DNA from: an uncultured Coprococcus sp.
GTDB taxonomy: Bacteria; Bacillota; Clostridia; Lachnospirales; Lachnospiraceae
Direction of reading: 5' to 3'
DNA: 64,000 nt
Assembly: GCA_947626675.1 (NCBI GenBank)
Contig: CANQTC010000003.1
Span: forward strand, 153,356 to 217,355
Below are positions 1 through 64,000 of this stretch, in pieces (position 1 is the first letter of the stretch; each line of letters opens with the position of its first letter). A model generated the notes under the pieces. It saw only the letters and a list, made by a program, of their open reading frames with translations, was not told the DNA's origin and did no database searches. The translations under genes and the position numbers were made by a program.

Positions 1-2
1 CA

Positions 3-443
3 GGCTTATGGTTTGGTAGTTTTCAGGCGCTTATGCCGATGGCGGGATACTTTCTGGGAACTTTTTTTGCAGAGCTTGTAGTAAAATATTCTCATTGGAT
101 TGCATTTATACTGCTTTTATTAATCGGTGGTAATATGATAAAGGAGTCGTTTAGCAAATCAGAAGAAGTGAGCGGGAGTATGTCGGTTAAAGTGATGCTG
201 ATGCTTGCTGTTGCAACCAGTATTGATGCGCTTGCAGTAGGCGTTTCTTTTGCATTTCTTAAAGTAAATATCATGTGGGCTGTATTGTTTATCGGTGGTA
301 TCACTTTTCTTGTTTCGGCTGCCGGAATAAAGGCAGGAAGTATATTCGGCTCAAAGTATAAGTCGAAGGCAGAACTTACAGGCGGGATTATTTTGATACT
401 AATTGGGATAAAAATAGTATTGGACGGACTTGGAATTTTATGA
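3..443 (+). CDS. mntP: Putative manganese efflux pump MntP, C-terminal part (cut by window edge)
   Basis: The reading frame is open from base 3, upstream of the ORF-track Met, and reads GLWFGSFQALMPMAGYFLG, which matches the conserved start region of MntP (DUF204) proteins. The start codon and about the first 40 residues therefore lie outside the window. The visible part is very hydrophobic, with a second repeat-like segment (ATSIDALAVGVSFAFL) carrying the acidic residue typical of these transporters. The family exports Mn(II) across the cytoplasmic membrane and protects against manganese excess. In many bacteria mntP is controlled by a Mn riboswitch or MntR, but its upstream region is not visible here. 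Confidence 0.85.
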   Translation, partial: GLWFGSFQALMPMAGYFLGTFFAELVVKYSHWIAFILLLLIGGNMIKESFSKSEEVSGSMSVKVMLMLAVATSIDALAVGVSFAFLKVNIMWAVLFIGGITFLVSAAGIKAGSIFGSKYKSKAELTGGIILILIGIKIVLDGLGIL

Positions 444-475
444 ATAGTTAATATTTGAAAAGCTTGATATAAGGT

Positions 476-496
476 AAAAAAGCTGATATGCTTTTT
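476..496 (+). terminator. Short intrinsic terminator after mntP
   Basis: A 7-bp stem AAAAAGC / GCTTTTT with a 6-nt loop ends in a short T run. It lies between mntP and the DUF885 gene and is modest in strength. Confidence 0.5.
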
Positions 497-527
497 GAAA
501 AGCAAAAAAATAAGAGAGGAATAAAGA

Positions 528-2366
528 ATGTTTAAAATGAATTTAAAGGCGAAATGTAAGAAATTAGTTGCTGCTGTGACATGTACAGCGATGTTGTTTT
601 CATTTACGGCATGCAGCTCACATCTGTTTGGCGGCGGAGATGCGGATTCTTCTGACAAATATACGGATGTACAGAAGAAGTTTGAAGAATATCTGGATGC
701 TTACTATAAAGATTGTGTTACAGATGATACCCTGTCGTATAATTATTCGATAAAGGATGGGGCTTCAATGGGGGTTGAAGAACCGGAAGTTTCCCTTGGC
801 GATTTTGATATGTCAGATGAGGGAATTGCAGAAGATAAAGCCGAATTTGATAAATTCTTTAATGACCTGAAAGCATTTGATAAAAAGAAACTGACAGAAA
901 ACCAGCAGCTTACTTATGATGTGCTGTATGAGTATTTTGAAACGGAGGAATTGTCCTACCAGAATATCTATCTGTATGAGCCGTTTTCGCCGATGAGGGG
1001 TGTGCAGGCAAATCTGTCGACAAATTTTACGGATTACAGATTTGATGATAAGGGAGATGTAGAACGATATATCCAGCTCATTAATATGACAAGGGACTAT
1101 TTTGGAAAATGTATTGAATTTGAAAAAACAAAATCTGAAAAAGGATATTTTATGAGCGATGCTGTTTGCGATAAAGTAATAGAGCAGTGTAATGATTTTA
1201 TAAAGGATAAAGAAAATCATTTTATGATTTCTGTGTTTGATGCAAATATTGATAAACTTGAATTTCTTACAGAGGATGAAAAGGAAACATTTAAGAAACA
1301 AAACAAAGAAGCTGTTCTGAATAACCTGATACCGGCATATGAGGATACAAAGAAATGCATGGAGTCACTGAAAGGAACCGGAAAAAATGCAGAAGGCGTA
1401 TGTAAGTATGAGGGCGGAAAAGATTATTATTCATATTTGTTAAAACATTATGCAGGAACTTCAAAGACGCCTGAAGAAGTAATTAAGATGCTTGAAACAG
1501 AATACCAGTCATTGATGACGGAGATGTATATGGCGCTGATGGAGGATATGGATGCATATGAGTATTTTTCATCAAATTATGACAGTTTATTTGCAGCAGC
1601 AGATAGTATGTCAGCAACAGAAGTGATAGATAAGCTGATGGAGGTAGCGACAGAGCATTATCCTGCTTTTGAAAAGATACAGTATAAAGCGGATTATCTG
1701 GATAAGAGCCTTGAAACGATTATGGATAATACGCTGGCTTATTATATGTCGCCGGCATATGATGACCAGAATAATAATCTGATTCGTGTCAATGGACTTC
1801 ATCCGGATGGCATGTGGACAACACTTGCACACGAAGGATATCCGGGACATATGCTTCAGAATGCATATTTTATGTCTACGAACCCTGAGCCGGTAAGAAC
1901 ATTACACAACTTTCTGGGATATATGGAAGGCTGGGCGATGTATGCATGTTATGATGCTGTAGACTATTATGAATTTGATGAGGATGCTAAGCCATATGCA
2001 AAGACATTATCTACGGTATATAGAATTAACGATGAAATCAGTTATCTTGTAATGGGAAGAATCGACCTCGGTATTAATTACGAAGGATGGTCACTTCAGG
2101 ATACAAGTGATTATATGAACGAGAATGGCTTTAACGGAGAAGCTGCGGAAGAATTATACTACACAATGGTTGGTGACCCGGCAGTATACCAGAGTTATTC
2201 AACGGGTTATTATGAGCTTAAAGAGCTTCACGATTATGCAGAGAAGAAGCTTGGCGCGAACTTTGATGTAAAAGAATTTAATACTGTTATACTTAAGACA
2301 GGACCATGTCAATACGATATATTGAAAGAACAGATAGATAAATATATAGACGATGCATCAAAATAA
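528..2366 (+). CDS. DUF885 family lipoprotein, putative metallopeptidase
   Basis: The 612-residue product begins with a lipoprotein signal peptide (positive N-terminus, hydrophobic core, lipobox FTAC at about residues 26-29), so it should be anchored on the outer face of the membrane. The mature part matches the DUF885 family, large mostly helical proteins thought to be zinc peptidases. The key motif HEGYPGH is visible at residues 435-441, and a downstream YMEGWAMYA segment supplies the expected glutamate. Family length is usually 550-620, so it looks complete. It is preceded by an AGAGAGGAATAAAG ribosome-binding site and followed by a strong terminator, so it may be monocistronic. The substrate is unknown; peptide scavenging is an inference. 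Confidence 0.85.
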   Translation: MFKMNLKAKCKKLVAAVTCTAMLFSFTACSSHLFGGGDADSSDKYTDVQKKFEEYLDAYYKDCVTDDTLSYNYSIKDGASMGVEEPEVSLGDFDMSDEGIAEDKAEFDKFFNDLKAFDKKKLTENQQLTYDVLYEYFETEELSYQNIYLYEPFSPMRGVQANLSTNFTDYRFDDKGDVERYIQLINMTRDYFGKCIEFEKTKSEKGYFMSDAVCDKVIEQCNDFIKDKENHFMISVFDANIDKLEFLTEDEKETFKKQNKEAVLNNLIPAYEDTKKCMESLKGTGKNAEGVCKYEGGKDYYSYLLKHYAGTSKTPEEVIKMLETEYQSLMTEMYMALMEDMDAYEYFSSNYDSLFAAADSMSATEVIDKLMEVATEHYPAFEKIQYKADYLDKSLETIMDNTLAYYMSPAYDDQNNNLIRVNGLHPDGMWTTLAHEGYPGHMLQNAYFMSTNPEPVRTLHNFLGYMEGWAMYACYDAVDYYEFDEDAKPYAKTLSTVYRINDEISYLVMGRIDLGINYEGWSLQDTSDYMNENGFNGEAAEELYYTMVGDPAVYQSYSTGYYELKELHDYAEKKLGANFDVKEFNTVILKTGPCQYDILKEQIDKYIDDASK

Positions 2367-2397
2367 TCATTTGTAATGATTGATTGGATTTGTACAA

Positions 2398-2437
2398 ACG
2401 GGAGGAATGTGATAAAAACATGCCTCCCGTATTTTTT
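2398..2437 (+). terminator. Intrinsic terminator of the DUF885 gene
   Basis: ACGGGAGG pairs perfectly with CCTCCCGT, with an inner ATGT/ACAT extension, and is followed by ATTTTTT. The ORF-track start of the next gene (2376) lies upstream of this hairpin, which argues that the real start of that gene is downstream. Confidence 0.85.
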
Positions 2438-2519
2438 GCGAAAATATCAAAATATTTTGGAATGTTGCCATGTCATACTGCATATATATTATGGATGCCT
2501 GACTGATTGTGAAACTGAT

Positions 2520-4211
2520 ATGGATTGTTCAGAGGTTATAACAAGCGAAGAATATGTAGATTATATAGTAGAATACAACGGAGACATCAATTCCCTCAGA
2601 GAATATTATGCGGATAATTGCCTTAATTTTATCAATACAAGATATGCCATCGCATACAGAAGAAAGCCTGATGATTATATGGAGATTTTTTCCAGGCTGG
2701 CGTATAATTTATTCCCTAAACTATATGGACTGATGGATACAAGCAGTATGGAAACGACAGGTGTTATCAATGTACAAAGGGAAAATATTCTTGGACTTAC
2801 AGGAAGGAATACAATTATCGGTATTGTTGATACCGGTATTGATATAAGCAGTAGTCTGTTTAGAACAAGTACGGGGGAAACAAGAATACTTGCGGCATGG
2901 GACCAGTCGGCAGAGTATACTGGTACGGCCAGATACAACTATGGGAGGGAGTATAGTAAGGAGGAGATACAGGCTGCCATAGAAAATGGAGAACGGATAC
3001 TTCGGGATAATACGGGACATGGGACATTTCTGACAGGGATTGCGGCAGGTGGCAGAAGTGATGAATTTACAGGGGCTGCACCTGAGGCGGCGCTTGTTGT
3101 CGTGAAACTGAAAGAGGCAAAACAGAATATCAGAAGCCTATATGGAGTTCCGAACGATGTGGAAGCCTATGCAGAAAATGATATCATGTTAGGAATAGCT
3201 TATATCATGCAGATTGTATATCAATATAAAGCGCAGGTTTCAATTCTGATAGGACTGGGAACCAATAGCGGAAGCCATTCCAGTTCAAGTGCGCTGGAAT
3301 CTTATATCAATACACTTGGCATCCTGCCTGGTATAGCGATTTCTGTAGGAGCAGGAAATGAAGGTGTAGCGGGACATCATTTCGCCGGATTGGTGGAGGA
3401 AAATGAAAGCTATGATATTATTGAAATTAATGTAAGTAATAATGATAGTTTTACGCTGGAGATATGGGGGCAGGTGCCTAATATATATTCTGTTGCAATT
3501 GAGATTCCGGGTGGAGAATACATAGAGAGAATACCGCCGCGTTTTGACAGAAGTGAAAGGATAAGGCCTATCTTTGGCGGAGGTGAAATCTATGTGGATT
3601 ATTTTCTTGTTGAAGACAGTTCGGGACAGGAGCTTATCATGATGCGTTTTTTTGCGCCCGCGAACGGACTTTGGCGTATAAGAGTATATTCGGTGGGAGA
3701 TACGGAAAAACGATATGATGCATGGCTTCCAATAACGGACTTTTTATCATATGAAACGCGTTTTGTAAGACCTTCGCCTGATATGACGCTGACAAATCCG
3801 GCTACCGCTGAGACCGTAATATGTGTAGGCGCATATAATCATGTAAATGGAGGAATTTATCTTGAAAGTAGCAGAGGATATACAATGGATAACAGGATAA
3901 AGCCTGATTTGGTTGCTCCTGGTGTCGATGTGTATGGCCCGGGCAGATTCAATGATTTTATCAGGACGAGTGGAACATCTGTTGCGGCGGCACATGCTGC
4001 AGGCTGTGCTTCATTGATGCTGCAATGGGCAAGAGAAAGAGGTGTTCAGAATTATATCAATGGAAATCAAATCAGACGTTATCTTATCAGGGGAGCAGAC
4101 AGACCGGGTATTGTGAATGGATTATTAGATGTAAAGGCATATCCGAACAGAGAATGGGGCTGGGGGATTCTTGATATCTATGAAACATTTAATATATTCA
4201 GGAATGTCTGA
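2520..4211 (+). CDS. S8 family (subtilisin-like) serine peptidase, Csp-like
   Basis: A subtilase with the complete catalytic triad, counted from the chosen start: Asp104 in GIVDTGID, His167 in NTGHGTFL, and Ser487 in TSGTSVAAA. I chose ATG 2520 (MDCSEVITSEEY) because the track start at 2376 would translate through the preceding terminator. This gives 563 residues, and the N-terminal SEEYVDYIVEY segment matches my memory of clostridial Csp-like S8 peptidases. No clear ribosome-binding site precedes 2520, so the start remains uncertain. There is no signal peptide. A long insert between His and Ser (residues about 290-420) is typical of the CspA/B/C group, which activates the cortex lytic enzyme SleC during spore germination. 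No sleC is adjacent, so a germination role is only an inference. Confidence 0.85.
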   Translation: MDCSEVITSEEYVDYIVEYNGDINSLREYYADNCLNFINTRYAIAYRRKPDDYMEIFSRLAYNLFPKLYGLMDTSSMETTGVINVQRENILGLTGRNTIIGIVDTGIDISSSLFRTSTGETRILAAWDQSAEYTGTARYNYGREYSKEEIQAAIENGERILRDNTGHGTFLTGIAAGGRSDEFTGAAPEAALVVVKLKEAKQNIRSLYGVPNDVEAYAENDIMLGIAYIMQIVYQYKAQVSILIGLGTNSGSHSSSSALESYINTLGILPGIAISVGAGNEGVAGHHFAGLVEENESYDIIEINVSNNDSFTLEIWGQVPNIYSVAIEIPGGEYIERIPPRFDRSERIRPIFGGGEIYVDYFLVEDSSGQELIMMRFFAPANGLWRIRVYSVGDTEKRYDAWLPITDFLSYETRFVRPSPDMTLTNPATAETVICVGAYNHVNGGIYLESSRGYTMDNRIKPDLVAPGVDVYGPGRFNDFIRTSGTSVAAAHAAGCASLMLQWARERGVQNYINGNQIRRYLIRGADRPGIVNGLLDVKAYPNREWGWGILDIYETFNIFRNV

Positions 4212-4253
4212 TGCGGAATGGTTATAAAAAATTTGAAAAATGTAAAAAAACTA

Positions 4254-4282
4254 TTGACAAACGATGAAGCATAGACTAAAAT
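4254..4282 (+). promoter_or_regulatory. Sigma-A type promoter of the metNIQ leader
   Basis: TTGACA, a 17-bp spacer, then TAAAAT. Transcription would start near 4289, giving a leader of about 235 nt before metN. Confidence 0.8.
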
Positions 4283-4343
4283 AGGCAACATAAAACACAT
4301 TAGTCCTATATAATTACTAGGAAAATAGAAAGGAAAAGGCAAT

Positions 4344-4439
4344 ATGAAAGTTAAAAGTATGATGAATAATATGATATGTTTTTGTATGGCTGTATATAAT
4401 CATATAGCTTATTTTCATATGTCTTGTGCGCCCAGGTAG
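4344..4439 (+). CDS. Putative Met/Cys-rich leader peptide upstream of metNIQ
   Basis: A 31-codon ORF, too short for the supplied track, lies between the metNIQ promoter and an intrinsic terminator. It is preceded by AGGAAAAGG, a plausible Shine-Dalgarno region. It starts MKVKSMMNNMICFCM and ends HMSCAPR followed by TAG. Six of 31 codons are Met and three are Cys, unusual even for an AT-rich stretch. Location, composition and the hairpin starting 16 nt after its stop codon suggest translation-dependent control of metNIQ, by ribosome stalling or nascent-peptide arrest. I see no S-box, T-box or SAM-II motif in the leader. Function is inferred; comparative conservation would settle whether it is translated. 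Confidence 0.6.
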   Translation: MKVKSMMNNMICFCMAVYNHIAYFHMSCAPR

Positions 4440-4455
4440 ATATAGCGATATTTTC

Positions 4456-4490
4456 AAACAGGTGTCATGAGTGTATGACACCTGTTTTTT
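4456..4490 (+). terminator. Attenuator-like intrinsic terminator upstream of metN
   Basis: A perfect 13-bp stem AAACAGGTGTCAT / ATGACACCTGTTT with a 6-nt loop, ending in a T run, lies 34 nt before metN and downstream of the promoter at 4254. It should stop transcription unless something prevents folding. The segment GCGCC in the last codons of the leader ORF could weakly pair with GGTGT in the 5' arm. Confidence 0.85.
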
Positions 4491-4523
4491 AGTGTATATA
4501 GTATATGAAAGAGAGAAAAACAT

Positions 4524-5570
4524 ATGTCAGAAATTGTAATTGAGCATGTATCAAAAGCATTTAAAACAAAAGATGGAATTGTAAATGCGTTAAATGATGT
4601 AAATATTGAAATTGATGCCGGAGATATATTTGGGATTATTGGGATGTCGGGAGCCGGAAAAAGTACATTGGTACGATGTATGAACTTTCTTGAGACACCA
4701 ACAGAAGGAAAAGTCATTGTACAGGGATTGGAACTTGGAACGCTTTCAGGAAAAAGACTTCGGAAGCAGCGGGAACAGATGGGAATGATATTCCAGCATT
4801 TTAATCTGCTTATGCAGAAAACGGTGTTGGAAAATGTATGTTTTCCGCTTTACATAAAGAAGATGTCGCGGGGGGAGGCAAGAAAGAAGGCGCTTGAATT
4901 ACTTGAAATCGTTGGAATTTCAGATAAAGCGAAGGCATATCCGGCACAGCTTTCGGGCGGGCAGAAGCAGAGAGTCGCAATCGCGAGGGCATTAGCATCT
5001 GACCCTAAAATATTATTATGTGATGAAGCAACAAGTGCACTGGACCCGCAGACAACATCTGCCATATTGAAACTGCTGAAGGATATAAATGATAGATTTG
5101 GAATAACAATTGTTATGATAACCCATCAGATGTCGGTTGTACGGGAGATATGTAATAAAGTAGCAATTATGAAAGAGGGGCAGGTTGTGGAAAAGGGATG
5201 TACAGTGGATATATTTAATCATCCATCGTCAAAAGTTACGCGCGAATTGCTCCACGATGATGTTGAGACCGATTCAGCTCAGATGATAGCAAGGCTGCAA
5301 AAGGAGATTCAAGGCGGTGAGAAAATCCGTATAGTATATTCTGAAAATTCCGCTTTTGAACCTGTCGTTGCGAACCTTATATTGCAGTACGGAGAGCCTG
5401 TGAATATTCTGAAGGCTGATACAAAAAACGTAGGCGGCATTGCAAAGGGGGAGATGATTTTAGAGTTTATGAAAGATTCTGAGAATGTTGAAGCAATGAA
5501 AAATCAGCTTAAGGCCAGTGGGTTGGAAATAGAAACATATAATTACGATGCAGATAAGGAGGACAAATAG
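4524..5570 (+). CDS. metN: Methionine ABC transporter ATP-binding protein MetN
   Basis: A 348-residue ABC ATPase powering methionine uptake. Walker A is GMSGAGKST (about residues 39-47), the Q-loop is IFQHFNLL, the signature is LSGGQKQRVAIARAL and Walker B is ILLCDEATSALD. The C-terminal 90 residues form the NIL (ACT-like) domain, which in E. coli MetN binds methionine and inhibits transport when the amino acid is plentiful. This domain separates MetN from other amino-acid ABC ATPases. The gene starts the metN-metI-metQ operon, and its own GAAAGAGAG ribosome site follows the leader terminator. Confidence 0.95.
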   Translation: MSEIVIEHVSKAFKTKDGIVNALNDVNIEIDAGDIFGIIGMSGAGKSTLVRCMNFLETPTEGKVIVQGLELGTLSGKRLRKQREQMGMIFQHFNLLMQKTVLENVCFPLYIKKMSRGEARKKALELLEIVGISDKAKAYPAQLSGGQKQRVAIARALASDPKILLCDEATSALDPQTTSAILKLLKDINDRFGITIVMITHQMSVVREICNKVAIMKEGQVVEKGCTVDIFNHPSSKVTRELLHDDVETDSAQMIARLQKEIQGGEKIRIVYSENSAFEPVVANLILQYGEPVNILKADTKNVGGIAKGEMILEFMKDSENVEAMKNQLKASGLEIETYNYDADKEDK

Positions 5571-5571
5571 T

Positions 5572-6234
5572 ATGTGGACAAAAGAAGTCATCAATATGAT
5601 AGAAATGGGAATATTAGAAACGGTTTATATGACGCTTGTTGCAACATTTGCAGGTTATATATTAGGTCTTCCGATGGGGGTTTTGCTCTGTGTATCAGAT
5701 AAAGGCGGTTTAAAGCCAAATGCTGTTTTATATAAGGTGCTTGACATCATTGCGAATATCGTAAGAAGTGTTCCGTTTTTGATATTATTGATTTTACTGA
5801 TACCATTTACAAGAGTCGTTGTGGGGAAAAGCTATGGTTCATCAGCAACCATTGTACCGCTCGTTGTTGCCGCTGTGCCTTTTATTGCGAGAATGGTGGA
5901 ATCATCATTAAAAGAAGTGGATTCCGGTGTCGTTGAAGCGGCAAAATCTATGGGGGCAGGCAACCTGCGTATTATCATTAAGGTTCTTCTTGTTGAAGCA
6001 AGAACATCATTGATAACAGGCGTAACCATAGCAATCGGAACAATTCTGGGTTATTCGGCTATGGCAGGTACCGTTGGCGGCGGCGGGCTGGGCGATATAG
6101 CAGTTCGTTATGGATACTACCGGTATCAGTCGGATATTATGATGGTTACGGTTATATTACTGATTGTTTTAGTACAGTTATTTCAATCAACAGGAATGTT
6201 GGTAGCAAATAAATTAGATAAGAGAAAAAAATAA
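5572..6234 (+). CDS. metI: Methionine ABC transporter permease MetI
   Basis: A 220-residue inner-membrane permease with about five hydrophobic segments and the EAA-type loop (VVEAAKSMGAGNLRIIIKVLL) that contacts MetN. I start at ATG 5572 (MWTKEVINM) because AAGGAGG sits at proper distance, whereas the track start at 5548 lies inside metN. The metN stop codon and this start are one base apart, which fits translational coupling. The length and the GYSAMAGTVGGGGLGD segment are typical of MetI. Confidence 0.95.
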   Translation: MWTKEVINMIEMGILETVYMTLVATFAGYILGLPMGVLLCVSDKGGLKPNAVLYKVLDIIANIVRSVPFLILLILLIPFTRVVVGKSYGSSATIVPLVVAAVPFIARMVESSLKEVDSGVVEAAKSMGAGNLRIIIKVLLVEARTSLITGVTIAIGTILGYSAMAGTVGGGGLGDIAVRYGYYRYQSDIMMVTVILLIVLVQLFQSTGMLVANKLDKRKK

Positions 6235-6254
6235 AAGAAAGAAGGAAAAAGGAA

Positions 6255-7172
6255 ATGAGAAAAAACTTAAAAAAATTATTGGCACTTGCAGTTACAGGTA
6301 CATTTTTAGTAGGAGCATTAGCAGGCTGCGGAAATGCTTCTGATGATAAAACAACAACTGCAACAACTGCGGAGCAGACGACAGAAGGCGACACAGCAGG
6401 TGGTGATGACGTATCGACAGAAGCTGCAAACGATGGCGAGCTTAAGGAAATTACAATCGCGGCATCCGCTACGCCACATGCGGAGATTCTTGAACAGGCA
6501 AAGGCGGCTTTAAAGGAAAAGGGATATGATTTAAAGATTACGGTATTTGATGATTATGTACAACCGAATCTTGTAGTAGAAAGCGGTGAGTTTGATGCAA
6601 ACTATATACAACATCTGCCATACCTGAATAACTTCAATGAAGAAAATGGTACGCATATCGTATCAGTAGGTGAAATTCATTATGAGCCATTTGGCATTTA
6701 TCCGGGTACAAAGAAGAGTCTTGAAGATATTGCAGACGGTGATGAAATCGCTGTTCCAAATGACACTACGAATGAAGCGCGTGCATTACTGTTATTGCAG
6801 GATAACGGCATTATTACACTAAAGGATGGCGCAGGGCTTACAGCGACAGTAAACGATATCCAGGACAACCCGCATAATGTGAAAATTATAGAGCTTGAAG
6901 CTGCCCAGGTCGCAAGAGTTGCAGGTGAAACACCATATGTCGTTCTGAATGGAAACTATGCACTTGAAGCGGGATTTTCAGTAGGAAAAGATGCGCTGGC
7001 ATATGAAAAATCAGATTCAGAGGCAGCCAAAACATATGTCAATATCATTGCTGTCAAGGAAGGCAATGAAAACAATGAAGGTATTCAGGCGCTTGTTGAT
7101 ATATTGAAGTCAGATGAAATTAAGAAATATATCAATGATACATATGATGGTGCAGTCATTCCGTTTGAATAA
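6255..7172 (+). CDS. metQ: Methionine-binding lipoprotein MetQ (NlpA family)
   Basis: A 305-residue substrate-binding lipoprotein of the MetQ/NlpA family. The signal peptide ends in a lipobox (LAGC, Cys about residue 26) and is followed by a Thr/Glu/Asp-rich linker to residue about 60. The binding domain starts ITIAASATPHAEILEQ and contains GEFDANYIQHLPYL, both characteristic of MetQ. It captures methionine outside the membrane and delivers it to MetI. It is the last gene of the operon and is followed by a hairpin. Confidence 0.95.
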   Translation: MRKNLKKLLALAVTGTFLVGALAGCGNASDDKTTTATTAEQTTEGDTAGGDDVSTEAANDGELKEITIAASATPHAEILEQAKAALKEKGYDLKITVFDDYVQPNLVVESGEFDANYIQHLPYLNNFNEENGTHIVSVGEIHYEPFGIYPGTKKSLEDIADGDEIAVPNDTTNEARALLLLQDNGIITLKDGAGLTATVNDIQDNPHNVKIIELEAAQVARVAGETPYVVLNGNYALEAGFSVGKDALAYEKSDSEAAKTYVNIIAVKEGNENNEGIQALVDILKSDEIKKYINDTYDGAVIPFE

Positions 7173-7228
7173 AAAACAGATGAAATTTTCCAATACTCTA
7201 AATAAAAATAAATAATTAACTCATAAAA

Positions 7229-7265
7229 GACAGTAATGGACTTTGTTCGTTACTGTCTATTGTTA
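7229..7265 (+). terminator. Terminator of the metNIQ operon
   Basis: A 9-bp perfect stem AGACAGTAA / TTACTGTCT is followed by a T-rich but interrupted tract (ATTGTTAT). Confidence 0.65.
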
Positions 7266-7333
7266 TATTGGGAAAAAAATGATATATTTATTTTGTAGAA
7301 AACCTTAAATCAAAAAACGGAGGAGTAAATATT

Positions 7334-7936
7334 ATGTATATTACATGTTTGGATTTGGAAGGCGTATTAGTACCTGAGATTTGGATTGCATTTGCAGAGG
7401 CAAGCGGAATACCGGAACTTAAGAGAACAACAAGAGATGAACCGGATTATGATAAGCTTATGAACTGGAGACTTGGCATATTAAAGGAGCATGGACTTGG
7501 ACTGAAAGAAATTCAGGAAACAATCGCAAAGATTGAACCGATTCCGGGAGCAAAAGAATTCCTTGACGAGCTTCGTTCCATCTGTCAGGTCATTATAATC
7601 AGTGATACATTTTCACAGTTTGCAGGCCCTCTTATGAAGAAGCTCGGCTATCCTACTATTTTCTGTAATGAACTGGTCGTTGCAGATGACGGAGAGATAA
7701 CAGGTTTTAAAATGCGTTGTGAACAGTCAAAGCTTACTACAGTTAAGGCATTACAGTCCATTGGTTACGATACGATTGCAAGCGGAGACAGTCATAACGA
7801 CCTTGGAATGATATACGCAAGTAAAGCAGGCTTCCTTTTTAAGAGTACAGACCAGATTAAAGCGGATAATCCTGAACTTTTGGCATTTGATACATACGAT
7901 GAGCTTATGGCAGCAATCAAGAAGGCTATGGATTAA
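7334..7936 (+). CDS. thrH: ThrH-type phosphoserine phosphatase / homoserine phosphotransferase
   Basis: A 200-residue HAD-superfamily enzyme that closely resembles ThrH of Pseudomonas, starting with CLDLEGVLVPEIWIAFAE. HAD motif I is DLEGV, motif II is the ISDTF region, and motif IV is SGDSHNDLGM. ThrH enzymes remove phosphate from phosphoserine in serine synthesis and can transfer it to homoserine, giving phosphohomoserine for threonine synthesis. The protein is cytosolic and full length. A GGAGGAGTAA ribosome site precedes ATG 7334. Closeness to the methionine transporter may be coincidental, as a terminator separates them. Confidence 0.92.
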   Translation: MYITCLDLEGVLVPEIWIAFAEASGIPELKRTTRDEPDYDKLMNWRLGILKEHGLGLKEIQETIAKIEPIPGAKEFLDELRSICQVIIISDTFSQFAGPLMKKLGYPTIFCNELVVADDGEITGFKMRCEQSKLTTVKALQSIGYDTIASGDSHNDLGMIYASKAGFLFKSTDQIKADNPELLAFDTYDELMAAIKKAMD

Positions 7937-7950
7937 TACGGGGAAAAAAG

Positions 7951-8469
7951 ATGAGATATAAGAGTGTAAATGAACCGGATAGCATAGAACTTCATGATGC
8001 TGTAATTAAAACGTTTGAAATGTCTCAGCAGAATGATGTGCTTACGCTGCTCGTGGAAGGCGCTGTTGTTCAATCCGGAAATTCGCAGAATGAATTCTAT
8101 ACAGACAAGTATTCGGACCAGATGCAGATACGTTTTGTGAATCCTGTGATAGAGGCGGTTCTTTTGGAAGGGCATAAATATTATGATGCAAATGACAGAC
8201 TGATAGAGCAGGTTCCTGACCAGGTGCTGCTGCCTGAAGAATATGGCAGGGTTATGAAGCAGTTTAATGCGTGTTACATATTTTATGCAGGTACACCTAA
8301 GGAAAAAGTTGTTCAGAATTATACAGGGCAGGATATGCGGACACTGGCAGAGGATATGAAGTGTTATCAGATGATTATTGATGTAGAAGACGAGTCTTAT
8401 GTAATCAGCTTTTATTATGAAAAAGTGATTGCGGAGTGGGAACATTTTCTGAATAAAGCGAACGTATGA
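7951..8469 (+). CDS. Hypothetical cytosolic protein, 172 aa
   Basis: This small acidic protein starts 14 nt after thrH and is probably cotranscribed with it. It has no signal peptide or membrane segment. Recognisable stretches are EGHKYYDANDRLIE in the middle and a C-terminal FYYEKVIAEWEHFLNKA. I believe similar proteins occur in other Lachnospiraceae but I cannot name a family. Codon use matches its neighbours and the GGGGAAAAAAG ribosome site is acceptable, so the gene looks real. No function can be assigned. Confidence 0.7.
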   Translation: MRYKSVNEPDSIELHDAVIKTFEMSQQNDVLTLLVEGAVVQSGNSQNEFYTDKYSDQMQIRFVNPVIEAVLLEGHKYYDANDRLIEQVPDQVLLPEEYGRVMKQFNACYIFYAGTPKEKVVQNYTGQDMRTLAEDMKCYQMIIDVEDESYVISFYYEKVIAEWEHFLNKANV

Positions 8470-8556
8470 AACGGGTATACGGACGGATATGGATATTGGC
8501 AGAAAATATAGAAAGAGAATGCAACTGAAATGTACATTTTTTGCAACTACAGATGC

Positions 8557-8585
8557 TTGACAAAGTTGAAATATAATTGTATACA
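8557..8585 (+). promoter_or_regulatory. Putative promoter for the small membrane-protein genes
   Basis: TTGACA, 17 bp, TATACA. The predicted transcript start (about 8591) is only some 10 nt before ATG 8602, so the message would be nearly leaderless with a clipped AGAGGTG ribosome site. The match is good but that geometry is odd. Confidence 0.5.
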
Positions 8586-8601
8586 TTAAGAGGTGATATA
8601 A

Positions 8602-8958
8602 ATGGCAAAAAGGATTAAACAATATATTGCTTATATAGATTCTTTATTGCAGCGTGATAATCTTAATTTTAAAGAAGAAATTGAGAAACATTTAAAGCAG
8701 ATGGAATTTTTTATGCATGAAAGACTGATACATCTGATTGTAATGTGTCTTTTTGCGATAGCAACAGTAATTACCTGCCTTGTTTTTGTTGTCAGTGAAC
8801 AGATAACCGTACTGTTACTGGCGATAGCGCTTATGGTACTTTTAGTTCCATATATAAAACATTATTACCTTCTTGAGAATAGTGTACAATATATGTATAA
8901 ACAGTATGATAAAATGTTGGAAAAGGCAGGAATGGAGGCTTTTAAGGTTTCGGATTAG
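8602..8958 (+). CDS. Small membrane protein, 118 aa, unknown function
   Basis: The protein has a charged amphipathic N-terminus (about residues 1-45), two hydrophobic helices (about 46-67 and 70-85), and a polar C-terminal tail. It is preceded by AGAGGTGATATAA. No family is recognised. It is followed at 34 nt by another small membrane protein and may form a short operon with it and the frameshifted gene beyond. Confidence 0.7.
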   Translation: MAKRIKQYIAYIDSLLQRDNLNFKEEIEKHLKQMEFFMHERLIHLIVMCLFAIATVITCLVFVVSEQITVLLLAIALMVLLVPYIKHYYLLENSVQYMYKQYDKMLEKAGMEAFKVSD

Positions 8959-8992
8959 AAAAGAGCAGTATTGTTATTATTAAGGAGGCAGT

Positions 8993-9292
8993 ATGTTTAA
9001 TCTTGTAATGGGAGTAATCATGGTAGGAGTAGGATGCCTGTGCCTGGTCTGGGCATTTTTTAGTAAAGTGATGGCGGTACAGATTTTCTTCGGCTGTTCC
9101 ATGATGATATTTGGAATCGTAGAGATTATAAGGTCAAGGGCCATAAGAAAACGAAAAAAAGAAGCGAAGAACAGGGAATTTGATGCTTATATGATGATGG
9201 CGAAAGAGATGGGTGTTGTGGTAAATCCTGTTACAGGAGAAATTATATCCAAAAAAGAATCTGCAGAAGGAGGTGAGAAAGAGGATGTATAG
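8993..9292 (+). CDS. Small membrane protein, 99 aa, unknown function
   Basis: Two N-terminal hydrophobic helices (about residues 4-24 and 28-45) are followed by a strongly basic stretch (RSRAIRKRKKEAKNRE) and a soluble tail, so the tail should face the cytoplasm. AAGGAGG precedes the start at good spacing. Its last codons overlap the start of the next gene (ATG 9285), which fits translational coupling. No family is recognised. Confidence 0.7.
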   Translation: MFNLVMGVIMVGVGCLCLVWAFFSKVMAVQIFFGCSMMIFGIVEIIRSRAIRKRKKEAKNREFDAYMMMAKEMGVVVNPVTGEIISKKESAEGGEKEDV

Positions 9293-9829
9293 AAACGTGG
9301 GAAGTGGTCTTAAGCTTTTGTTTATTGCTCAGATTGTTTCAATTATAGCAGCAGTATTTTCTTTAGTTCCTGTTTTAGGCTTTTTACTGGCATTAGCCAG
9401 TGGTGTTTTAAACTTTATGGGTTTATGGCAGGCTGCAAAGGATGAACAGGGCTATCAGACAGCAATGATTATTACCATTGTGAATGTTGTACTTGCATTA
9501 CTTACGTCAATTCCGATTTTTGGAAAGATTATAAAGATTGTAAGAAGTATTCTTTCATTGATTATTCTTTATTATGTATGTAATACTACAGCAAACCTGC
9601 TTCGTAATGTAGGACGTGCTGATATCGCAGCGCAGGCTGTTCTGTATGGACTATCAATCTGACATGTACGATTATATCAGTAATACTTACTATATTAATG
9701 TTTATACCATTTATTAATATACTTGCAGTTCTGGGCGCGATTGTTGTTGCAGTCGTTCAGATTATTGCTTATATCAAGTATCTGATTTTCTTAAATGCGA
9801 GCGGTACTATTTTTTCATCAGCATACTAA
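9285..9829 (+). pseudogene. Multi-pass membrane protein gene broken by a 1-nt frameshift
   Basis: The first frame runs from ATG 9285 (MYRNVGSGLKLLF, preceded by GGAGGTGAG) to a stop at 9660-9662. The -1 frame stays open past that point and encodes a good continuation, VWTINLTCTIISVIL, followed by two more membrane helices and a stop at 9827-9829. The join is around 9630-9637, where CAGGCTGT would need one extra G (CAGGGCTGT) to read through. The intact product would be about 181 residues with five or so helices. The track ORF of 129 aa is thus a truncated product. It could be a real mutation or a sequencing error at a G run. Family unknown. Confidence 0.75.
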
Positions 9830-9845
9830 GAAGCTTTGGTAATGT

Positions 9846-9897
9846 ATATGGCGGTAAGCGATTGATGCTTACCGCCATATTGATTGATTGATTTTTT
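9846..9897. terminator. Bidirectional intrinsic terminator
   Basis: A perfect 14-bp stem ATATGGCGGTAAGC / GCTTACCGCCATAT with a 7-nt loop. It is followed by a T-rich tract on the + strand and lies between two converging genes, so it can serve both strands. Confidence 0.85.
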
Positions 9898-9898
9898 A

Positions 9899-10501
9899 TT
9901 ATAAGGTTGAAAAATCAAATTCAGAAAAATTTTTACCGTTATCGTCTGAACGATATACTTTACCGTCTTTTGAATCGAGATAGAAGTCACCGACCTTGGA
10001 ATTGTCGGCTAAAGATTTATCGTGAAGTTCAAAATGATATCCTTGTTTACCGGAGGTATATTCAGTTAAATCTTTATCATTATTGCGAACCTCATAGTTG
10101 CTGTTGTTTGCAGGAAGCTGCTTCATAAAATGGTCGTAAGCGTCATCGTATGTTTCAAATCCGCTTGCAATGGCATCACCGACTTCATTTGCAGCTTTAT
10201 CAACAACATCTCCGGCATCATCTATCGCATCCCCTACAGCATTTCCAATTCCATTACCATTCGTATTACCATTGCTGTTCGTATTGCCATTGGTATCATT
10301 GTTGTTATTGTTGCCGTTGGTATTACCATTGGTATTACCGTTGTTGTCATTATTGTCGCCATTGCCATTTTGCGTGGTTGCTGTAGAACTTGCACCTTCT
10401 GTAGTTGTGTTTGAATTTGTTTTGTTGTTATTATTGTCGCCACATGCTGTGAGTGAACATATCATAACAATGCAAAGACATAAAGTAACTATTTTTTTCA
10501 T
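9899..10501 (-). CDS. Low-complexity lipoprotein, 200 aa, unknown function
   Basis: This - strand gene starts with a lipoprotein signal peptide (lipobox LTAC, Cys at residue 20) and an AAGGAGATAATGTT ribosome site. Residues about 22-85 are almost only Asn, Gly, Asp and Thr, many in NGNT-like repeats, and act as a flexible surface spacer. A short amphipathic segment follows (GDAIDDAGDVVDKAANEVGDAI). The C-terminal 85 residues form a compact domain, ending DGKVYRSDDNGKNFSEFDF. Several antisense ORFs in the track are artefacts of the repeats. The spacer length is likely to vary among strains. No function can be assigned. Confidence 0.8.
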   Translation of the reverse strand: MKKIVTLCLCIVMICSLTACGDNNNNKTNSNTTTEGASSTATTQNGNGDNNDNNGNTNGNTNGNNNNNDTNGNTNSNGNTNGNGIGNAVGDAIDDAGDVVDKAANEVGDAIASGFETYDDAYDHFMKQLPANNSNYEVRNNDKDLTEYTSGKQGYHFELHDKSLADNSKVGDFYLDSKDGKVYRSDDNGKNFSEFDFSTL

Positions 10502-10679
10502 AACATTATCTCCTTATATAAAATTTTATTATAGCTTATTGCAAACAAATGATATGGCATATAAGAGTTTTGCAATCAGCTAAATTTTATAAAATTATTA
10601 TGGATAGATATTCATATAAATATTCATATAATAAAAATTTTAAAATATATTATAATAATGACAAGAAAGGTATGTTTTC

Positions 10680-11507
10680 ATGAAACAAAAAGATTTTGTT
10701 ACCGAAAGCAGTAAGATATTGGAAAGGTACTGGCAGATAATCGTAATCGTTGTAGCGGCACTTGTATTTTTCTTCTTTATTGGGTATTACATAATCAGTC
10801 ATGGAAAATGGGATTTTTATATGGATATGAAAGACGCACAGGTGAAAGAAGTGACTGCGGATGCAGACGCTGAAGTGAAAAAAGTAAAAAGGGCATATCT
10901 TACCTTTGATGACGGGCCATCGAAGAATACGATGGAATTACTCGATGTTCTTGATGAATGTGATGTAAAGGCTACATTCTTTGTAATAGGAAGAGAAGAA
11001 GAATATTATGATTGTTATAGAGCAATTGTAGACAGGGGACATGTGCTTGCGATTCATTCCTATACACATGATTATAGCCGGATTTATAGTTCAAAGGACA
11101 ATTTTGCAAATGATATTGAGGAATTAAGAAAATTATTGTATGATGTAACAGGAGTGAATCCTATTTATTACAGGTTTCCGGGAGGAAGTTCAAATACGAT
11201 ATCAAAAATTTCCATGAGTGAGCTTGTAGATTATATCAAGGAGCAGGGACTGATATATTTTGACTGGAATGCATTGAATAATGATGCTGTTTCGGATGGA
11301 CTGACGCCGCAGCAATTGGTAGATAATATTATGAAGGATGCAGTAAAGAATGATGATGTTGTCATTTTGATGCATGATTTAGATGGCAGGCATGCAACGA
11401 TAGAGTCGATTCCATTGCTTGTGGATACTTTGAGAAAAGCGGGATATGAGCTGCTGCCAATAGATGAGCGTACACCCCTGATAAGACATAAAGTGAACGC
11501 GAAATGA
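10680..11507 (+). CDS. Membrane-anchored polysaccharide deacetylase (NodB domain)
   Basis: A 275-residue protein with one N-terminal membrane helix (about residues 19-41) and an extracellular NodB-type deacetylase domain. Motif 1 is TFDDGPS with the catalytic and metal-binding aspartates, motif 2 is HSYTH with two metal-binding histidines, motif 3 is RFPGGS and the late LMHD histidine is present. Such enzymes remove acetyl groups from peptidoglycan GlcNAc or MurNAc, often raising lysozyme resistance. The exact substrate cannot be read from the sequence. An AAAGG ribosome site precedes ATG 10680. Confidence 0.9.
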   Translation: MKQKDFVTESSKILERYWQIIVIVVAALVFFFFIGYYIISHGKWDFYMDMKDAQVKEVTADADAEVKKVKRAYLTFDDGPSKNTMELLDVLDECDVKATFFVIGREEEYYDCYRAIVDRGHVLAIHSYTHDYSRIYSSKDNFANDIEELRKLLYDVTGVNPIYYRFPGGSSNTISKISMSELVDYIKEQGLIYFDWNALNNDAVSDGLTPQQLVDNIMKDAVKNDDVVILMHDLDGRHATIESIPLLVDTLRKAGYELLPIDERTPLIRHKVNAK

Positions 11508-11560
11508 AGTTGAGCTTAGTTTTCATGGGGCTACAATATACAAAAATAAAGGTGTTAAAA

Positions 11561-13318
11561 ATGACAAAAGAAGAAGCTTATAATTATATAGAAGAAATCA
11601 ATAAGGCGGGAAGTGTGCTTGGGCTTGACAGTATGTATGAATTGCTTTTAAGACTGGATAATCCGCAGGAAAAACTTCATATCGTTCATGTGGCAGGAAC
11701 AAATGGAAAGGGTTCTGTATGTGCTTTTTTAGAGGAAATATTGCTGGATGCAGGATATCGCGTAGGAAGATATGTATCGCCAACGATATTTTCTTATTTT
11801 GAACGCTTTCAGATAAATAAGAGTTATATAAGCGATGAAGATTTTGCGAAAATGCTGGATATCGTAAAACGGGCATCGGATGGGATGGTAGCTGATGGGT
11901 ATGCAAGACCTACAGCATTTGAGACAGAAACAGCGGTTTCTTTTTTGTATTTTCTTGATAAGAATGTCGATATTGTTCTCCTTGAAACCGGAATGGGAGG
12001 TTTAGAGGATGCAACTAATGTCTGTAAAAAACCGCTTTGTACAATCCTTACAAGTATTAGTATGGACCATATGCAATTCCTCGGCGACAGCATATATGAT
12101 ATTCTGAATGCCAAGCTTGGCATTTTGAAACAAAATGTGCCTTGCGTGTCGGATATAATGGAAGAACGCCTAAAAAAAATATGGCTTGATAAATGTGAAG
12201 AAATGAAATGTCCTCACATAATGACAGATATAGAACAGATTATTGTGATGGAAAACGATGAGTATGGGATTCAATATACTTATAAAGGAAAAACTTATTT
12301 GATATCGATGCTTGGAAAACATCAGATTAATAATAGCATTTTGGCTATAGAAGCTGCTCAGATACTAAGAGAATACGGATATGATTTGGATTATGTGAAT
12401 GTCAAAAACGGACTTCGTAATACAAATTGGAAAGGACGTTTTCAAAAGTTGTCGGACAGACCGCTGCTGTATGTAGATGGAGCGCATAATGAGGGTGGCT
12501 GGAATTCGTTAAAAGATAACATAGAGACATATCTGAAGGGGAAAAAGCTGATATCGGTATGCGGCGTATTAAAGGATAAAGAATATCAGAAGATGCTTCA
12601 TATCCTTTCACCTTATACAGACTGTTTTATTGCAGTAACGCCGGACAGTCCGCGGGCACTGCCGAAAGAAGTTCTTTTGAAATATGCAGCGGAATGTATA
12701 GAAAATACATATGGCTGTGAACTTGACGAAGCGCTTGATAAAGCTTGTGAAATCGCAGAAACATTGGAAAATTCTGCTGTTTTAGTCTATGGCTCTCTGT
12801 CGTTTATAGGCCCTGTTATAGAAAAGTATGAAATGAAGGCAGACAGAATAAACGCAATATTCAATAATCATGAATATCGGTCATATATGAAAAGAATAAA
12901 TGAAAATGAGAAAACACGAAGGTTTTGCTGTCATGGTATGGCGCATTGCCTTGACGTGGCAAGAATTGCTTATATTATCAATCTGGAAGAGGGTTTTGGT
13001 ATCCCTAAGGATATTCTGTATGCAGCAGCGCTGCTGCATGATATAGGAAGGGCTGATGATGAATATACAGGGAAGAAGCATAATGAAAAAAGCCGTATTT
13101 ATTGTGAACCGATTTTATATGCGTGCGGTTATCATACAGACGAGGTGAAAATGATAGCAGAAGCAATCGAAAAGCACAATACGGATTGCGACAAACGAAC
13201 CGGGCTTGTCTATCTGCTTTACAAGGCGGACAAGCTTTCCAGAAATTGCTTTGACTGCGATATGTACCGGGAATGTTATTGGAAAGAGGACATGAAAAAT
13301 AATAAAATACGTTTTTAA
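11561..13318 (+). CDS. folC: FolC (folylpolyglutamate/dihydrofolate synthase) fused to an HD-domain phosphohydrolase
   Basis: I start at ATG 11561 (MTKEEAYNYIEE) after AAAGG; the track start at 11504 overlaps the previous gene. The product is 585 residues. Residues about 1-430 are FolC: P-loop GTNGKGS (46-52), ETGMGGLEDATN, MDHMQFLG, GKHQINNS and DGAHNEGG, so the ATP-dependent glutamate ligase looks active. Residues about 445-585 are an HD phosphohydrolase domain: HGMAHCLDVAR, ALLHDIGR with the HD pair near 493, EKHNTD, and a late Asp in YKADKLSR. The two parts are in one uninterrupted frame. The next genes are folP and folB-folK, so the HD domain probably acts in folate synthesis, but its substrate is unknown. 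Confidence 0.9.
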   Translation: MTKEEAYNYIEEINKAGSVLGLDSMYELLLRLDNPQEKLHIVHVAGTNGKGSVCAFLEEILLDAGYRVGRYVSPTIFSYFERFQINKSYISDEDFAKMLDIVKRASDGMVADGYARPTAFETETAVSFLYFLDKNVDIVLLETGMGGLEDATNVCKKPLCTILTSISMDHMQFLGDSIYDILNAKLGILKQNVPCVSDIMEERLKKIWLDKCEEMKCPHIMTDIEQIIVMENDEYGIQYTYKGKTYLISMLGKHQINNSILAIEAAQILREYGYDLDYVNVKNGLRNTNWKGRFQKLSDRPLLYVDGAHNEGGWNSLKDNIETYLKGKKLISVCGVLKDKEYQKMLHILSPYTDCFIAVTPDSPRALPKEVLLKYAAECIENTYGCELDEALDKACEIAETLENSAVLVYGSLSFIGPVIEKYEMKADRINAIFNNHEYRSYMKRINENEKTRRFCCHGMAHCLDVARIAYIINLEEGFGIPKDILYAAALLHDIGRADDEYTGKKHNEKSRIYCEPILYACGYHTDEVKMIAEAIEKHNTDCDKRTGLVYLLYKADKLSRNCFDCDMYRECYWKEDMKNNKIRF

Positions 13319-13328
13319 GGAGAAAAAG

Positions 13329-14135
13329 ATGATTATTGGAAGTAAAGATTTTAAAGATAATGAACGCCCGTATATCATGGGGATATTAAATGTAACACCG
13401 GATTCATTTTCAGATGGCGGACTTCATAATAAGCTTGATGATGCGCTTTCTCAAACTGAAAGGATGATAAAAGAGGGAGCAGATATTATAGACGTGGGTG
13501 GAGAATCGACAAGACCGGGATACACGCTGATACCGGATGAAGAAGAAATCGAAAGAGTCTGCCCTGTTATAGAGGAGATAAAGAAAAGGTTTGATATACC
13601 GGTTTCGCTTGATACATACAAATCGAAGGTTGCAGAAGCCGGAATCAAATCAGGGTGTGATTTAATCAATGACATATGGGGATTGAAATGGGACGGCGCT
13701 ATGGCACAGGTGATTGCAGAATATAATGTTGCATGCTGTCTGATGCATAACAGAAAAAATGCGGATTATGTTCATTTTGTTCAGGAGGTTATAGCAGACC
13801 TTGATGAAACGATGGATTTGGCGCAAAAAGCCGGGATAAAAAAAGATAAAATAATGGTAGACCCCGGAATCGGATTTGCAAAAGATTGCAGCCAAAATCT
13901 TAAAATGATGAATCATCTGGAACTTTTAAAAAAATGGGATGTTCCGATTTTGCTTGGAACTTCAAGGAAATCCATGATTGGACTTACGCTTGATTTGCCG
14001 GTGACGGAACGAGAAGAAGGAACGGTAGCAACATCTGTATTTGGACTTATGAAGGGATGCGGATATTTCAGGGTACATAATGTAAAGGCGAATTACAGAG
14101 CATTAAAAATGACATATGCCATGATGAATGCGTAA
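13329..14135 (+). CDS. folP: Dihydropteroate synthase FolP
   Basis: A 268-residue TIM-barrel enzyme joining p-aminobenzoate to hydroxymethyl-dihydropterin diphosphate. Signature motifs are IMGILNVTPDSFSDGG near the N-terminus, DVGGESTRPG (about residues 56-65) and DPGIGFAKD in the second half; these bind the pterin diphosphate. It is the sulfonamide target. It follows folC by 10 nt with an AAGGAGAAAAAG ribosome site and its end lies just before folB-folK, so the cluster is one operon. Confidence 0.95.
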   Translation: MIIGSKDFKDNERPYIMGILNVTPDSFSDGGLHNKLDDALSQTERMIKEGADIIDVGGESTRPGYTLIPDEEEIERVCPVIEEIKKRFDIPVSLDTYKSKVAEAGIKSGCDLINDIWGLKWDGAMAQVIAEYNVACCLMHNRKNADYVHFVQEVIADLDETMDLAQKAGIKKDKIMVDPGIGFAKDCSQNLKMMNHLELLKKWDVPILLGTSRKSMIGLTLDLPVTEREEGTVATSVFGLMKGCGYFRVHNVKANYRALKMTYAMMNA

Positions 14136-14178
14136 AATAAACAGCGGCAGCATGAACTGTGATGTGGAGGATATGCGG

Positions 14179-14994
14179 ATGGATAAGATTTTAATTAAAG
14201 GACTTGAGATTTTTGCTCATCATGGAGTATTTGAAGAAGAAAATGCACTTGGACAGAAATTTATTATAGACGCAGCGTTATATATGTCAACGAGACAGGC
14301 GGGGATATCAGATGATATCATGCAGTCTGTTGATTACGGCAGGGTTTGTTCTGATATAGATAATATGATGTGTGAACAAAATTATAATCTTATCGAGGCC
14401 GCAGCAGAGAAAATTGCCTGCGGGATACTGATAAAATATCCAACCGTAACAGCAATTGATTTAACAGTTAAAAAACCGTGGGCTCCTGTTTTGATGCCGA
14501 TAGAAACCGTTGCAGTTTCTATTTCCAGAAGAAAACATATCGCATATCTTGGACTTGGCTCTAATATGGGAGACAGAGAATCCTATCTTGATTTGGCAAT
14601 AGACGAATTAAATAAAGATGAATATACAAAAGTGACAAAGGTCTCTGATTTTATTGAAACGAAACCTTATGGAGGTGTTGAACAGGATGACTTTTTAAAT
14701 GGATGTATCGAAGTAGAAACGCTTTTATCCCCCGAGGAGCTACTGTGTTTAATCAATCACATTGAAAAACAGGCGGGAAGGGAGCGGCTTATTCACTGGG
14801 GACCAAGAACACTTGATATCGATATCCTGCTTTATGATGATTTGGTATATGACAGTGAAAATTTGCATATACCGCATAAAGAAATGCATAAGAGAAGCTT
14901 TGTATTAGAACCGCTGGTAAGTATAGCCGGTTATAAGCGTCATCCGATTATTGGAAAGACTGTAGAGGAGCTTATGCAGGAACTTCATAACTAG
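14179..14994 (+). CDS. folBK: Bifunctional dihydroneopterin aldolase / HPPK (FolB-FolK fusion)
   Basis: I choose ATG 14179 (MDKILIKGLEIFAHHG) because GGAGG lies 8 nt upstream; the track start at 14128 overlaps folP. The product is 271 residues. Residues 1-118 are FolB (dihydroneopterin aldolase) with the IFAHHGVFEEE active-site region. Residues about 120-271 are FolK, which pyrophosphorylates hydroxymethyl-dihydropterin: GLGSNMGDR and HWGPRTLDIDILL are clear. FolB-FolK fusions are known in Firmicutes. GTP cyclohydrolase FolE is not in this cluster and must be encoded elsewhere. Confidence 0.93.
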   Translation: MDKILIKGLEIFAHHGVFEEENALGQKFIIDAALYMSTRQAGISDDIMQSVDYGRVCSDIDNMMCEQNYNLIEAAAEKIACGILIKYPTVTAIDLTVKKPWAPVLMPIETVAVSISRRKHIAYLGLGSNMGDRESYLDLAIDELNKDEYTKVTKVSDFIETKPYGGVEQDDFLNGCIEVETLLSPEELLCLINHIEKQAGRERLIHWGPRTLDIDILLYDDLVYDSENLHIPHKEMHKRSFVLEPLVSIAGYKRHPIIGKTVEELMQELHN

Positions 14995-15009
14995 AAAGGA
15001 AACAGTTTG

Positions 15010-15945
15010 ATGGAAGAGATAAACAGGCTGGAAGCCGAGATAAAAACATTGACAGAAAAAAGAATTCGTTTGATAGAAGAAACAGCCGATGCTGATTTTT
15101 TGAAGGAATTTTCACCGATAGAGAAACTGGATGTAACGGAAGATACCGTTGTCGTATATCAGGGGGTTCCGGGGGCGTACAGCCATCAGGCGATGCATGA
15201 TTTTTTTGGTAAAGAGATTAAAAATATCAATGTTTCAAGATTTGAAGACGTTATCAATGCAGTAAGACAGCGGAAAGCTGATTATGGCGTACTTCCTATA
15301 GAAAATTCCTCGGCAGGATTTGTAAATGGAATTTATGATATGGTAGGAAACAGCAATCTCACAATTGTAGGTGAGGAGGAAGTAAGGGTTGCCCATGTGC
15401 TTCTTGGCGTTCCGGGTGCATCATATGAAGATATAAAAGATGTCTATTCTCATCCGCAAGGACTTATGCAATGTAAGGATTTTTTGGAGAGGGCAGGCTT
15501 TCGCCAGCATAGTGTGGCAAATACTGCGGTTGGCGCTGTGTATGTAATAGAAAAGGGCGATGTGACAAAAGCAGCGATTGCAAGTGAACTGGCAGCAGAG
15601 ATTTATGGACTTTCTGTTCTGAAAAAAAATATTGTTAATAATCATAATAATACTACAAGATTTATTATATTAAGCAGAGATAAAATATATGTAAAAAATA
15701 GGAAAAATGTAAGTATTCGCTTTTCCTTACCGCATGAAAGTGGTACACTTTATAATATATTAGGTCATATCAATCAGAATGGGATTAATATGACAAGTAT
15801 TGAATCAAGGCCGCTGAAGGGTAAGAAGTGGGAGTATTCATTTTTTATAACGATGGACGGATGCCTTGAGGAGGCGAATACAATCAATGCACTAAAAGGG
15901 ATATACAGGGATTCAACAGATTTCAGACTGATTGGAACGTATTAA
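15010..15945 (+). CDS. pheA: Prephenate dehydratase with ACT domain and a vestigial chorismate-mutase N-terminus
   Basis: This enzyme converts prephenate to phenylpyruvate in phenylalanine synthesis. The catalytic domain (about residues 48-225) starts VVYQGVPGAYSHQA and contains the NNTTRFIIL motif with the TRF triad. The C-terminal ACT domain has TSIESRP, the phenylalanine-binding motif, so feedback inhibition is expected. The N-terminal 45 residues (EEINRLEAEIKTLTEKRIRL) look like the first part of a chorismate-mutase helix, but the other helices are missing, so mutase activity is unlikely. TTG 15007 is an alternative start; AAAGGA suits both. It is 15 nt after folB-folK and may share that operon. 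Confidence 0.9.
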   Translation: MEEINRLEAEIKTLTEKRIRLIEETADADFLKEFSPIEKLDVTEDTVVVYQGVPGAYSHQAMHDFFGKEIKNINVSRFEDVINAVRQRKADYGVLPIENSSAGFVNGIYDMVGNSNLTIVGEEEVRVAHVLLGVPGASYEDIKDVYSHPQGLMQCKDFLERAGFRQHSVANTAVGAVYVIEKGDVTKAAIASELAAEIYGLSVLKKNIVNNHNNTTRFIILSRDKIYVKNRKNVSIRFSLPHESGTLYNILGHINQNGINMTSIESRPLKGKKWEYSFFITMDGCLEEANTINALKGIYRDSTDFRLIGTY

Positions 15946-15966
15946 AGTCAGAGAGGTGGTAATGCT

Positions 15967-17502
15967 ATGGCGGGGAAAACATTTGCAGCGATTGATGTGG
16001 GTTCAAACGAAATCTCAATGAAGATATATGAGATAACACCGAAAAAAGGTGCGAAAGCGTTAGATTATGTGAACCGTATTGTTGAGATTGGGAGTGAGAC
16101 CTATAAAGATGGAAAGATAGGCGAAGATACGATTTATAAAGTATGCGATATTCTCAACAGATTAAAAAAGAAGATGAAAGAATATTGCGTTGAGGATTAC
16201 AGGGCGTATGCTTCAAGTGCGGTAAGGGAAGCAGAAAATTCAGTGATGGCGCTTGAACGGATTAAGATGAGTACAGGGATAGAAGTGACGGTGTTGAGCA
16301 ATTCCGAACAGCGTTTTATGAATTATAAAGCATATGCGGCATCCGGAATCAATGAAGAAATAGGGAATAATAAGAATACCGCGCTGCTTGATATCGGTGC
16401 AGGAAGTCTTCAGATTTCTATATTTGATAAGACCAATCTTGTGCAGACGCAGAACCTTCCTATCGGTGCAGTCAGAATAAGGGATTATCTGAAACGGTTT
16501 GGCTCAGATACTGTTGCACTTGAAAATATTATGGGAGAATATGTTTCTAATTTTATTGAGGAATTCAGAAATCTGTTTATCAATGATAAAGACATAAAGA
16601 GTATTATTGCGATAGGAGATGGAATTACAAATCTGAAAAAAGCAGGACCGGAGCTTGATATTGCTGACCGGATATCAAGGGAACAATTTGCTGTTTTATA
16701 TAAGAAAGTTGCAGATACCAATCCGGAGGAACTGGCGGAAAAATATGGAATACCATATGAACGGGCGACACTGATGCTGCCTATGGCGATTATTTACCAG
16801 TCGTTTTTAGATAATTCGCGGGCTGAGGATATTGTAACGCCAAATGTAAATTTTTGTGATGGAATTGTGGCAGATTATATGGATAAGCAGAAAACACTGC
16901 TGCTCAATAAAGATTTTGATCAGGATATACTGGCATCAGCAAACAGCATTGCAAAAAAATATAAAGTAAATAGAAAGCATACCCAGAATGTAGTTCAGAA
17001 TGCCATTGATATATTTGATGCCTTAAAGCATATTCACGGACTGGGCAAGCGGGAACGACTGCAGCTTTATATAGCGGCGCTTCTTCATAGCTGTGGAAAA
17101 TTTGTAAATATGAATGACAGTGCATTTATCTCTTATAATATTATTATGTCAACGGAGATATTGGGGTTATCTCATAAAGAAAGAGAAGAGATTGCAAATA
17201 TCGTAAGGTATAACATCTATTATCTGCCATCAGCCGATAAAGCAAAGGAAAAACTGAACAGCGCTGATTATATGAAGGTTGCCAAGCTGACATCTATACT
17301 CAGAATCGCTGATGTATTGGATAAGAGTCATAAGCAGAAGATAAATAATATGAAATATAATATAAAGAATAATGTGTTTACAATGTCAGTAGATACTTTA
17401 TCAGATATTACATTGGAGGCAGGCTTTTTTAAAGATAAGACGGAGTTGTTTATAAAAGTGTTCGGACTTACTCCGGTATTGAAGCAGAAAAGGGGGCTTT
17501 AA
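15967..17502 (+). CDS. ppx: Ppx/GppA-type exopolyphosphatase
   Basis: A 511-residue protein with an ASKHA-fold phosphatase part (about residues 1-300: AAIDVGSNEISMKIYEI, ALLDIGAGSLQIS with the second phosphate loop) and a C-terminal HD-like helical domain (about 310-511). In that domain the usual HD pair reads HS (ALLHSCGKF), so metal binding there may be lost or altered. The family hydrolyses terminal phosphates from polyphosphate or pppGpp. The gene ends 2 nt before ppk1, so synthesis and breakdown of polyphosphate are encoded together. An AGAGAGGTGG ribosome site precedes ATG 15967. Confidence 0.9.
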   Translation: MAGKTFAAIDVGSNEISMKIYEITPKKGAKALDYVNRIVEIGSETYKDGKIGEDTIYKVCDILNRLKKKMKEYCVEDYRAYASSAVREAENSVMALERIKMSTGIEVTVLSNSEQRFMNYKAYAASGINEEIGNNKNTALLDIGAGSLQISIFDKTNLVQTQNLPIGAVRIRDYLKRFGSDTVALENIMGEYVSNFIEEFRNLFINDKDIKSIIAIGDGITNLKKAGPELDIADRISREQFAVLYKKVADTNPEELAEKYGIPYERATLMLPMAIIYQSFLDNSRAEDIVTPNVNFCDGIVADYMDKQKTLLLNKDFDQDILASANSIAKKYKVNRKHTQNVVQNAIDIFDALKHIHGLGKRERLQLYIAALLHSCGKFVNMNDSAFISYNIIMSTEILGLSHKEREEIANIVRYNIYYLPSADKAKEKLNSADYMKVAKLTSILRIADVLDKSHKQKINNMKYNIKNNVFTMSVDTLSDITLEAGFFKDKTELFIKVFGLTPVLKQKRGL

Positions 17503-17504
17503 TC

Positions 17505-19619
17505 ATGGCAGAGAATAAAGAAAAAATGTTTTATAATAGGGAACTTAGCTGGCTTGAGTTTGATAAAAGATGTCTGGGAGAGGCAAAAGATAAGACAATA
17601 CCTTTATTTGAGAGAATAAAGTTCTTAAGTATTACAGCGTCGAATCTTGATGAATTTTTTATGGTAAGAATTGCGTCGCTTACAGATATGGTTCATGCGG
17701 GATATACGAAAAAAGATATATCGGGTATGACCGCAAATGAGCAGCTTCAGGCGTTGATAGTAAGCACGAAAGAATTTATGAAAAATCAGTATCATACATA
17801 TAACAGATCGCTGCTTCCGCTTCTTGAGGCAAACGGACTAAAAATCGTAAGACATTATGAAGAACTTAGCGAAGAGCAGGCAAAATATGTAGATAAGGTA
17901 TTTGAAAAGGATATTTATCCTGTTCTCACACCGATGGCAGTTGATTCGTCAAGGCCATTTCCGCTTGTAAGAAATAAGTCTCTTAATATTGGTGCGCTTA
18001 TATACGATGAGAAAAAGGATGTAACAGATATTGCGACAGTACAGGTGCCATCTGTACTTCCGAGAATCATAAGGCTTCCATCTGAAGAAGAGGGGGTAAC
18101 AGATATTATTCTTCTGGAGGAAGTTATAGAAAAAAATCTTGATAAATTATTCCTGAATTATGAGATTATATGCGCCCATCCGTATCGTATTATGCGAAAT
18201 GCTGATTTTTCAATAGATGAGGAGGAAACAGCCGATTTATTGAAAGAAATAGAAAAACAACTGAAACAGAGACAATGGGGCGAGGTAATCCGTCTTGAAG
18301 TTGAAGATGGAATGGATAAGAAGCTGCTTAAAGAATTGAAAAAACATCTGGGTGTAGAGGATGAGGTCATCTATAAGATTAATGGTCCGCTTGATTTAAC
18401 CTTCCTTATGAAAGTAAATGGCATGACAGGATTTGAACATCTGAAATATCCGAAGCATGTTCCATGCCCTGTTCCTGAAATGGGAGACTATAGTAATATA
18501 TTTGAACAGATTAAAGCACGCGATATATTACTGTTTCATCCATATTATGAATTTACGCCGGTTATTGAATTTATCAGACAGGCGGCTGCTGATTCCGATG
18601 TGCTTGCCATTAAACAGACGCTTTATCGTGTGAGTGGTAATTCACCGATTATTGCGGCGCTTGCACAGGCGGCAGAAAATGGCAAACAGGTAACTGTTCT
18701 TGTGGAGCTTAAGGCAAGATTTGACGAGGAGAATAACATTGCATGGGCAAAGAAGCTTGAGCAGGCCGGATGTCATGTAATATATGGACTTGTAGGACTG
18801 AAGACGCATTCAAAGATTGCACTTGTCGTAAGAAGAGAAGAAGATGGGATAAGGCGATATGTGCATCTTGGCACAGGTAATTATAACGACCAGACAGCGA
18901 AGCTTTATACAGATATGGGACTTCTTACATGCAGTGATGCGATAGGAGAAGATGCTACAGCGGTATTCAATATGTTGTCAGGATATTCAGAGCCTAAGAA
19001 ATGGAATAAGCTTGCTGTTGCGCCGATATGGCTTAAAAATAAATTTCTTATGCTTATCAACAGAGAAGCGGAAAATGCAAAGCAGGGAAAGAAGGCAAGA
19101 ATTGTTGCAAAGATGAATTCCCTCTGTGACCCAAAGATTATGAATGCGCTTTATGACGCAGGCAAAGCCGGAGTTCAGATTGAACTGATTGTAAGAGGAA
19201 TCTGCTGTATAAAAGCGGGTGTTCCAGGACTGAGTGAGAATATAGCAGTACGGTCAATCGTAGGAAACTTCCTTGAACATTCGAGAATATTTTATTTTTA
19301 TAATGATGGTTTTGAGGATATCTACATGGGAAGTGCAGACTGGATGCCTAGAAATCTGGATAAAAGAGTTGAGATAACCTTTCCGGTAGAAGCGCCGGAG
19401 TTAAAGGAGCAGGTGAAGGAAATATTAAAGGTGCAGTTATCCGATACACTGAAGGCTCATATTATGCAGCCTGACGGAAGTTATATCAAGCAGGATTTAA
19501 GAGGAAAGGAAAGACTGGACTCCCAGATGTATTTTGCAGAAAAAGCAAAAAGGTCGGTGAAACAGCCGGATACAGCGACAGACAGCAGGGTGTTTATTCC
19601 GGTAGAGGGAAAAGAATAA
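17505..19619 (+). CDS. ppk1: Polyphosphate kinase 1
   Basis: A full-length 704-residue PPK1 that polymerises the gamma-phosphate of ATP into polyphosphate. The N-terminal domain starts YNRELSWLEFDKR, typical of the family. The two phospholipase-D-like catalytic histidines are His435 (LKTHSKIAL) and His592 (FLEHSRIF), the same numbers as in E. coli PPK1; His435 is the residue that becomes phosphorylated. It is the last gene before the infC promoter and is translated right after ppx. Confidence 0.96.
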   Translation: MAENKEKMFYNRELSWLEFDKRCLGEAKDKTIPLFERIKFLSITASNLDEFFMVRIASLTDMVHAGYTKKDISGMTANEQLQALIVSTKEFMKNQYHTYNRSLLPLLEANGLKIVRHYEELSEEQAKYVDKVFEKDIYPVLTPMAVDSSRPFPLVRNKSLNIGALIYDEKKDVTDIATVQVPSVLPRIIRLPSEEEGVTDIILLEEVIEKNLDKLFLNYEIICAHPYRIMRNADFSIDEEETADLLKEIEKQLKQRQWGEVIRLEVEDGMDKKLLKELKKHLGVEDEVIYKINGPLDLTFLMKVNGMTGFEHLKYPKHVPCPVPEMGDYSNIFEQIKARDILLFHPYYEFTPVIEFIRQAAADSDVLAIKQTLYRVSGNSPIIAALAQAAENGKQVTVLVELKARFDEENNIAWAKKLEQAGCHVIYGLVGLKTHSKIALVVRREEDGIRRYVHLGTGNYNDQTAKLYTDMGLLTCSDAIGEDATAVFNMLSGYSEPKKWNKLAVAPIWLKNKFLMLINREAENAKQGKKARIVAKMNSLCDPKIMNALYDAGKAGVQIELIVRGICCIKAGVPGLSENIAVRSIVGNFLEHSRIFYFYNDGFEDIYMGSADWMPRNLDKRVEITFPVEAPELKEQVKEILKVQLSDTLKAHIMQPDGSYIKQDLRGKERLDSQMYFAEKAKRSVKQPDTATDSRVFIPVEGKE

Positions 19620-19626
19620 AAAAATG

Positions 19627-19655
19627 TTGACAATTACGAAATGACATGGTATCAT
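19627..19655 (+). promoter_or_regulatory. Promoter of the infC-rpmI-rplT operon
   Basis: TTGACA, a 17-bp spacer, TATCAT; the start of transcription would be near 19662. It begins only 7 nt after the ppk1 stop codon. Confidence 0.85.
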
Positions 19656-19661
19656 ATAAAA

Positions 19662-19810
19662 GCTGTTTGGAGATAGCAGATAATAAAGCAGAGTATCCAC
19701 TCTCACCTTAGCACAGATAAAGTGACTCGGGTTTATAGCTAAGCAATATGGATGAAATAATCAGAAGGCTTATATATAAAAGTGGATGGCTTATGCTGTC
19801 CGCTTTTTTC
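19662..19810 (+). ncRNA. L20-type autoregulatory leader with intrinsic terminator
   Basis: The leader upstream of infC folds by eye into nested stems: ATCCA with TGGAT outside, CTTAGC with GCTAAG inside, and ATAAA with TTTAT at the tip around GTGACTCGGG. It ends in a terminator AAAAGTGGA / TCCGCTTTT followed by TTTTTT (19778-19809). In Firmicutes, ribosomal protein L20 binds such a leader, which mimics its 23S rRNA site, and promotes termination. Position before infC-rpmI-rplT and layout fit this class; the exact Rfam match was not tested. Confidence 0.75.
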
Positions 19811-19853
19811 ATGTGTAAAAGATGTTATATTTATTTAATGGAGGTAGAGAGTC

Positions 19854-20360
19854 ATTAGCGAATTAATGATTAACGAACAAATCAGGGACAAAGAGGTACG
19901 TTTAATAGGCGAGGACGGTCAGGTGATAGGCGTTATGTCCTCAAAGGAAGCTTTAAAGCTTGCAAAAGAAGCCGAGCTTGATTTAGTCAAGATTGCTCCA
20001 CAGGCAAAACCACCTGTATGCAAGATTATTGATTATGGTAAGTACCGTTATGAGATGGCGCGTAAAGAAAAAGAAGCCAAGAAAAAACAGAAAACAATGG
20101 AGATTAAAGAAGTCAGACTTTCTCCAAATATTGACACTAATGACCTTAATACAAAGGTAAACCAGGCAAGAAAATTCCTGAGTCATGGAGACAAGGTTAA
20201 AGTTACGCTTCGCTTCAGGGGAAGAGAACTGGCTCATGTTGAACAGACAAAGGGAATTCTTGATGAATTTACTGAAAAACTTTCAGATATAGCAGTAGTT
20301 GATAAGCCTGCAAAATTTGAAGGAAGAAGCATGATAATGTTTTTAACACAAAAGCGTTAA
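19854..20360 (+). CDS. infC: Translation initiation factor IF-3 (AUU start codon)
   Basis: IF-3 binds the 30S subunit, keeps subunits apart and checks the start codon. The protein reads LMINEQIRDKEVRLIGEDG, contains IAPQAKPPVCKIIDYGKYRYE, and is full length. I start at ATT 19854 (ATT AGC GAA TTA ATG) because GGAGG lies 9 nt upstream of it, while the track ATG at 19866 is 21 nt away, too far. A rare AUU start is a known feature of infC in many bacteria and lets IF-3 reduce its own translation. The product is then 168 residues. Confidence 0.93.
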   Translation: MSELMINEQIRDKEVRLIGEDGQVIGVMSSKEALKLAKEAELDLVKIAPQAKPPVCKIIDYGKYRYEMARKEKEAKKKQKTMEIKEVRLSPNIDTNDLNTKVNQARKFLSHGDKVKVTLRFRGRELAHVEQTKGILDEFTEKLSDIAVVDKPAKFEGRSMIMFLTQKR

Positions 20361-20398
20361 GTTAGGATATAAGCATATATTTAAGGAGGAAATAAAAA

Positions 20399-20596
20399 AT
20401 GGCTAAATTAAAGACAAAAAGAGCAGCAGCTAAGCGTTTTAAAAAGACTGCGAATGGCGGTTTAAAGAGAGCAAAAGCTTATAAGAGTCATATTTTAACA
20501 AAAAAGACAACTAAGAGAAAGAGAAATCTTAGAAAAGCTACGATGACAGATGCAACAAACGAGAAGGTAATGAAGAAGATATTACCTTATATCTAA
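20399..20596 (+). CDS. rpmI: 50S ribosomal protein L35
   Basis: A very basic 65-residue protein, [17 protein letters not shown], which is a textbook L35 start. It is preceded by AAGGAGGAAATAAAAA and lies between infC and rplT as in nearly all bacteria. Confidence 0.98.
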
Positions 20597-20619
20597 TATA
20601 TGTAGGAGGATAAAGACGA

Positions 20620-20976
20620 ATGGCAAGAGTTAAAGGCGGAATGAACGCAAAGCAGAAGCATAATAAAGTATTAAAACTTGCAAAGGGTTACAGAGGAGCC
20701 AGAAGCAAGCAGTATAGAGTGGCAAAGCAGTCAGTTATGAGAGCGCTTACAAGCTCATATGCTGGCAGAAAGCAGAGAAAGAGACAGTTCAGACAGTTAT
20801 GGATTGCCCGTATCAACGCAGCAGCAAGAATGAATGATATTTCATACAGCAAATTAATGCATGGTCTTAAACTTGCAGGTGTTGATATCAACAGAAAGAT
20901 GCTTTCAGAGATGGCTATCAGCGATGCAGAAGGCTTCAAGAAGCTGGTAGATGTTGCAAAGGCAAAGCTTGCATAA
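20620..20976 (+). CDS. rplT: 50S ribosomal protein L20
   Basis: A basic 118-residue protein starting [24 protein letters not shown] (quoted in part: [15 protein letters not shown]), typical of L20, which is needed early in 50S assembly. In Firmicutes it also represses this operon by binding the leader. It is preceded by TAGGAGGATAAAGACGA and followed by a terminator. Confidence 0.98.
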
Positions 20977-20990
20977 ATAAATATACAGTG

Positions 20991-21025
20991 AAAAAAATTG
21001 TCGTACGATGTGCGGCAATTTTTTT
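20991..21025 (+). terminator. Terminator of the infC-rpmI-rplT operon
   Basis: AAAAATTGTCG pairs with CGGCAATTTTT (one G-U pair) and runs into TTTTTTT. Confidence 0.9.
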
Positions 21026-21060
21026 GTTTCCCCATTTCCAACCCCCCACAGATATGGTAT

Positions 21061-21355
21061 AATGTGAACACTTAACGAGTGCGAGCCTCGGCGAAGCGCG
21101 AGTTTAGTGAGAACTTATACCTGTGACCTTAGCGAGTACGAAGTATGAGCTTAGTTCACATGGTGAAATGTGAACACTTAACGAGTGCGAGCCTCGGCGA
21201 AGCGCGAGTTTAGTGAGAACTTATACCTGTGACCTTAGCGAGTACGAAGTATGAGCTTAGTTCACATGGTGAAATGTGAACACTTAACGAGTGCAAGCCT
21301 CGGCGAAGCGCGAGTTTAGTGAGAACTTATACCTGTGACCTTAGCGAATACGAAG
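21061..21355 (+). repeat. 106-bp tandem repeat, about 2.8 copies
   Basis: Copies start at 21061, 21167 and 21273, an exact period of 106 bp; the third breaks off near 21355. The first two are almost identical and the third has a few changes (GTGCGAG to GTGCAAG). Each unit starts with TGTGAAC and ends with GTTCACA, which can pair, and it contains two imperfect inner hairpins (around GCCTCGGC, and CTTAGCGAG...GAGCTTAG). A TATAAT sits just before the first copy. It fills the gap between rplT and the epimerase gene; a shorter relative of the second half occurs upstream of tyrS. It has no coding capacity. Confidence 0.95.
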
Positions 21356-21391
21356 GAGCAGCATTTATTATAATAGAGGAGAAAGAGGATT

Positions 21392-22270
21392 ATGCAGAAA
21401 ATAAAATTAGAAAATCAGAAAATAGAGGTCGTTATCAATCGTTTTGGTGCAGAACTTTCCAGTATCTTCAATAAAGATACAAAAACAGAGTATGTATGGA
21501 ATGCTGATGAGAAATACTGGAAGCGCCATGCTCCTGTTTTATTCCCGATAGTGGGAAGTCTGAAAAATAAAGAATACATATATGATGGCAGCAAATATCC
21601 TATGGGACAGCATGGATTTGCAAGAGATATGGAATTTGAAGTTATATCTGCGGATGAGAGCGAAGCCTGGTTTGGTCTGAAATATAATGAAGAAACATTA
21701 AAAAAATATCCTTTTCAATTTTATCTCCAGATTGGATACAAGCTGGTAAATAATGAACTGAAAGTTACATGGAAAGTTGTGAATGAAGACGATAAAAAGA
21801 TGTATTTTTCGATTGGCGGTCATCCTGCCTTTTTGTGTCCGATTGCTTCTTGCGGAAAACAGAGCGATTATAGTATAAAGTTTGATACAAAAAATAATCT
21901 GAAATATTCGCTTCTTAGTGCTGACGGACTTGTTGAAAAGGAAAATCTTGTACTTGAAAATCATGACGGATATGTAAAGGTTACAGACAATATGTTTGAT
22001 AATGATGCACTTATTATTGAGGGAAATCAGGCCCATCAGGTAAGTCTTGTAAAGCCGGATGGAAAAGAATATCTTACGGTAACATTTGATGCACCTTTAT
22101 TTGGTTTATGGTCTCCTGCAAAGAAGAACGCACCATTTATATGTATTGAACCGTGGTATGGAAGATGTGATAAAGAGACGTTTGCAGGTACTCTTGAAGA
22201 AAGAGAATATGGCAATGTGCTTATGCCGAATGAAGTATTTGAAAAAAGTTATACAATAAAGGCCGAATAG
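21392..22270 (+). CDS. Aldose 1-epimerase family protein (LacX-like)
   Basis: A 292-residue beta-sandwich protein of the galactose mutarotase superfamily, LacX/YihR-like branch. Supporting stretches are VINRFGAELSSIFNK, GQHGFARDMEF with a catalytic-type histidine, and FSIGGHPAFLCP with the second histidine. FICIEPWYGRCD near the C-terminus carries the expected glutamate. It probably interconverts sugar anomers in the cytoplasm. The true substrate is unknown. An AGAGGAGAAAGAGG ribosome site precedes it, immediately downstream of the 106-bp repeat. Confidence 0.88.
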   Translation: MQKIKLENQKIEVVINRFGAELSSIFNKDTKTEYVWNADEKYWKRHAPVLFPIVGSLKNKEYIYDGSKYPMGQHGFARDMEFEVISADESEAWFGLKYNEETLKKYPFQFYLQIGYKLVNNELKVTWKVVNEDDKKMYFSIGGHPAFLCPIASCGKQSDYSIKFDTKNNLKYSLLSADGLVEKENLVLENHDGYVKVTDNMFDNDALIIEGNQAHQVSLVKPDGKEYLTVTFDAPLFGLWSPAKKNAPFICIEPWYGRCDKETFAGTLEEREYGNVLMPNEVFEKSYTIKAE

Positions 22271-22285
22271 GCGAGGGGGGATAGC

Positions 22286-22591
22286 ATGTTTGTAGAAAAA
22301 ATTACAAAAGACCAGATGAAGATGTTTTTGGAAACATTTGCGTGCTGCAGTGAACAGAAAAACCTCGTTATGCATCTGAATTATGCAGGAAAAGAACCTT
22401 ATCTTGACGTTACAAGAATAAGCAATGGTATGTTCTATACGGATTCATATTATGATTTCGACAGTACATACTGCAGCAATTTATGGAATAAATTTTTGTA
22501 TACACAGTTTACGCATGAATATTACAGTGCGTATAAAGCTTTCCTGATGAAAGGCGTGGAGCAGAAACTGACCAATATGGTAAAGATATAA
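22286..22591 (+). CDS. Hypothetical protein, 101 aa
   Basis: A small soluble protein with several aromatic residues (YYDFDSTYCSNLW, HEYYSAYKAFL), starting 15 nt after the epimerase gene with a GGGGGGAT ribosome site, so probably cotranscribed. It has no signal peptide, membrane helix or family I recognise. Length, codon use and position favour a real gene. Confidence 0.65.
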   Translation: MFVEKITKDQMKMFLETFACCSEQKNLVMHLNYAGKEPYLDVTRISNGMFYTDSYYDFDSTYCSNLWNKFLYTQFTHEYYSAYKAFLMKGVEQKLTNMVKI

Positions 22592-22611
22592 CTTGATTTT
22601 AATAGTAGTTG

Positions 22612-22667
22612 GCCGGCAGGTATGAATCTATATTAGTAAAAAATAACCAGTATTCATACCTGACGGC
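22612..22667 (+). other. Long hairpin of unknown role between the 101-aa gene and tRNA-Leu
   Basis: CAGGTATGAAT pairs with ATTCATACCTG (11 bp), then after one mismatch GCCG pairs with CGGC. The loop is about 24 nt. No T run follows, so it is not a canonical terminator; it may protect the 3' end of the upstream message. Confidence 0.6.
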
Positions 22668-22706
22668 GGGATAAAAGCGGGGATTAAAAAAAGTTGTAAA
22701 AAAGTG

Positions 22707-22735
22707 TTGACAAATGATTTGTTTGGTAGTAAGAT
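22707..22735 (+). promoter_or_regulatory. Promoter of tRNA-Leu
   Basis: TTGACA, 17 bp, TAAGAT, with the predicted start near 22742, about 34 nt before the tRNA. Confidence 0.85.
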
Positions 22736-22775
22736 ATATCTTGCGTTGGCGAGATGCTAACAAACAGAATAGCAT

Positions 22776-22859
22776 GCGGGAGTGCTGGAATTGGCAGACA
22801 GGCTAGACTAAGGATCTAGTGCTGGAAACGGCGTGTGGGTTCAAGTCCCATCTCCCGCA
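22776..22859 (+). tRNA. tRNA-Leu, anticodon AAG
   Basis: A type II (long variable arm) tRNA. The acceptor stem is GCGGGAG / CTCCCGC, the anticodon stem is CTAGA / TCTAG with loop CTAAGGA (anticodon AAG), the variable arm has GCTG-GAAA-CGGC, and the T arm contains GGTTCAAGTCC. The discriminator is A and no CCA is encoded. A34 must be deaminated to inosine to read CUC as well as CUU. The gene stands alone with its own promoter and terminator. Confidence 0.93.
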
Positions 22860-22875
22860 TTGAAATTAAAACGTG

Positions 22876-22912
22876 GGAAACCTTGATTTTACATAGGTTT
22901 CCTATTTTTTTT
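22876..22912 (+). terminator. Terminator of tRNA-Leu
   Basis: GGAAACCT / AGGTTTCC (8 bp) followed by TATTTTTTTT. Confidence 0.9.
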
Positions 22913-22932
22913 CTGTCAGAATAAAGGAATGT

Positions 22933-23087
22933 TATAATCAAATTACCAATATTATTGTTCATGATAGCGGGGGATTGTTTCGGGATAATGTAATGCTTTG
23001 CAGGTGGATGATATGTGTTTTTGTAAAAAACAGCGAATACAAGGTGCATGGTCTTTTTATCAGATGATAAGACCTTGTACCTTTTTT
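22933..23087 (+). ncRNA. Possible small RNA: -10 box plus strong terminator, no ORF
   Basis: TATAAT at 22933-22938 (no convincing -35 box) is followed about 100 nt later by a strong terminator: AAGGTGCATGGTCTT pairs with AAGACCTTGTACCTT and runs into TTTTTT (23041-23087). No coding gene lies between, so the terminator may belong to a small transcript of about 140 nt. I do not recognise an RNA family (not 6S, SRP or tmRNA). The 83-aa track ORF here runs through the hairpin and looks spurious. From 23088 to 23329 I see only AT-rich sequence with short palindromes (AGTATACT twice at 23199-23223, GATGCAT twice at 23237-23254). Confidence 0.4.
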
Positions 23088-23329
23088 GCTTTAAGGATTA
23101 AGAAACATCTCTTAAAATTCCTTAATGTGGGCGATAAGGCTAGACATAAAACGGAATTAAGTTTAAAATTGCATAGAGTAGAAGGAGAGGCTAACTGTAG
23201 TATACTTGTTGTTTGGAGTATACAGTATTTTGTTATGATGCATTTTTGATGCATACGGTATATACAATGCAGATATCAGATGCTATAGTTTGTAATTACT
23301 TAAAATACAGCTATTTTAAGGAGGATGTA

Positions 23330-24364
23330 ATGGATAGATATAAAAAAGTAAGAACGGCTGCCATAGCTGCGATTTCAGGAACGTTGGCACTGTCTTTGTG
23401 CGGATGTGGAAAAATCAGCGCAAAAGATACTGCGCCAAAGATAAATTTGGAGACATACAGTAAAGTGGAGTATGATACAGTCGCTGTGCAGCAGGGAGAT
23501 ATTGCTTCGGTTTTGGAGATGACATTAAAGCCGGAGGATTATGAAAGTAAAAATTATTCTATTACACAGTCAGATTATAAAGTGGATAAAGTCAATGTAA
23601 AAGAAGGCGACCGGGTAAGCAAGGGCGATGTTATGATTGCATTTCAGGCAAAAGAAGTGCAGGATACAATAGACCAGTACATTGAGCAAAAAGCACAGGA
23701 TGAGATGCTGATAGACCATTATACAAAGCTTATGGCGATAGACAGTGAAAATGATTATACAGATGATATCGCAGGACTTCGGGAGGATATAGAGTTATCC
23801 AATCTTTATATAGAAGAACAGAATGAGAGAATGAAGGATTATCAGGTGATTGCAGAGCGTGATGGAACTGTAACATATGTAGATGAGAATTTGCAGTATG
23901 AAGATACAACGGTGCTTGCAGGGGCAACGCTGATAACACTTGTTTCCGGCTCATCGGATTATACAGCGACAACCGACGATGCGTATGCGTTTCAGGTCGG
24001 TGAGATATATGATGCGGAATTTCAGATTGCAACATATGAAATGAAGCTTACAAAATGTGATAAGTATACAGACAGCGCGACAGATAAGGAAATGCAGAAA
24101 CTTGTATTTGAACCGACAATGGATATGTCCGGTGTGAAAGAATCGGATGTGCTGAATATGACAATTAATAAACCTGTAATAAAAAATGTAATATATGTAG
24201 ACAAGGATGCTGTCTTTGAAGGAAATGACGGAAATTATTATGCCTATGTAGTGAATGAAGAAGGCTATCGAAATGCTGTTAAAGTAACGATAGGTGATAC
24301 GGTAGATAACTATATTATTATAAAAGAAGGATTAAAAGCAGGAGAGCAGGTGACTTTAAATTGA
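23330..24364 (+). CDS. Membrane-fusion (HlyD/MacA-like) adaptor lipoprotein
   Basis: I start at ATG 23330 (MDRYKKVRTAAIAA), 5 nt after AAGGAGG; the track start is far upstream. The product is 344 residues. It has a lipoprotein signal (lipobox LCGC, Cys about residue 26), a biotinyl-lipoyl-like segment (VNVKEGDRVSKGDVMI), a coiled-coil-like hairpin rich in Glu/Gln/Leu (about residues 110-165), and a C-terminal beta domain (KEGLKAGEQVTLN). It is the first gene of a MacAB-like export operon and would bridge the permease to the cell surface. Confidence 0.85.
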   Translation: MDRYKKVRTAAIAAISGTLALSLCGCGKISAKDTAPKINLETYSKVEYDTVAVQQGDIASVLEMTLKPEDYESKNYSITQSDYKVDKVNVKEGDRVSKGDVMIAFQAKEVQDTIDQYIEQKAQDEMLIDHYTKLMAIDSENDYTDDIAGLREDIELSNLYIEEQNERMKDYQVIAERDGTVTYVDENLQYEDTTVLAGATLITLVSGSSDYTATTDDAYAFQVGEIYDAEFQIATYEMKLTKCDKYTDSATDKEMQKLVFEPTMDMSGVKESDVLNMTINKPVIKNVIYVDKDAVFEGNDGNYYAYVVNEEGYRNAVKVTIGDTVDNYIIIKEGLKAGEQVTLN

Positions 24365-26673
24365 GATTATTTGATTATATAACCGGAAAAAGAAAAGCAA
24401 TATCAGTTGTTTCATCGTTTTTGGTGATGGCGATGTTATTTTCGGGATGCGGAAAGAAAATCGATGAAAATATCCCGGAACTTGTTGAACCGATAAGTAC
24501 AAATTCGGCATACAGACCTGTTACTTATGGCGATATCGGAAAACTCGTTATAAAAACGGCTTCCGTTGTTCCGACTGAGCATTGTTATTTCTATGATACA
24601 AATGTAGATATCGCAAAGATTTATGTTAATGTAGGGGATTATGTTAAAGAGGGAGATGTTTTGGTAGAAGCAAACAGTGACAGTGCGGCTTCAGACGAGG
24701 ATACTGAAAGCGAAAACATATCCCTGCAGAAAGCAATTCAGGAGATTAACCAGAATATATATTATGAAAGTCAGGAGGAGCTTGACTGGAAAATAAAAGC
24801 ATGTGAAGAAGCCGGCGACGAGGAAAGTGCACAGGCATACAGACTTGAGAAGGCTACTGCGGCAGAAAACAACAGATATGACAATATGTTATATGAATAT
24901 AAGCTGAATAAATCACAGAAGAACCTCGATGAAAAAACAGAATTGAAAGAGAATGGAACGATTAAGGCGGACCATTCCGGTTATGTGACATATGTAAAAA
25001 ATATCACTTCATCGAATAGTATATCGGGTGGGGAAAATGTGGTCGTTATTTCTGACACAGAAGAGCCGTATATTGAAATCCCCGGCGAGCAGGTGAAAAA
25101 GGGTGCATATGATGTGTTCAATAATATGTATACAATCATTGACGGTAAGCGGTATGAAATAGAGCCATATAATTACACAAATCAGGAGCTTGCCGTTGCA
25201 CAGAGTATGTCAAGCGTTCCAAATGTACGATTTAAGCTGAAAGGCGGAGATAAGAAACCGCTTAAGACAGGAAATACGTTATCCCTTTATTTTTCAACTT
25301 CGGAAGTTACCAATGTTCTTATGGTAGCAAATGATTCTTTATATGAAGAAAGCGGACAGACATTTGTATATGTAAAAACGGAGAGCAACGATAAAGAAAG
25401 ACGCGATATCAAAATAGGAAAAAGTGATGAAAACTATACAGAAGTTCTTGAAGGACTGAAAGAAGGTGAACTTGTTTATTATGCATCCGATTCAATCATG
25501 CCTTCTAACTATGTCGAGTATAAGGTTACACTTAGTAATTTTAATAATATGAGCTCAAGTAAAAGCTATACAATGGATGATACCAATATGGTTACTTATT
25601 CAGCGCCATGTGAAGGTTATTTTAACACGATTAATGTCGTTGAAGGACAGGAAGTTAAGAAAGGCGATGTGTTATGTGTGATTGACAGCGGCGGCGGAAG
25701 CGCTGAGGTTAAGGCAATAGACAGGGAGATAGCCGAGAAAAACATGGCATATCAGGATGCTGTGGCTGATTATGACAAACAGATAGGCGATTTGTCGCAG
25801 CAGATATCAGATTGGAATTCCGGAAAGCTTCCGGAGAAAAAAGCATCGCCTGGTGAACCTGATGAAAACAATACGTTATATATGGCAGAGCAGCTTACCT
25901 GTCAAAGACAGATACTTTCATATAGAAAACAGATAGAAACGCTGAACTACAATTCGGAGATTGCAGCACTTGCAAGCAAAAAAGAAAAGCTGAATGAGAA
26001 TAATGACGGAAATGGAAATATCAGTGTTTATGCTGACCAGGATGGTTATGTAAAGAAGGTATATGCTGATGTAGATAAAAAGATTGAAGCGGGCGCTAAC
26101 ATATTAAGCGTGGGTTCTGAGGAAAATCTCATTATGGCGCTTTCTTTAAAGAGCGATGATGGAAATAACAGAAGAGGCGGCAGAGAAGATTCCGGAGATG
26201 ACAGTGGAAATACTGCACCTGCTACGCTGAAATTAAATCAGAGTGTGACACTTGTAAATACAAGTGATGAAAGCATCAAATATCAGGGAAAATGTATCGG
26301 TGCTACAGCCGATTCATCCCGGGTATATATCACTACTGATAAAGAAGGAACCGTGCATGTAACAAAGAGTGCAGGGGATGAAGAAACAAAGTATTATATA
26401 GAGGTTTCAGATTCGAAATTCTATGATGAACCGAAGGGGTATTCTGTCAGATATGCAAAAACATATCTTGAAAATGTTATCATGATACCTACGAATATGA
26501 TTTATCATGAGGTAGCAAAGACAAATGGTAAAGAATATGATTATGTATGGAAAATTATGGACGGTCAGCTTGTAAAGCAGTATATAACGAAAGGCGTGTC
26601 TGATAAGACGCAGACCTGTATACTTACAGGAATCAGTGAAGGCGATGTTATAGCCAAAGAAACAACACAGTAG
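24361..26673 (+). CDS. Large adaptor lipoprotein with two membrane-fusion modules
   Basis: A 770-residue lipoprotein (lipobox FSGC, Cys about residue 30) starting at a TTG that overlaps the previous stop codon (TTGA), which indicates tight coupling. It carries two successive adaptor modules. The first lipoyl-like segment is VNVGDYVKEGDVLVEA (about residue 85) and ends in EGLKEGELVYYA; the second is VVEGQEVKKGDVLCVI (about residue 425), with its own helical hairpin (AIDREIAEKNMAYQDAVADY) and end (ISEGDVIAKE). This looks like an internal duplication of an adaptor. With the shorter adaptor upstream, the operon encodes three modules in total, perhaps matching a ring of mixed subunits. Cargo is unknown. 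Confidence 0.8.
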   Translation: MRLFDYITGKRKAISVVSSFLVMAMLFSGCGKKIDENIPELVEPISTNSAYRPVTYGDIGKLVIKTASVVPTEHCYFYDTNVDIAKIYVNVGDYVKEGDVLVEANSDSAASDEDTESENISLQKAIQEINQNIYYESQEELDWKIKACEEAGDEESAQAYRLEKATAAENNRYDNMLYEYKLNKSQKNLDEKTELKENGTIKADHSGYVTYVKNITSSNSISGGENVVVISDTEEPYIEIPGEQVKKGAYDVFNNMYTIIDGKRYEIEPYNYTNQELAVAQSMSSVPNVRFKLKGGDKKPLKTGNTLSLYFSTSEVTNVLMVANDSLYEESGQTFVYVKTESNDKERRDIKIGKSDENYTEVLEGLKEGELVYYASDSIMPSNYVEYKVTLSNFNNMSSSKSYTMDDTNMVTYSAPCEGYFNTINVVEGQEVKKGDVLCVIDSGGGSAEVKAIDREIAEKNMAYQDAVADYDKQIGDLSQQISDWNSGKLPEKKASPGEPDENNTLYMAEQLTCQRQILSYRKQIETLNYNSEIAALASKKEKLNENNDGNGNISVYADQDGYVKKVYADVDKKIEAGANILSVGSEENLIMALSLKSDDGNNRRGGREDSGDDSGNTAPATLKLNQSVTLVNTSDESIKYQGKCIGATADSSRVYITTDKEGTVHVTKSAGDEETKYYIEVSDSKFYDEPKGYSVRYAKTYLENVIMIPTNMIYHEVAKTNGKEYDYVWKIMDGQLVKQYITKGVSDKTQTCILTGISEGDVIAKETTQ

Positions 26674-26686
26674 AGAGGGGACAATC

Positions 26687-29506
26687 ATGTTTAAATTTTT
26701 AGGACACAAATTATTAAATAAAAAATGGCTGAATGCTTGTCTTCTTTTGGGTATTATCCTTCTCGTTGCAGTCGCTTCGTGTAATCCGATGTTTAAAAAC
26801 GGAGCGCTTGACATGATGCTTTCATCCAAGTTTGATGCAGCTATAGAGAATAATAATCGATATTCCTGTATGATAGGAAGAACCGGTTCTGTTGCAACAG
26901 AAGATTTTGCGGACACAGATAGTTTAAAAGAAAAAATCGTTTCATATGAAAAGATGTGGAATGAATATCTGGATATTGACGCTATGGAAAATCAATTATA
27001 TATGGCGATGGAGGGTACATTTGCAGTATCCAATCTTGGAAACAGGAAATATTTTGATATCGTCTATATGGAAGATATGGAAAAACATATGGATATTACA
27101 TATGGCGAAGGCATGGATGCCTCCGTTTCAGATGGGACATATCCATGTATTATATCGCAGAAATATCTGGATACTTATAACTTAGTTGTTGGAGAGGTGC
27201 TCACGTTTGATGATATAACAGACGCGTCTAAAAAGCCTCTTTCATGTACAATTGTTGGTGTATTTCAGGAAAATGACAGCAGCGATATATATTGGTATGA
27301 TACGATAAACGATTTGGAAAAGCGGATTTTCGTATCAAAAGACAATTTTAATGAGATTTTAGAGAAGTATAATGCGCTTACAATTTATTATAATGATTAT
27401 CAGATGCTTGATTATGCACAGATGACACATTCAAATGCAATGGATACGCTCTATTATCTGAATGAATTCCAGAATGCTGATGGACATTTTGTTCAGAACT
27501 TCTCTGATGTCATTATAGATTACATAGGGGATGCCAAGACGATAAAAATTATTATATGGGTTTTGGAGCTTCCTGTAATTGTCTTGTTGCTGGCATTTAT
27601 ATATATGGTTTCCAGCCAGATATTGGAGATGGAAGATGGAGAAATCGCGATGCTGAAGAGTCGTGGTACAAGTACGAAACAAATACTTGGCATTTATCTT
27701 GGCGAGTCTGCGATATTATCAATAATCGCTATGGCAATAGGAATACCGATAGGATACCTGTTATGTAAGCTTGCGGCGAGTTCAAAATCCTTTTTGCAGT
27801 TTGGGATAAGAGATACTCATTTTTATGGATTTGATATTGGGATGCTGGTTTATTCATTGGCAGCGGCAGTTGTCGCAATCCTGTTTATTACATTGCCTGT
27901 ATTCAAATATGCAAAGAATTCAATCGTCGAGGTAAAGAGCAGGAACGGAAAGGCAAATACAAAGCCATTCTGGGAGAAGTTCTTTATCGATATCATTCTT
28001 GTAGCGGTTTCAATCTATCTGCTTTATAACTATAATAAGCAGAAGCCGAGTATCGCTATGAGCATTTTATCAGGTTCAAGACCGGACCCGCTGATATTCC
28101 TGAACTCGTCATTGTTTATATTTGCAGTTGGTCTTCTGATACTGCGGCTGATTAAATATATGATTAAGTTTATATATTTTATAGGCAGAAAGAAATGGTC
28201 TCCAGCGGTGTATGCTTCATTCCTTCAGATTACAAGAACTGTTAAGAAACAGGGATTTATATCCGTATTCCTTGTTATGACGATTGCAATGGGAATGTTC
28301 AATTCCAATATGGCAAGAACGATTAATGAGAACAAGACGGAAAGACTTGAATATGATATGGGTACGGACCTTATCGTTCAGGAACACTGGCCTATGGGTA
28401 TCTATATGGATAAGGAAAAGAAAACCCACTGGTATTATACGGAAGAAGATTTTGAAAGATATTCAAAGCTTGTAGATGCGGGTTTGTGTAATAGTGTAGC
28501 GAGAGTTATTTATGATGACGAAGCAACGATTAAAATCGGTGGTACAGAGCTTTCAGACTGTCTGATGCTTGGTATCAATACAAAAGATTTTGGTAATACA
28601 GCCGAGTTGAAAAGCGGTCTGAATGAGAAGCACTGGTTTCATTATCTGAATGATATGGCAACTGTTTCAAATGGAGTTATTATATCATCAAATCTTGCTG
28701 AGAAATATAAATTAGCTGTAGGCGACAGTATTTCATATGCGCGTTATAGTCCGATATCAGGGGAAACGCCTGAAGAGATTGCGTCACCTAGCGGAACAAT
28801 TTGCGCGATTGTAGACGCATGGCCTGGATTTAACCAATTTACATACAGTAAAAATTCAGATGGTAAGGTAGAAGAAAAAGAACGATATCTTGTCGTTGCA
28901 AACTATGCGTATGCAGTCGGCGCGTTTGGACAGACACCATATCAGGTATGGATGAATGTTGCAGATGGTGTAGATTATCAGGATATTATAAAAAATCTTG
29001 AAGACCAGGGGATTCGCCTGACGGCTAAGACCAGTCTTGTAAACAACATTACAAAAATGCAGGAGTCACCACTTGTGCTGATTACAAATGGTTTATTCTC
29101 ACTTACGTTTATCATTGCGGTTATATTATGTACGGTAGGTTTCCTGATTTATTGGATTACATCTATCAAACAAAGAGAGCTTTTGTTTGGTATATACAGG
29201 GCTATGGGTATGAGTATGAAAGAGATAAACAAGATGCTTATCAATGAGCAGATGTTCAGCTCGGTGCTTGCAAGTATAGCAGGTTACGGTGTGGGAGCGG
29301 CGGCGACCATCCTGTTTGTAAAGCTTGTTGCGGTTGTATATCTGCCTGAGTCCCATAATATAGGGATATCCATAGTCGTAAATCCGCTTGATATTATAAA
29401 GCTGACAGTTGTTGTATTGTTAATGTTTATTGTATGCTTCATCGTGCTTAGAACCATTTTGAAGAAGATGAACATAACACAGGCATTGAAGCTTGGGGAG
29501 GACTAA
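26687..29506 (+). CDS. FtsX/MacB-type ABC transporter permease, 939 aa
   Basis: A large permease with one N-terminal helix (about residues 13-32), an extracellular domain of about 250 residues, a core helix group (about 290-425), two further helices (about 432-495), a second extracellular domain, and three C-terminal helices (about 795-935). This is the duplicated FtsX arrangement. The FtsX-type coupling helix region MEDGEIAMLKSRGTSTKQI and its second copy KQRELLFGIYRAMGMSMKEI are both visible, so one chain may carry the whole transmembrane dimer. That fits the two different ATPases encoded next. It is preceded by GAGAGGGGACAATC. Confidence 0.88.
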   Translation: MFKFLGHKLLNKKWLNACLLLGIILLVAVASCNPMFKNGALDMMLSSKFDAAIENNNRYSCMIGRTGSVATEDFADTDSLKEKIVSYEKMWNEYLDIDAMENQLYMAMEGTFAVSNLGNRKYFDIVYMEDMEKHMDITYGEGMDASVSDGTYPCIISQKYLDTYNLVVGEVLTFDDITDASKKPLSCTIVGVFQENDSSDIYWYDTINDLEKRIFVSKDNFNEILEKYNALTIYYNDYQMLDYAQMTHSNAMDTLYYLNEFQNADGHFVQNFSDVIIDYIGDAKTIKIIIWVLELPVIVLLLAFIYMVSSQILEMEDGEIAMLKSRGTSTKQILGIYLGESAILSIIAMAIGIPIGYLLCKLAASSKSFLQFGIRDTHFYGFDIGMLVYSLAAAVVAILFITLPVFKYAKNSIVEVKSRNGKANTKPFWEKFFIDIILVAVSIYLLYNYNKQKPSIAMSILSGSRPDPLIFLNSSLFIFAVGLLILRLIKYMIKFIYFIGRKKWSPAVYASFLQITRTVKKQGFISVFLVMTIAMGMFNSNMARTINENKTERLEYDMGTDLIVQEHWPMGIYMDKEKKTHWYYTEEDFERYSKLVDAGLCNSVARVIYDDEATIKIGGTELSDCLMLGINTKDFGNTAELKSGLNEKHWFHYLNDMATVSNGVIISSNLAEKYKLAVGDSISYARYSPISGETPEEIASPSGTICAIVDAWPGFNQFTYSKNSDGKVEEKERYLVVANYAYAVGAFGQTPYQVWMNVADGVDYQDIIKNLEDQGIRLTAKTSLVNNITKMQESPLVLITNGLFSLTFIIAVILCTVGFLIYWITSIKQRELLFGIYRAMGMSMKEINKMLINEQMFSSVLASIAGYGVGAAATILFVKLVAVVYLPESHNIGISIVVNPLDIIKLTVVVLLMFIVCFIVLRTILKKMNITQALKLGED

Positions 29507-29509
29507 AGG

Positions 29510-30187
29510 ATGGATATGAATATGATACAGGCAAGGGATATCAAAAGATGCTTTATGCTGGGAAGCGGCGAACCGTTCTATGCACTTAAGGGAATCAATA
29601 TTGATGTTCCGGCTTCAAAGCTGACGATACTCAAAGGACGTTCCGGTTCAGGAAAAACAACACTTCTTAATATTTTAAGCGCTTTGGACGAGCCTTCAGA
29701 GGGAGATATTATGATAGAGGACAGGGCATACAGCGCCATGTCCGAGTCCCAGAGGGAGGAGCTTAGACGATACGAGATTGGTTTTATATTTCAGTCTGTT
29801 GCACTGATTCCGATTATGAATGCATATGAAAATGTAGATTTTGGACTAAGACTTGCAAAGTATGAGGGGAATCGTGACCAGCGGATAAAAGAGGTTCTGA
29901 GTATGGTAGGGCTTGCTGCAAGAATGTACCATATGCCGAACCAGATGTCGGGTGGTGAGCAGCAAAGAGTTGCAATCGCAAGGGCTGTCGCTCATAAACC
30001 GAAGGTTATATTTGCAGATGAGCCTACGGGTGCGCTTGATACGGCATCAGGATTGAACGTAATGAAATTGTTTAAGGATTTGGTAAATAAAGAGGGAATA
30101 ACCATAGTTATGACGACGCACGACCCAAACCTTATGGAACTCGGCGATGTGGTATATGAGATAGAGGATGGTGAGATAATTGGCTGA
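29510..30187 (+). CDS. ABC transporter ATP-binding protein (LolD/MacB type)
   Basis: A 225-residue ATPase with Walker A GRSGSGKTT, Q-loop FIFQSVALIP, signature MSGGEQQRVAIARAV and Walker B VIFADEPTGALD, followed by the H-loop MTTHDP. The sequence belongs to the MacB/LolD branch that drives FtsX permeases. It starts 3 nt after the permease gene and its end overlaps the start of a second ATPase gene. Confidence 0.93.
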   Translation: MDMNMIQARDIKRCFMLGSGEPFYALKGINIDVPASKLTILKGRSGSGKTTLLNILSALDEPSEGDIMIEDRAYSAMSESQREELRRYEIGFIFQSVALIPIMNAYENVDFGLRLAKYEGNRDQRIKEVLSMVGLAARMYHMPNQMSGGEQQRVAIARAVAHKPKVIFADEPTGALDTASGLNVMKLFKDLVNKEGITIVMTTHDPNLMELGDVVYEIEDGEIIG

Positions 30188-31328
30188 TATTAAGAATATA
30201 CAGATAGATAATCTCCTGAAGGATATTCCCAATATGTCAAAATCCAGAGAAAATGAGGAGTTCGATGCTGTATTTACAGATGCGGAAACTACAGTTGGTG
30301 AAGATGCTTTGGAGAATGAAGGAACATCTGTTGACGAAGCGGCTTTGGAGAATGAAGGAACATCTGTTGACGAAGCGGCTTTGGAGAATGAAAGAACATC
30401 TGTTGACGAAGCTTCTTCGGAGACAGACGGTGCGGTCGAGAGCGAGAATATCATAGAATGTGACAGCCTTGTAAAAATCTATAAGACGGATGAAGTTGAG
30501 GTTATGGCATTGCAGGGGCTTGAACTTACAATTAAACGCGGTGAGCTTATGGCGGTTATTGGAAAGTCGGGTAGTGGTAAATCCACCCTGCTGAATATGA
30601 TAGGCGGTCTTGAAAGACCTACAGCAGGAAAACTGTATGCTGACGGCAAGGATTTATTTGCCATGAGTGATAAAGAACTTGTTGAATACAGAAAACATAC
30701 GGTTGGCTTTGTATGGCAGAAAAACTCAAGAAATCTTCTTCCCTATATGACGGCGATTGAGAATGTCCAGGTGCCGATGTATTTTGATAAAAGTAATAAA
30801 GAGGATAAATATAAGAAGGCATATGATTTGCTCTGTAAGGTAGGTCTTGAGCATAAGATAAATTCTTATCCGGGACAGATGTCGGGTGGTGAGCAGCAGA
30901 GAGTTGCAATCGCAATTGCTCTTGCAAATAATCCGAAGATACTTCTTGCAGATGAGCCGACAGGTGCTGTTGATTCAAAAACCTCGAATATGATACAGGA
31001 TTTGTTCCGGAAGCTGAATGAGGAACTGGGAATAACGGTTATTATTGTTACACATGATATCAGCCTTGCCAATAAGGTTAATCGTGTTGTTATGATAGCC
31101 GATGGAAAGATAAGCACAGAGAAGATTATGAAGGAAGCATACAGACAGAAGATGGGTGAGATATCGAGTGAAGGCTTCTCGGCAGATGATTCTCATGAAG
31201 AATATTCAGTCCTTGATAAAGCGCATCGTGTACAGATTAGTGAAGATATGCTTGCAGCCGCCGGTATTGATACCAATAAGGTTAAGATACAGGTGGAGGG
31301 TGAGAAGGTCATCATAACGCGTGAATAA
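30180..31328 (+). CDS. Second ABC ATPase of the operon, with acidic repeat-containing N-terminal extension
   Basis: A 382-residue protein. Residues about 95-320 are a complete MacB/LolD-type ATPase: Walker A GKSGSGKST, signature MSGGEQQRVAIAIAL, Walker B ILLADEPTGAVD, H-loop VTHD. The first 90 residues are unusual: acidic, and containing three tandem copies of ALENEGTSVDEA. The last 60 residues form a further acidic extension. The start is TTG 30180, overlapping the previous stop by 8 nt after GGTGAG; ATG 30237 (MSKSRENEE) is an alternative. Two ATPases in one operon with one duplicated permease suggest a heterodimeric nucleotide-binding pair. Confidence 0.88.
   Translation: MADIKNIQIDNLLKDIPNMSKSRENEEFDAVFTDAETTVGEDALENEGTSVDEAALENEGTSVDEAALENERTSVDEASSETDGAVESENIIECDSLVKIYKTDEVEVMALQGLELTIKRGELMAVIGKSGSGKSTLLNMIGGLERPTAGKLYADGKDLFAMSDKELVEYRKHTVGFVWQKNSRNLLPYMTAIENVQVPMYFDKSNKEDKYKKAYDLLCKVGLEHKINSYPGQMSGGEQQRVAIAIALANNPKILLADEPTGAVDSKTSNMIQDLFRKLNEELGITVIIVTHDISLANKVNRVVMIADGKISTEKIMKEAYRQKMGEISSEGFSADDSHEEYSVLDKAHRVQISEDMLAAAGIDTNKVKIQVEGEKVIITRE
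30306..30413 (+). repeat. 36-bp tandem repeat (3 copies) inside the second ATPase gene
   Basis: Copies begin at 30306, 30342 and 30378. The unit starts GCTTTGGAGAATGAAGGAAC and encodes ALENEGTSVDEA; the third copy has G to A giving ALENERTSVDEA and diverges at its last codon. The near identity of the DNA points to recent slippage or unequal crossing over, so copy number probably varies between strains. Confidence 0.95.
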
Positions 31329-31383
31329 AGTTTGAATATTATGTGATAAGCTTGCTTGTTTTTTATTTTTATAATATAATGTA

Positions 31384-31425
31384 TAAGCCATATTCAATAT
31401 TTTATTGGATATGGCTTAAAAAATA
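31384..31425 (+). terminator. Hairpin between the second ATPase gene and the lipoprotein gene
   Basis: TAAGCCATATTCAATA pairs with TATTGGATATGGCTTA (one T-G pair), a 16-bp stem with a 3-nt loop, followed by AAAAAATATTTTTA. The downstream A/T tract is mixed, so termination may be partial. A TATAATATAAT stretch lies just upstream. Confidence 0.6.
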
Positions 31426-31456
31426 TTTTTATAAAACAGGTAATGGAGGATATCAT

Positions 31457-33004
31457 ATGAAGAAACATAATGGAAAGAAAGTAACTGCAATGCTGCTTAC
31501 ATCAGCGCTCGTTGCTGCTACAGCACTTTCTGGATGTGGAAAAAAGACTGTTGATTATATGGATGATGGTGAAAATGGCGGTAAATCAGACGGTGGAGAT
31601 ATTGCAACAAGACTGGGTATTCCTAAATCATATGATGAAGAGATATCAGTAGGTAAATCAGGTCTTACAAGTGTAAAGATATCCGATTCAGATATAGTTG
31701 TTCCGGATAAAGATAGCATGTCCGTAGTTTACTATGAGAAGAATGATATGGACAATGAATATAAGAAGCAGGTGGCGGAAGCGTTATTTGATAAGAATGA
31801 AGGCATTTATCGTTTTGATTGGGATAAACCATATAAGGGCGATATAGAGTTGATGATAAAGCAGTATCAGGACTTAATAGATGATGCGACAAAGAACGGT
31901 GATAATGAGTCTGTTGATTTTTATAAAGAAAGTATTGACAGCTTAAATGAACAGCTTTCTGTGGCATCGGATGAAAGAGAAGGCGCTGGAGATTACAGCG
32001 GAGATGAATTTATAGGGACTGTTGGAAAAAGTCAGTTTTTACTTTCGTTTATGAGTTCATCAGAGGACTTGGGAAGTTATTTCAGCTTTGATTTGTATCC
32101 GTCTGACTCGTATCTTCAATACAGACCATATGAAGGCGCTACTGCGGCATATTGTTATGACGGCGCTTATACAGATGAGGACATGGAGGATAAAACAAAT
32201 AAATGCAGTATGACATCTGATGAAGCAGTCGAATTTGCAGGCAGTTTTCTTAGCAAGTGTGGGATAAACGACGTCATCAATACCAGTGTTTCTGACCTTA
32301 CATGGGAATATGACAATAGTGCGTACGATATCATAGCAATGGAAAATGATGGATATGTTGTCAATTTTGCACGTTCAGTTGATGGGGTTGCGCCATACAC
32401 AGGTTACACATATATGCTGGAATATATGTGGGACAGCGACTTGTTCTATGATACATCTTACGAGACCTATACAATTAATGTAGATGATAATGGAATTGTT
32501 TCAGCATCATGTTATGACTTATTGAAGCCTACAGGGGATAAGGATACAAATGTAGAACTGATGTCATGGGAAAACATTTTGGAATCCTTAGAAAATGCTG
32601 TTTCAGAATTTTATTCAGAGAATAAAACAAGTTATGATAAGATTACCTTTAATGATGTCAGGCTTTCATATTACAGAGTAGCAGATGGAGACAGATATAA
32701 ATATATACCGGTCTGGATATTTGCACAATGTGAGCAGAATGAAGGAGAACTTGATACGGAGTATCCGATTCAACTAATCATGCTAGATGCGGTGACAGGA
32801 AAGCTTATTAATCTGAAGGATGTGCTTGCTTCTGCTACTTATGAAGATATAGGAGGCGCGGATAGCAGTTCTTACGATATCGATGAAGATGGCAATATTA
32901 TAAGCGAAGATGTTGAAACAGCCTCAGAAGAAGATGAGATACCGGTTGATGATGAAATGCCGGTTGATGATGAGGATATGGACATCGATGATGATGCGTT
33001 ATAA
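31457..33004 (+). CDS. Large lipoprotein, 515 aa, unknown function
   Basis: I start at ATG 31457 (MKKHNGKKVTAMLL), 7 nt after TGGAGGA; the track start at 31343 lies upstream of a hairpin. A lipoprotein signal ends at LSGC (Cys about residue 27). The mature part is acidic and has no repeats or membrane helix. It contains a TYTINVDDNGIVSASCYDL stretch, then PVWIFAQCEQ and IQLIMLDAVTGKLI, the look of a PepSY-like or YcnI-like small beta domain, but I cannot name a family. The tail is Asp/Glu-rich (DDEMPVDDEDMDIDDD). Location suggests it serves the upstream exporter as an outside partner. Confidence 0.75.
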   Translation: MKKHNGKKVTAMLLTSALVAATALSGCGKKTVDYMDDGENGGKSDGGDIATRLGIPKSYDEEISVGKSGLTSVKISDSDIVVPDKDSMSVVYYEKNDMDNEYKKQVAEALFDKNEGIYRFDWDKPYKGDIELMIKQYQDLIDDATKNGDNESVDFYKESIDSLNEQLSVASDEREGAGDYSGDEFIGTVGKSQFLLSFMSSSEDLGSYFSFDLYPSDSYLQYRPYEGATAAYCYDGAYTDEDMEDKTNKCSMTSDEAVEFAGSFLSKCGINDVINTSVSDLTWEYDNSAYDIIAMENDGYVVNFARSVDGVAPYTGYTYMLEYMWDSDLFYDTSYETYTINVDDNGIVSASCYDLLKPTGDKDTNVELMSWENILESLENAVSEFYSENKTSYDKITFNDVRLSYYRVADGDRYKYIPVWIFAQCEQNEGELDTEYPIQLIMLDAVTGKLINLKDVLASATYEDIGGADSSSYDIDEDGNIISEDVETASEEDEIPVDDEMPVDDEDMDIDDDAL

Positions 33005-33029
33005 ATCAGCTATTGATAATGTATTTGAT

Positions 33030-33056
33030 AAAAAATGGGCATTAAGCCCATTTTTT
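33030..33056 (+). terminator. Terminator after the exporter operon
   Basis: AAAAATGGGC / GCCCATTTTT with a 5-nt loop and a T run, immediately before the copper operon promoter. Confidence 0.92.
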
Positions 33057-33062
33057 ATTGAA

Positions 33063-33091
33063 TTGACATATACCCCTATGGGGTATACTAT
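33063..33091 (+). promoter_or_regulatory. Copper-responsive promoter with CsoR operator
   Basis: TTGACA, 17 bp, TACTAT. The spacer is almost wholly the palindrome TATACCCCTATGGGGTATA (33069-33087), which matches the known CsoR operator pattern TACCC-N-GGGTA. Bound CsoR would block RNA polymerase; Cu(I) releases it. Confidence 0.92.
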
Positions 33092-33161
33092 AGTAAATAT
33101 AGTAAGATATGGGAATTAATTAATGGTTTATTGTATTTCTTACGAAAAAGGAGGGCAAACT

Positions 33162-33461
33162 ATGGATAATAATTGCTGCAGCGTCAGAAAAAAAGAGCGG
33201 AGCGCGGAAGAACTGAAAACACTTATAAACAGATTGAACAGAATAGAAGGACAGATACGCGGGGTAAAAGGAATGTTGGAGAAGGAGGCTTATTGTGTAG
33301 ATATCATTACGCAGGTATCAGCGGTTACAGCAGCTTTAAACAGTTTTAACAGGATGTTGCTGACGGAACATATCAAAAGCTGCGTGACAGAAGATATACA
33401 GGCAGGAAAAACGGACTCGGCAGAGGAATTGGCAGAACTGATAAATAAGCTGTTGAAATAA
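33162..33461 (+). CDS. csoR: Copper-sensing repressor CsoR
   Basis: I choose ATG 33162 (MDNNCCSVRKKERS), 8 nt after AAGGAGG; the track start adds 13 unlikely residues. The product is 99 residues, all helical. The Cu(I) ligand triad of CsoR is present: Cys in EAYCVDII and the HxxxC pair in LLTEHIKSC. RLNRIEGQIRGVKGM is the family's DNA-binding region. It should repress its own operon through the operator at 33069 and let go when copper is high. Confidence 0.93.
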   Translation: MDNNCCSVRKKERSAEELKTLINRLNRIEGQIRGVKGMLEKEAYCVDIITQVSAVTAALNSFNRMLLTEHIKSCVTEDIQAGKTDSAEELAELINKLLK

Positions 33462-33515
33462 AACAGGATGGTGCTGCAATTGGTTGTTTGATAAATATAG
33501 AGGAAGTGAAAGAAT

Positions 33516-36101
33516 ATGGCAAAATACAATGTGACCGGCATGAGCTGCAGCGCATGTGTAAGCGCTGTTGAAAAAGCGGTAGGGAAAGTAGACGGCGTAG
33601 AGAATTGTTCGGTAAGTCTGCTTACGAATTCCATGACGGTAGAAGGAACAGCGTCATCTGCCGACATTATATCAGCAGTTCATGACGCAGGATATGGCGC
33701 GAGCCTATATAATGGCGGAACGGACAGTCGTTCTGATAAGGGAAAGGTATCAGAAAGTGATAATGAGATAAAGGTGATGAAACAGCGGCTGGTATGGTCG
33801 GTTATACTGCTTATTCCGTTAATGTACCTATCGATGGGACATATGATGTGGGGATTTCCGTTACCGGAATTTCTTGCAGGCAACCATGTTGCAATAGGAC
33901 TTGTGCAGATGCTGATTACCATAGCAATTATGGTAATCAATCAAAAGTTTTTTATTAATGGATTAAAAAGCGCGATACATGGCTCGCCTAATATGGACAC
34001 GCTTGTGGCGATGGGGGCGGGTGCATCGTTTCTATATAGTATGTATGTATTATTTGCCATGACATATTCTGTTCAGGCAAATGACAACGGGCGAACGATG
34101 GAGCTGATGCATGATTTTTATTTTGAGTCAGCGGCCATGATACTGGCGCTTATAACAGTAGGAAAAACCCTTGAAGCATATTCAAAGGGGAAGACGACAA
34201 ATGCTTTAAAGAGTCTTATGGAGCTGGCGCCTGAAAGGGCTGTAGTAATCAGGGATGGATTAGAGCAGGAAGTAGATATCTCTCAGGTGGTGGTCGGTGA
34301 TATATTTGTAGTAAAACCAGGTGAAAGTATTCCTGTGGATGGGCGTGTGATAGACGGGAACAGCGCTGTAAATGAAGCAGCACTATCTGGTGAGAGTATT
34401 CCGGTTGATAAGACAGAAGGAGATATGGTATCGGCGGCAACGATGAATCAGTCCGGTTATTTGAAATGTGAAGCAGTAAGAATTGGGCAGGATACAGCGC
34501 TTGCAAAGATTATCAATATGGTCAGTGATGCGGCATCCTCAAAAGCCCCGATTGCAAAAATTGCAGATAAGGTTTCCGGTATATTTGTTCCGACGGTGCT
34601 TCTTATATCATTTATTACGGCTATTGTGTGGATTTTAGTGGGAAAAAGTTCCGGTTTTGTACTTGCAAGGGCGATATCTGTGCTTGTCATAAGCTGTCCA
34701 TGCGCTTTGGGACTTGCAACACCTGTTGCCATTATGGTCGGAAGCGGAAAGGGGGCAAAGAACGGAATCTTATATAAAAATGCATCGGCGCTTGAACAGA
34801 CCGGGAAAACAGATACCGTAGTGATGGATAAGACGGGTACGATAACAAATGGAGAGCCTGTAGTAACCGATATCATATGTGCCAAAGATGTAAAGGAAAA
34901 AGATTTCCTTACTTATGCATATTCACTTGAACGCTTCAGCGAACATCCGCTTGCGAAAGCAGTTATAAAAAAGGGAACTGAACTGGAAATACAGGAGCTT
35001 AACGCAGCGGAATTTGCAGCAGTTCCCGGAAATGGACTTACAGCCACGATAGATGGCAGAACCGTAGTAGGCGGAAACAGAAATTATATAAGTAAATATA
35101 TAGAAAATGCAGATAATAACAGTAAAAAACTTATTTTGAAAGCAGAAGAACTGTCAGAACAGGGAAAAACACCATTATATTTTGCTATGGGCGCTCCTGA
35201 AAAGAAGATGAAGCTTCTTGGGATTATAGCTGTAGCAGATACCGTAAAGCCGGATAGCCGGATGGCGATAGCAGACTTAAAGGAAATGGGATTTAATGTT
35301 GTTATGCTTACAGGTGATAATGAAAAAACAGCGGCTGCAATCGGCAGGGAAGTGGGGGTAGATAAAGTCATTGCAGGTGTTCTTCCGGAGGGAAAAGATA
35401 AGGTTATCAGTGAACTTCAAAAAAACGGAAAAGTTATCATGGTAGGTGATGGGATAAACGATGCGCCTGCACTTACAAGAGCAGATATCGGTATTGCGAT
35501 AGGTGCAGGTACGGATGTGGCGATTGATGCTGCGGATGTTGTTCTGATGAAGAACGAGCTTCGTGACGTTCCGGCGGCTATCAGACTTAGTATGGCGGCG
35601 CTATCCAATATAAAGGGAAATTTATTCTGGGCATTTATTTATAATATTATAGGGATTCCGATTGCCGCGGGTTGTCTGTATCCGATATTTGGGATTACGT
35701 TAAATCCTATGTTTGGTGCATTTGCAATGAGTTTGTCAAGTTTTTGTGTCGTAACAAATGCTTTGAGGTTGAACTTAGTTGATATATATGGTAAAAATAA
35801 GAGATATAAGATAAAAAGACATACGATGTCGGAAGACAGGGAAGAAATGAATATGCAAAATAAAGAAATATCAGATATGGAGGATGGAAAAATGACAAAA
35901 GTGATGGAGATAAACGGTATGATGTGCGCGCATTGTGAAGCAAGAGTAAAGAAATGTCTTGAGAAGCTTCCGGAGGTAGAAGAAGCTTCCGTAAGCCACG
36001 AAAAAGGTACAGCAGTTGTAACACTGAAAAAGGATATTGATAATGAGAAATTAAAAGCGGCAGTAGAAGCACAGGATTATGAAGTTATATCTGTTTCATA
36101 A
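33516..36101 (+). CDS. copA: Copper-exporting P-type ATPase CopA with fused C-terminal CopZ-like domain
   Basis: An 861-residue P1B ATPase that pumps Cu(I) out. The N-terminal metal-binding domain has GMSCSACVSAVEKAV (about residues 8-22). The membrane copper site is CPC (393-395) and the phosphorylated Asp is D438 in DKTGTITNG. SGESIPVD and the GDGINDAPAL hinge are intact. After the last helix a linker of about 40 residues leads to a second HMA domain (residues 793-861, GMMCAHCEARVKKC). This domain is the size of a free CopZ chaperone and has its own internal ribosome-binding site (see 35892). The gene follows csoR by 54 nt. Confidence 0.95.
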   Translation: MAKYNVTGMSCSACVSAVEKAVGKVDGVENCSVSLLTNSMTVEGTASSADIISAVHDAGYGASLYNGGTDSRSDKGKVSESDNEIKVMKQRLVWSVILLIPLMYLSMGHMMWGFPLPEFLAGNHVAIGLVQMLITIAIMVINQKFFINGLKSAIHGSPNMDTLVAMGAGASFLYSMYVLFAMTYSVQANDNGRTMELMHDFYFESAAMILALITVGKTLEAYSKGKTTNALKSLMELAPERAVVIRDGLEQEVDISQVVVGDIFVVKPGESIPVDGRVIDGNSAVNEAALSGESIPVDKTEGDMVSAATMNQSGYLKCEAVRIGQDTALAKIINMVSDAASSKAPIAKIADKVSGIFVPTVLLISFITAIVWILVGKSSGFVLARAISVLVISCPCALGLATPVAIMVGSGKGAKNGILYKNASALEQTGKTDTVVMDKTGTITNGEPVVTDIICAKDVKEKDFLTYAYSLERFSEHPLAKAVIKKGTELEIQELNAAEFAAVPGNGLTATIDGRTVVGGNRNYISKYIENADNNSKKLILKAEELSEQGKTPLYFAMGAPEKKMKLLGIIAVADTVKPDSRMAIADLKEMGFNVVMLTGDNEKTAAAIGREVGVDKVIAGVLPEGKDKVISELQKNGKVIMVGDGINDAPALTRADIGIAIGAGTDVAIDAADVVLMKNELRDVPAAIRLSMAALSNIKGNLFWAFIYNIIGIPIAAGCLYPIFGITLNPMFGAFAMSLSSFCVVTNALRLNLVDIYGKNKRYKIKRHTMSEDREEMNMQNKEISDMEDGKMTKVMEINGMMCAHCEARVKKCLEKLPEVEEASVSHEKGTAVVTLKKDIDNEKLKAAVEAQDYEVISVS
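35892..36101 (+). CDS. Possible internal translation product: free CopZ-like copper chaperone
   Basis: Inside copA, in the same frame, ATG 35892 is preceded by GGAGG at 35879-35883, an 8-nt spacing that is ideal. The start falls exactly at the edge of the C-terminal HMA domain and would give a 69-residue protein starting MTKVMEINGMMCAHCE, the usual CopZ size and layout with the CxxC copper site. The same message could thus make both pump and chaperone. This is an inference from the site; the SD could also be a chance result of Gly/Glu codons in the linker. Confidence 0.5.
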   Translation: MTKVMEINGMMCAHCEARVKKCLEKLPEVEEASVSHEKGTAVVTLKKDIDNEKLKAAVEAQDYEVISVS

Positions 36102-36145
36102 AGTGTGTATATATATAAATATAGAATCGTTAGGGTAGCGTTATT

Positions 36146-37675
36146 ATGAAGAGAATATTAAACCGGATATTTAGCAGAATGGTTATGACCTGTGTTTTGG
36201 TTGCCTTGCAGGTTGCTGTCATGATTATAGGGATACTGGGTTTACAATCATATTATCCGTATCTGTCAGCAGCGTTTACAATATTAAGTTTTCTGATGGT
36301 AATGTACCTGATTACAAAAGATACAAATCCGGATATAAAGCTCGCATGGATTGTTCCGATACTGTTATTTCCGGTATTAGGCGGATTGCTGTATCTGTTT
36401 TACGGTCGGGTGGTTATACCGAAACGTCTTCGGAAAAAACTTCTTAAGGTAAAGGAACAGGAAATATACGAAAATATTTATGATAATCATCAATGCTGTT
36501 TAGACGAGCTTGCGTGTGAACCGCCATATCGGTTATTTCATTATGTATCGAAATATGGTGAAGTGCCTTTATATAAGAATACGAAAGTAAAGTATTACGC
36601 AATGGGTGATGATGCATGGCCGGATATGCTGCAGGACTTGCGGGAAGCAGAGAACTATATCTTTATGGAATATTTTATTATCGCTCATGGCGTGATGTGG
36701 AATTCTGTACTTGAGATATTGAAAGAAAAGGCTGCGGCGGGATTAGACGTAAGGGTTATGTATGATGATATCGGTTCGGTATTTAATGTGGATAAATATT
36801 ACTGGAAAGAGCTTGAATCATTTGGAATAAAATGTATTTCGTTTAATCAGGTTGTGCCTTTTCTGGCAACGATATTTAATAACAGAGACCATAGGAAGAT
36901 AACGGTTGTCGATGGAAAAATAGCATATACAGGTGGTTTTAATCTGGCGGATGAATATATCAATAAGGTTACGCTTCATGGAGTCTGGAAAGATGATGGC
37001 GTAAGGCTTGAGGGAGAGGGTGCGTGGAGTTTTACTGTTATGTTCCTTCAAATATGGAACTCGGTTCGGTATGTCGAAGGAAATTATACGAATTACAGAC
37101 CGGATGCGGACTTTTCTTTGTATGATGACGGGTATGTGCAGCCATATAAAACCAATCCGCTGGCGAGTGAGGTATTAGGTGAGAATATATATATACAGAT
37201 GATAAATGATGCAAAAGATTATGTTTATATATTTACACCATATCTGATTGTTACAAATGAATTGATGTCCGCTATGAAGCTTTCTGCCAAAAGAGGCGTT
37301 GATATCAGAATTGTTACACCTGCCATACCGGATAAGAAGTTTATCTTTCGTATGACACAGACCAGTTACAGACCGCTGATTCATGCAGGAGTCAGGATAT
37401 ATCAGTATACACCGGGATTTATTCATTCAAAATGTATTCTTGCGGATGATAATCTTGCATCCGTTGGCTCTATCAATATGGATAACAGGAGTTTCTATCA
37501 TCATTTTGAATGTGGCACACTGATATACAAATCAAAAGCATTGGAAGATATCAAAAAAGATATGCTGAATACATTTGAGATATCGGAAGAGATTGATTAT
37601 GAATGGTGTAAAAAGAATTTATCGAAAATAACAGTTATTGATGCAATTTTGAGACTGCTTTCACCATTGTTATAG
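36146..37675 (+). CDS. cls: Cardiolipin synthase
   Basis: A 509-residue phospholipase-D family enzyme that condenses two phosphatidylglycerols into cardiolipin. Two N-terminal membrane helices (about residues 10-55) and a third near 70-88 anchor it. The two HKD motifs are visible: DHRKITVVDGKIAYTGGFN and IHSKCILADDNLASVGSIN. Length matches bacterial Cls. It lies downstream of copA without an obvious terminator between. Confidence 0.93.
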   Translation: MKRILNRIFSRMVMTCVLVALQVAVMIIGILGLQSYYPYLSAAFTILSFLMVMYLITKDTNPDIKLAWIVPILLFPVLGGLLYLFYGRVVIPKRLRKKLLKVKEQEIYENIYDNHQCCLDELACEPPYRLFHYVSKYGEVPLYKNTKVKYYAMGDDAWPDMLQDLREAENYIFMEYFIIAHGVMWNSVLEILKEKAAAGLDVRVMYDDIGSVFNVDKYYWKELESFGIKCISFNQVVPFLATIFNNRDHRKITVVDGKIAYTGGFNLADEYINKVTLHGVWKDDGVRLEGEGAWSFTVMFLQIWNSVRYVEGNYTNYRPDADFSLYDDGYVQPYKTNPLASEVLGENIYIQMINDAKDYVYIFTPYLIVTNELMSAMKLSAKRGVDIRIVTPAIPDKKFIFRMTQTSYRPLIHAGVRIYQYTPGFIHSKCILADDNLASVGSINMDNRSFYHHFECGTLIYKSKALEDIKKDMLNTFEISEEIDYEWCKKNLSKITVIDAILRLLSPLL

Positions 37676-37701
37676 CGGAATAGAAATAGAAGGAGTTTGT
37701 T

Positions 37702-39297
37702 ATGGCTGGTAAAAGACAGAGGAACAGAAATCGGGACAGGGATTATGACGAACAAATCATTCGTTGGATTACGACAGTATTTTTGATATATATGTTTGTT
37801 TTTTATCCTCTTTTTATGGGGAATAAGTATTTTCATATAACAAATACGAAATATCTGCTGTTTAAAGTCGGTGTAATTGTCTATAGTATCATATTGATAC
37901 TCGCTGTATTGCTGGGCTATCTGAACAGACTGACCTATCAGTCGGGGGTTATAAGGGCAGGCGATAAGCCGGAAAATGGCAGTAAAAGGTCGTTTTTGAT
38001 GGCGCAGGATATTTGTATGATATTATTTTTTATATCAGGCTTTATGGCATGGCTTATGGCAGAAGATAAGAACAGTGCATTTACGGGAGCTGACGGCAGA
38101 AGATGCGGACTCCAGTTTATGATTATCTCATTTATAATGTATACCTGTCTGTCATATGGCTATAAAATCAATTGCTTTATTATGCCGGTATTTTCAATTG
38201 TGTCAATCGTTACATATATCATTGCAATATTACAGCACCTGGAGTTTAATCCGTTTAAACTGCTTGATGGCGTCAGTTTAGCGCAAAGGGATTTATTTGT
38301 ATCTACATTTGGTAATATTAATACATTTGCAAGCTTTGTATGCATATCAATGGCATTTTCCGCGGGAATGTTTATATTTGAAAAAAATAAGGCGGTTCAA
38401 TTGATATACGGAACAGCAGTCTTTGTATCCGGCGGCGCGCTCATTGCAGCAAATAGTGACAGTGTATATGCAGGCTGCATCATGGTTATGGTTGTTATGT
38501 TGTTTGCGGCGATAGCAGGTGACAGAATGATGCAGTATGCAGGGATGCTTTTTTTGATAATAAACGGGTATGTCGCCATGTCGCTCACGCTCAGACTCAG
38601 TAATAGAGGTGTCAGCAAGATATCCGGTTTTAGCAAAGTATCTGAGCATATCGGTCTGATGCTTATCATTGATTTTATTGCGGCTGTTATTTTTATGATA
38701 TTTGTTTTGAAAAAACGACAAAAAAAGACTGCCGGAAAAGCGTTCAGTATCAAAAAGCAGATGATAATAGCAGCGGCCGCATTGATAGCGGTTATCGTCA
38801 TTGTAATTGCTGTTGGTATCAGACAGCGATGGAATATATTCGTATTTGACGATAGCTGGGGAACAAACAGAGGTTATATCTGGAAAAGACTGATAACCTT
38901 GTATCATGATTTTCCAATAAAAAACAAATTATTTGGAAATGGAAATGAGTCCGTAAAGGCGCTTATGATATCGAATTATTATGATGAAATGATGGAGATA
39001 ACAGGAGTGGTCTATGATAATGCACATAATGAATATCTTCAGTATCTTGTTACACTCGGTATATTCGGGGTATTGTCATACGCAGCGCTGATTATAACAA
39101 CAGTATTAGTCTGCATCAAATATGGAAGATACCAGCCGGTATTATACGCATGTGTCACAGTTGTTTTGGCATATTGTGCACAGGCTGCATTTAATCTGAA
39201 TCAGTCTATTACAACACCGTATGTATTTCTGTTTATCGGACTGACGGCAGGGGTTGTAAGAATGGTAAAGATGCAGCGGGAGACAAGCAGGCAATAA
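37702..39297 (+). CDS. O-antigen ligase-like multi-pass membrane protein
   Basis: A 531-residue protein with a very basic N-terminus (GKRQRNRNRDRDY) and about 12 hydrophobic segments. The large loop before the last helices contains GTNRGYIWKR and YDNAHNEYLQYLVTLGI; the N-A-H-N-E-Y-L signature is typical of the O-antigen ligase / Wzy polymerase superfamily. Such proteins polymerise or transfer polysaccharides on the outer face of the membrane. No sugar-synthesis genes are adjacent, so the substrate cannot be guessed. GAAGGAGTTTGTT precedes ATG 37702. Confidence 0.85.
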   Translation: MAGKRQRNRNRDRDYDEQIIRWITTVFLIYMFVFYPLFMGNKYFHITNTKYLLFKVGVIVYSIILILAVLLGYLNRLTYQSGVIRAGDKPENGSKRSFLMAQDICMILFFISGFMAWLMAEDKNSAFTGADGRRCGLQFMIISFIMYTCLSYGYKINCFIMPVFSIVSIVTYIIAILQHLEFNPFKLLDGVSLAQRDLFVSTFGNINTFASFVCISMAFSAGMFIFEKNKAVQLIYGTAVFVSGGALIAANSDSVYAGCIMVMVVMLFAAIAGDRMMQYAGMLFLIINGYVAMSLTLRLSNRGVSKISGFSKVSEHIGLMLIIDFIAAVIFMIFVLKKRQKKTAGKAFSIKKQMIIAAAALIAVIVIVIAVGIRQRWNIFVFDDSWGTNRGYIWKRLITLYHDFPIKNKLFGNGNESVKALMISNYYDEMMEITGVVYDNAHNEYLQYLVTLGIFGVLSYAALIITTVLVCIKYGRYQPVLYACVTVVLAYCAQAAFNLNQSITTPYVFLFIGLTAGVVRMVKMQRETSRQ

Positions 39298-39310
39298 TTG
39301 AAGATTGTTA

Positions 39311-39339
39311 TTGTAAATCGATATTTTGAATGTTATAAT
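39311..39339 (+). promoter_or_regulatory. Promoter of the tyrS leader
   Basis: TTGTAA, 17 bp, TATAAT, giving a leader of about 127 nt before tyrS. Confidence 0.75.
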
Positions 39340-39411
39340 GTGAAGCGGATTTTATATTGAACTTTGAATATAGATACATCTGAAACCTTAGTAAATACGA
39401 AGTGTACGATG

Positions 39412-39442
39412 CGAAGCTGGTTCTTTGCGAAGCTTCGTTTTT
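39412..39442 (+). terminator. Attenuator-like terminator upstream of tyrS
   Basis: CGAAGCT pairs with AGCTTCG (7 bp, 12-nt loop), followed by TTTTTG. It lies between the promoter and the tyrS ribosome site. The leader lacks the T-box GGTGGNACCGCG sequence; its middle (CCTTAGTAAATACGAAGTGTACGA) resembles the second half of the 106-bp repeat at 21061. Confidence 0.7.
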
Positions 39443-39472
39443 GTGATATATCATTTAGGAGGAATAGAAGAG

Positions 39473-40693
39473 ATGCAGATTTATGATGAACTTGTAGCCA
39501 GAGGTCTTATTGCCCAGACTACAGATGAAGATGAAATAAGAGAATTAGTGAATAATGGTAAAGCAGTTTTCTATATAGGATTTGACCCGACAGCAGACAG
39601 CCTTCATGTAGGACATTTTATGGCGCTTTGTCTTATGAAGAGACTCCAGATGGCAGGGAATAAGCCAATCGCGTTGATTGGCGGTGGTACTGCGATGATA
39701 GGAGACCCATCAGGAAGAACAGATATGCGCCAGATGATGACAACAGAGACGATTCAGCATAATGTTGATTGTTTTAAAAAGCAGATGAGCAGATTTATTG
39801 ATTTTTCTGAGGACAAGGCGTTGCTCGTAAATAATGCTGACTGGCTTCTTGATTTGAATTATGTAGATGTTCTTCGCGAGGTTGGTGCATGTTTTTCAGT
39901 AAATAATATGCTTCGTGCAGAGTGTTATAAACAGCGTATGGAGAAGGGGTTAAGCTTTCTTGAGTTTAATTACATGATTATGCAGAGCTATGATTTTTAT
40001 GCATTATATCAGAAGTATGGCTGTAATATGCAGTTCGGTGGTGATGACCAGTGGAGCAATATGTTAGGTGGTACGGAGCTTATCAGAAGGAAGCTTGGTG
40101 AGGATGCCTACGCAATGACCATTACGCTTCTTCTGAACTCAGAAGGAAAGAAGATGGGAAAGACACAGAAAGGTGCTGTATGGCTTGACCCAAATAAGAC
40201 ATCACCATTTGAATTTTATCAGTATTGGAGAAATGTGGGGGATGCAGATGTCCTGAAATGTATCAGGATGCTTACATTTCTTCCGCTTGAAGAAATTGAT
40301 AAGATGGATGGCTGGGAAGGCAGTCAGTTAAATCAGGCAAAAGAAATTCTTGCATATGAGCTTACAAAGCTTGTTCATGGCGAGGAAGAAGCAGTAAAGG
40401 CTCAGGAGAGTGCAAGAGCATTGTTTTCAAAAGGGGTGGCAGCAGATATGCCATCTGTCACACTTGCTGCGGAGGACTTCAAAGAAGGTGCTGTTGATAT
40501 CGTATCCGTTCTTGTGAAATCCGGTCTTGTTACTTCAAGAAATGAAGGAAGACGGGCTGTAGAACAAGGCGGTGTAGCGGTAGATGGTGAGAAGATTGCC
40601 GACATATCCGTCACAATACCGGAAGAGAAGTTTGATGGCGAAGGTATCGTAGTAAGGAGAGGAAAAAAGAACTTCAGGAAGGTTCATAAATAG
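39473..40693 (+). CDS. tyrS: Tyrosyl-tRNA synthetase
   Basis: I start at ATG 39473 (MQIYDELVARGLIAQ) after AGGAGGAATAGAAG; the track start includes the terminator. The product is 406 residues, the usual TyrRS length. The HIGH motif reads HVGH in DSLHVGHFMAL, the KMSKS motif is KMGKT, and the tyrosine pocket includes YIGFDPTADS and GGDDQWSN. A C-terminal S4-like RNA-binding domain (SRNEGRRAVEQGGVAVDG) binds the tRNA. It charges tRNA-Tyr in the cytoplasm. Confidence 0.97.
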   Translation: MQIYDELVARGLIAQTTDEDEIRELVNNGKAVFYIGFDPTADSLHVGHFMALCLMKRLQMAGNKPIALIGGGTAMIGDPSGRTDMRQMMTTETIQHNVDCFKKQMSRFIDFSEDKALLVNNADWLLDLNYVDVLREVGACFSVNNMLRAECYKQRMEKGLSFLEFNYMIMQSYDFYALYQKYGCNMQFGGDDQWSNMLGGTELIRRKLGEDAYAMTITLLLNSEGKKMGKTQKGAVWLDPNKTSPFEFYQYWRNVGDADVLKCIRMLTFLPLEEIDKMDGWEGSQLNQAKEILAYELTKLVHGEEEAVKAQESARALFSKGVAADMPSVTLAAEDFKEGAVDIVSVLVKSGLVTSRNEGRRAVEQGGVAVDGEKIADISVTIPEEKFDGEGIVVRRGKKNFRKVHK

Positions 40694-40701
40694 GAGGTAT
40701 T

Positions 40702-41643
40702 ATGGTAAATCCGGTAAATCCCAATGCAACGGGGGAAGCGAAAGCGTTATTGAATTTTTTATATGATGCTGCGGGTAAGAAAATCATATCAGGTCAGCAT
40801 ACACAGACTGTACCCATGCAGGAGATAAACTATATATACCAAACAACCGGAAAAAAACCAAAGCTTCGTGGATTTGAATTACTTGCCTATTCTCCGAACA
40901 TTGTATATGAAGGGGCTTCCGAGGAATGTCTGAAAGAGGTTTATGAGAATAGGGATACAATGGATGAAGCAATTCGCTGGGCGAAAGAAACCAATGGAAT
41001 TGTCACGTTGACATTCCACTGGTTTTCGCCGATAGGCGGTTTCGATAAAAGCTTCTATACTGAAAATACAGACTTCGATGCATCCAGAATATTGATGGAA
41101 GGAACACCGGAAAGACAGGCATTTTATTCTGATATGGAAGTGATTGCAAAGCAGTTGAAAAGGTTTCAGGATGAAAAAATACCTGTTTTGTGGCGGCCGT
41201 TTCATGAAGCAGAGGGCACATGGTTCTGGTGGGGAGCGAAGGGACCGGAGGTTGCCGGAGAACTGTTTCGATTGATGTATCATTACTATACAGATATCTG
41301 TAAGCTGAACAATCTGTTATGGGTATGGAATTGTATGTCAGATAAAGGCTATCCGGGGGATGCATATGTAGATGTTGTTTCGATGGATACCTACCTTCCG
41401 GAATATAAGGCAACAGACTATAAAGAAGAATATGACAGACTGCTCAATTACACTTCTAAGAATAAGGTTGCGGCGCTCGCTGAAATAGGCTATCTGCCGG
41501 ATATACATTTATTAGAGAAATCGCAAGTCCCGTGGGCATATTTCATGTGCTGGTCGGGAGATTTCTGTATTGGAAATAAATTTAATAAAGAAGAAAATCT
41601 TCGTGAACTGTATAACAGTGAATATGTTATTACAGAGCTGTAA
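40702..41643 (+). CDS. GH26 family glycoside hydrolase (beta-mannanase-like), intracellular
   Basis: A 313-residue TIM-barrel enzyme of family GH26. LWRPFHEAEGTWFWWG holds the acid/base Glu, and ALAEIGYLPD holds the nucleophile Glu near residue 263. There is no signal peptide, so it should act inside the cell on imported oligosaccharides, probably beta-mannans. It starts 8 nt after tyrS with an AGGAGG site and may be cotranscribed with it, which is an odd pairing. Confidence 0.85.
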   Translation: MVNPVNPNATGEAKALLNFLYDAAGKKIISGQHTQTVPMQEINYIYQTTGKKPKLRGFELLAYSPNIVYEGASEECLKEVYENRDTMDEAIRWAKETNGIVTLTFHWFSPIGGFDKSFYTENTDFDASRILMEGTPERQAFYSDMEVIAKQLKRFQDEKIPVLWRPFHEAEGTWFWWGAKGPEVAGELFRLMYHYYTDICKLNNLLWVWNCMSDKGYPGDAYVDVVSMDTYLPEYKATDYKEEYDRLLNYTSKNKVAALAEIGYLPDIHLLEKSQVPWAYFMCWSGDFCIGNKFNKEENLRELYNSEYVITEL

Positions 41644-41734
41644 GTATGTGCGCACTATTAGATATATATGATATTTCAATGGCGAAACTGTCATTTTATG
41701 GGCAAAAGCATAATATAAAGAAAAAGGACTTTTT

Positions 41735-42208
41735 ATGAATTACAAAAATTTAGTTCCTGTGACAGGCACAATTATCAATGTATCAAATGAAAGCGGTTGT
41801 TGTAGTAAGAATATATCCTTGCGCACCCCAAACGGCATTGTAAATTTTATTGTCAGTGCCGATACGCTGATTATAGACAGCAGACAGCTTCGGATTGGAC
41901 TGATAGTAGCTGCATTTTATGATAAGACCCTCCCTGTTCCGCTGATTTTTCCGCCGCGGTATCAGGCACAGCTTGTAACCGCAATTGCCGGAAACGAGCA
42001 GATTATGCTGAATTTCTTTGACAGAAATTTGCGGGCAGCAGATAATTCATTGCAGTTAAATATTTCAGGTCAGACAATTGTAAGAACGTCCAATGGGCAG
42101 AATGCAAACTGCAATCTCGGAAACCGGACGTTACTGGTATATTATACAAATACGACCAGAAGCATACCGCCCCAGACAACACCAAGACAGGTCATTGTAA
42201 TGTGTTAA
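41735..42208 (+). CDS. Hypothetical protein, 157 aa
   Basis: A mostly beta-strand protein with no signal peptide or membrane helix. Visible stretches are VTGTIINVSNESGCCSKNISL at the N-terminus, an FPPRYQAQLV segment and a proline-rich end (RSIPPQTTPRQVIVMC). Its strand pattern could be an OB-like barrel, but I recognise no family. An AAAAAGGAC ribosome site precedes ATG 41735. It sits alone between the GH26 gene and the glnN leader. Confidence 0.7.
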   Translation: MNYKNLVPVTGTIINVSNESGCCSKNISLRTPNGIVNFIVSADTLIIDSRQLRIGLIVAAFYDKTLPVPLIFPPRYQAQLVTAIAGNEQIMLNFFDRNLRAADNSLQLNISGQTIVRTSNGQNANCNLGNRTLLVYYTNTTRSIPPQTTPRQVIVMC

Positions 42209-42251
42209 ACTATTTTTGCATCAATAAAAATAGAAAAAATAAATTTAGGGG

Positions 42252-42280
42252 TTGATTTTTGAAAAAAAAGGTAGTAATAT
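42252..42280 (+). promoter_or_regulatory. Promoter of the glnN leader
   Basis: TTGATT, 17 bp, TAATAT; transcription would start near 42287. Confidence 0.7.
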
Positions 42281-42295
42281 GCATGGCAGATGAAT

Positions 42296-42378
42296 AATGT
42301 GAAGCGAACAAAGGAGTTCTCATTTAAGAGGACTCCTTTATCTTTTTTTATAATTACATATAGCACTAGCTTCACATT
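42296..42378 (+). promoter_or_regulatory. Structured glnN leader: terminator nested in an outer stem
   Basis: The inner hairpin AAAGGAGTTCTC / GAGGACTCCTTT (12 bp, 6-nt loop, 42310-42339) is followed by TTTTTTT and is a strong terminator. It is enclosed by an outer 10-bp stem, AATGTGAAGC (42296) with GCTTCACATT (42369), whose 3' arm lies after the T run. The whole lies between promoter and glnN, so it likely controls read-through. It does not match a leader class I know. Confidence 0.7.
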
Positions 42379-42413
42379 TGCAGTAAATCATATATGAAAG
42401 GAAGTATATTATT

Positions 42414-44522
42414 ATGATGAATAAGATTTCGGCCGTATTTGGCTCACATGTATTTTCAGACCAGGATATGAGAGAACGTCTTCCAAAGGCAGTTTACAAA
42501 TCCTTAAGAGCTACGATAGATAAAGGTCAGCCGCTCGATACCTCAATTGCCGATTCAGTAGCAGCAGCAATGAAGGAATGGGCGATGGAGCTTGGCGCTA
42601 CACATTATACACATTGGTTTCAGCCGCTTACAGAGACAACAGCAGAAAAGCATGATTCATTCGTCAGTACAGTTGGCGATGGAGGGGTTATTCTTCAGTT
42701 TACAGGGAAGGAGCTGATTAAGGCTGAACCGGATGCATCATCATTCCCATCCGGTGGTCTGCGTGAAACCTGTTCAGCAAGAGGATATACAGCATGGGAT
42801 TGTACATCACCTGCATTTGTAAAGAATACATCGGAAGGTACCTGTATCTTATGTATACCGGCAGCCTTTACTTCATATACAGGAGAGTCACTTGATTATA
42901 AGACACCGCTTCTTCGTTCAATGGATGCAATTAATAAAGAAGCGTTACATGCATTAAAGCTTTTTGGCAATACAACAGCTACAAAAGTTACGGCATCCGT
43001 AGGACCGGAGCAGGAATATTTCTTAGTTGATAAGGATAAATTTGCACAGAGAACAGACCTTAAGATGTGCGGACGTACATTATTTGGTTCAATGCCGCCA
43101 AAGGGACAGGAACTTGATGATCAGTATTTTGGCGCTATTAAAGATAAGATTGCAGAATACATGACAGAGTTAAATGAAGAGTTATGGAAGTTCGGTATTC
43201 TTGCAAAGACACAGCATAACGAAGTTGCGCCTGCACAGCATGAACTTGCACCGATTTTCTCAACAACAAATGTTGCAACAGATCAGAACCACCTTGTTAT
43301 GGCAACGATGAAGAAGGTTGCTGCAAAGCATAATTTGGAATGTCTGCTTTATGAGAAGCCATTTGCAGGAGTAAACGGTTCCGGTAAGCACAACAACTGG
43401 TCAATCTCAACAGATGATGGTGAGAACCTCATTGACCCGGGTAAAGAACCGGAGAAGAACCTTCAGTTCCAGTTCTTCCTTGCAGCAGTTCTTGCAGCAG
43501 TTGATAATAATGCGGAGCTTTTAAGACTTTCTGCATCATCAGCAGGAAATGACCACAGACTTGGAGCAAACGAAGCGCCACCTGCTATTATTTCAGCTTA
43601 TCTTGGTGAGCAGCTTGAGGATATCGTTAATCAGATTATAGAAAAAGGTGAAGCAACCTCATCATTGAAAGGTAAGAAATATGTATCAGGTGCAAGCACC
43701 CTTCCGACATTTACGATGGATGCAACAGACAGAAACAGAACGTCACCATTTGCCTTTACAGGAAATAAATTCGAGTTCAGAATGGTTGGCTCAACACAGT
43801 CAATCGCATTCCCTATGATGGTGCTGAATACGATTGTAGCAGACCAGTTAAAGAAGATGACAGCAGAGCTTGAAGGAGCAGCAGATTTTGAGGCAGCCGT
43901 TAAGACAATGGTAAGAGATTTACTTACAAAGCATCAGAGAATTATCTTCAACGGAAATGGCTATTCAGAAGAATGGATTGAGGAAGCTGAAAAGAGAGGA
44001 CTTCCAAATATCAAATGTATGGTTGATGCTGTTCCATATCTTGCAACAGATAAGAATGTTGAAATCTTTGAGGGACTTGGTGTTATGAATAAGGCAGAGC
44101 TTCAGGCAAGAGCGGATGTAATGCTTGAGAACTATGGCAAGAAGCTGAATATCGAGGCACTTACCATGATAGAGATGGCAAATGAAGAGATTATACCTGC
44201 TGTTATGACTTATCAGGCAGAACTTGCAAAGGGTGCATCTGAAATCAAGGCGCTTGGCATTGAGCCTGCAGTTCAGGTATCACTGCTTAATACAATTTCA
44301 GAAAAGCTTGCTGAGCTTAAGAGTGCTACGGTTGCGCTTGAGGAGCTGACAGCAAAGGCAGCAGATTATGAAGCTGATGTCCAGAAGTGGGCAAAATATT
44401 ATCATGATGTTGTATTTGCAGCATTTGATACAGTAAGAAAGCCTGCAGATGAGCTTGAAACGCTCCTTCCAAAGGGCGCATGGCCATTCCCAACATACGA
44501 ACAGCTCTTATTTGAACAGTAA
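42414..44522 (+). CDS. glnN: Type III glutamine synthetase (GlnN)
   Basis: A 702-residue enzyme making glutamine from glutamate, ammonia and ATP. Size and sequence match GSIII, not the 440-470-residue GlnA. Visible GSIII segments are GGLRETCSARGYTAWDC, PEQEYFLVD (metal-binding Glu), TQHNEVAPAQHELAP, and GVNGSGKHNNWS. The C-terminal helical region (about residues 560-680) is characteristic. GAAAGGAAG precedes ATG 42414. Expression is probably set by the leader upstream. Confidence 0.96.
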   Translation: MMNKISAVFGSHVFSDQDMRERLPKAVYKSLRATIDKGQPLDTSIADSVAAAMKEWAMELGATHYTHWFQPLTETTAEKHDSFVSTVGDGGVILQFTGKELIKAEPDASSFPSGGLRETCSARGYTAWDCTSPAFVKNTSEGTCILCIPAAFTSYTGESLDYKTPLLRSMDAINKEALHALKLFGNTTATKVTASVGPEQEYFLVDKDKFAQRTDLKMCGRTLFGSMPPKGQELDDQYFGAIKDKIAEYMTELNEELWKFGILAKTQHNEVAPAQHELAPIFSTTNVATDQNHLVMATMKKVAAKHNLECLLYEKPFAGVNGSGKHNNWSISTDDGENLIDPGKEPEKNLQFQFFLAAVLAAVDNNAELLRLSASSAGNDHRLGANEAPPAIISAYLGEQLEDIVNQIIEKGEATSSLKGKKYVSGASTLPTFTMDATDRNRTSPFAFTGNKFEFRMVGSTQSIAFPMMVLNTIVADQLKKMTAELEGAADFEAAVKTMVRDLLTKHQRIIFNGNGYSEEWIEEAEKRGLPNIKCMVDAVPYLATDKNVEIFEGLGVMNKAELQARADVMLENYGKKLNIEALTMIEMANEEIIPAVMTYQAELAKGASEIKALGIEPAVQVSLLNTISEKLAELKSATVALEELTAKAADYEADVQKWAKYYHDVVFAAFDTVRKPADELETLLPKGAWPFPTYEQLLFEQ

Positions 44523-44551
44523 GATATATAACTCCTATAATATATATTGAT

Positions 44552-44601
44552 ACGTCTCCGGTGTTACATGTATGCGTAATGCCGGGGGCGTTTTATTTTT
44601 T
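44552..44601 (+). terminator. Terminator of glnN
   Basis: ACGTCTCCGGTGTTAC pairs with GTAATGCCGGGGGCGT with several G-U pairs, then TTTTATTTTTT. Confidence 0.85.
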
Positions 44602-44682
44602 ATACAGGTCATCATATGTTGTAAGCAGAGGAAATATGTGTTAAAATGCATCACATATAGAATGGTTAAGTGAGGTACATCT

Positions 44683-46653
44683 TTGAAGAATTTATATATA
44701 GCAGAGAAACCAAGTGTAGCCAGACAGTTTGCGGATGTGCTGGGTGTTAAAGGAAATGCGGGAGCAGGCTATCTGGAATCCGGTGACTCAATTGTGACAT
44801 GGTGCGTGGGCCATCTGATTACGATGAGCTATCCCGATGCATATGATGAAAAAATGAAGAAATGGGATTTGGCAACGATACCATTTATTCCTGAAGAATA
44901 TAAATATGAGATTATTTCAGGCGTGGAAAAGCAATATAAGATTGTAGAAGGACTTTTGAACAGGGAAGATGTAGGCTGTATATATGTCTGTACCGATTCC
45001 GGACGGGAGGGCGAATATATATACAGACTGGTAGATTCTATGGCACATGTAACAGGAAAAGAAAAGAGACGCGTCTGGATTGATTCCCAGACAGAGGAGG
45101 AAATTCTTCGTGGAATAAGGGAGGCTAAGCCGCTTGACGAATATGATTCATTAAGTGATGCCGCTTATTTGAGAGCACAAGAGGATTATCTGATGGGTAT
45201 TAATTTCTCAAGAGCATTATCTCTTAAATATAGTTATGTTGTACGCAATTATCTGAATCTGGATAAATGTGTGATTGCTGTAGGACGTGTTATGACGTGT
45301 GTGCTGGGAATCATCGTAAAGCGGGAAAGAGAAATAAGAGCATTTGTAAAGACGCCATTTTACAGGGTGGTTGCATCAGTGGGTACAGACAGTAATACAT
45401 TTGATGCGGAGTGGAAGGCGGTAGAAGGCAGCAAATATTTTAATTCACCGCTTCTTTATAAAGAAAATGGCTTTAAAGAGAAGGCGGATGCCGAAGAACT
45501 GGTAAAATTCCTGTCGGATGGAGAAAAAAAGGCAGAAGTCTTTTCCATAGAACGGAAGAAGGAAAGAAAAGCACCGCCGATGCTTTATAATCTGGCAGAG
45601 TTACAGAATGATTGCTCCACATTGTTTAAAATCAGTCCGTCAGATACATTGAAGATTGTTCAGGAACTATATGAGAAGAAACTTGTTACATATCCGAGAA
45701 CGGATGCCAGAGTTTTATCAACGGCTGTAGCGAGGGAAATTTATAAGAATATAAGTGGACTGAAGAAATATGGGAAGCTTTCGGGATATGCAGAAGAAGT
45801 TCTGAATATGGGAAGCTATAAGAGCATAGCAAAGACAAAATATGTAAATGATAAGCAAATAACAGACCATTATGCGATTATTCCAACCGGTCAGGGGTTT
45901 GGCGCATTGGGTAGTTTATCAGATATCGCATCAAAGGTATATGAACTGATTTGCAGGAGGTTTTTAAGTATCTTTTATCCTGCTGCGGAATATCAGAAGA
46001 TAGCCATGACGCTTCTGATAAAAGGAGAGAAGCTGTTTGCAAATTTTAAATATTTACTTTCAGAGGGCTATCAGAAAGTAGCCAATAACAGCTTTGGCAA
46101 GAAGAAGGACGAAGAAAAATATTCGCCTGAATTTCTATTGTATCTTGGAAATATAAAAAAAGGGAACATACTTGATATTCAAAATATCAGTATAAAGGAA
46201 GGTGAAACATCACCGCCGAAACGATACAATTCAGGTTCGCTTATTCTTACAATGGAAAACGCAGGACAGTTTATTGAGGATGAAGCACTTCGGGAACAGA
46301 TAAAAGGTGCAGGAATCGGAACAAGTGCTACCAGAGATGGCATTATAACAAAGCTTGTAAATAATAAATACATATCCTTAAATAAGAAAACGCAGATTGT
46401 AACACCTACATTTTTAGGTGAAATTATTTATGATATTGTATATTATTCCATCAATGGACTTCTTCGCGCTGACCTTACAGCAAGCTGGGAAAAGGGACTG
46501 GAAGGTGTGGCAAATGGTTCAATTTCAAAGGAAGAATATACTGCGAAAATGACAAATTTTGTCACCAAGCATACCAATCTGGTAAAAGGAATAAGCAATC
46601 AGAATAATATAACGTATATATTTGATAAAACAAAAGGGTATTATAAAAAATAA
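44683..46653 (+). CDS. topB: DNA topoisomerase III (type IA)
   Basis: A 656-residue type IA topoisomerase. The TOPRIM part starts NLYIAEKPSVARQFADVLG and contains CTDSGREGEYIYR with the metal-binding acids. The catalytic Tyr is in LVTYPRTDAR. No C-terminal zinc fingers are present, as expected for TopB. The start codon is TTG 44683 after GAGGTACATC. It relaxes negatively supercoiled DNA and resolves replication and recombination intermediates. Confidence 0.93.
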   Translation: MKNLYIAEKPSVARQFADVLGVKGNAGAGYLESGDSIVTWCVGHLITMSYPDAYDEKMKKWDLATIPFIPEEYKYEIISGVEKQYKIVEGLLNREDVGCIYVCTDSGREGEYIYRLVDSMAHVTGKEKRRVWIDSQTEEEILRGIREAKPLDEYDSLSDAAYLRAQEDYLMGINFSRALSLKYSYVVRNYLNLDKCVIAVGRVMTCVLGIIVKREREIRAFVKTPFYRVVASVGTDSNTFDAEWKAVEGSKYFNSPLLYKENGFKEKADAEELVKFLSDGEKKAEVFSIERKKERKAPPMLYNLAELQNDCSTLFKISPSDTLKIVQELYEKKLVTYPRTDARVLSTAVAREIYKNISGLKKYGKLSGYAEEVLNMGSYKSIAKTKYVNDKQITDHYAIIPTGQGFGALGSLSDIASKVYELICRRFLSIFYPAAEYQKIAMTLLIKGEKLFANFKYLLSEGYQKVANNSFGKKKDEEKYSPEFLLYLGNIKKGNILDIQNISIKEGETSPPKRYNSGSLILTMENAGQFIEDEALREQIKGAGIGTSATRDGIITKLVNNKYISLNKKTQIVTPTFLGEIIYDIVYYSINGLLRADLTASWEKGLEGVANGSISKEEYTAKMTNFVTKHTNLVKGISNQNNITYIFDKTKGYYKK

Positions 46654-46667
46654 GGAGAATATCAGAA

Positions 46668-47345
46668 ATGAGTGCAATTCAGACAGAAGTAACAATAAAG
46701 GAATTATATAATCTTGAGCAGACAGCCGCAAAGCCTTTGCTTGAAAAGTTGACATATCCGTGGGAAGCGCTTCCGCTTATCGGGGATTTTATCATGGAAC
46801 TGGGTGAAACATTAAACGAAGAGGAGTATGAGAAACGCGGTGAAAACGTATGGATACACAAGAGTGCAACGGTATTTGATTCCGCGTATATAGCAGGACC
46901 ATGTATTATAGGAGCAGGTACAGAGGTCAGACAATGTGCATTTATAAGAGGAAACGCACTTGTAGGTGAAAACTGTGTAATAGGAAATTCCACAGAACTG
47001 AAAAATGTAATTATATTTAATACGGTTCAGGTACCGCATTATAATTATGTCGGCGATTCGATTCTTGGTTACAAATCACATATGGGAGCCGGAAGTATCA
47101 CTTCAAATGTGAAATCGGATAAAACGTTGGTTCATGTAAAAGGAAATGATTTTGATATCGCAACGGGTATGAAGAAATTCGGAGTAATGCTTGGTGACAA
47201 CGTAGAAGTAGGTTGTAACAGCGTTCTGAATCCGGGAACCGTAGTGGGCAAAAACAGTAATATATATCCACTTTCAAGAGTAAGGGGTTACGTTATGCCA
47301 AACAGCATCTATAAAGCCCAGGATGACATAGTCCGAAAAAAATAA
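46668..47345 (+). CDS. Left-handed beta-helix protein, GlmU/acyltransferase-like
   Basis: A 225-residue protein made largely of hexapeptide repeats (for example IAGPCIIGAGTEVRQCAFI and VEVGCNSVLNPGTVVGKNS). It looks like the C-terminal half of GlmU or a UDP-GlcNAc pyrophosphorylase-like protein without the nucleotidyltransferase domain. It is cytoplasmic. The N-terminal 60 residues are helical. The substrate is unknown; sugar-nucleotide acyl transfer is a guess. GGAGAATATCAGAA precedes the start, 14 nt after topB. Confidence 0.8.
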   Translation: MSAIQTEVTIKELYNLEQTAAKPLLEKLTYPWEALPLIGDFIMELGETLNEEEYEKRGENVWIHKSATVFDSAYIAGPCIIGAGTEVRQCAFIRGNALVGENCVIGNSTELKNVIIFNTVQVPHYNYVGDSILGYKSHMGAGSITSNVKSDKTLVHVKGNDFDIATGMKKFGVMLGDNVEVGCNSVLNPGTVVGKNSNIYPLSRVRGYVMPNSIYKAQDDIVRKK

Positions 47346-47352
47346 GCTGCTC

Positions 47353-47406
47353 TATGTATCTATTGTTTGATGAAGTACAGGCGCTTCATAAAACAATAGA
47401 TACATA
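47353..47406. terminator. Long hairpin between converging genes
   Basis: TATGTATCTATTGTTT pairs with AAACAATAGATACATA, with an inner ATGAAG / CTTCAT extension, giving about 22 bp. No good T run follows on either strand, but its position between converging genes suggests a shared terminator. Confidence 0.65.
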
Positions 47407-47426
47407 TTACTCTTTCCCTTGACCGG

Positions 47427-47879
47427 CTATTGCACGATAGCCTTAGAAAGCGCATCCCGTATCGAATTAATAATTAAAGTGGAAGTATACTTATTGTCGC
47501 TGCTGTAAGTAAGGTTATCGATAGAGTTTACATACTGAAGCTGTGTATTAATATCTTCCAAAGAACTCTCAAGTAAAGGATACATAGCCATCACACTCTC
47601 ATCCGTCTGTTTAAAAGAAACATCGGTTATTGACTCTTCATCTACAGTCACCATGACGGCTATACTGGACTCTCCCAAAGTAATGGAAGACTCATATGTA
47701 CCGGGAACATATCCCATCTGAACCTCACTTGTTACAGGATTCAGTTTATCATCCTCTTTCTTATCATCATCCTTAAACATAATCATCAATATAATGACAA
47801 GGACAGCTACAAGTGCAAGAAAGATAACTGTATAAATAATTTCTTTCGCTTTTAGTACGATAAGTTTTGTAGAAGCCAT
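47427..47879 (-). CDS. Membrane-anchored hypothetical protein
   Basis: A 150-residue protein, read from ATG 47879 (MASTKLIVLKAKEI) because AGGAGA lies 8 nt upstream; the track start at 47885 is only 2 nt from it. One N-terminal membrane helix (about residues 14-36) is followed by an acidic linker (KDDDKKEDDK) and an outside domain. The domain starts GYVPGTYESSITLGESSIAV, which resembles the FMN-binding domain of RnfG-like proteins, but the S/T flavin-attachment site is not seen. It is divergent from addB. Confidence 0.7.
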   Translation of the reverse strand: MASTKLIVLKAKEIIYTVIFLALVAVLVIILMIMFKDDDKKEDDKLNPVTSEVQMGYVPGTYESSITLGESSIAVMVTVDEESITDVSFKQTDESVMAMYPLLESSLEDINTQLQYVNSIDNLTYSSDNKYTSTLIINSIRDALSKAIVQ

Positions 47880-47982
47880 TTTCATAATCTCCTAAAGTAT
47901 TGTATAATTATTATAATTTATTCAGAAAGTAATAAATATATACCAGAAAATGAAAATAACATGATGAATAACGGAGGTAATA

Positions 47983-50900
47983 ATGGCTGTACAATTTGTG
48001 CTTGGCTCATCGGGGGCAGGGAAATCCACGAAAATATTAAATAAAATAATAGAAGAGTCAATCCTTCATGATGAATATATGTATTATCTGATTGTGCCGG
48101 AACAATATACAATGGAAGCACAGAGGGATATTGTTACGATGCATAAAAATGGCGGTACGATGAATATTGATGCTATAGGCTTTAACAGACTGGCATACAG
48201 GATTTTTGATGAGTTGTCCGTTCATTCGGGAACGGTTCTTCAGGATTTTGGTAAAAGTATGATTATCAGAAAAATTTTGTGGGATAAAAGGGAAGAACTT
48301 GCTGTGTATGGGGGCTATACGGATAAGCCGGGGTTTGTGGATGAAATGAAATCCATGATGTCAGAGCTTTTTCAATATGCGGTAAAGAGAGAAGATATTG
48401 TATCCGTTATGGAGAAAATGTCAGAAGAGCGGAATGAAATAACATGTAAAAAACTGGAAGATATCAAACTCATATATGATGAATTTGAAGACTATACATC
48501 GAAAGGCTATATTGTGGCAGAACAGCTTACAGAACTACTTACAAGATATGTATGTGAGTCGGAAATTCTAAAAAACAGCTATATTTATTTTGATGGATTT
48601 ACAGGCTTTACACCTGTTCAGTTCATGTTGATAAGAGAGTTGATGAAATATGCAAAAGGACTTACATTTTCATTTACAATAGATACGAAGGATATAACAC
48701 TTACAGATATCAAAGCGCATGAATTATTCTATATGACAAAAACGACGATAAAAGCGCTTGCGGATATGGCGGCAGACGCATCCGTAGAGATTAAAAACAA
48801 TATCTGTATGGATGACAAAACACCATATCGGTTTCAGGATAATAAAGAACTGGCTTTTCTCGAAAAACAGTTATTCAGATATCCTTATCAGAAATATAAA
48901 GAAGATGTAGATTGTATCAGAATAACTTCCTGCGATAACATGAGAGAGGAAATTTATTTTATAGCGGAACATATCAGAAAGCTGGTAAAGGAAGGGTACC
49001 GTTATCAGGATATTGCTGTGATATCAGGTGATTTATCAAATTCGGCAAATGATTATAAGCAGGTGATGGACGAGTATGATATTCCTGTATTTATCGATGC
49101 AAACGTTTTGATGAAATCAAATCCCTGTTCGGAGACGATACGAAGCCTTATAGATTTGTACGCTTCCGGATTTTCATATGAAAGTGTATTCCGATTTCTG
49201 AAAACAGGAATGACGGATATATCTTCGGATGATATTGAATATCTGGAAAATTATGCGATAAAAAGAAACCTGCGCGGTATTTCCGCATGGAAAAAATCAG
49301 TGCCGGAATATTATGAGAAAAATGCAGTCAGGAGTATAGAGGATATCAGGGCGCGCTTCATCTGTATGCTTGAGGATATCACACCTGTTTTCCAGAATAA
49401 GCGCAGTACAATAAGAGATTATGTGGAAGCAGTCTATCGATTTCTGGTTCAAATAGATGTTTATGGAAAGCTTATTGCGAAAAGTAATGAATTTTATCAT
49501 CAGGGTGATTATGACGAAGGCGATGCATATAAACAGATTATGAATAAAGTCGTCATGCTGTTTGATAAAATCGTTCAGATTATTCCTGATGAACATATGA
49601 GTATCAGGGAATTTGGCGATATCGTTGATGCCGGACTTTCGGATATAGAGATTGGAACCGTACCGCCAACGGTAGACCGGGTGTTGATAGGAGATATCAC
49701 AAGGTCAAGGCTGAACCATATAAAGATATTATTTTTAGCAGGGGCGAATGAAGGCGTAATACCAAAGGCAGCAAAGAAAGGAAAGATACTTTCGGAAAGG
49801 GACAGAAAAATTTTGGAACAACAGGGGCTTACCCTTGCACCCTCGGATAAGCTCAATGCGTATGTAGAACAGTTTTATTTGTATATAAATATTACAAAAC
49901 CATCTGATAAAATATATATTTCTTATAGAAAAGCAGATGCAGACGCGAAAGAAACAAGACCGTCATATCTGATAAGCAGGATAAGAAATATATTTCCAAA
50001 ACTGGATATAGAGCATTACAGTATGGAAAATGAAAAACGGTATACCGCAGGAAGCCTATTGCGATATATGGTAAGGTACGCACAGGAAAATGATATCCGT
50101 ACAATGTCGGATGATTTATGCAGTCTCCTTACGGAATATGGATATGAAAGGGAAGTAAAAAGTATATTTAAGGGAAAGAATTATATAAATCAGACGAGCG
50201 GGCTTTCAAAAGAGGCGGTGGGACTTCTGTATGGGAAGGAGCTGATACAGTCCGTTTCAAGGCTTGAGACATTTGCAAATTGCAGCTTCGCCTATTTTCT
50301 TCGATATGGACTAGGACTCAAAGAGCGTGAAACATATAATGTCGATATGAGACAGGTTGGTTCAATCCTTCATCAGGTTATGGAGAAAGTATTTAAGCTT
50401 GTAAGAAATACGATGGGAAACGACTGGGATAAGCTGAATGACGAAGAAAGAAAGAATATGGTTTCTTCTGCCCTGCATGAAGCAGCAGAGGAATATGGCG
50501 GAAACTTTTTTACGGATTATGCCAGAAATCAATATATGCTTAAGCTTATTGGAAATATGGCACAGCGTTCCGTTGAAACTTTGCAGAAACATATATCATA
50601 CGGTGATATGAAACCCGGTATGATAGAAAAAGTATTTCATTCGGAAAGGGATGAACTGGAGCGTTACATATTTGAATTGGAAAACGATATGCGGATGATA
50701 TTAAATGGAAAGATAGACCGTGTAGATACCTGTATGGAAAATGGAGAGGTGTTTGTAAAAATTATTGATTATAAATCTTCTTCAAGAGAATTAAAGCTGG
50801 ATAGTGTACTGGCAGGACTGCAATTGCAATTATGTGCTTATTCGGGTATTGCCTATGAGATATCAAAAAAGATATATCCTGATAAGAACGTGCATCTGGC

Positions 50901-51399
50901 AGGGCTTCTTTATTATAGCTTTGATAATCCTGTGATTGAGATGGAGTCACTTGATATTGATGAAGAAGCGGATGGTTTTGTATATGAGGAGCGGTTCGAG
51001 GAAAAGAAGCTGGAAGCCCTTCGGCTGAAGGGATTTGTCAATTCCCAAAAGGATGTATTGCTGAAAATGGATAAAACACTTACAACATCTCTGCCCATAA
51101 AGCTTGATAAAAATGGGCAGATAAAGGATAGTGACAATATCCTTACAGAAAGGCAATTGAAGCGTCTTATTGATTATACAAGAAAGAATATGATGGATTT
51201 TGGAGAAAAGATTGCCGCGGGATGTACGGATATAGCGCCTGTGAAAAACGGAAAGACAACAGGATGTGACTATTGTGCGTTTCAGAAGATATGTAAATTC
51301 GATATAAAGTATGGCGGAAATTCCTACCGCATACCGGATAAAAACGTAAAGGAGAATTTTTTTGAGGAGGAGGTGACTGCGGATGAAGTGGACAGATGA
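47983..51399 (+). CDS. addB: ATP-dependent nuclease subunit AddB
   Basis: A 1138-residue subunit of the AddAB helicase-nuclease that processes double-strand breaks for recombination. The N-terminal Walker A is LGSSGAGKST. The C-terminal nuclease domain includes KIIDYKSSSRELKLD. The iron-sulfur cysteines are present: one in FANCSFAYFLR (about residue 768) and three at the end in GCDYCAFQKICKF, as in B. subtilis AddB. ACGGAGGTAATA precedes ATG 47983. Its end overlaps addA by 17 nt. Confidence 0.96.
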   Translation: MAVQFVLGSSGAGKSTKILNKIIEESILHDEYMYYLIVPEQYTMEAQRDIVTMHKNGGTMNIDAIGFNRLAYRIFDELSVHSGTVLQDFGKSMIIRKILWDKREELAVYGGYTDKPGFVDEMKSMMSELFQYAVKREDIVSVMEKMSEERNEITCKKLEDIKLIYDEFEDYTSKGYIVAEQLTELLTRYVCESEILKNSYIYFDGFTGFTPVQFMLIRELMKYAKGLTFSFTIDTKDITLTDIKAHELFYMTKTTIKALADMAADASVEIKNNICMDDKTPYRFQDNKELAFLEKQLFRYPYQKYKEDVDCIRITSCDNMREEIYFIAEHIRKLVKEGYRYQDIAVISGDLSNSANDYKQVMDEYDIPVFIDANVLMKSNPCSETIRSLIDLYASGFSYESVFRFLKTGMTDISSDDIEYLENYAIKRNLRGISAWKKSVPEYYEKNAVRSIEDIRARFICMLEDITPVFQNKRSTIRDYVEAVYRFLVQIDVYGKLIAKSNEFYHQGDYDEGDAYKQIMNKVVMLFDKIVQIIPDEHMSIREFGDIVDAGLSDIEIGTVPPTVDRVLIGDITRSRLNHIKILFLAGANEGVIPKAAKKGKILSERDRKILEQQGLTLAPSDKLNAYVEQFYLYINITKPSDKIYISYRKADADAKETRPSYLISRIRNIFPKLDIEHYSMENEKRYTAGSLLRYMVRYAQENDIRTMSDDLCSLLTEYGYEREVKSIFKGKNYINQTSGLSKEAVGLLYGKELIQSVSRLETFANCSFAYFLRYGLGLKERETYNVDMRQVGSILHQVMEKVFKLVRNTMGNDWDKLNDEERKNMVSSALHEAAEEYGGNFFTDYARNQYMLKLIGNMAQRSVETLQKHISYGDMKPGMIEKVFHSERDELERYIFELENDMRMILNGKIDRVDTCMENGEVFVKIIDYKSSSRELKLDSVLAGLQLQLCAYSGIAYEISKKIYPDKNVHLAGLLYYSFDNPVIEMESLDIDEEADGFVYEERFEEKKLEALRLKGFVNSQKDVLLKMDKTLTTSLPIKLDKNGQIKDSDNILTERQLKRLIDYTRKNMMDFGEKIAAGCTDIAPVKNGKTTGCDYCAFQKICKFDIKYGGNSYRIPDKNVKENFFEEEVTADEVDR

Positions 51400-54300
51400 A
51401 CAGAGGAAGGTTATCGATAGCAGAACGGGAAATCTGCTTGTGTCGGCGGCGGCAGGTTCAGGCAAGACGGCTGTTTTGGTAGAACGCATTATAGAGATGA
51501 TACTGGGGGTCAATTCAAAAGGAGATAAAATTGGGAAAGGAATGGATGTAGATGAACTTTTGGTAGTTACATTTACAAAAGCCGCAGCCTCACAGATGAA
51601 AGCCAAGATTGCTGATGCCCTTTCGGATAAGGCGGAGGAGATGCCGTATGATGAGCATATCGTAAAACAAATGGCGCTTCTTGGCAGATGCGAGATAACG
51701 ACGATAGACAGTTTCTGTCTGGGGATTGTAAAGGATTATTTTAATGCTGTCGGCATAGATTCAAATTTCGATATAGCAGATAAACCGGAGATGGAGCTGA
51801 TTAAATCGGATGTTATGGATGAAGTTTTGGAAGAATGTTACGAGGAATCATCAGAAGATTTTATCAGGCTTGTAAAATCATTTTCCCGTAAAGAGTCGGA
51901 TAAAATCATTACAGAGATGGTGGAAAAGATATATGGTATTTCGTCGAGCTTTCCAAGACCGTCATGCTGGCTTGCGTGCGCAAAGAAGGCGCTTATGATA
52001 GAAAACGAAGAAGAACTGGCTCAAAATGGATGGTACAAAAGTTATGAAAATAATGTAAAACAAATGGTCGCTTCGGCAGCTTTGATGGCAGCATCCTGTC
52101 TTGAAGTGTGCAATCGCAGCAATGGACCGGCAGGATATATAGCCGCCATTGAAAGTGACAGAGATATGTTAGACGGCATGAAAGCGCAGAAAAGTATCGG
52201 AGAAATAAAATCCTGTTATACTGATTTTGCAAAGCTTGGCAGATGTAAGAAGGACAGTTGTGATGCAGAGCTTCAAAACTATGTGAAAAATGTTCGTGAA
52301 AAATATAAAAAGCTGATTAAAACTTTGGTTGCTGATATCAAGCCAATGGATAAGATTGTAAAAGAAACACGTCTTATGGGACGACCTTTGATTGCACTGA
52401 TTGAGCTGACTGAGAAATATAGAGAACGACTGAGTCAGGAAAAAAGAAAGAAAAATGTATATGAATTTCATGACATTGAAGAATTTGCCCTTGAAATCGT
52501 ATGTGCGGGATATGATGAGCAGGGGAATGCCATCCCTTCAGAGACAGGGAAGGCAATATCACAAAAATATAAGGAAATATTGATTGACGAATATCAGGAC
52601 AGCAACTTTCTTCAGGAAGATATCCTGAACTGTGTATCAGGCTGCGGAAAAAATACCAATAATATCTTTATGGTAGGGGATATCAAACAAAGTATATACA
52701 GTTTCCGGATGGCAAGACCGGATTTGTTTCTTAATAAATATAATACATATTCGGAAGAAGAGGATGGAAGCGGTTGCAGGAAAATCATTTTATCCAATAA
52801 TTTCAGAAGTGCAAAATCCATACTGGACAGTGTTAATAGGATATTTGCGCCGCTTATGGCATCTGATATGGGCGGAATCGAATATGATAAAGAAGCATAT
52901 CTGAATCCCGGGCCTATACAGCTTGCAGAATCAGAAGATGATATGGAGCCTGAGTTATATCTTATAGGGAATAATACGAAAGAGACAGAGGAAGAGATTG
53001 ATAACACAGAAATCGAAGCAATGTTTATTGCAAATAAAATCGATGAAATCGTAAATGGAGAGGAGCCGATGCTGATAAAGGATGAAAAATCACCCGGCGG
53101 AAAAAGAAGTGTCCGATATAAGGATATCGTAATATTGCTAAGAAGTGTAAAAAACAGTTCAATGATATATGACAGGGTATTTTCTGAAAGGGGAATACCG
53201 TTGTATTTAGAGAGTGAACAAGGATATTTTGATGCTACGGAGGTTAATACGTTACTTTCCATGCTGGCGGTAGTGGATAATGTATATATTGATTATGATA
53301 TGGCAGCAGTCCTGCGTTCGCCGCTTGTGGGACTCAATGAGGAGCAGCTTGCACATATTGTAGGAATCTATAATGCCCATATGAAAGAACAGGATAGAAA
53401 TAATGATTTAAAAAATGGGATGCTGTATGATAAAGTTACACATTATATGAGCCTTGATAAAAAAGATGATATATCTGAGAAATTATCCTTTTTTCTGAAT
53501 ATGCTGGAATATTTGAAAGCGGAAAAAAATTATATGTCCATAAGCGATATGATTCGATATATTCTTCAGGAGACGGGCTATTACTGGTTTGTGGCAGCTA
53601 TGGGCATGGGAAAGAGAAGGCAGGCCAATATCGATATGCTGATGAAGAAAGCAGATGCATACGAGGAAAGTAGTTTTAAGGGGTTGTTTAATTTCCTCAG
53701 ATATATAGAAAGACTCAAAGTAAATGATATTGATTTTGCTGAGGCCGGCGTATTGTCAGATAACGAAGATACGGTAAGACTTATGACAATGCATAAAAGC
53801 AAGGGATTGGAATTTCCTGTTGTATTCGTCAGCGGACTTGGTAAAGAGCTTCGGAATAAGGATGCGCAATCTTCCGTAGTGGTACATCAGGATTTTTATC
53901 TGGCATCCCATGCCATAGACATAAAAAAGAGGATTAAGCAGAATACATTTGCAAGAAAGGCAATCTTAGATGCACAAAAGTCTGAGATGTATGCAGAAGA
54001 GATGAGGATATTATATGTGGCGCTTACCAGGGCAAAACAAAAACTCTATATAACTGCATGTGCGGATGATGCAGATAAAATGATAAAAAAATGTGAGGAA
54101 ATTACAACCGTTGCAGGCAGGATATCATATGGAGATAAGATAAAGGCTTCAAGTATGATGGAATTGATGCTAATGAGTATTCATGCCGGATGCGCAGCAG
54201 ACGGTTTCATTGAAATCAATTCCGCAGCGGCCTCTGATATATTAATTGAAAGCTGCGAACGTGCTGCTTTAAAATCCGTTAATGGGCGGAAAGATATAAA

Positions 54301-55030
54301 TGAAGAAGAACAGAGAAGTGTTTATATCGAGGCGCAGAAGGAACTTGCATTCCGATACCGTTATGGAAGTGCAAATTATAAGAGCAAGATGTCTATTACA
54401 GAAATAAAAAAAATGCAGGCAGAAGGCGAGGAAAATCGGGGAGAGATACTTTATAAGACGGATGATGAAAATATTCATATCCCAATTCCTGATTTTATGT
54501 CAGAGGAGAAAGCGGTTCATGCAAACGAGATTGGTACTGCCATGCATAAAGTCATGGAACTGATTGATTTTCAGAGAACGGATATGGCATCGATTAGAAA
54601 TCAGATTGATGAAATGTTTGATAAAGAGATATTTGCCGGCAGTTTGAAGTCGTATATCAGTATAAAAAAGATTTATCAAATGTTGAACAGTAATATAGGA
54701 AGGCGTATGGCAGCCGCTGACAGCGCCGGGATGCTTTACCGGGAGAGACAGTTTTATATTTCCATGAAGCCGGATGAGATATGGAAGAATAAAGAAAATT
54801 CTGAAGATATAGTGGTGGTTCAGGGGATTATAGACGCATATTTTATAGAAGAAGGACAGGTTGTGCTTCTTGATTATAAAACGGACAATGTGGCAGATAT
54901 GGAAGCACTGGTAAAAAGATATTCGGTGCAGCTTAAACAGTATGCATCGACGATAGAACGGATTACAGGATATAAAGTAAAAGAAAAAGTGATATATTCG
55001 TTTTATCTTAATAAAGATATTTCTTTTTAG
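51383..55030 (+). CDS. addA: ATP-dependent helicase/nuclease subunit AddA
   Basis: A 1215-residue UvrD-type helicase with C-terminal nuclease. Walker A is AAAGSGKTA (about residues 18-26) and motif II is LIDEYQDSN. Motif III/IV region reads GDIKQSIYSFRMARPDLF, and motif VI has YVALTRAKQKLY. The RecB-like nuclease motif is LLDYKTDN near the end. AddA pairs with AddB, which is translated from the overlapping gene just before. Confidence 0.97.
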   Translation: MKWTDEQRKVIDSRTGNLLVSAAAGSGKTAVLVERIIEMILGVNSKGDKIGKGMDVDELLVVTFTKAAASQMKAKIADALSDKAEEMPYDEHIVKQMALLGRCEITTIDSFCLGIVKDYFNAVGIDSNFDIADKPEMELIKSDVMDEVLEECYEESSEDFIRLVKSFSRKESDKIITEMVEKIYGISSSFPRPSCWLACAKKALMIENEEELAQNGWYKSYENNVKQMVASAALMAASCLEVCNRSNGPAGYIAAIESDRDMLDGMKAQKSIGEIKSCYTDFAKLGRCKKDSCDAELQNYVKNVREKYKKLIKTLVADIKPMDKIVKETRLMGRPLIALIELTEKYRERLSQEKRKKNVYEFHDIEEFALEIVCAGYDEQGNAIPSETGKAISQKYKEILIDEYQDSNFLQEDILNCVSGCGKNTNNIFMVGDIKQSIYSFRMARPDLFLNKYNTYSEEEDGSGCRKIILSNNFRSAKSILDSVNRIFAPLMASDMGGIEYDKEAYLNPGPIQLAESEDDMEPELYLIGNNTKETEEEIDNTEIEAMFIANKIDEIVNGEEPMLIKDEKSPGGKRSVRYKDIVILLRSVKNSSMIYDRVFSERGIPLYLESEQGYFDATEVNTLLSMLAVVDNVYIDYDMAAVLRSPLVGLNEEQLAHIVGIYNAHMKEQDRNNDLKNGMLYDKVTHYMSLDKKDDISEKLSFFLNMLEYLKAEKNYMSISDMIRYILQETGYYWFVAAMGMGKRRQANIDMLMKKADAYEESSFKGLFNFLRYIERLKVNDIDFAEAGVLSDNEDTVRLMTMHKSKGLEFPVVFVSGLGKELRNKDAQSSVVVHQDFYLASHAIDIKKRIKQNTFARKAILDAQKSEMYAEEMRILYVALTRAKQKLYITACADDADKMIKKCEEITTVAGRISYGDKIKASSMMELMLMSIHAGCAADGFIEINSAAASDILIESCERAALKSVNGRKDINEEEQRSVYIEAQKELAFRYRYGSANYKSKMSITEIKKMQAEGEENRGEILYKTDDENIHIPIPDFMSEEKAVHANEIGTAMHKVMELIDFQRTDMASIRNQIDEMFDKEIFAGSLKSYISIKKIYQMLNSNIGRRMAAADSAGMLYRERQFYISMKPDEIWKNKENSEDIVVVQGIIDAYFIEEGQVVLLDYKTDNVADMEALVKRYSVQLKQYASTIERITGYKVKEKVIYSFYLNKDISF

Positions 55031-55037
55031 CTGTAGC

Positions 55038-55066
55038 TTGTAAACGGGAAAGCGGCTTGTTATAAT
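55038..55066 (+). promoter_or_regulatory. Promoter of the ABC-2 exporter operon
   Basis: TTGTAA, 17 bp, TATAAT, placed directly after the addA stop codon. Confidence 0.75.
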
Positions 55067-55111
55067 ATGAGCATATGAAATCAATATTATTTGGAGTAAG
55101 AGGACGCATAC

Positions 55112-55837
55112 ATGATAAAAGCAGAGAATTTAACAAAAGTATATGGAGATGATTTTGTTTCTGTTGAGCATTTAAGTCTCCATATCAATAAAGGAGAGAT
55201 TGTCGGATTTGTAGGGCAGAATGGCGCAGGTAAGACAACTACAATAAAGATGCTTACCGGGATATTAAAACCGACGGAAGGTTCTGTTCTTATAAATGGC
55301 TTTAATATAGAGGAAAAACCTCTTGAAGCGAAAATGTCAGTTGGATATATATCAGATAATCCTGATATTTTCTTAAGACTTACGGGACTTGAATATGTGA
55401 ATTTTATAGCCGATATATATGGTGTATCATCTGCTGACAGAAAGAACCGTATGGAGAATATGGCAGCCCGTTTTGGGATGGAAGATAGTTTGAACAAGCA
55501 GATGGCAGGCTATTCACATGGCATGAGACAGAAGATGATGGTTATAGCAGCGCTTGTTCATAATCCGCCGGTATGGATACTTGACGAACCGATGACAGGA
55601 CTTGATCCAAATGCAGCGTATGAGCTTAAGAAGATGATGCGGGAACATGCGGACGCCGGTAATTGTGTATTCTTTTCCACGCATGTTCTTGAGGTCGCAG
55701 AGAAACTGTGCGATAAGATTATCATGATAAAAAAGGGGAAGGATATCTATCAGGGGACGCTTGAAAAACTGGTGGAAACGCATAAGAATAAATCGCTTGA
55801 GGATATTTTTATAGAGATGACACATACGAATCATTAA
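55112..55837 (+). CDS. ABC-2 type transporter ATP-binding protein
   Basis: A 241-residue ATPase: Walker A GQNGAGKTT, signature YSHGMRQKMMVIAAL (SHGMRQ in place of SGGQ, common in ABC-2 ATPases), Walker B WILDEPMTGLD, and H-loop FSTHVLE. It pairs with the 554-residue membrane protein encoded 10 nt downstream. Cargo is unknown. AAGAGGACGCATAC precedes the start. Confidence 0.92.
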   Translation: MIKAENLTKVYGDDFVSVEHLSLHINKGEIVGFVGQNGAGKTTTIKMLTGILKPTEGSVLINGFNIEEKPLEAKMSVGYISDNPDIFLRLTGLEYVNFIADIYGVSSADRKNRMENMAARFGMEDSLNKQMAGYSHGMRQKMMVIAALVHNPPVWILDEPMTGLDPNAAYELKKMMREHADAGNCVFFSTHVLEVAEKLCDKIIMIKKGKDIYQGTLEKLVETHKNKSLEDIFIEMTHTNH

Positions 55838-55847
55838 GGGAGATGCT

Positions 55848-57512
55848 ATGAAAGAATATTTATTACTGACGAGGGCGTTAAGCAAAAATAATGGTATGGA
55901 TATGCCGGAAAGCGGTAAAAAAGCAAAATCATATAAATTGATGGGAACACTTGCCATGTTTTGTATTATGATACCATGCTGTTTTATCGTTGGATTTATC
56001 GTTTACATAATGACACAGGCACTGATGGAGGCCGGAGGCGGAACAGAAGGGCTTGAACTGATATTACAGCTGCTATCCGTATTTGGTATTATCTTCAGTA
56101 TTATGGTTATTTTTAATGTGCTGTATTTTTCATCAGATTTGGAACATCTGCTTCCCTTGCCGGTAAAGCCCTCTGTTTTAGTGGCTGCAAAGTTTACACA
56201 TGCCTATTTTGCCGAAAGTGTTATGGAGTTTATGATATTGTTCTGCGGATTTATCGGATACTTTATAGCTGCGGGATTAAAACCTGTTTCATTACTGACG
56301 GCAATCTTTGGTATCTTTCTGCTTCCGGTACTGCCGCTTGTATATTGCGGTATATTCTGTCTTATTATTATGGCCTGTTTTCATAAAGCAAAGCTTCTGA
56401 AAAATGTAGATTTTATGGTAGGACTTGTTTCTGTCTTATTTATAGGCTTGTTCCTCTTATCCTTTGCACAGCTTGACAGCATCAGTATTAATACATATAT
56501 AGACAGTCTTACAAACGGAAAGAATATCTTTATAGAAATGATGAGTAAAGTATTTTTTACGGTGCCTGTATTTTTGAAAGCCTTAGGCGGAAACAGTTTC
56601 CTGTACTTCCTTCTGTTTTTATTTGAAAATGCAGTGGCTATCGCTGTTTTGTTATTGCTTGGAAATGCACTTTATCTGAAAGGTGTATTTCTGGTTTCTT
56701 CAAATTCAAAAGGAAAGGGAAAGCGCGTTCAGTTTGAACGTACTTCTTATGATGTAAAAACGCCTTTGAAGGCGTATCTCATAAAAGAATGTAAGACGCT
56801 GTACAGAACCCCGGCATACAGGAAATATTGTGTCGTTGTAAATGTTGTATGGCCTGTGCTTGTTGCTGCGCTGTTTTTACTGCCTGCAACAAAGAATTTT
56901 CTGGAAGCGTTTAAAACGGTATTTACGAAAGGCTTTGTGTTATCCGATGTCATGGTTCTCGTTGCTGTGATTATATTATCGTTTTTTGCAACAGCACTCA
57001 ACAGCATTGCCGCTACTTCATTTACAAGAGAAGGTGCGCATTTTTCATTTGTAAAATATGTGCCGTTCGATTATAAAAAGCAGGTGCAGGTAAAAGCGCT
57101 GGTCAGTATGATATATAGTGGCATTACGGTAGTTGTTTCAGTGGTCTTGTTATGTATCTTTATGAAATGTACATTTTTTAGTAGTTTGTATTATATTGCA
57201 ATAGCGCTTATGGCAGTTATTTTATGTACATGGATTGGCATTATGTTAGATGCAACACATCCAAGACTTGATTGGGAAGATGAATACGGCGCTTTAAGAG
57301 GAAACCTGAATGCCTTTTTTAATATGGCGATAGCCATATTGATTGCTATGGTGTTGTGTGTGATTGGATGGGTGCTGTTCAGGTATACTTCGTTTGATTC
57401 AAAGCTGATATTTATAATATATTTTATCATGATGGCTCTGGCATGTTTCATAATAGGAAGGGCATCTATGAGACATACTATTATAAGCATAGAAAAAGAT
57501 TTATATTCATAG
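55848..57512 (+). CDS. ABC-2 type permease, 554 aa
   Basis: A protein with about 12 to 14 hydrophobic segments, typical of the long exporter permeases next to ABC-2 ATPases in Clostridia. Hydrophilic landmarks are LEHLLPLPVKPSVLVAAKF after the second or third helix and YLIKECKTLYRTPAYRKY before the second half, an arrangement of two similar halves. It forms the membrane part of the exporter with the preceding ATPase. Substrate unknown. Confidence 0.85.
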   Translation: MKEYLLLTRALSKNNGMDMPESGKKAKSYKLMGTLAMFCIMIPCCFIVGFIVYIMTQALMEAGGGTEGLELILQLLSVFGIIFSIMVIFNVLYFSSDLEHLLPLPVKPSVLVAAKFTHAYFAESVMEFMILFCGFIGYFIAAGLKPVSLLTAIFGIFLLPVLPLVYCGIFCLIIMACFHKAKLLKNVDFMVGLVSVLFIGLFLLSFAQLDSISINTYIDSLTNGKNIFIEMMSKVFFTVPVFLKALGGNSFLYFLLFLFENAVAIAVLLLLGNALYLKGVFLVSSNSKGKGKRVQFERTSYDVKTPLKAYLIKECKTLYRTPAYRKYCVVVNVVWPVLVAALFLLPATKNFLEAFKTVFTKGFVLSDVMVLVAVIILSFFATALNSIAATSFTREGAHFSFVKYVPFDYKKQVQVKALVSMIYSGITVVVSVVLLCIFMKCTFFSSLYYIAIALMAVILCTWIGIMLDATHPRLDWEDEYGALRGNLNAFFNMAIAILIAMVLCVIGWVLFRYTSFDSKLIFIIYFIMMALACFIIGRASMRHTIISIEKDLYS

Positions 57513-57527
57513 AAAGGACAAGATGAC

Positions 57528-58907
57528 ATGAAAAGTGTGAATGCATGGAATAAGTATGATAAAGAGGAAATGGAGAACCTTGAAAAGTTGTGTAAGGATT
57601 ACAGAGATTTCCTTGATAACGGAAAGACGGAAAGAGAATGTGTGAAGGAAATTGTAAAACAGGCAAAACATGCCGGATATGCAGATATAAAGGATATTAT
57701 AAAATCCGGTTCTAAGGTGAAGTCAGGAGATAAAATCTATGCTGTCTGGATGGACAAGACGGTAGCGCTATTTAATATCGGTAAAAGAAGTATGGAGAAA
57801 GGCATGAATATTCTGGGGGCACACATCGACTCCCCAAGGATGGATGTAAAACAAAATCCGTTATATGAAAAAGATGGATTCGCATATCTTGATACGCATT
57901 ATTATGGCGGAATTAAAAAGTATCAATGGGTGACGCTTCCGCTTGCCATTCATGGCGTGGTAGCAAAGACAAATGGGGAGCTGCTTCATATCAATATCGG
58001 TGAAGATAAGCATGATCCTGTCTTTTGTGTTACAGATTTGCTGATTCATTTGGCCGGCACGCAGATGGAGAAGAAAGCAAATAAGGTGATTGAAGGGGAA
58101 GAACTGGATATATTGTTTGGAAGCAGACCTGTGAAAGGGGAAGAAAAGGAAGCTGTAAAAGCAGGCGTTCTTGCGCTTCTTAAAAAGAAATATGGAATGA
58201 AGGAAGAGGATTTTATATCCGCAGAACTTGAGATTGTTCCGGCGGGAAAGGCAAGAGAGTGCGGCATAGATAAAAGTATGATTATGGCATATGGACAGGA
58301 TGACAGAGTATGTGCATATACATCAATGGCAGCTATGTTTGAAGCAGATACACCGGAGAAAACAACATGCTGCCTGCTTACAGATAAAGAAGAAATCGGA
58401 AGTGTGGGCGCAACAGGTATGCAGTCACATTTCTTTGAAAATATGGTTGCAGAAATTTTAAATGCAATGGGAGATTATAATGAAATAAAGCTTAGAAGAT
58501 GCCTTGCATCCTCCCGTATGCTTTCGTCTGACGTATCAGCAGGTTACGACCCGACATTTGCAAGTGCATTTGATAAGAAGAATGCAGCAATATTTGGAGA
58601 AGGAATGGTATTTAATAAGTTCACAGGTTCAAGAGGAAAATCAGGTTCAAATGATGCAAATGCTGAATATCTTGGCGCTATCAGAAAAGTTCTTGATGAT
58701 GCGGATGTATGTTATCAGACAGCAGAGCTTGGTAAGGTAGACATCGGCGGCGGCGGTACGATTGCTTATATATTATCATTATATGGTATGGAAGTCGTTG
58801 ATTGTGGTGTGGCAGTTCTGAATATGCATGCACCGTGGGAGATTACATCAAAAGCAGATATCTATGAGACCAAGAAGGGATATGTGGCATTTTTATTAGG
58901 TGCATAA
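57528..58907 (+). CDS. M18 family zinc aminopeptidase
   Basis: A 459-residue cytoplasmic metallopeptidase that removes N-terminal residues, often Asp or Leu, from peptides. Metal ligands and catalytic acids are visible in GAHIDSPRMD, GQDDRVCAY, DKEEIGSVG, SAGYDPTF and NMHAPWE. The length matches family M18. It starts 15 nt after the permease gene with a GAAAGGACAAGATG site. It is likely a housekeeping peptidase. Confidence 0.92.
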   Translation: MKSVNAWNKYDKEEMENLEKLCKDYRDFLDNGKTERECVKEIVKQAKHAGYADIKDIIKSGSKVKSGDKIYAVWMDKTVALFNIGKRSMEKGMNILGAHIDSPRMDVKQNPLYEKDGFAYLDTHYYGGIKKYQWVTLPLAIHGVVAKTNGELLHINIGEDKHDPVFCVTDLLIHLAGTQMEKKANKVIEGEELDILFGSRPVKGEEKEAVKAGVLALLKKKYGMKEEDFISAELEIVPAGKARECGIDKSMIMAYGQDDRVCAYTSMAAMFEADTPEKTTCCLLTDKEEIGSVGATGMQSHFFENMVAEILNAMGDYNEIKLRRCLASSRMLSSDVSAGYDPTFASAFDKKNAAIFGEGMVFNKFTGSRGKSGSNDANAEYLGAIRKVLDDADVCYQTAELGKVDIGGGGTIAYILSLYGMEVVDCGVAVLNMHAPWEITSKADIYETKKGYVAFLLGA

Positions 58908-58910
58908 TAT

Positions 58911-61900
58911 ATGGATAAAAAAGGATTTTGGATAAAAATAAATATGCTTATGATAGCTGTGGTAATGCTGATATTTCCACAGCTTATTGTACATGCTGAT
59001 GAGGATTACACGTCAAACTACAGTCAGACTGAATTTCATGAAGACGAAGGCTTTGACAGTGGTGATGCAAACTGTATCTGCCAGTCTGCAAGCGGATATA
59101 TCTGGATTGGAACGGGCAGCGGGTTGTACAGATATGATGGAAGTGAATTCCTTCTTTTTGCTTTAGACAATAATATAACACCAAGTGTATATTCTATCAA
59201 TTGTATCTATACGACATCATCAGGTGAACTTTATGTAGGTACAGAGAACTATGGATTATATGTATACGATAACGGAATATTCAGCAGAGTCGGTGCAGCT
59301 TATGATATGGGAATTTCTACAGTTCATGAGATTTATGAAGACGGAGATGGAGAATTATGGCTTGCAACATCACAGGGAATCTATGTACTTTCTTCTGATG
59401 GGATTACGGCAATTACTGATGACAGAATAAGTAATGCCAATATCAGTAATATAAACGGTTATCAGAATAAAATCTATGCGGTAGCCGATAATGATTTGCT
59501 TGTGACAATTTCGGAAGATGGAAAGGTTCATGTAAAATCCAAGTCGGAATATGGAATCGAGGATATAAACAGTCTTTATATAGATATAAATGGGGTAAGA
59601 TATTATGGTTCAGTAGGTCATAATATCTTAAGGATTGAAGGTGCAAAGAAGTATAATCTTATCAGTACGGGAAGCATAGGCGGTATTAACAGGATAAGTG
59701 GAGATGGAAACAGAATATGGATACTGGCAGATGATGGTGTCGCATATTTGAATTCTGATTATAATGGTATCGTGCCTGTTGCAGGTCTTACTGTCAATGA
59801 GTCTATGAGTGATATGCTGGTAGACTATGAAGGAAATTACTGGTTTACTTCATATAGAAAAGGTCTTTTACTGCTGGAAAGAAGTAAATTTAAAAATGTT
59901 TCCATGAAATATGGACTTGGAAATTCTATAGTAAACTGTGTTATGCAATATAATGGACAGCTTTATATAGGAACAGATGATGGACTGAACATCGTCAGCC
60001 AGGGAAAGGTAGTCGCGGATAATGAGCTTGTAAAGCTTTTAGATGGAATTAGTATACGAGATATGTATGTGGACTCCAGGGAAAATCTGTGGATTTGTAC
60101 TTATAGGATTTATGGTGTTATCAAGGTGAATAAACAAGGTACATATAAGTTCTATAACAGAGGCGGAGGGTACCTTGTAAGTAATGCTGTCAACTGCATA
60201 ACAGAGATGGCCAATGGAGCTATGGCGGCAGGAACGGATAATGGTATCTCCATTTTCAAGGATGAAGAAACGATAAAACAATATACAAGAATAGATGGTT
60301 TTGATAATGCGGATATCATGAGTATTTATCAGAGTAAAGATGGCACGCTCTATGTCGGTACAAATGGCGGCGGACTATATACCATAGGTTTTGATTCTCA
60401 TGTAAGAAAGATGCCCGTTGAAGATGGTGTAAAGTTTAATACGATATCTGCCATCGTCGGAGGAAATAACGGGGTATGGATTGGAACGGACAATGGGCTT
60501 TATTATCAGGAAGGCGTAGTCAGACAGATTGCGGCAGTTGATGCCGCAAATAGTATATACGACATTATTATTGATGACAGTGACTATATGTGGATATTTG
60601 GCTCTAAGGGTATCAGCAGATATTATGAAAATGATTTATTGAGCAGCAGTCAGCCGGACAGCGTTTTGTATACAAAAAATGATGGCCTTATATCGGCTAT
60701 TACAGAAGGTTCATCGAATTATATAACAACAGAAGGCACAGTGTATGTGTGCTGTAGTGAAGGCTTGTGCAGCTTCAATACTGAAAATGAATATATAAAT
60801 GAAACAGCGCCGAAAGTCAGGATATCATCTGTTTTTGTTGATGATAAAGAATACAAGTTTTCTGATTTAGACGGAAAAATCGATGTTCCGGGAAATACAA
60901 ATAGAATAACGGTGAAGTTTTCCGTTTTAAGCTTTGTAAACAGAGCCAATATTAAAGTAAAATATTATCTTAAGGGTTTTGAAACGGAAGAAAGAACATT
61001 ATCGGGAACTGATACGCTGGAGGTTGAATATACAAATCTGGAAGGCGGAAGTTACGAATTTGTATTGTATGCAGAGAATGCTGATGGCATAGGATGCGAG
61101 CAGGAGCTTACATTTATGATAAACAAGGAGCTTGGTTTCTGGGAAACGAACCTGGCAAAGACGATTATCATTATTGGTACGCTGCTGGTTATCATAATGA
61201 TTATTCTGACGATACGAGTAATTGCGCATACGATAAAGCGAAAAAATGAACAGGTTGAAGAACTTAGTAAGAAAAATGAAGAAGCGGAGAAATCCAATCA
61301 GGCAAAAAATGATTATGTGAATTACCTAAGTCATGAGATACGCGTTCCATTAAATACGATTCTTGGTGTCAGCGAAATGGTGATGCGCAATGCAGAAAAT
61401 ATTCATGATGAACAAATTACCCAATACAAGGCATTATATGATGCGGGATATGAGATACTGGGTATGGTAGATGGAATATCAAGACTGGCTAATTTGAAAG
61501 ATGGAAGCATCGAACTGATATGCAAGGAATATGCCGTATCAGACGTGATTGAAGAATTGTCGCACCAGTTTAAATCGATGGTAAACAGAGATTTGGTTGA
61601 ACTGAGAGTCAGTATAGAAGATGACATTCCAAATGGATTAGTCGGTGATGTTTCAAGAATAAAAGAACTGATTACGAATATATATGCAAGGGCAGCCAGT
61701 ACTACAAAAGAAGGTTATATCAGTATAGATGTGGATTGGAGACCTTGTGAAGCAGCCGATACATGGCCGGCTGGAGAAGAGGACAATACCTTGTGGGATG
61801 CTTCCGGGAATGAAGATATCTATCTCGATTTTAAGATATCGGATACGGGTGTTGGGGTAAAGGAAGACCGGCTTACCCAGTTATTTGATTTGGATGATTC

Positions 61901-63161
61901 TTATGAAAAATCTGATATCGGAAAGTTTGATATCAGTTTAGGACTTGCCATCGCAAAACAGCTTGTATGTCTGATGGATGGAGAAATATCGGCAGAAAGC
62001 ACTTATGGGGCTGGTACAACGGTTACATTTAGTATCAGACAGTCGGTATTTGATTATAGTTATGTAAATTATAATCTGAATAGAAAGAAGGAACTGGCGA
62101 GGAGACATTCAAATTCCAGATTGTGGCTTCCGGATATAAGAATATTGATTGTAGATGAATCGGAGCTTGGACTTCAGGTTGAGAAGACCTTATTTGATAC
62201 CTATGGCGTAGTATGCGATACTGTTACATCGGGTTTTGATGCGATAGACAAAGTGATGGTAAACCAGTACGACATTGTATTTATGGATATTGTAATGCCT
62301 GTTATGGATGGAAAAGATACAGTCCGGGAAATCCGTAACCTTGAAGGTGAAGAATACAGAAAGATGCCAATTATAGCGATGTCTGTAAATAATGTTGATA
62401 TGTCTAAAGAAGATATTCTTACATCGGGCTTTAGTGAGGTTCTTGTGAAACCACTCGAGCTTGACGAAGTGGAAGAAGTGCTTCGGATGTTTATTCCGGA
62501 AGATAAAATAAAAGAAAAAACAACCGATATAGCACCGGATGTAGATGTTTCGCAATATTTTGAAGCTGCAAAAGTTCTTAAAAAGTATATATCAATTGAA
62601 GATGCGCTTAAGATGATGGGCGGAAGCTTTGATAACTTTAATAAATTTATAACGAATTATAAAGCCCAGTATGAAGAAGATACCTATATGCTGCGGGACT
62701 ATATTGATGATGATGTAAGAAAATTCAGAAATATCATTCATAATATTAAGAGCAGCAGCGGCAATATATGTGCTTTTACAATAGAAAGAAAGGCGGCAAA
62801 TCTTGAATCTGCAATCAATATAGGAAACATGCAGTACGCAAAAGAAAATACAAGAGAATTTGTTGCATTGATGAAAGATATGTATAAAGCAGTCGATATC
62901 TATATATCGAAAATAACGCAGGAGGAAAAACCGCAGCAAAAAGAGATGAGAGATGCCATTAACAGAGGAAAGCTGAAAGAACTTCGTGCTTATTTGAAGG
63001 CATGTGAGCTTGAGCCTGCGAAAACACTGATTGCGGATATCGACAGGTATGAATATGGCGATATTGATACGGAATTTTTCAAGGCATTGAAGATGACGGT
63101 AGAAGCAATGGACTATGAAGGTGCAAGCGAGATTATCGACCAATACTTAAATAGTGTATAA
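58911..63161 (+). CDS. Hybrid two-component sensor kinase with beta-propeller input, REC and Hpt domains
   Basis: A 1416-residue one-piece phosphorelay. Signal peptide (1-29), then outside beta-propeller repeats with the YIWIGTGSGLYRYDG-type motif (about 45-600), a Y_Y_Y domain (about 640-735), one membrane helix (about 747-768), DHp with His808 (NYLSHEIRVPLN), HATPase, REC with Asp1126 (FMDIVMPVMDG), and Hpt with His1277 (HNIKSSSGN). The N box reads TNIYARAAS, so the Mg-binding Asn normally found at residue 927 is Arg; G1 (DTGVGV) and G2 (SLGLAIAKQ) boxes are intact. Such receptors often sense oligosaccharides. No separate response regulator is nearby. It starts 4 nt after the aminopeptidase gene. 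Confidence 0.92.
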   Translation: MDKKGFWIKINMLMIAVVMLIFPQLIVHADEDYTSNYSQTEFHEDEGFDSGDANCICQSASGYIWIGTGSGLYRYDGSEFLLFALDNNITPSVYSINCIYTTSSGELYVGTENYGLYVYDNGIFSRVGAAYDMGISTVHEIYEDGDGELWLATSQGIYVLSSDGITAITDDRISNANISNINGYQNKIYAVADNDLLVTISEDGKVHVKSKSEYGIEDINSLYIDINGVRYYGSVGHNILRIEGAKKYNLISTGSIGGINRISGDGNRIWILADDGVAYLNSDYNGIVPVAGLTVNESMSDMLVDYEGNYWFTSYRKGLLLLERSKFKNVSMKYGLGNSIVNCVMQYNGQLYIGTDDGLNIVSQGKVVADNELVKLLDGISIRDMYVDSRENLWICTYRIYGVIKVNKQGTYKFYNRGGGYLVSNAVNCITEMANGAMAAGTDNGISIFKDEETIKQYTRIDGFDNADIMSIYQSKDGTLYVGTNGGGLYTIGFDSHVRKMPVEDGVKFNTISAIVGGNNGVWIGTDNGLYYQEGVVRQIAAVDAANSIYDIIIDDSDYMWIFGSKGISRYYENDLLSSSQPDSVLYTKNDGLISAITEGSSNYITTEGTVYVCCSEGLCSFNTENEYINETAPKVRISSVFVDDKEYKFSDLDGKIDVPGNTNRITVKFSVLSFVNRANIKVKYYLKGFETEERTLSGTDTLEVEYTNLEGGSYEFVLYAENADGIGCEQELTFMINKELGFWETNLAKTIIIIGTLLVIIMIILTIRVIAHTIKRKNEQVEELSKKNEEAEKSNQAKNDYVNYLSHEIRVPLNTILGVSEMVMRNAENIHDEQITQYKALYDAGYEILGMVDGISRLANLKDGSIELICKEYAVSDVIEELSHQFKSMVNRDLVELRVSIEDDIPNGLVGDVSRIKELITNIYARAASTTKEGYISIDVDWRPCEAADTWPAGEEDNTLWDASGNEDIYLDFKISDTGVGVKEDRLTQLFDLDDSYEKSDIGKFDISLGLAIAKQLVCLMDGEISAESTYGAGTTVTFSIRQSVFDYSYVNYNLNRKKELARRHSNSRLWLPDIRILIVDESELGLQVEKTLFDTYGVVCDTVTSGFDAIDKVMVNQYDIVFMDIVMPVMDGKDTVREIRNLEGEEYRKMPIIAMSVNNVDMSKEDILTSGFSEVLVKPLELDEVEEVLRMFIPEDKIKEKTTDIAPDVDVSQYFEAAKVLKKYISIEDALKMMGGSFDNFNKFITNYKAQYEEDTYMLRDYIDDDVRKFRNIIHNIKSSSGNICAFTIERKAANLESAINIGNMQYAKENTREFVALMKDMYKAVDIYISKITQEEKPQQKEMRDAINRGKLKELRAYLKACELEPAKTLIADIDRYEYGDIDTEFFKALKMTVEAMDYEGASEIIDQYLNSV

Positions 63162-63188
63162 AAAATAATATGAAAAGAGGATAAAAAT

Positions 63189-63677
63189 ATGAGAGTAGCA
63201 ATTATTATGGGTTCAACAAGTGATATGGCAAAGGTAGAGCCTGCGGTGGCAATTTTAAAGGATTACGGTGTAACCGTAGATGTCAGATGCCTTTCCGCCC
63301 ACAGAGCGCATGCAGGCCTTTCACAGTTTATTGAAGAGGCAAATGGAAATGGTACAGAGGTTATTATTGCAGCAGCAGGTATGGCGGCAGCACTTCCGGG
63401 TGTGGTTGCATCACAGACAGTACTTCCTGTGATAGGCGTTCCGCTTTCAGGTGCAACATTAGACGGAATGGATGCGCTTCTTTCCATCGTGCAGATGCCA
63501 TCCGGTATTCCGGTAGCAACGGTAGCAATCAACGGAAGTAAGAATGCTGCATATTTGGCGCTTCAGATTATAGCTGTCAATAATTCAGAAGTGAGACAAA
63601 AACTTCAGGATGAGCGGAAGGCAATGGAAGCTGCCGCTATGAAGGCGAATGAAGAAGTCATTGAAAAGTTTCAATAA
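63189..63677 (+). CDS. purE: N5-carboxyaminoimidazole ribonucleotide mutase PurE
   Basis: A 162-residue enzyme of purine synthesis that moves the carboxyl group of N5-CAIR to give CAIR. The start IIMGSTSDMAKVEPAVAIL contains the conserved phosphate-binding GS-S-D stretch, and CLSAHRAH holds the catalytic His. AAGMAAALPGVVAS is the other signature. purK and other pur genes are not in the window, so the rest of the pathway is elsewhere. It ends before a strong hairpin, so it may be the last gene of its unit. Confidence 0.96.
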   Translation: MRVAIIMGSTSDMAKVEPAVAILKDYGVTVDVRCLSAHRAHAGLSQFIEEANGNGTEVIIAAAGMAAALPGVVASQTVLPVIGVPLSGATLDGMDALLSIVQMPSGIPVATVAINGSKNAAYLALQIIAVNNSEVRQKLQDERKAMEAAAMKANEEVIEKFQ

Positions 63678-63748
63678 ATCCCAACCAGACGTAAGCTGAT
63701 ATGTAAGTTGCTTCGTTTCTGTTTGGCTACCTTTTCAAAATGCTAAAT

Positions 63749-63819
63749 CGGTCAGTTTTGGCAAATAAACGGTCATTATAATGTCGTTCGTTTACTGAAA
63801 CTGACCGCTTAATTTTTTT
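63749..63819 (+). terminator. Terminator after purE
   Basis: CGGTCAGTTT pairs with AAACTGACCG (10 bp) around an inner imperfect stem (AAACG with CGTT), then a TTTTTTT run. From 63678 to 63748 I see nothing recognisable. Confidence 0.85.
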
Positions 63820-63897
63820 ATGACGTAATTTAAAAAAAGTGTGTTACCATATAGGATATATTTTTAAATTACAACATGAAAAAGTGGGGAGAAACAA

Positions 63898-64000
63898 ATG
63901 ATGGAAAAATGTAAACCAAACAGATATTGGTATAAATGCGTAGCGGTGTTTCTTGTCCTTGTGATGAGTATGAACATTCTTGCAGGATGTGACAACAGAA
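63898..64000 (+). CDS. Lipoprotein, N-terminal part (cut by window end)
   Basis: The frame opens at ATG 63898 (a second ATG follows at once) after GGGGAG and is still open at the window end. It reads MMEKCKPNRYWYKC, then a hydrophobic core and a lipobox LAGC at about residues 28-31. It is thus the signal peptide of a lipoprotein, probably a transporter binding protein or cell-surface enzyme; nothing of the mature domain is visible. Confidence 0.75.
   Translation, partial: MMEKCKPNRYWYKCVAVFLVLVMSMNILAGCDNR

Follow-up and report, generated by a model that had tools for sequence, protein, structure and literature searches.

The C-terminal HD half of a FolC-HD fusion protein encoded in the window, a stretch of 64,000 nucleotides from the genome of an uncultured Coprococcus species, is probably a FolQ2-type metal-dependent phosphohydrolase that acts on 7,8-dihydroneopterin triphosphate and thereby enables the FolB reaction. 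In bacterial folate synthesis, few steps are as poorly assigned as the removal of phosphate between FolE and FolB.

FolQ2, a protein of the HDIG superfamily found in folate gene clusters (e.g. CPE1020 of Clostridium perfringens), was put forward in 2007 as a substitute for FolQ. In that paper, its activity on dihydroneopterin triphosphate is a prediction marked as unverified, and a figure legend counts fhs among the clustered genes (PMC1971073). A gut reconstruction from 2019 places FolQ2 in the folate pathway (PMC6593275). Among the open-access papers searched, FolQ2 appears in these two only, and none that tests it was found. By its family type, neighbourhood and lineage, we assign the HD half to the FolQ2 type. 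The resemblance comprises the HD family, the folate and fhs neighbourhood, the occurrence in Clostridia (other Clostridium species also carry the family) and the proposed role, whereas the fusion to FolC sets the protein of the window apart. Hence, the idea that this domain removes phosphate is a rediscovery of the 2007 proposal. What is new are the FolC-HD fusions in several lineages whose sister species keep the genes separate, four invariant cysteines forming a signature for which we know of no earlier description, and the absence of the HD gene, with no visible replacement, from 30 of 88 folK-bearing relatives.

A fused frame in a folate gene cluster

The fusion is encoded on the forward strand by a single uninterrupted frame of 585 amino acids, which starts from the ATG at 11561 and ends at 13318. 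Judged by the alignment, this ATG is a better start than position 11504, where the mechanical ORF begins, because related FolC proteins have their N-termini at the same place; the residues added by the upstream start have no support in most relatives. The first part of the protein (residues 1-425, positions 11561-12835) is a dihydrofolate/folylpolyglutamate synthase. It matches the TIGR01499 folC model at residues 22-421 with 327 bits (cut-off 162.65) over model positions 1-398 of 400, i.e. it is a full-length FolC, and the Mur_ligase_M and Mur_ligase_C models are also matched.

The second part (residues 426-585 and the stop codon, positions 12836-13318, forward strand) is the putative FolQ2-type HD phosphohydrolase with the four invariant cysteines. 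The Pfam HD model (PF01966) matches residues 461-561 of the fusion at 46 bits (cut-off 22), the TIGR00277 HDIG model scores above its own cut-off, and a profile search of the fusion protein gave no Nudix match in this half. The two parts are followed on the same strand by folP, encoding dihydropteroate synthase (13329-14135; TIGR01496, 312 bits), and by a folB-folK fusion encoding dihydroneopterin aldolase and HPPK (14128-14994; TIGR00525 and TIGR01498, both above cut-off). These profile matches agree with the original prediction, which had read FolC and the HD domain, both complete, in one frame upstream of folP and folB-folK and had placed the frame and its start codon correctly at 11561-13318. 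Further 3', the fol genes and a prephenate dehydratase gene are followed by one gene of the Ppx/GppA type and another that resembles polyphosphate kinase (15967-19619), and neighbours of this kind recur in relatives.

The pterin branch and the missing step

The assembly that contains the window (2.3 Mb in 25 contigs, about 80% complete) encodes FolE, FolB, FolK, FolP, FolC and DHFR. The fol cluster does lack folE, as had been noticed from the window; the gene, encoding GTP cyclohydrolase IA, sits on a different contig (G000:C16:28293-28841, E = 1.8e-66) beside ORFs that we read as queD, queE and queC, i.e. in a queuosine-type operon. There is also a second FolC-like gene (G000:C7:41184-42377), about 35% identical to the first, and a counterpart is present in all other members of the genus examined, except the incomplete ones.

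A separate FolQ-like Nudix hydrolase together with a phosphatase had been named in the original prediction as evidence that would speak against it. The genome has seven Nudix matches, six of which were profiled against the NudB model, and none of these six was of NudB grade, the best scoring 24.9 against a cut-off of 103. In this respect the prediction is partly upheld, within the reach of the NudB profile, which does not extend to a Lactococcus-type FolQ. Since FolE, DHFR and the fol genes are present and no NudB-grade Nudix protein was seen among those profiled, the pterin branch of this genome is accounted for except for the removal of phosphate from dihydroneopterin triphosphate.

A related proposal was that the HD domain resembles MptB, an HD protein of archaea that acts as a cyclic phosphodiesterase on dihydroneopterin cyclic phosphate and follows a cyclohydrolase that makes this compound. 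By description, the two have the HD superfamily and a pterin phosphate substrate in common, and the gene context would suit the removal of phosphate at any point between FolE and FolB. The HD half could act on dihydroneopterin 2',3'-cyclic phosphate or on the monophosphate after another enzyme or a spontaneous cyclization has dealt with the triphosphate. However, the roughly 80% complete genome gave no match to PF02649, the cyclohydrolase that would supply the cyclic phosphate, and nothing else known to make it was found, whereas GTP cyclohydrolase IA, which is expected to make dihydroneopterin triphosphate, is present here and in all 59 HD-bearing genomes among the 150 described below. The analogy with MptB is therefore weak, and such a role is unlikely.

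Distribution and gene neighbourhood of the HD family

A search with the HD half alone turned up relatives in many genomes from this bacterial family, about 37-49% identical to it and nearly all encoded by stand-alone genes. All 29 loci examined from this search are linked to fol genes, commonly in the order folC-folE-HD-folP-folB-folK. The same linkage was seen in 79 of 80 cases among named contigs, several Clostridium species included, and in 67 of the 69 loci examined in the phylum-wide set. Usually folP lies directly 3' of the HD gene, and folE is often adjacent. In about 10 of 16 distant clusters checked, fhs (formate-tetrahydrofolate ligase, recognized by eye) is found upstream. Overall, a survey of HD genes beside fol genes, proposed along with the original reading, found the family within a folate gene cluster at 175 of 178 loci, and it also turned up the fusions in several lineages. 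The fol-unlinked copies are L145 and L272, each close to the end of a contig or locus, and L273, for which this does not hold. Across the phylum, a threshold of at least 85 bits gave 99 family-bearing genomes out of 399 sampled (counted by hand; the next distinct protein scores 61-62 bits), and in these the family by its position fills the gap between FolE and FolB. Among NCBIfam models only the generic HDIG model recognized the family, the other matches (dNTPase, YqeK and RNase Y) being weak and far below cut-off. In many of the distant clusters (L209-L270) the FolP frame has about 400-430 residues, i.e. it is about 130 residues longer than the FolP of the window.

In a set of 150 genomes drawn from this bacterial family, the HD gene occurs in 59, FolK in 88 and a FolE match in 92. 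FolE-IA accompanies the HD gene in 59 of 59 genomes and FolK in 58 of 59; the one exception, G040, has its HD gene at a contig end. The co-occurrence with FolE/FolK gave a Fisher p value of about 1e-17, and the HD-FolK association within the FolE-bearing genomes was not significant (p = 0.054), both values ignoring kinship. The NudB equivalog was found in 0 of the 150 genomes, and NudB was therefore rejected as the alternative enzyme in this set. Gene context and co-occurrence thus lend good support to the HD domain as a candidate for the phosphate-removing step. The same two observations, a very tight phylum-wide linkage directly beside folP and often folE and the strict co-occurrence with FolE, speak against a role close to folate metabolism but off the pathway, in which the HD domain would, for example, dispose of a different nucleotide or of a phosphate related to folate, or control flux. 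Such a role would agree with the many substrates of HD hydrolases, with the weak model matches listed above and with the lack of the HD gene in a third of the folK-bearing relatives, but we consider it improbable.

The 30 of 88 folK-bearing genomes without the HD gene show that the step is not universally HD-dependent, and hence the HD protein is a good candidate for it, not a universal answer. Where complete, their clusters are compact folC-folE-folP-folB-folK arrays with nothing in the place of the HD gene. We listed the gene families common to at least four of these 30 fol loci (L157-L186); none of them looked like a replacement enzyme and the loci lacked a strict Nudix motif, so that a replacement gene within these clusters was rejected. 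As many of them contain folE, folP, folB and folK and lack both the HD gene and any nearby Nudix motif, another phosphate-removing enzyme must operate in these organisms. The 30 folate producers therefore point to a place for finding the next missing enzyme.

Conserved residues and a predicted cysteine metal site

With HD residues numbered from residue 426 of the fusion, C31, H33, H37, R43, H68, D69, H82 and H114, together with D132, R136, C138, C141 and C147 of the tail, are invariant wherever readable in 178 distinct sequences. H37, H68, D69 and D132 make up the H...HD...D ligand set of the HD superfamily, and with H82 and H114 they are presumably the ligands of a dinuclear-type HD center. 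The cysteines form a C-x-H-x3-H pattern near the start and a C-x2-C-x5-C pattern at the end, and all four are as conserved as the HD metal ligands; 186 of the 188 tails that could be read have exactly five residues between the last two cysteines. The assignment of the HD part draws on PF01966, the family alignment, the conservation and a confident AlphaFold2 model (pLDDT 92, pTM 0.88).

One N-terminal cysteine and three near the C-terminus is the layout of the iron staple proteins Cas4 and AddB, whose spacing is similar to C-x2-C-x5-C. In Cas4, cysteines so arranged hold a 4Fe-4S cluster, and in one relative such a site is occupied by zinc (PMC3466216). The resemblance is confined to the cysteine arrangement, as the folds are unrelated. 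The four invariant cysteines suggest a second metal site in the HD half, and the predicted site probably contains a [4Fe-4S] cluster, with zinc as the alternative. The signature is not mentioned in the passages on FolQ2 consulted in PMC1971073 and PMC6593275.

The best solved relative is 2pq7, an HD hydrolase of uncharacterized function that was found both by sequence (E = 4e-11) and by fold. It has the same H33, H37, HD, H82 and H114 pattern, but has proline in place of C31, and the alignment with it stops short of the cysteine tail. The matches to most of the weaker HD relatives from the phylum-wide search likewise stop near position 134, and the cysteine site therefore looks specific to the FolQ2-type family. 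A Foldseek search with the HD half gave no match with E < 0.001; YpgQ was among the weak matches. The solved structures of HD proteins that the sequence and fold searches gave belong to hydrolases or to uncharacterized proteins. As the best PDB match is uncharacterized and all Foldseek E-values exceed 0.001, assigning the substrate from the fold was rejected.

Proposed reaction

We infer that the HD half removes phosphate from 7,8-dihydroneopterin triphosphate, which FolE makes, and that the resulting dihydroneopterin would be the substrate of FolB. A metal center, probably dinuclear and coordinated by H37, H68, D69, H82, H114 and D132, would activate a water molecule for attack on the phosphate chain. 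The cysteine site, probably structural and likely a [4Fe-4S] cluster, would tie the C-terminal tail to the segment that precedes the active-site histidines.

FolQ/NudB is a Nudix dihydroneopterin triphosphate pyrophosphatase that releases pyrophosphate and leaves the monophosphate. The HD half has the proposed pathway step in common with it, but differs in having an unrelated fold and no Nudix motif. Release of pyrophosphate in the same manner is our first choice of reaction, held tentatively and at slightly less than even chances, because it is the FolQ reaction that is being replaced and because HD enzymes with such activity are known; the YpgQ protein of B. subtilis is reportedly one of them. 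Alternatively, the enzyme may remove the entire chain at once or just its last phosphate.

A bolder and rather doubtful possibility is that FolQ2 represents a new enzyme class, in which HD phosphohydrolases with an obligatory [4Fe-4S] cluster would dephosphorylate dihydroneopterin triphosphate in many anaerobic Firmicutes, perhaps in one step, with about a third of the folate-producing relatives using another enzyme.

Recurrence and possible origin of the fusion

Besides the window, G153 (the same protein as L077), G009 (L187), L096, L129 and L098 also have FolC-HD fusions, with differing junctions. Since such frames recur, the fusion is more than chance. The junction in the window lies at 12826-12852 on the forward strand. 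At the same place in the sister species G152, the folC and HD frames overlap with an offset of one base, so that a single-base change would be enough to join them. This overlap, along with the 80% completeness of the assembly and its 25 contigs, could indicate that the fused frame is a one-base assembly error and that the two genes are separate in the organism. Given that fusions with different junctions are found in the other assemblies listed, we consider such an error unlikely, and whether the fusion is real has no bearing on what the HD half does.

The fusion is not fixed even within the genus, as G150, G151 and G152 have folC and the HD gene as separate genes. In the tree, the window protein pairs with the unfused G152 protein and L077 with that of G150. 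The fusion label changes five times on this quick tree, and at least two of the changes are forced by well-supported branches. A fusion requires folC and the HD gene to be adjacent, as they are where folE does not intervene; it is probably a by-product of the two becoming neighbours once folE no longer separated them, with the FolC half catalyzing its own late step. Functional coupling of FolC and HD by the fusion was rejected because the genes are separate in most relatives, and for this reason the fusion says little about the HD reaction. A six-sequence AlphaFold2 model of the fusion (pTM 0.69) was not used for any functional conclusion. A second kind of fusion within the HD family was observed at L097:6326-7480, where the HD domain is joined to a RibD_C reductase-type domain.
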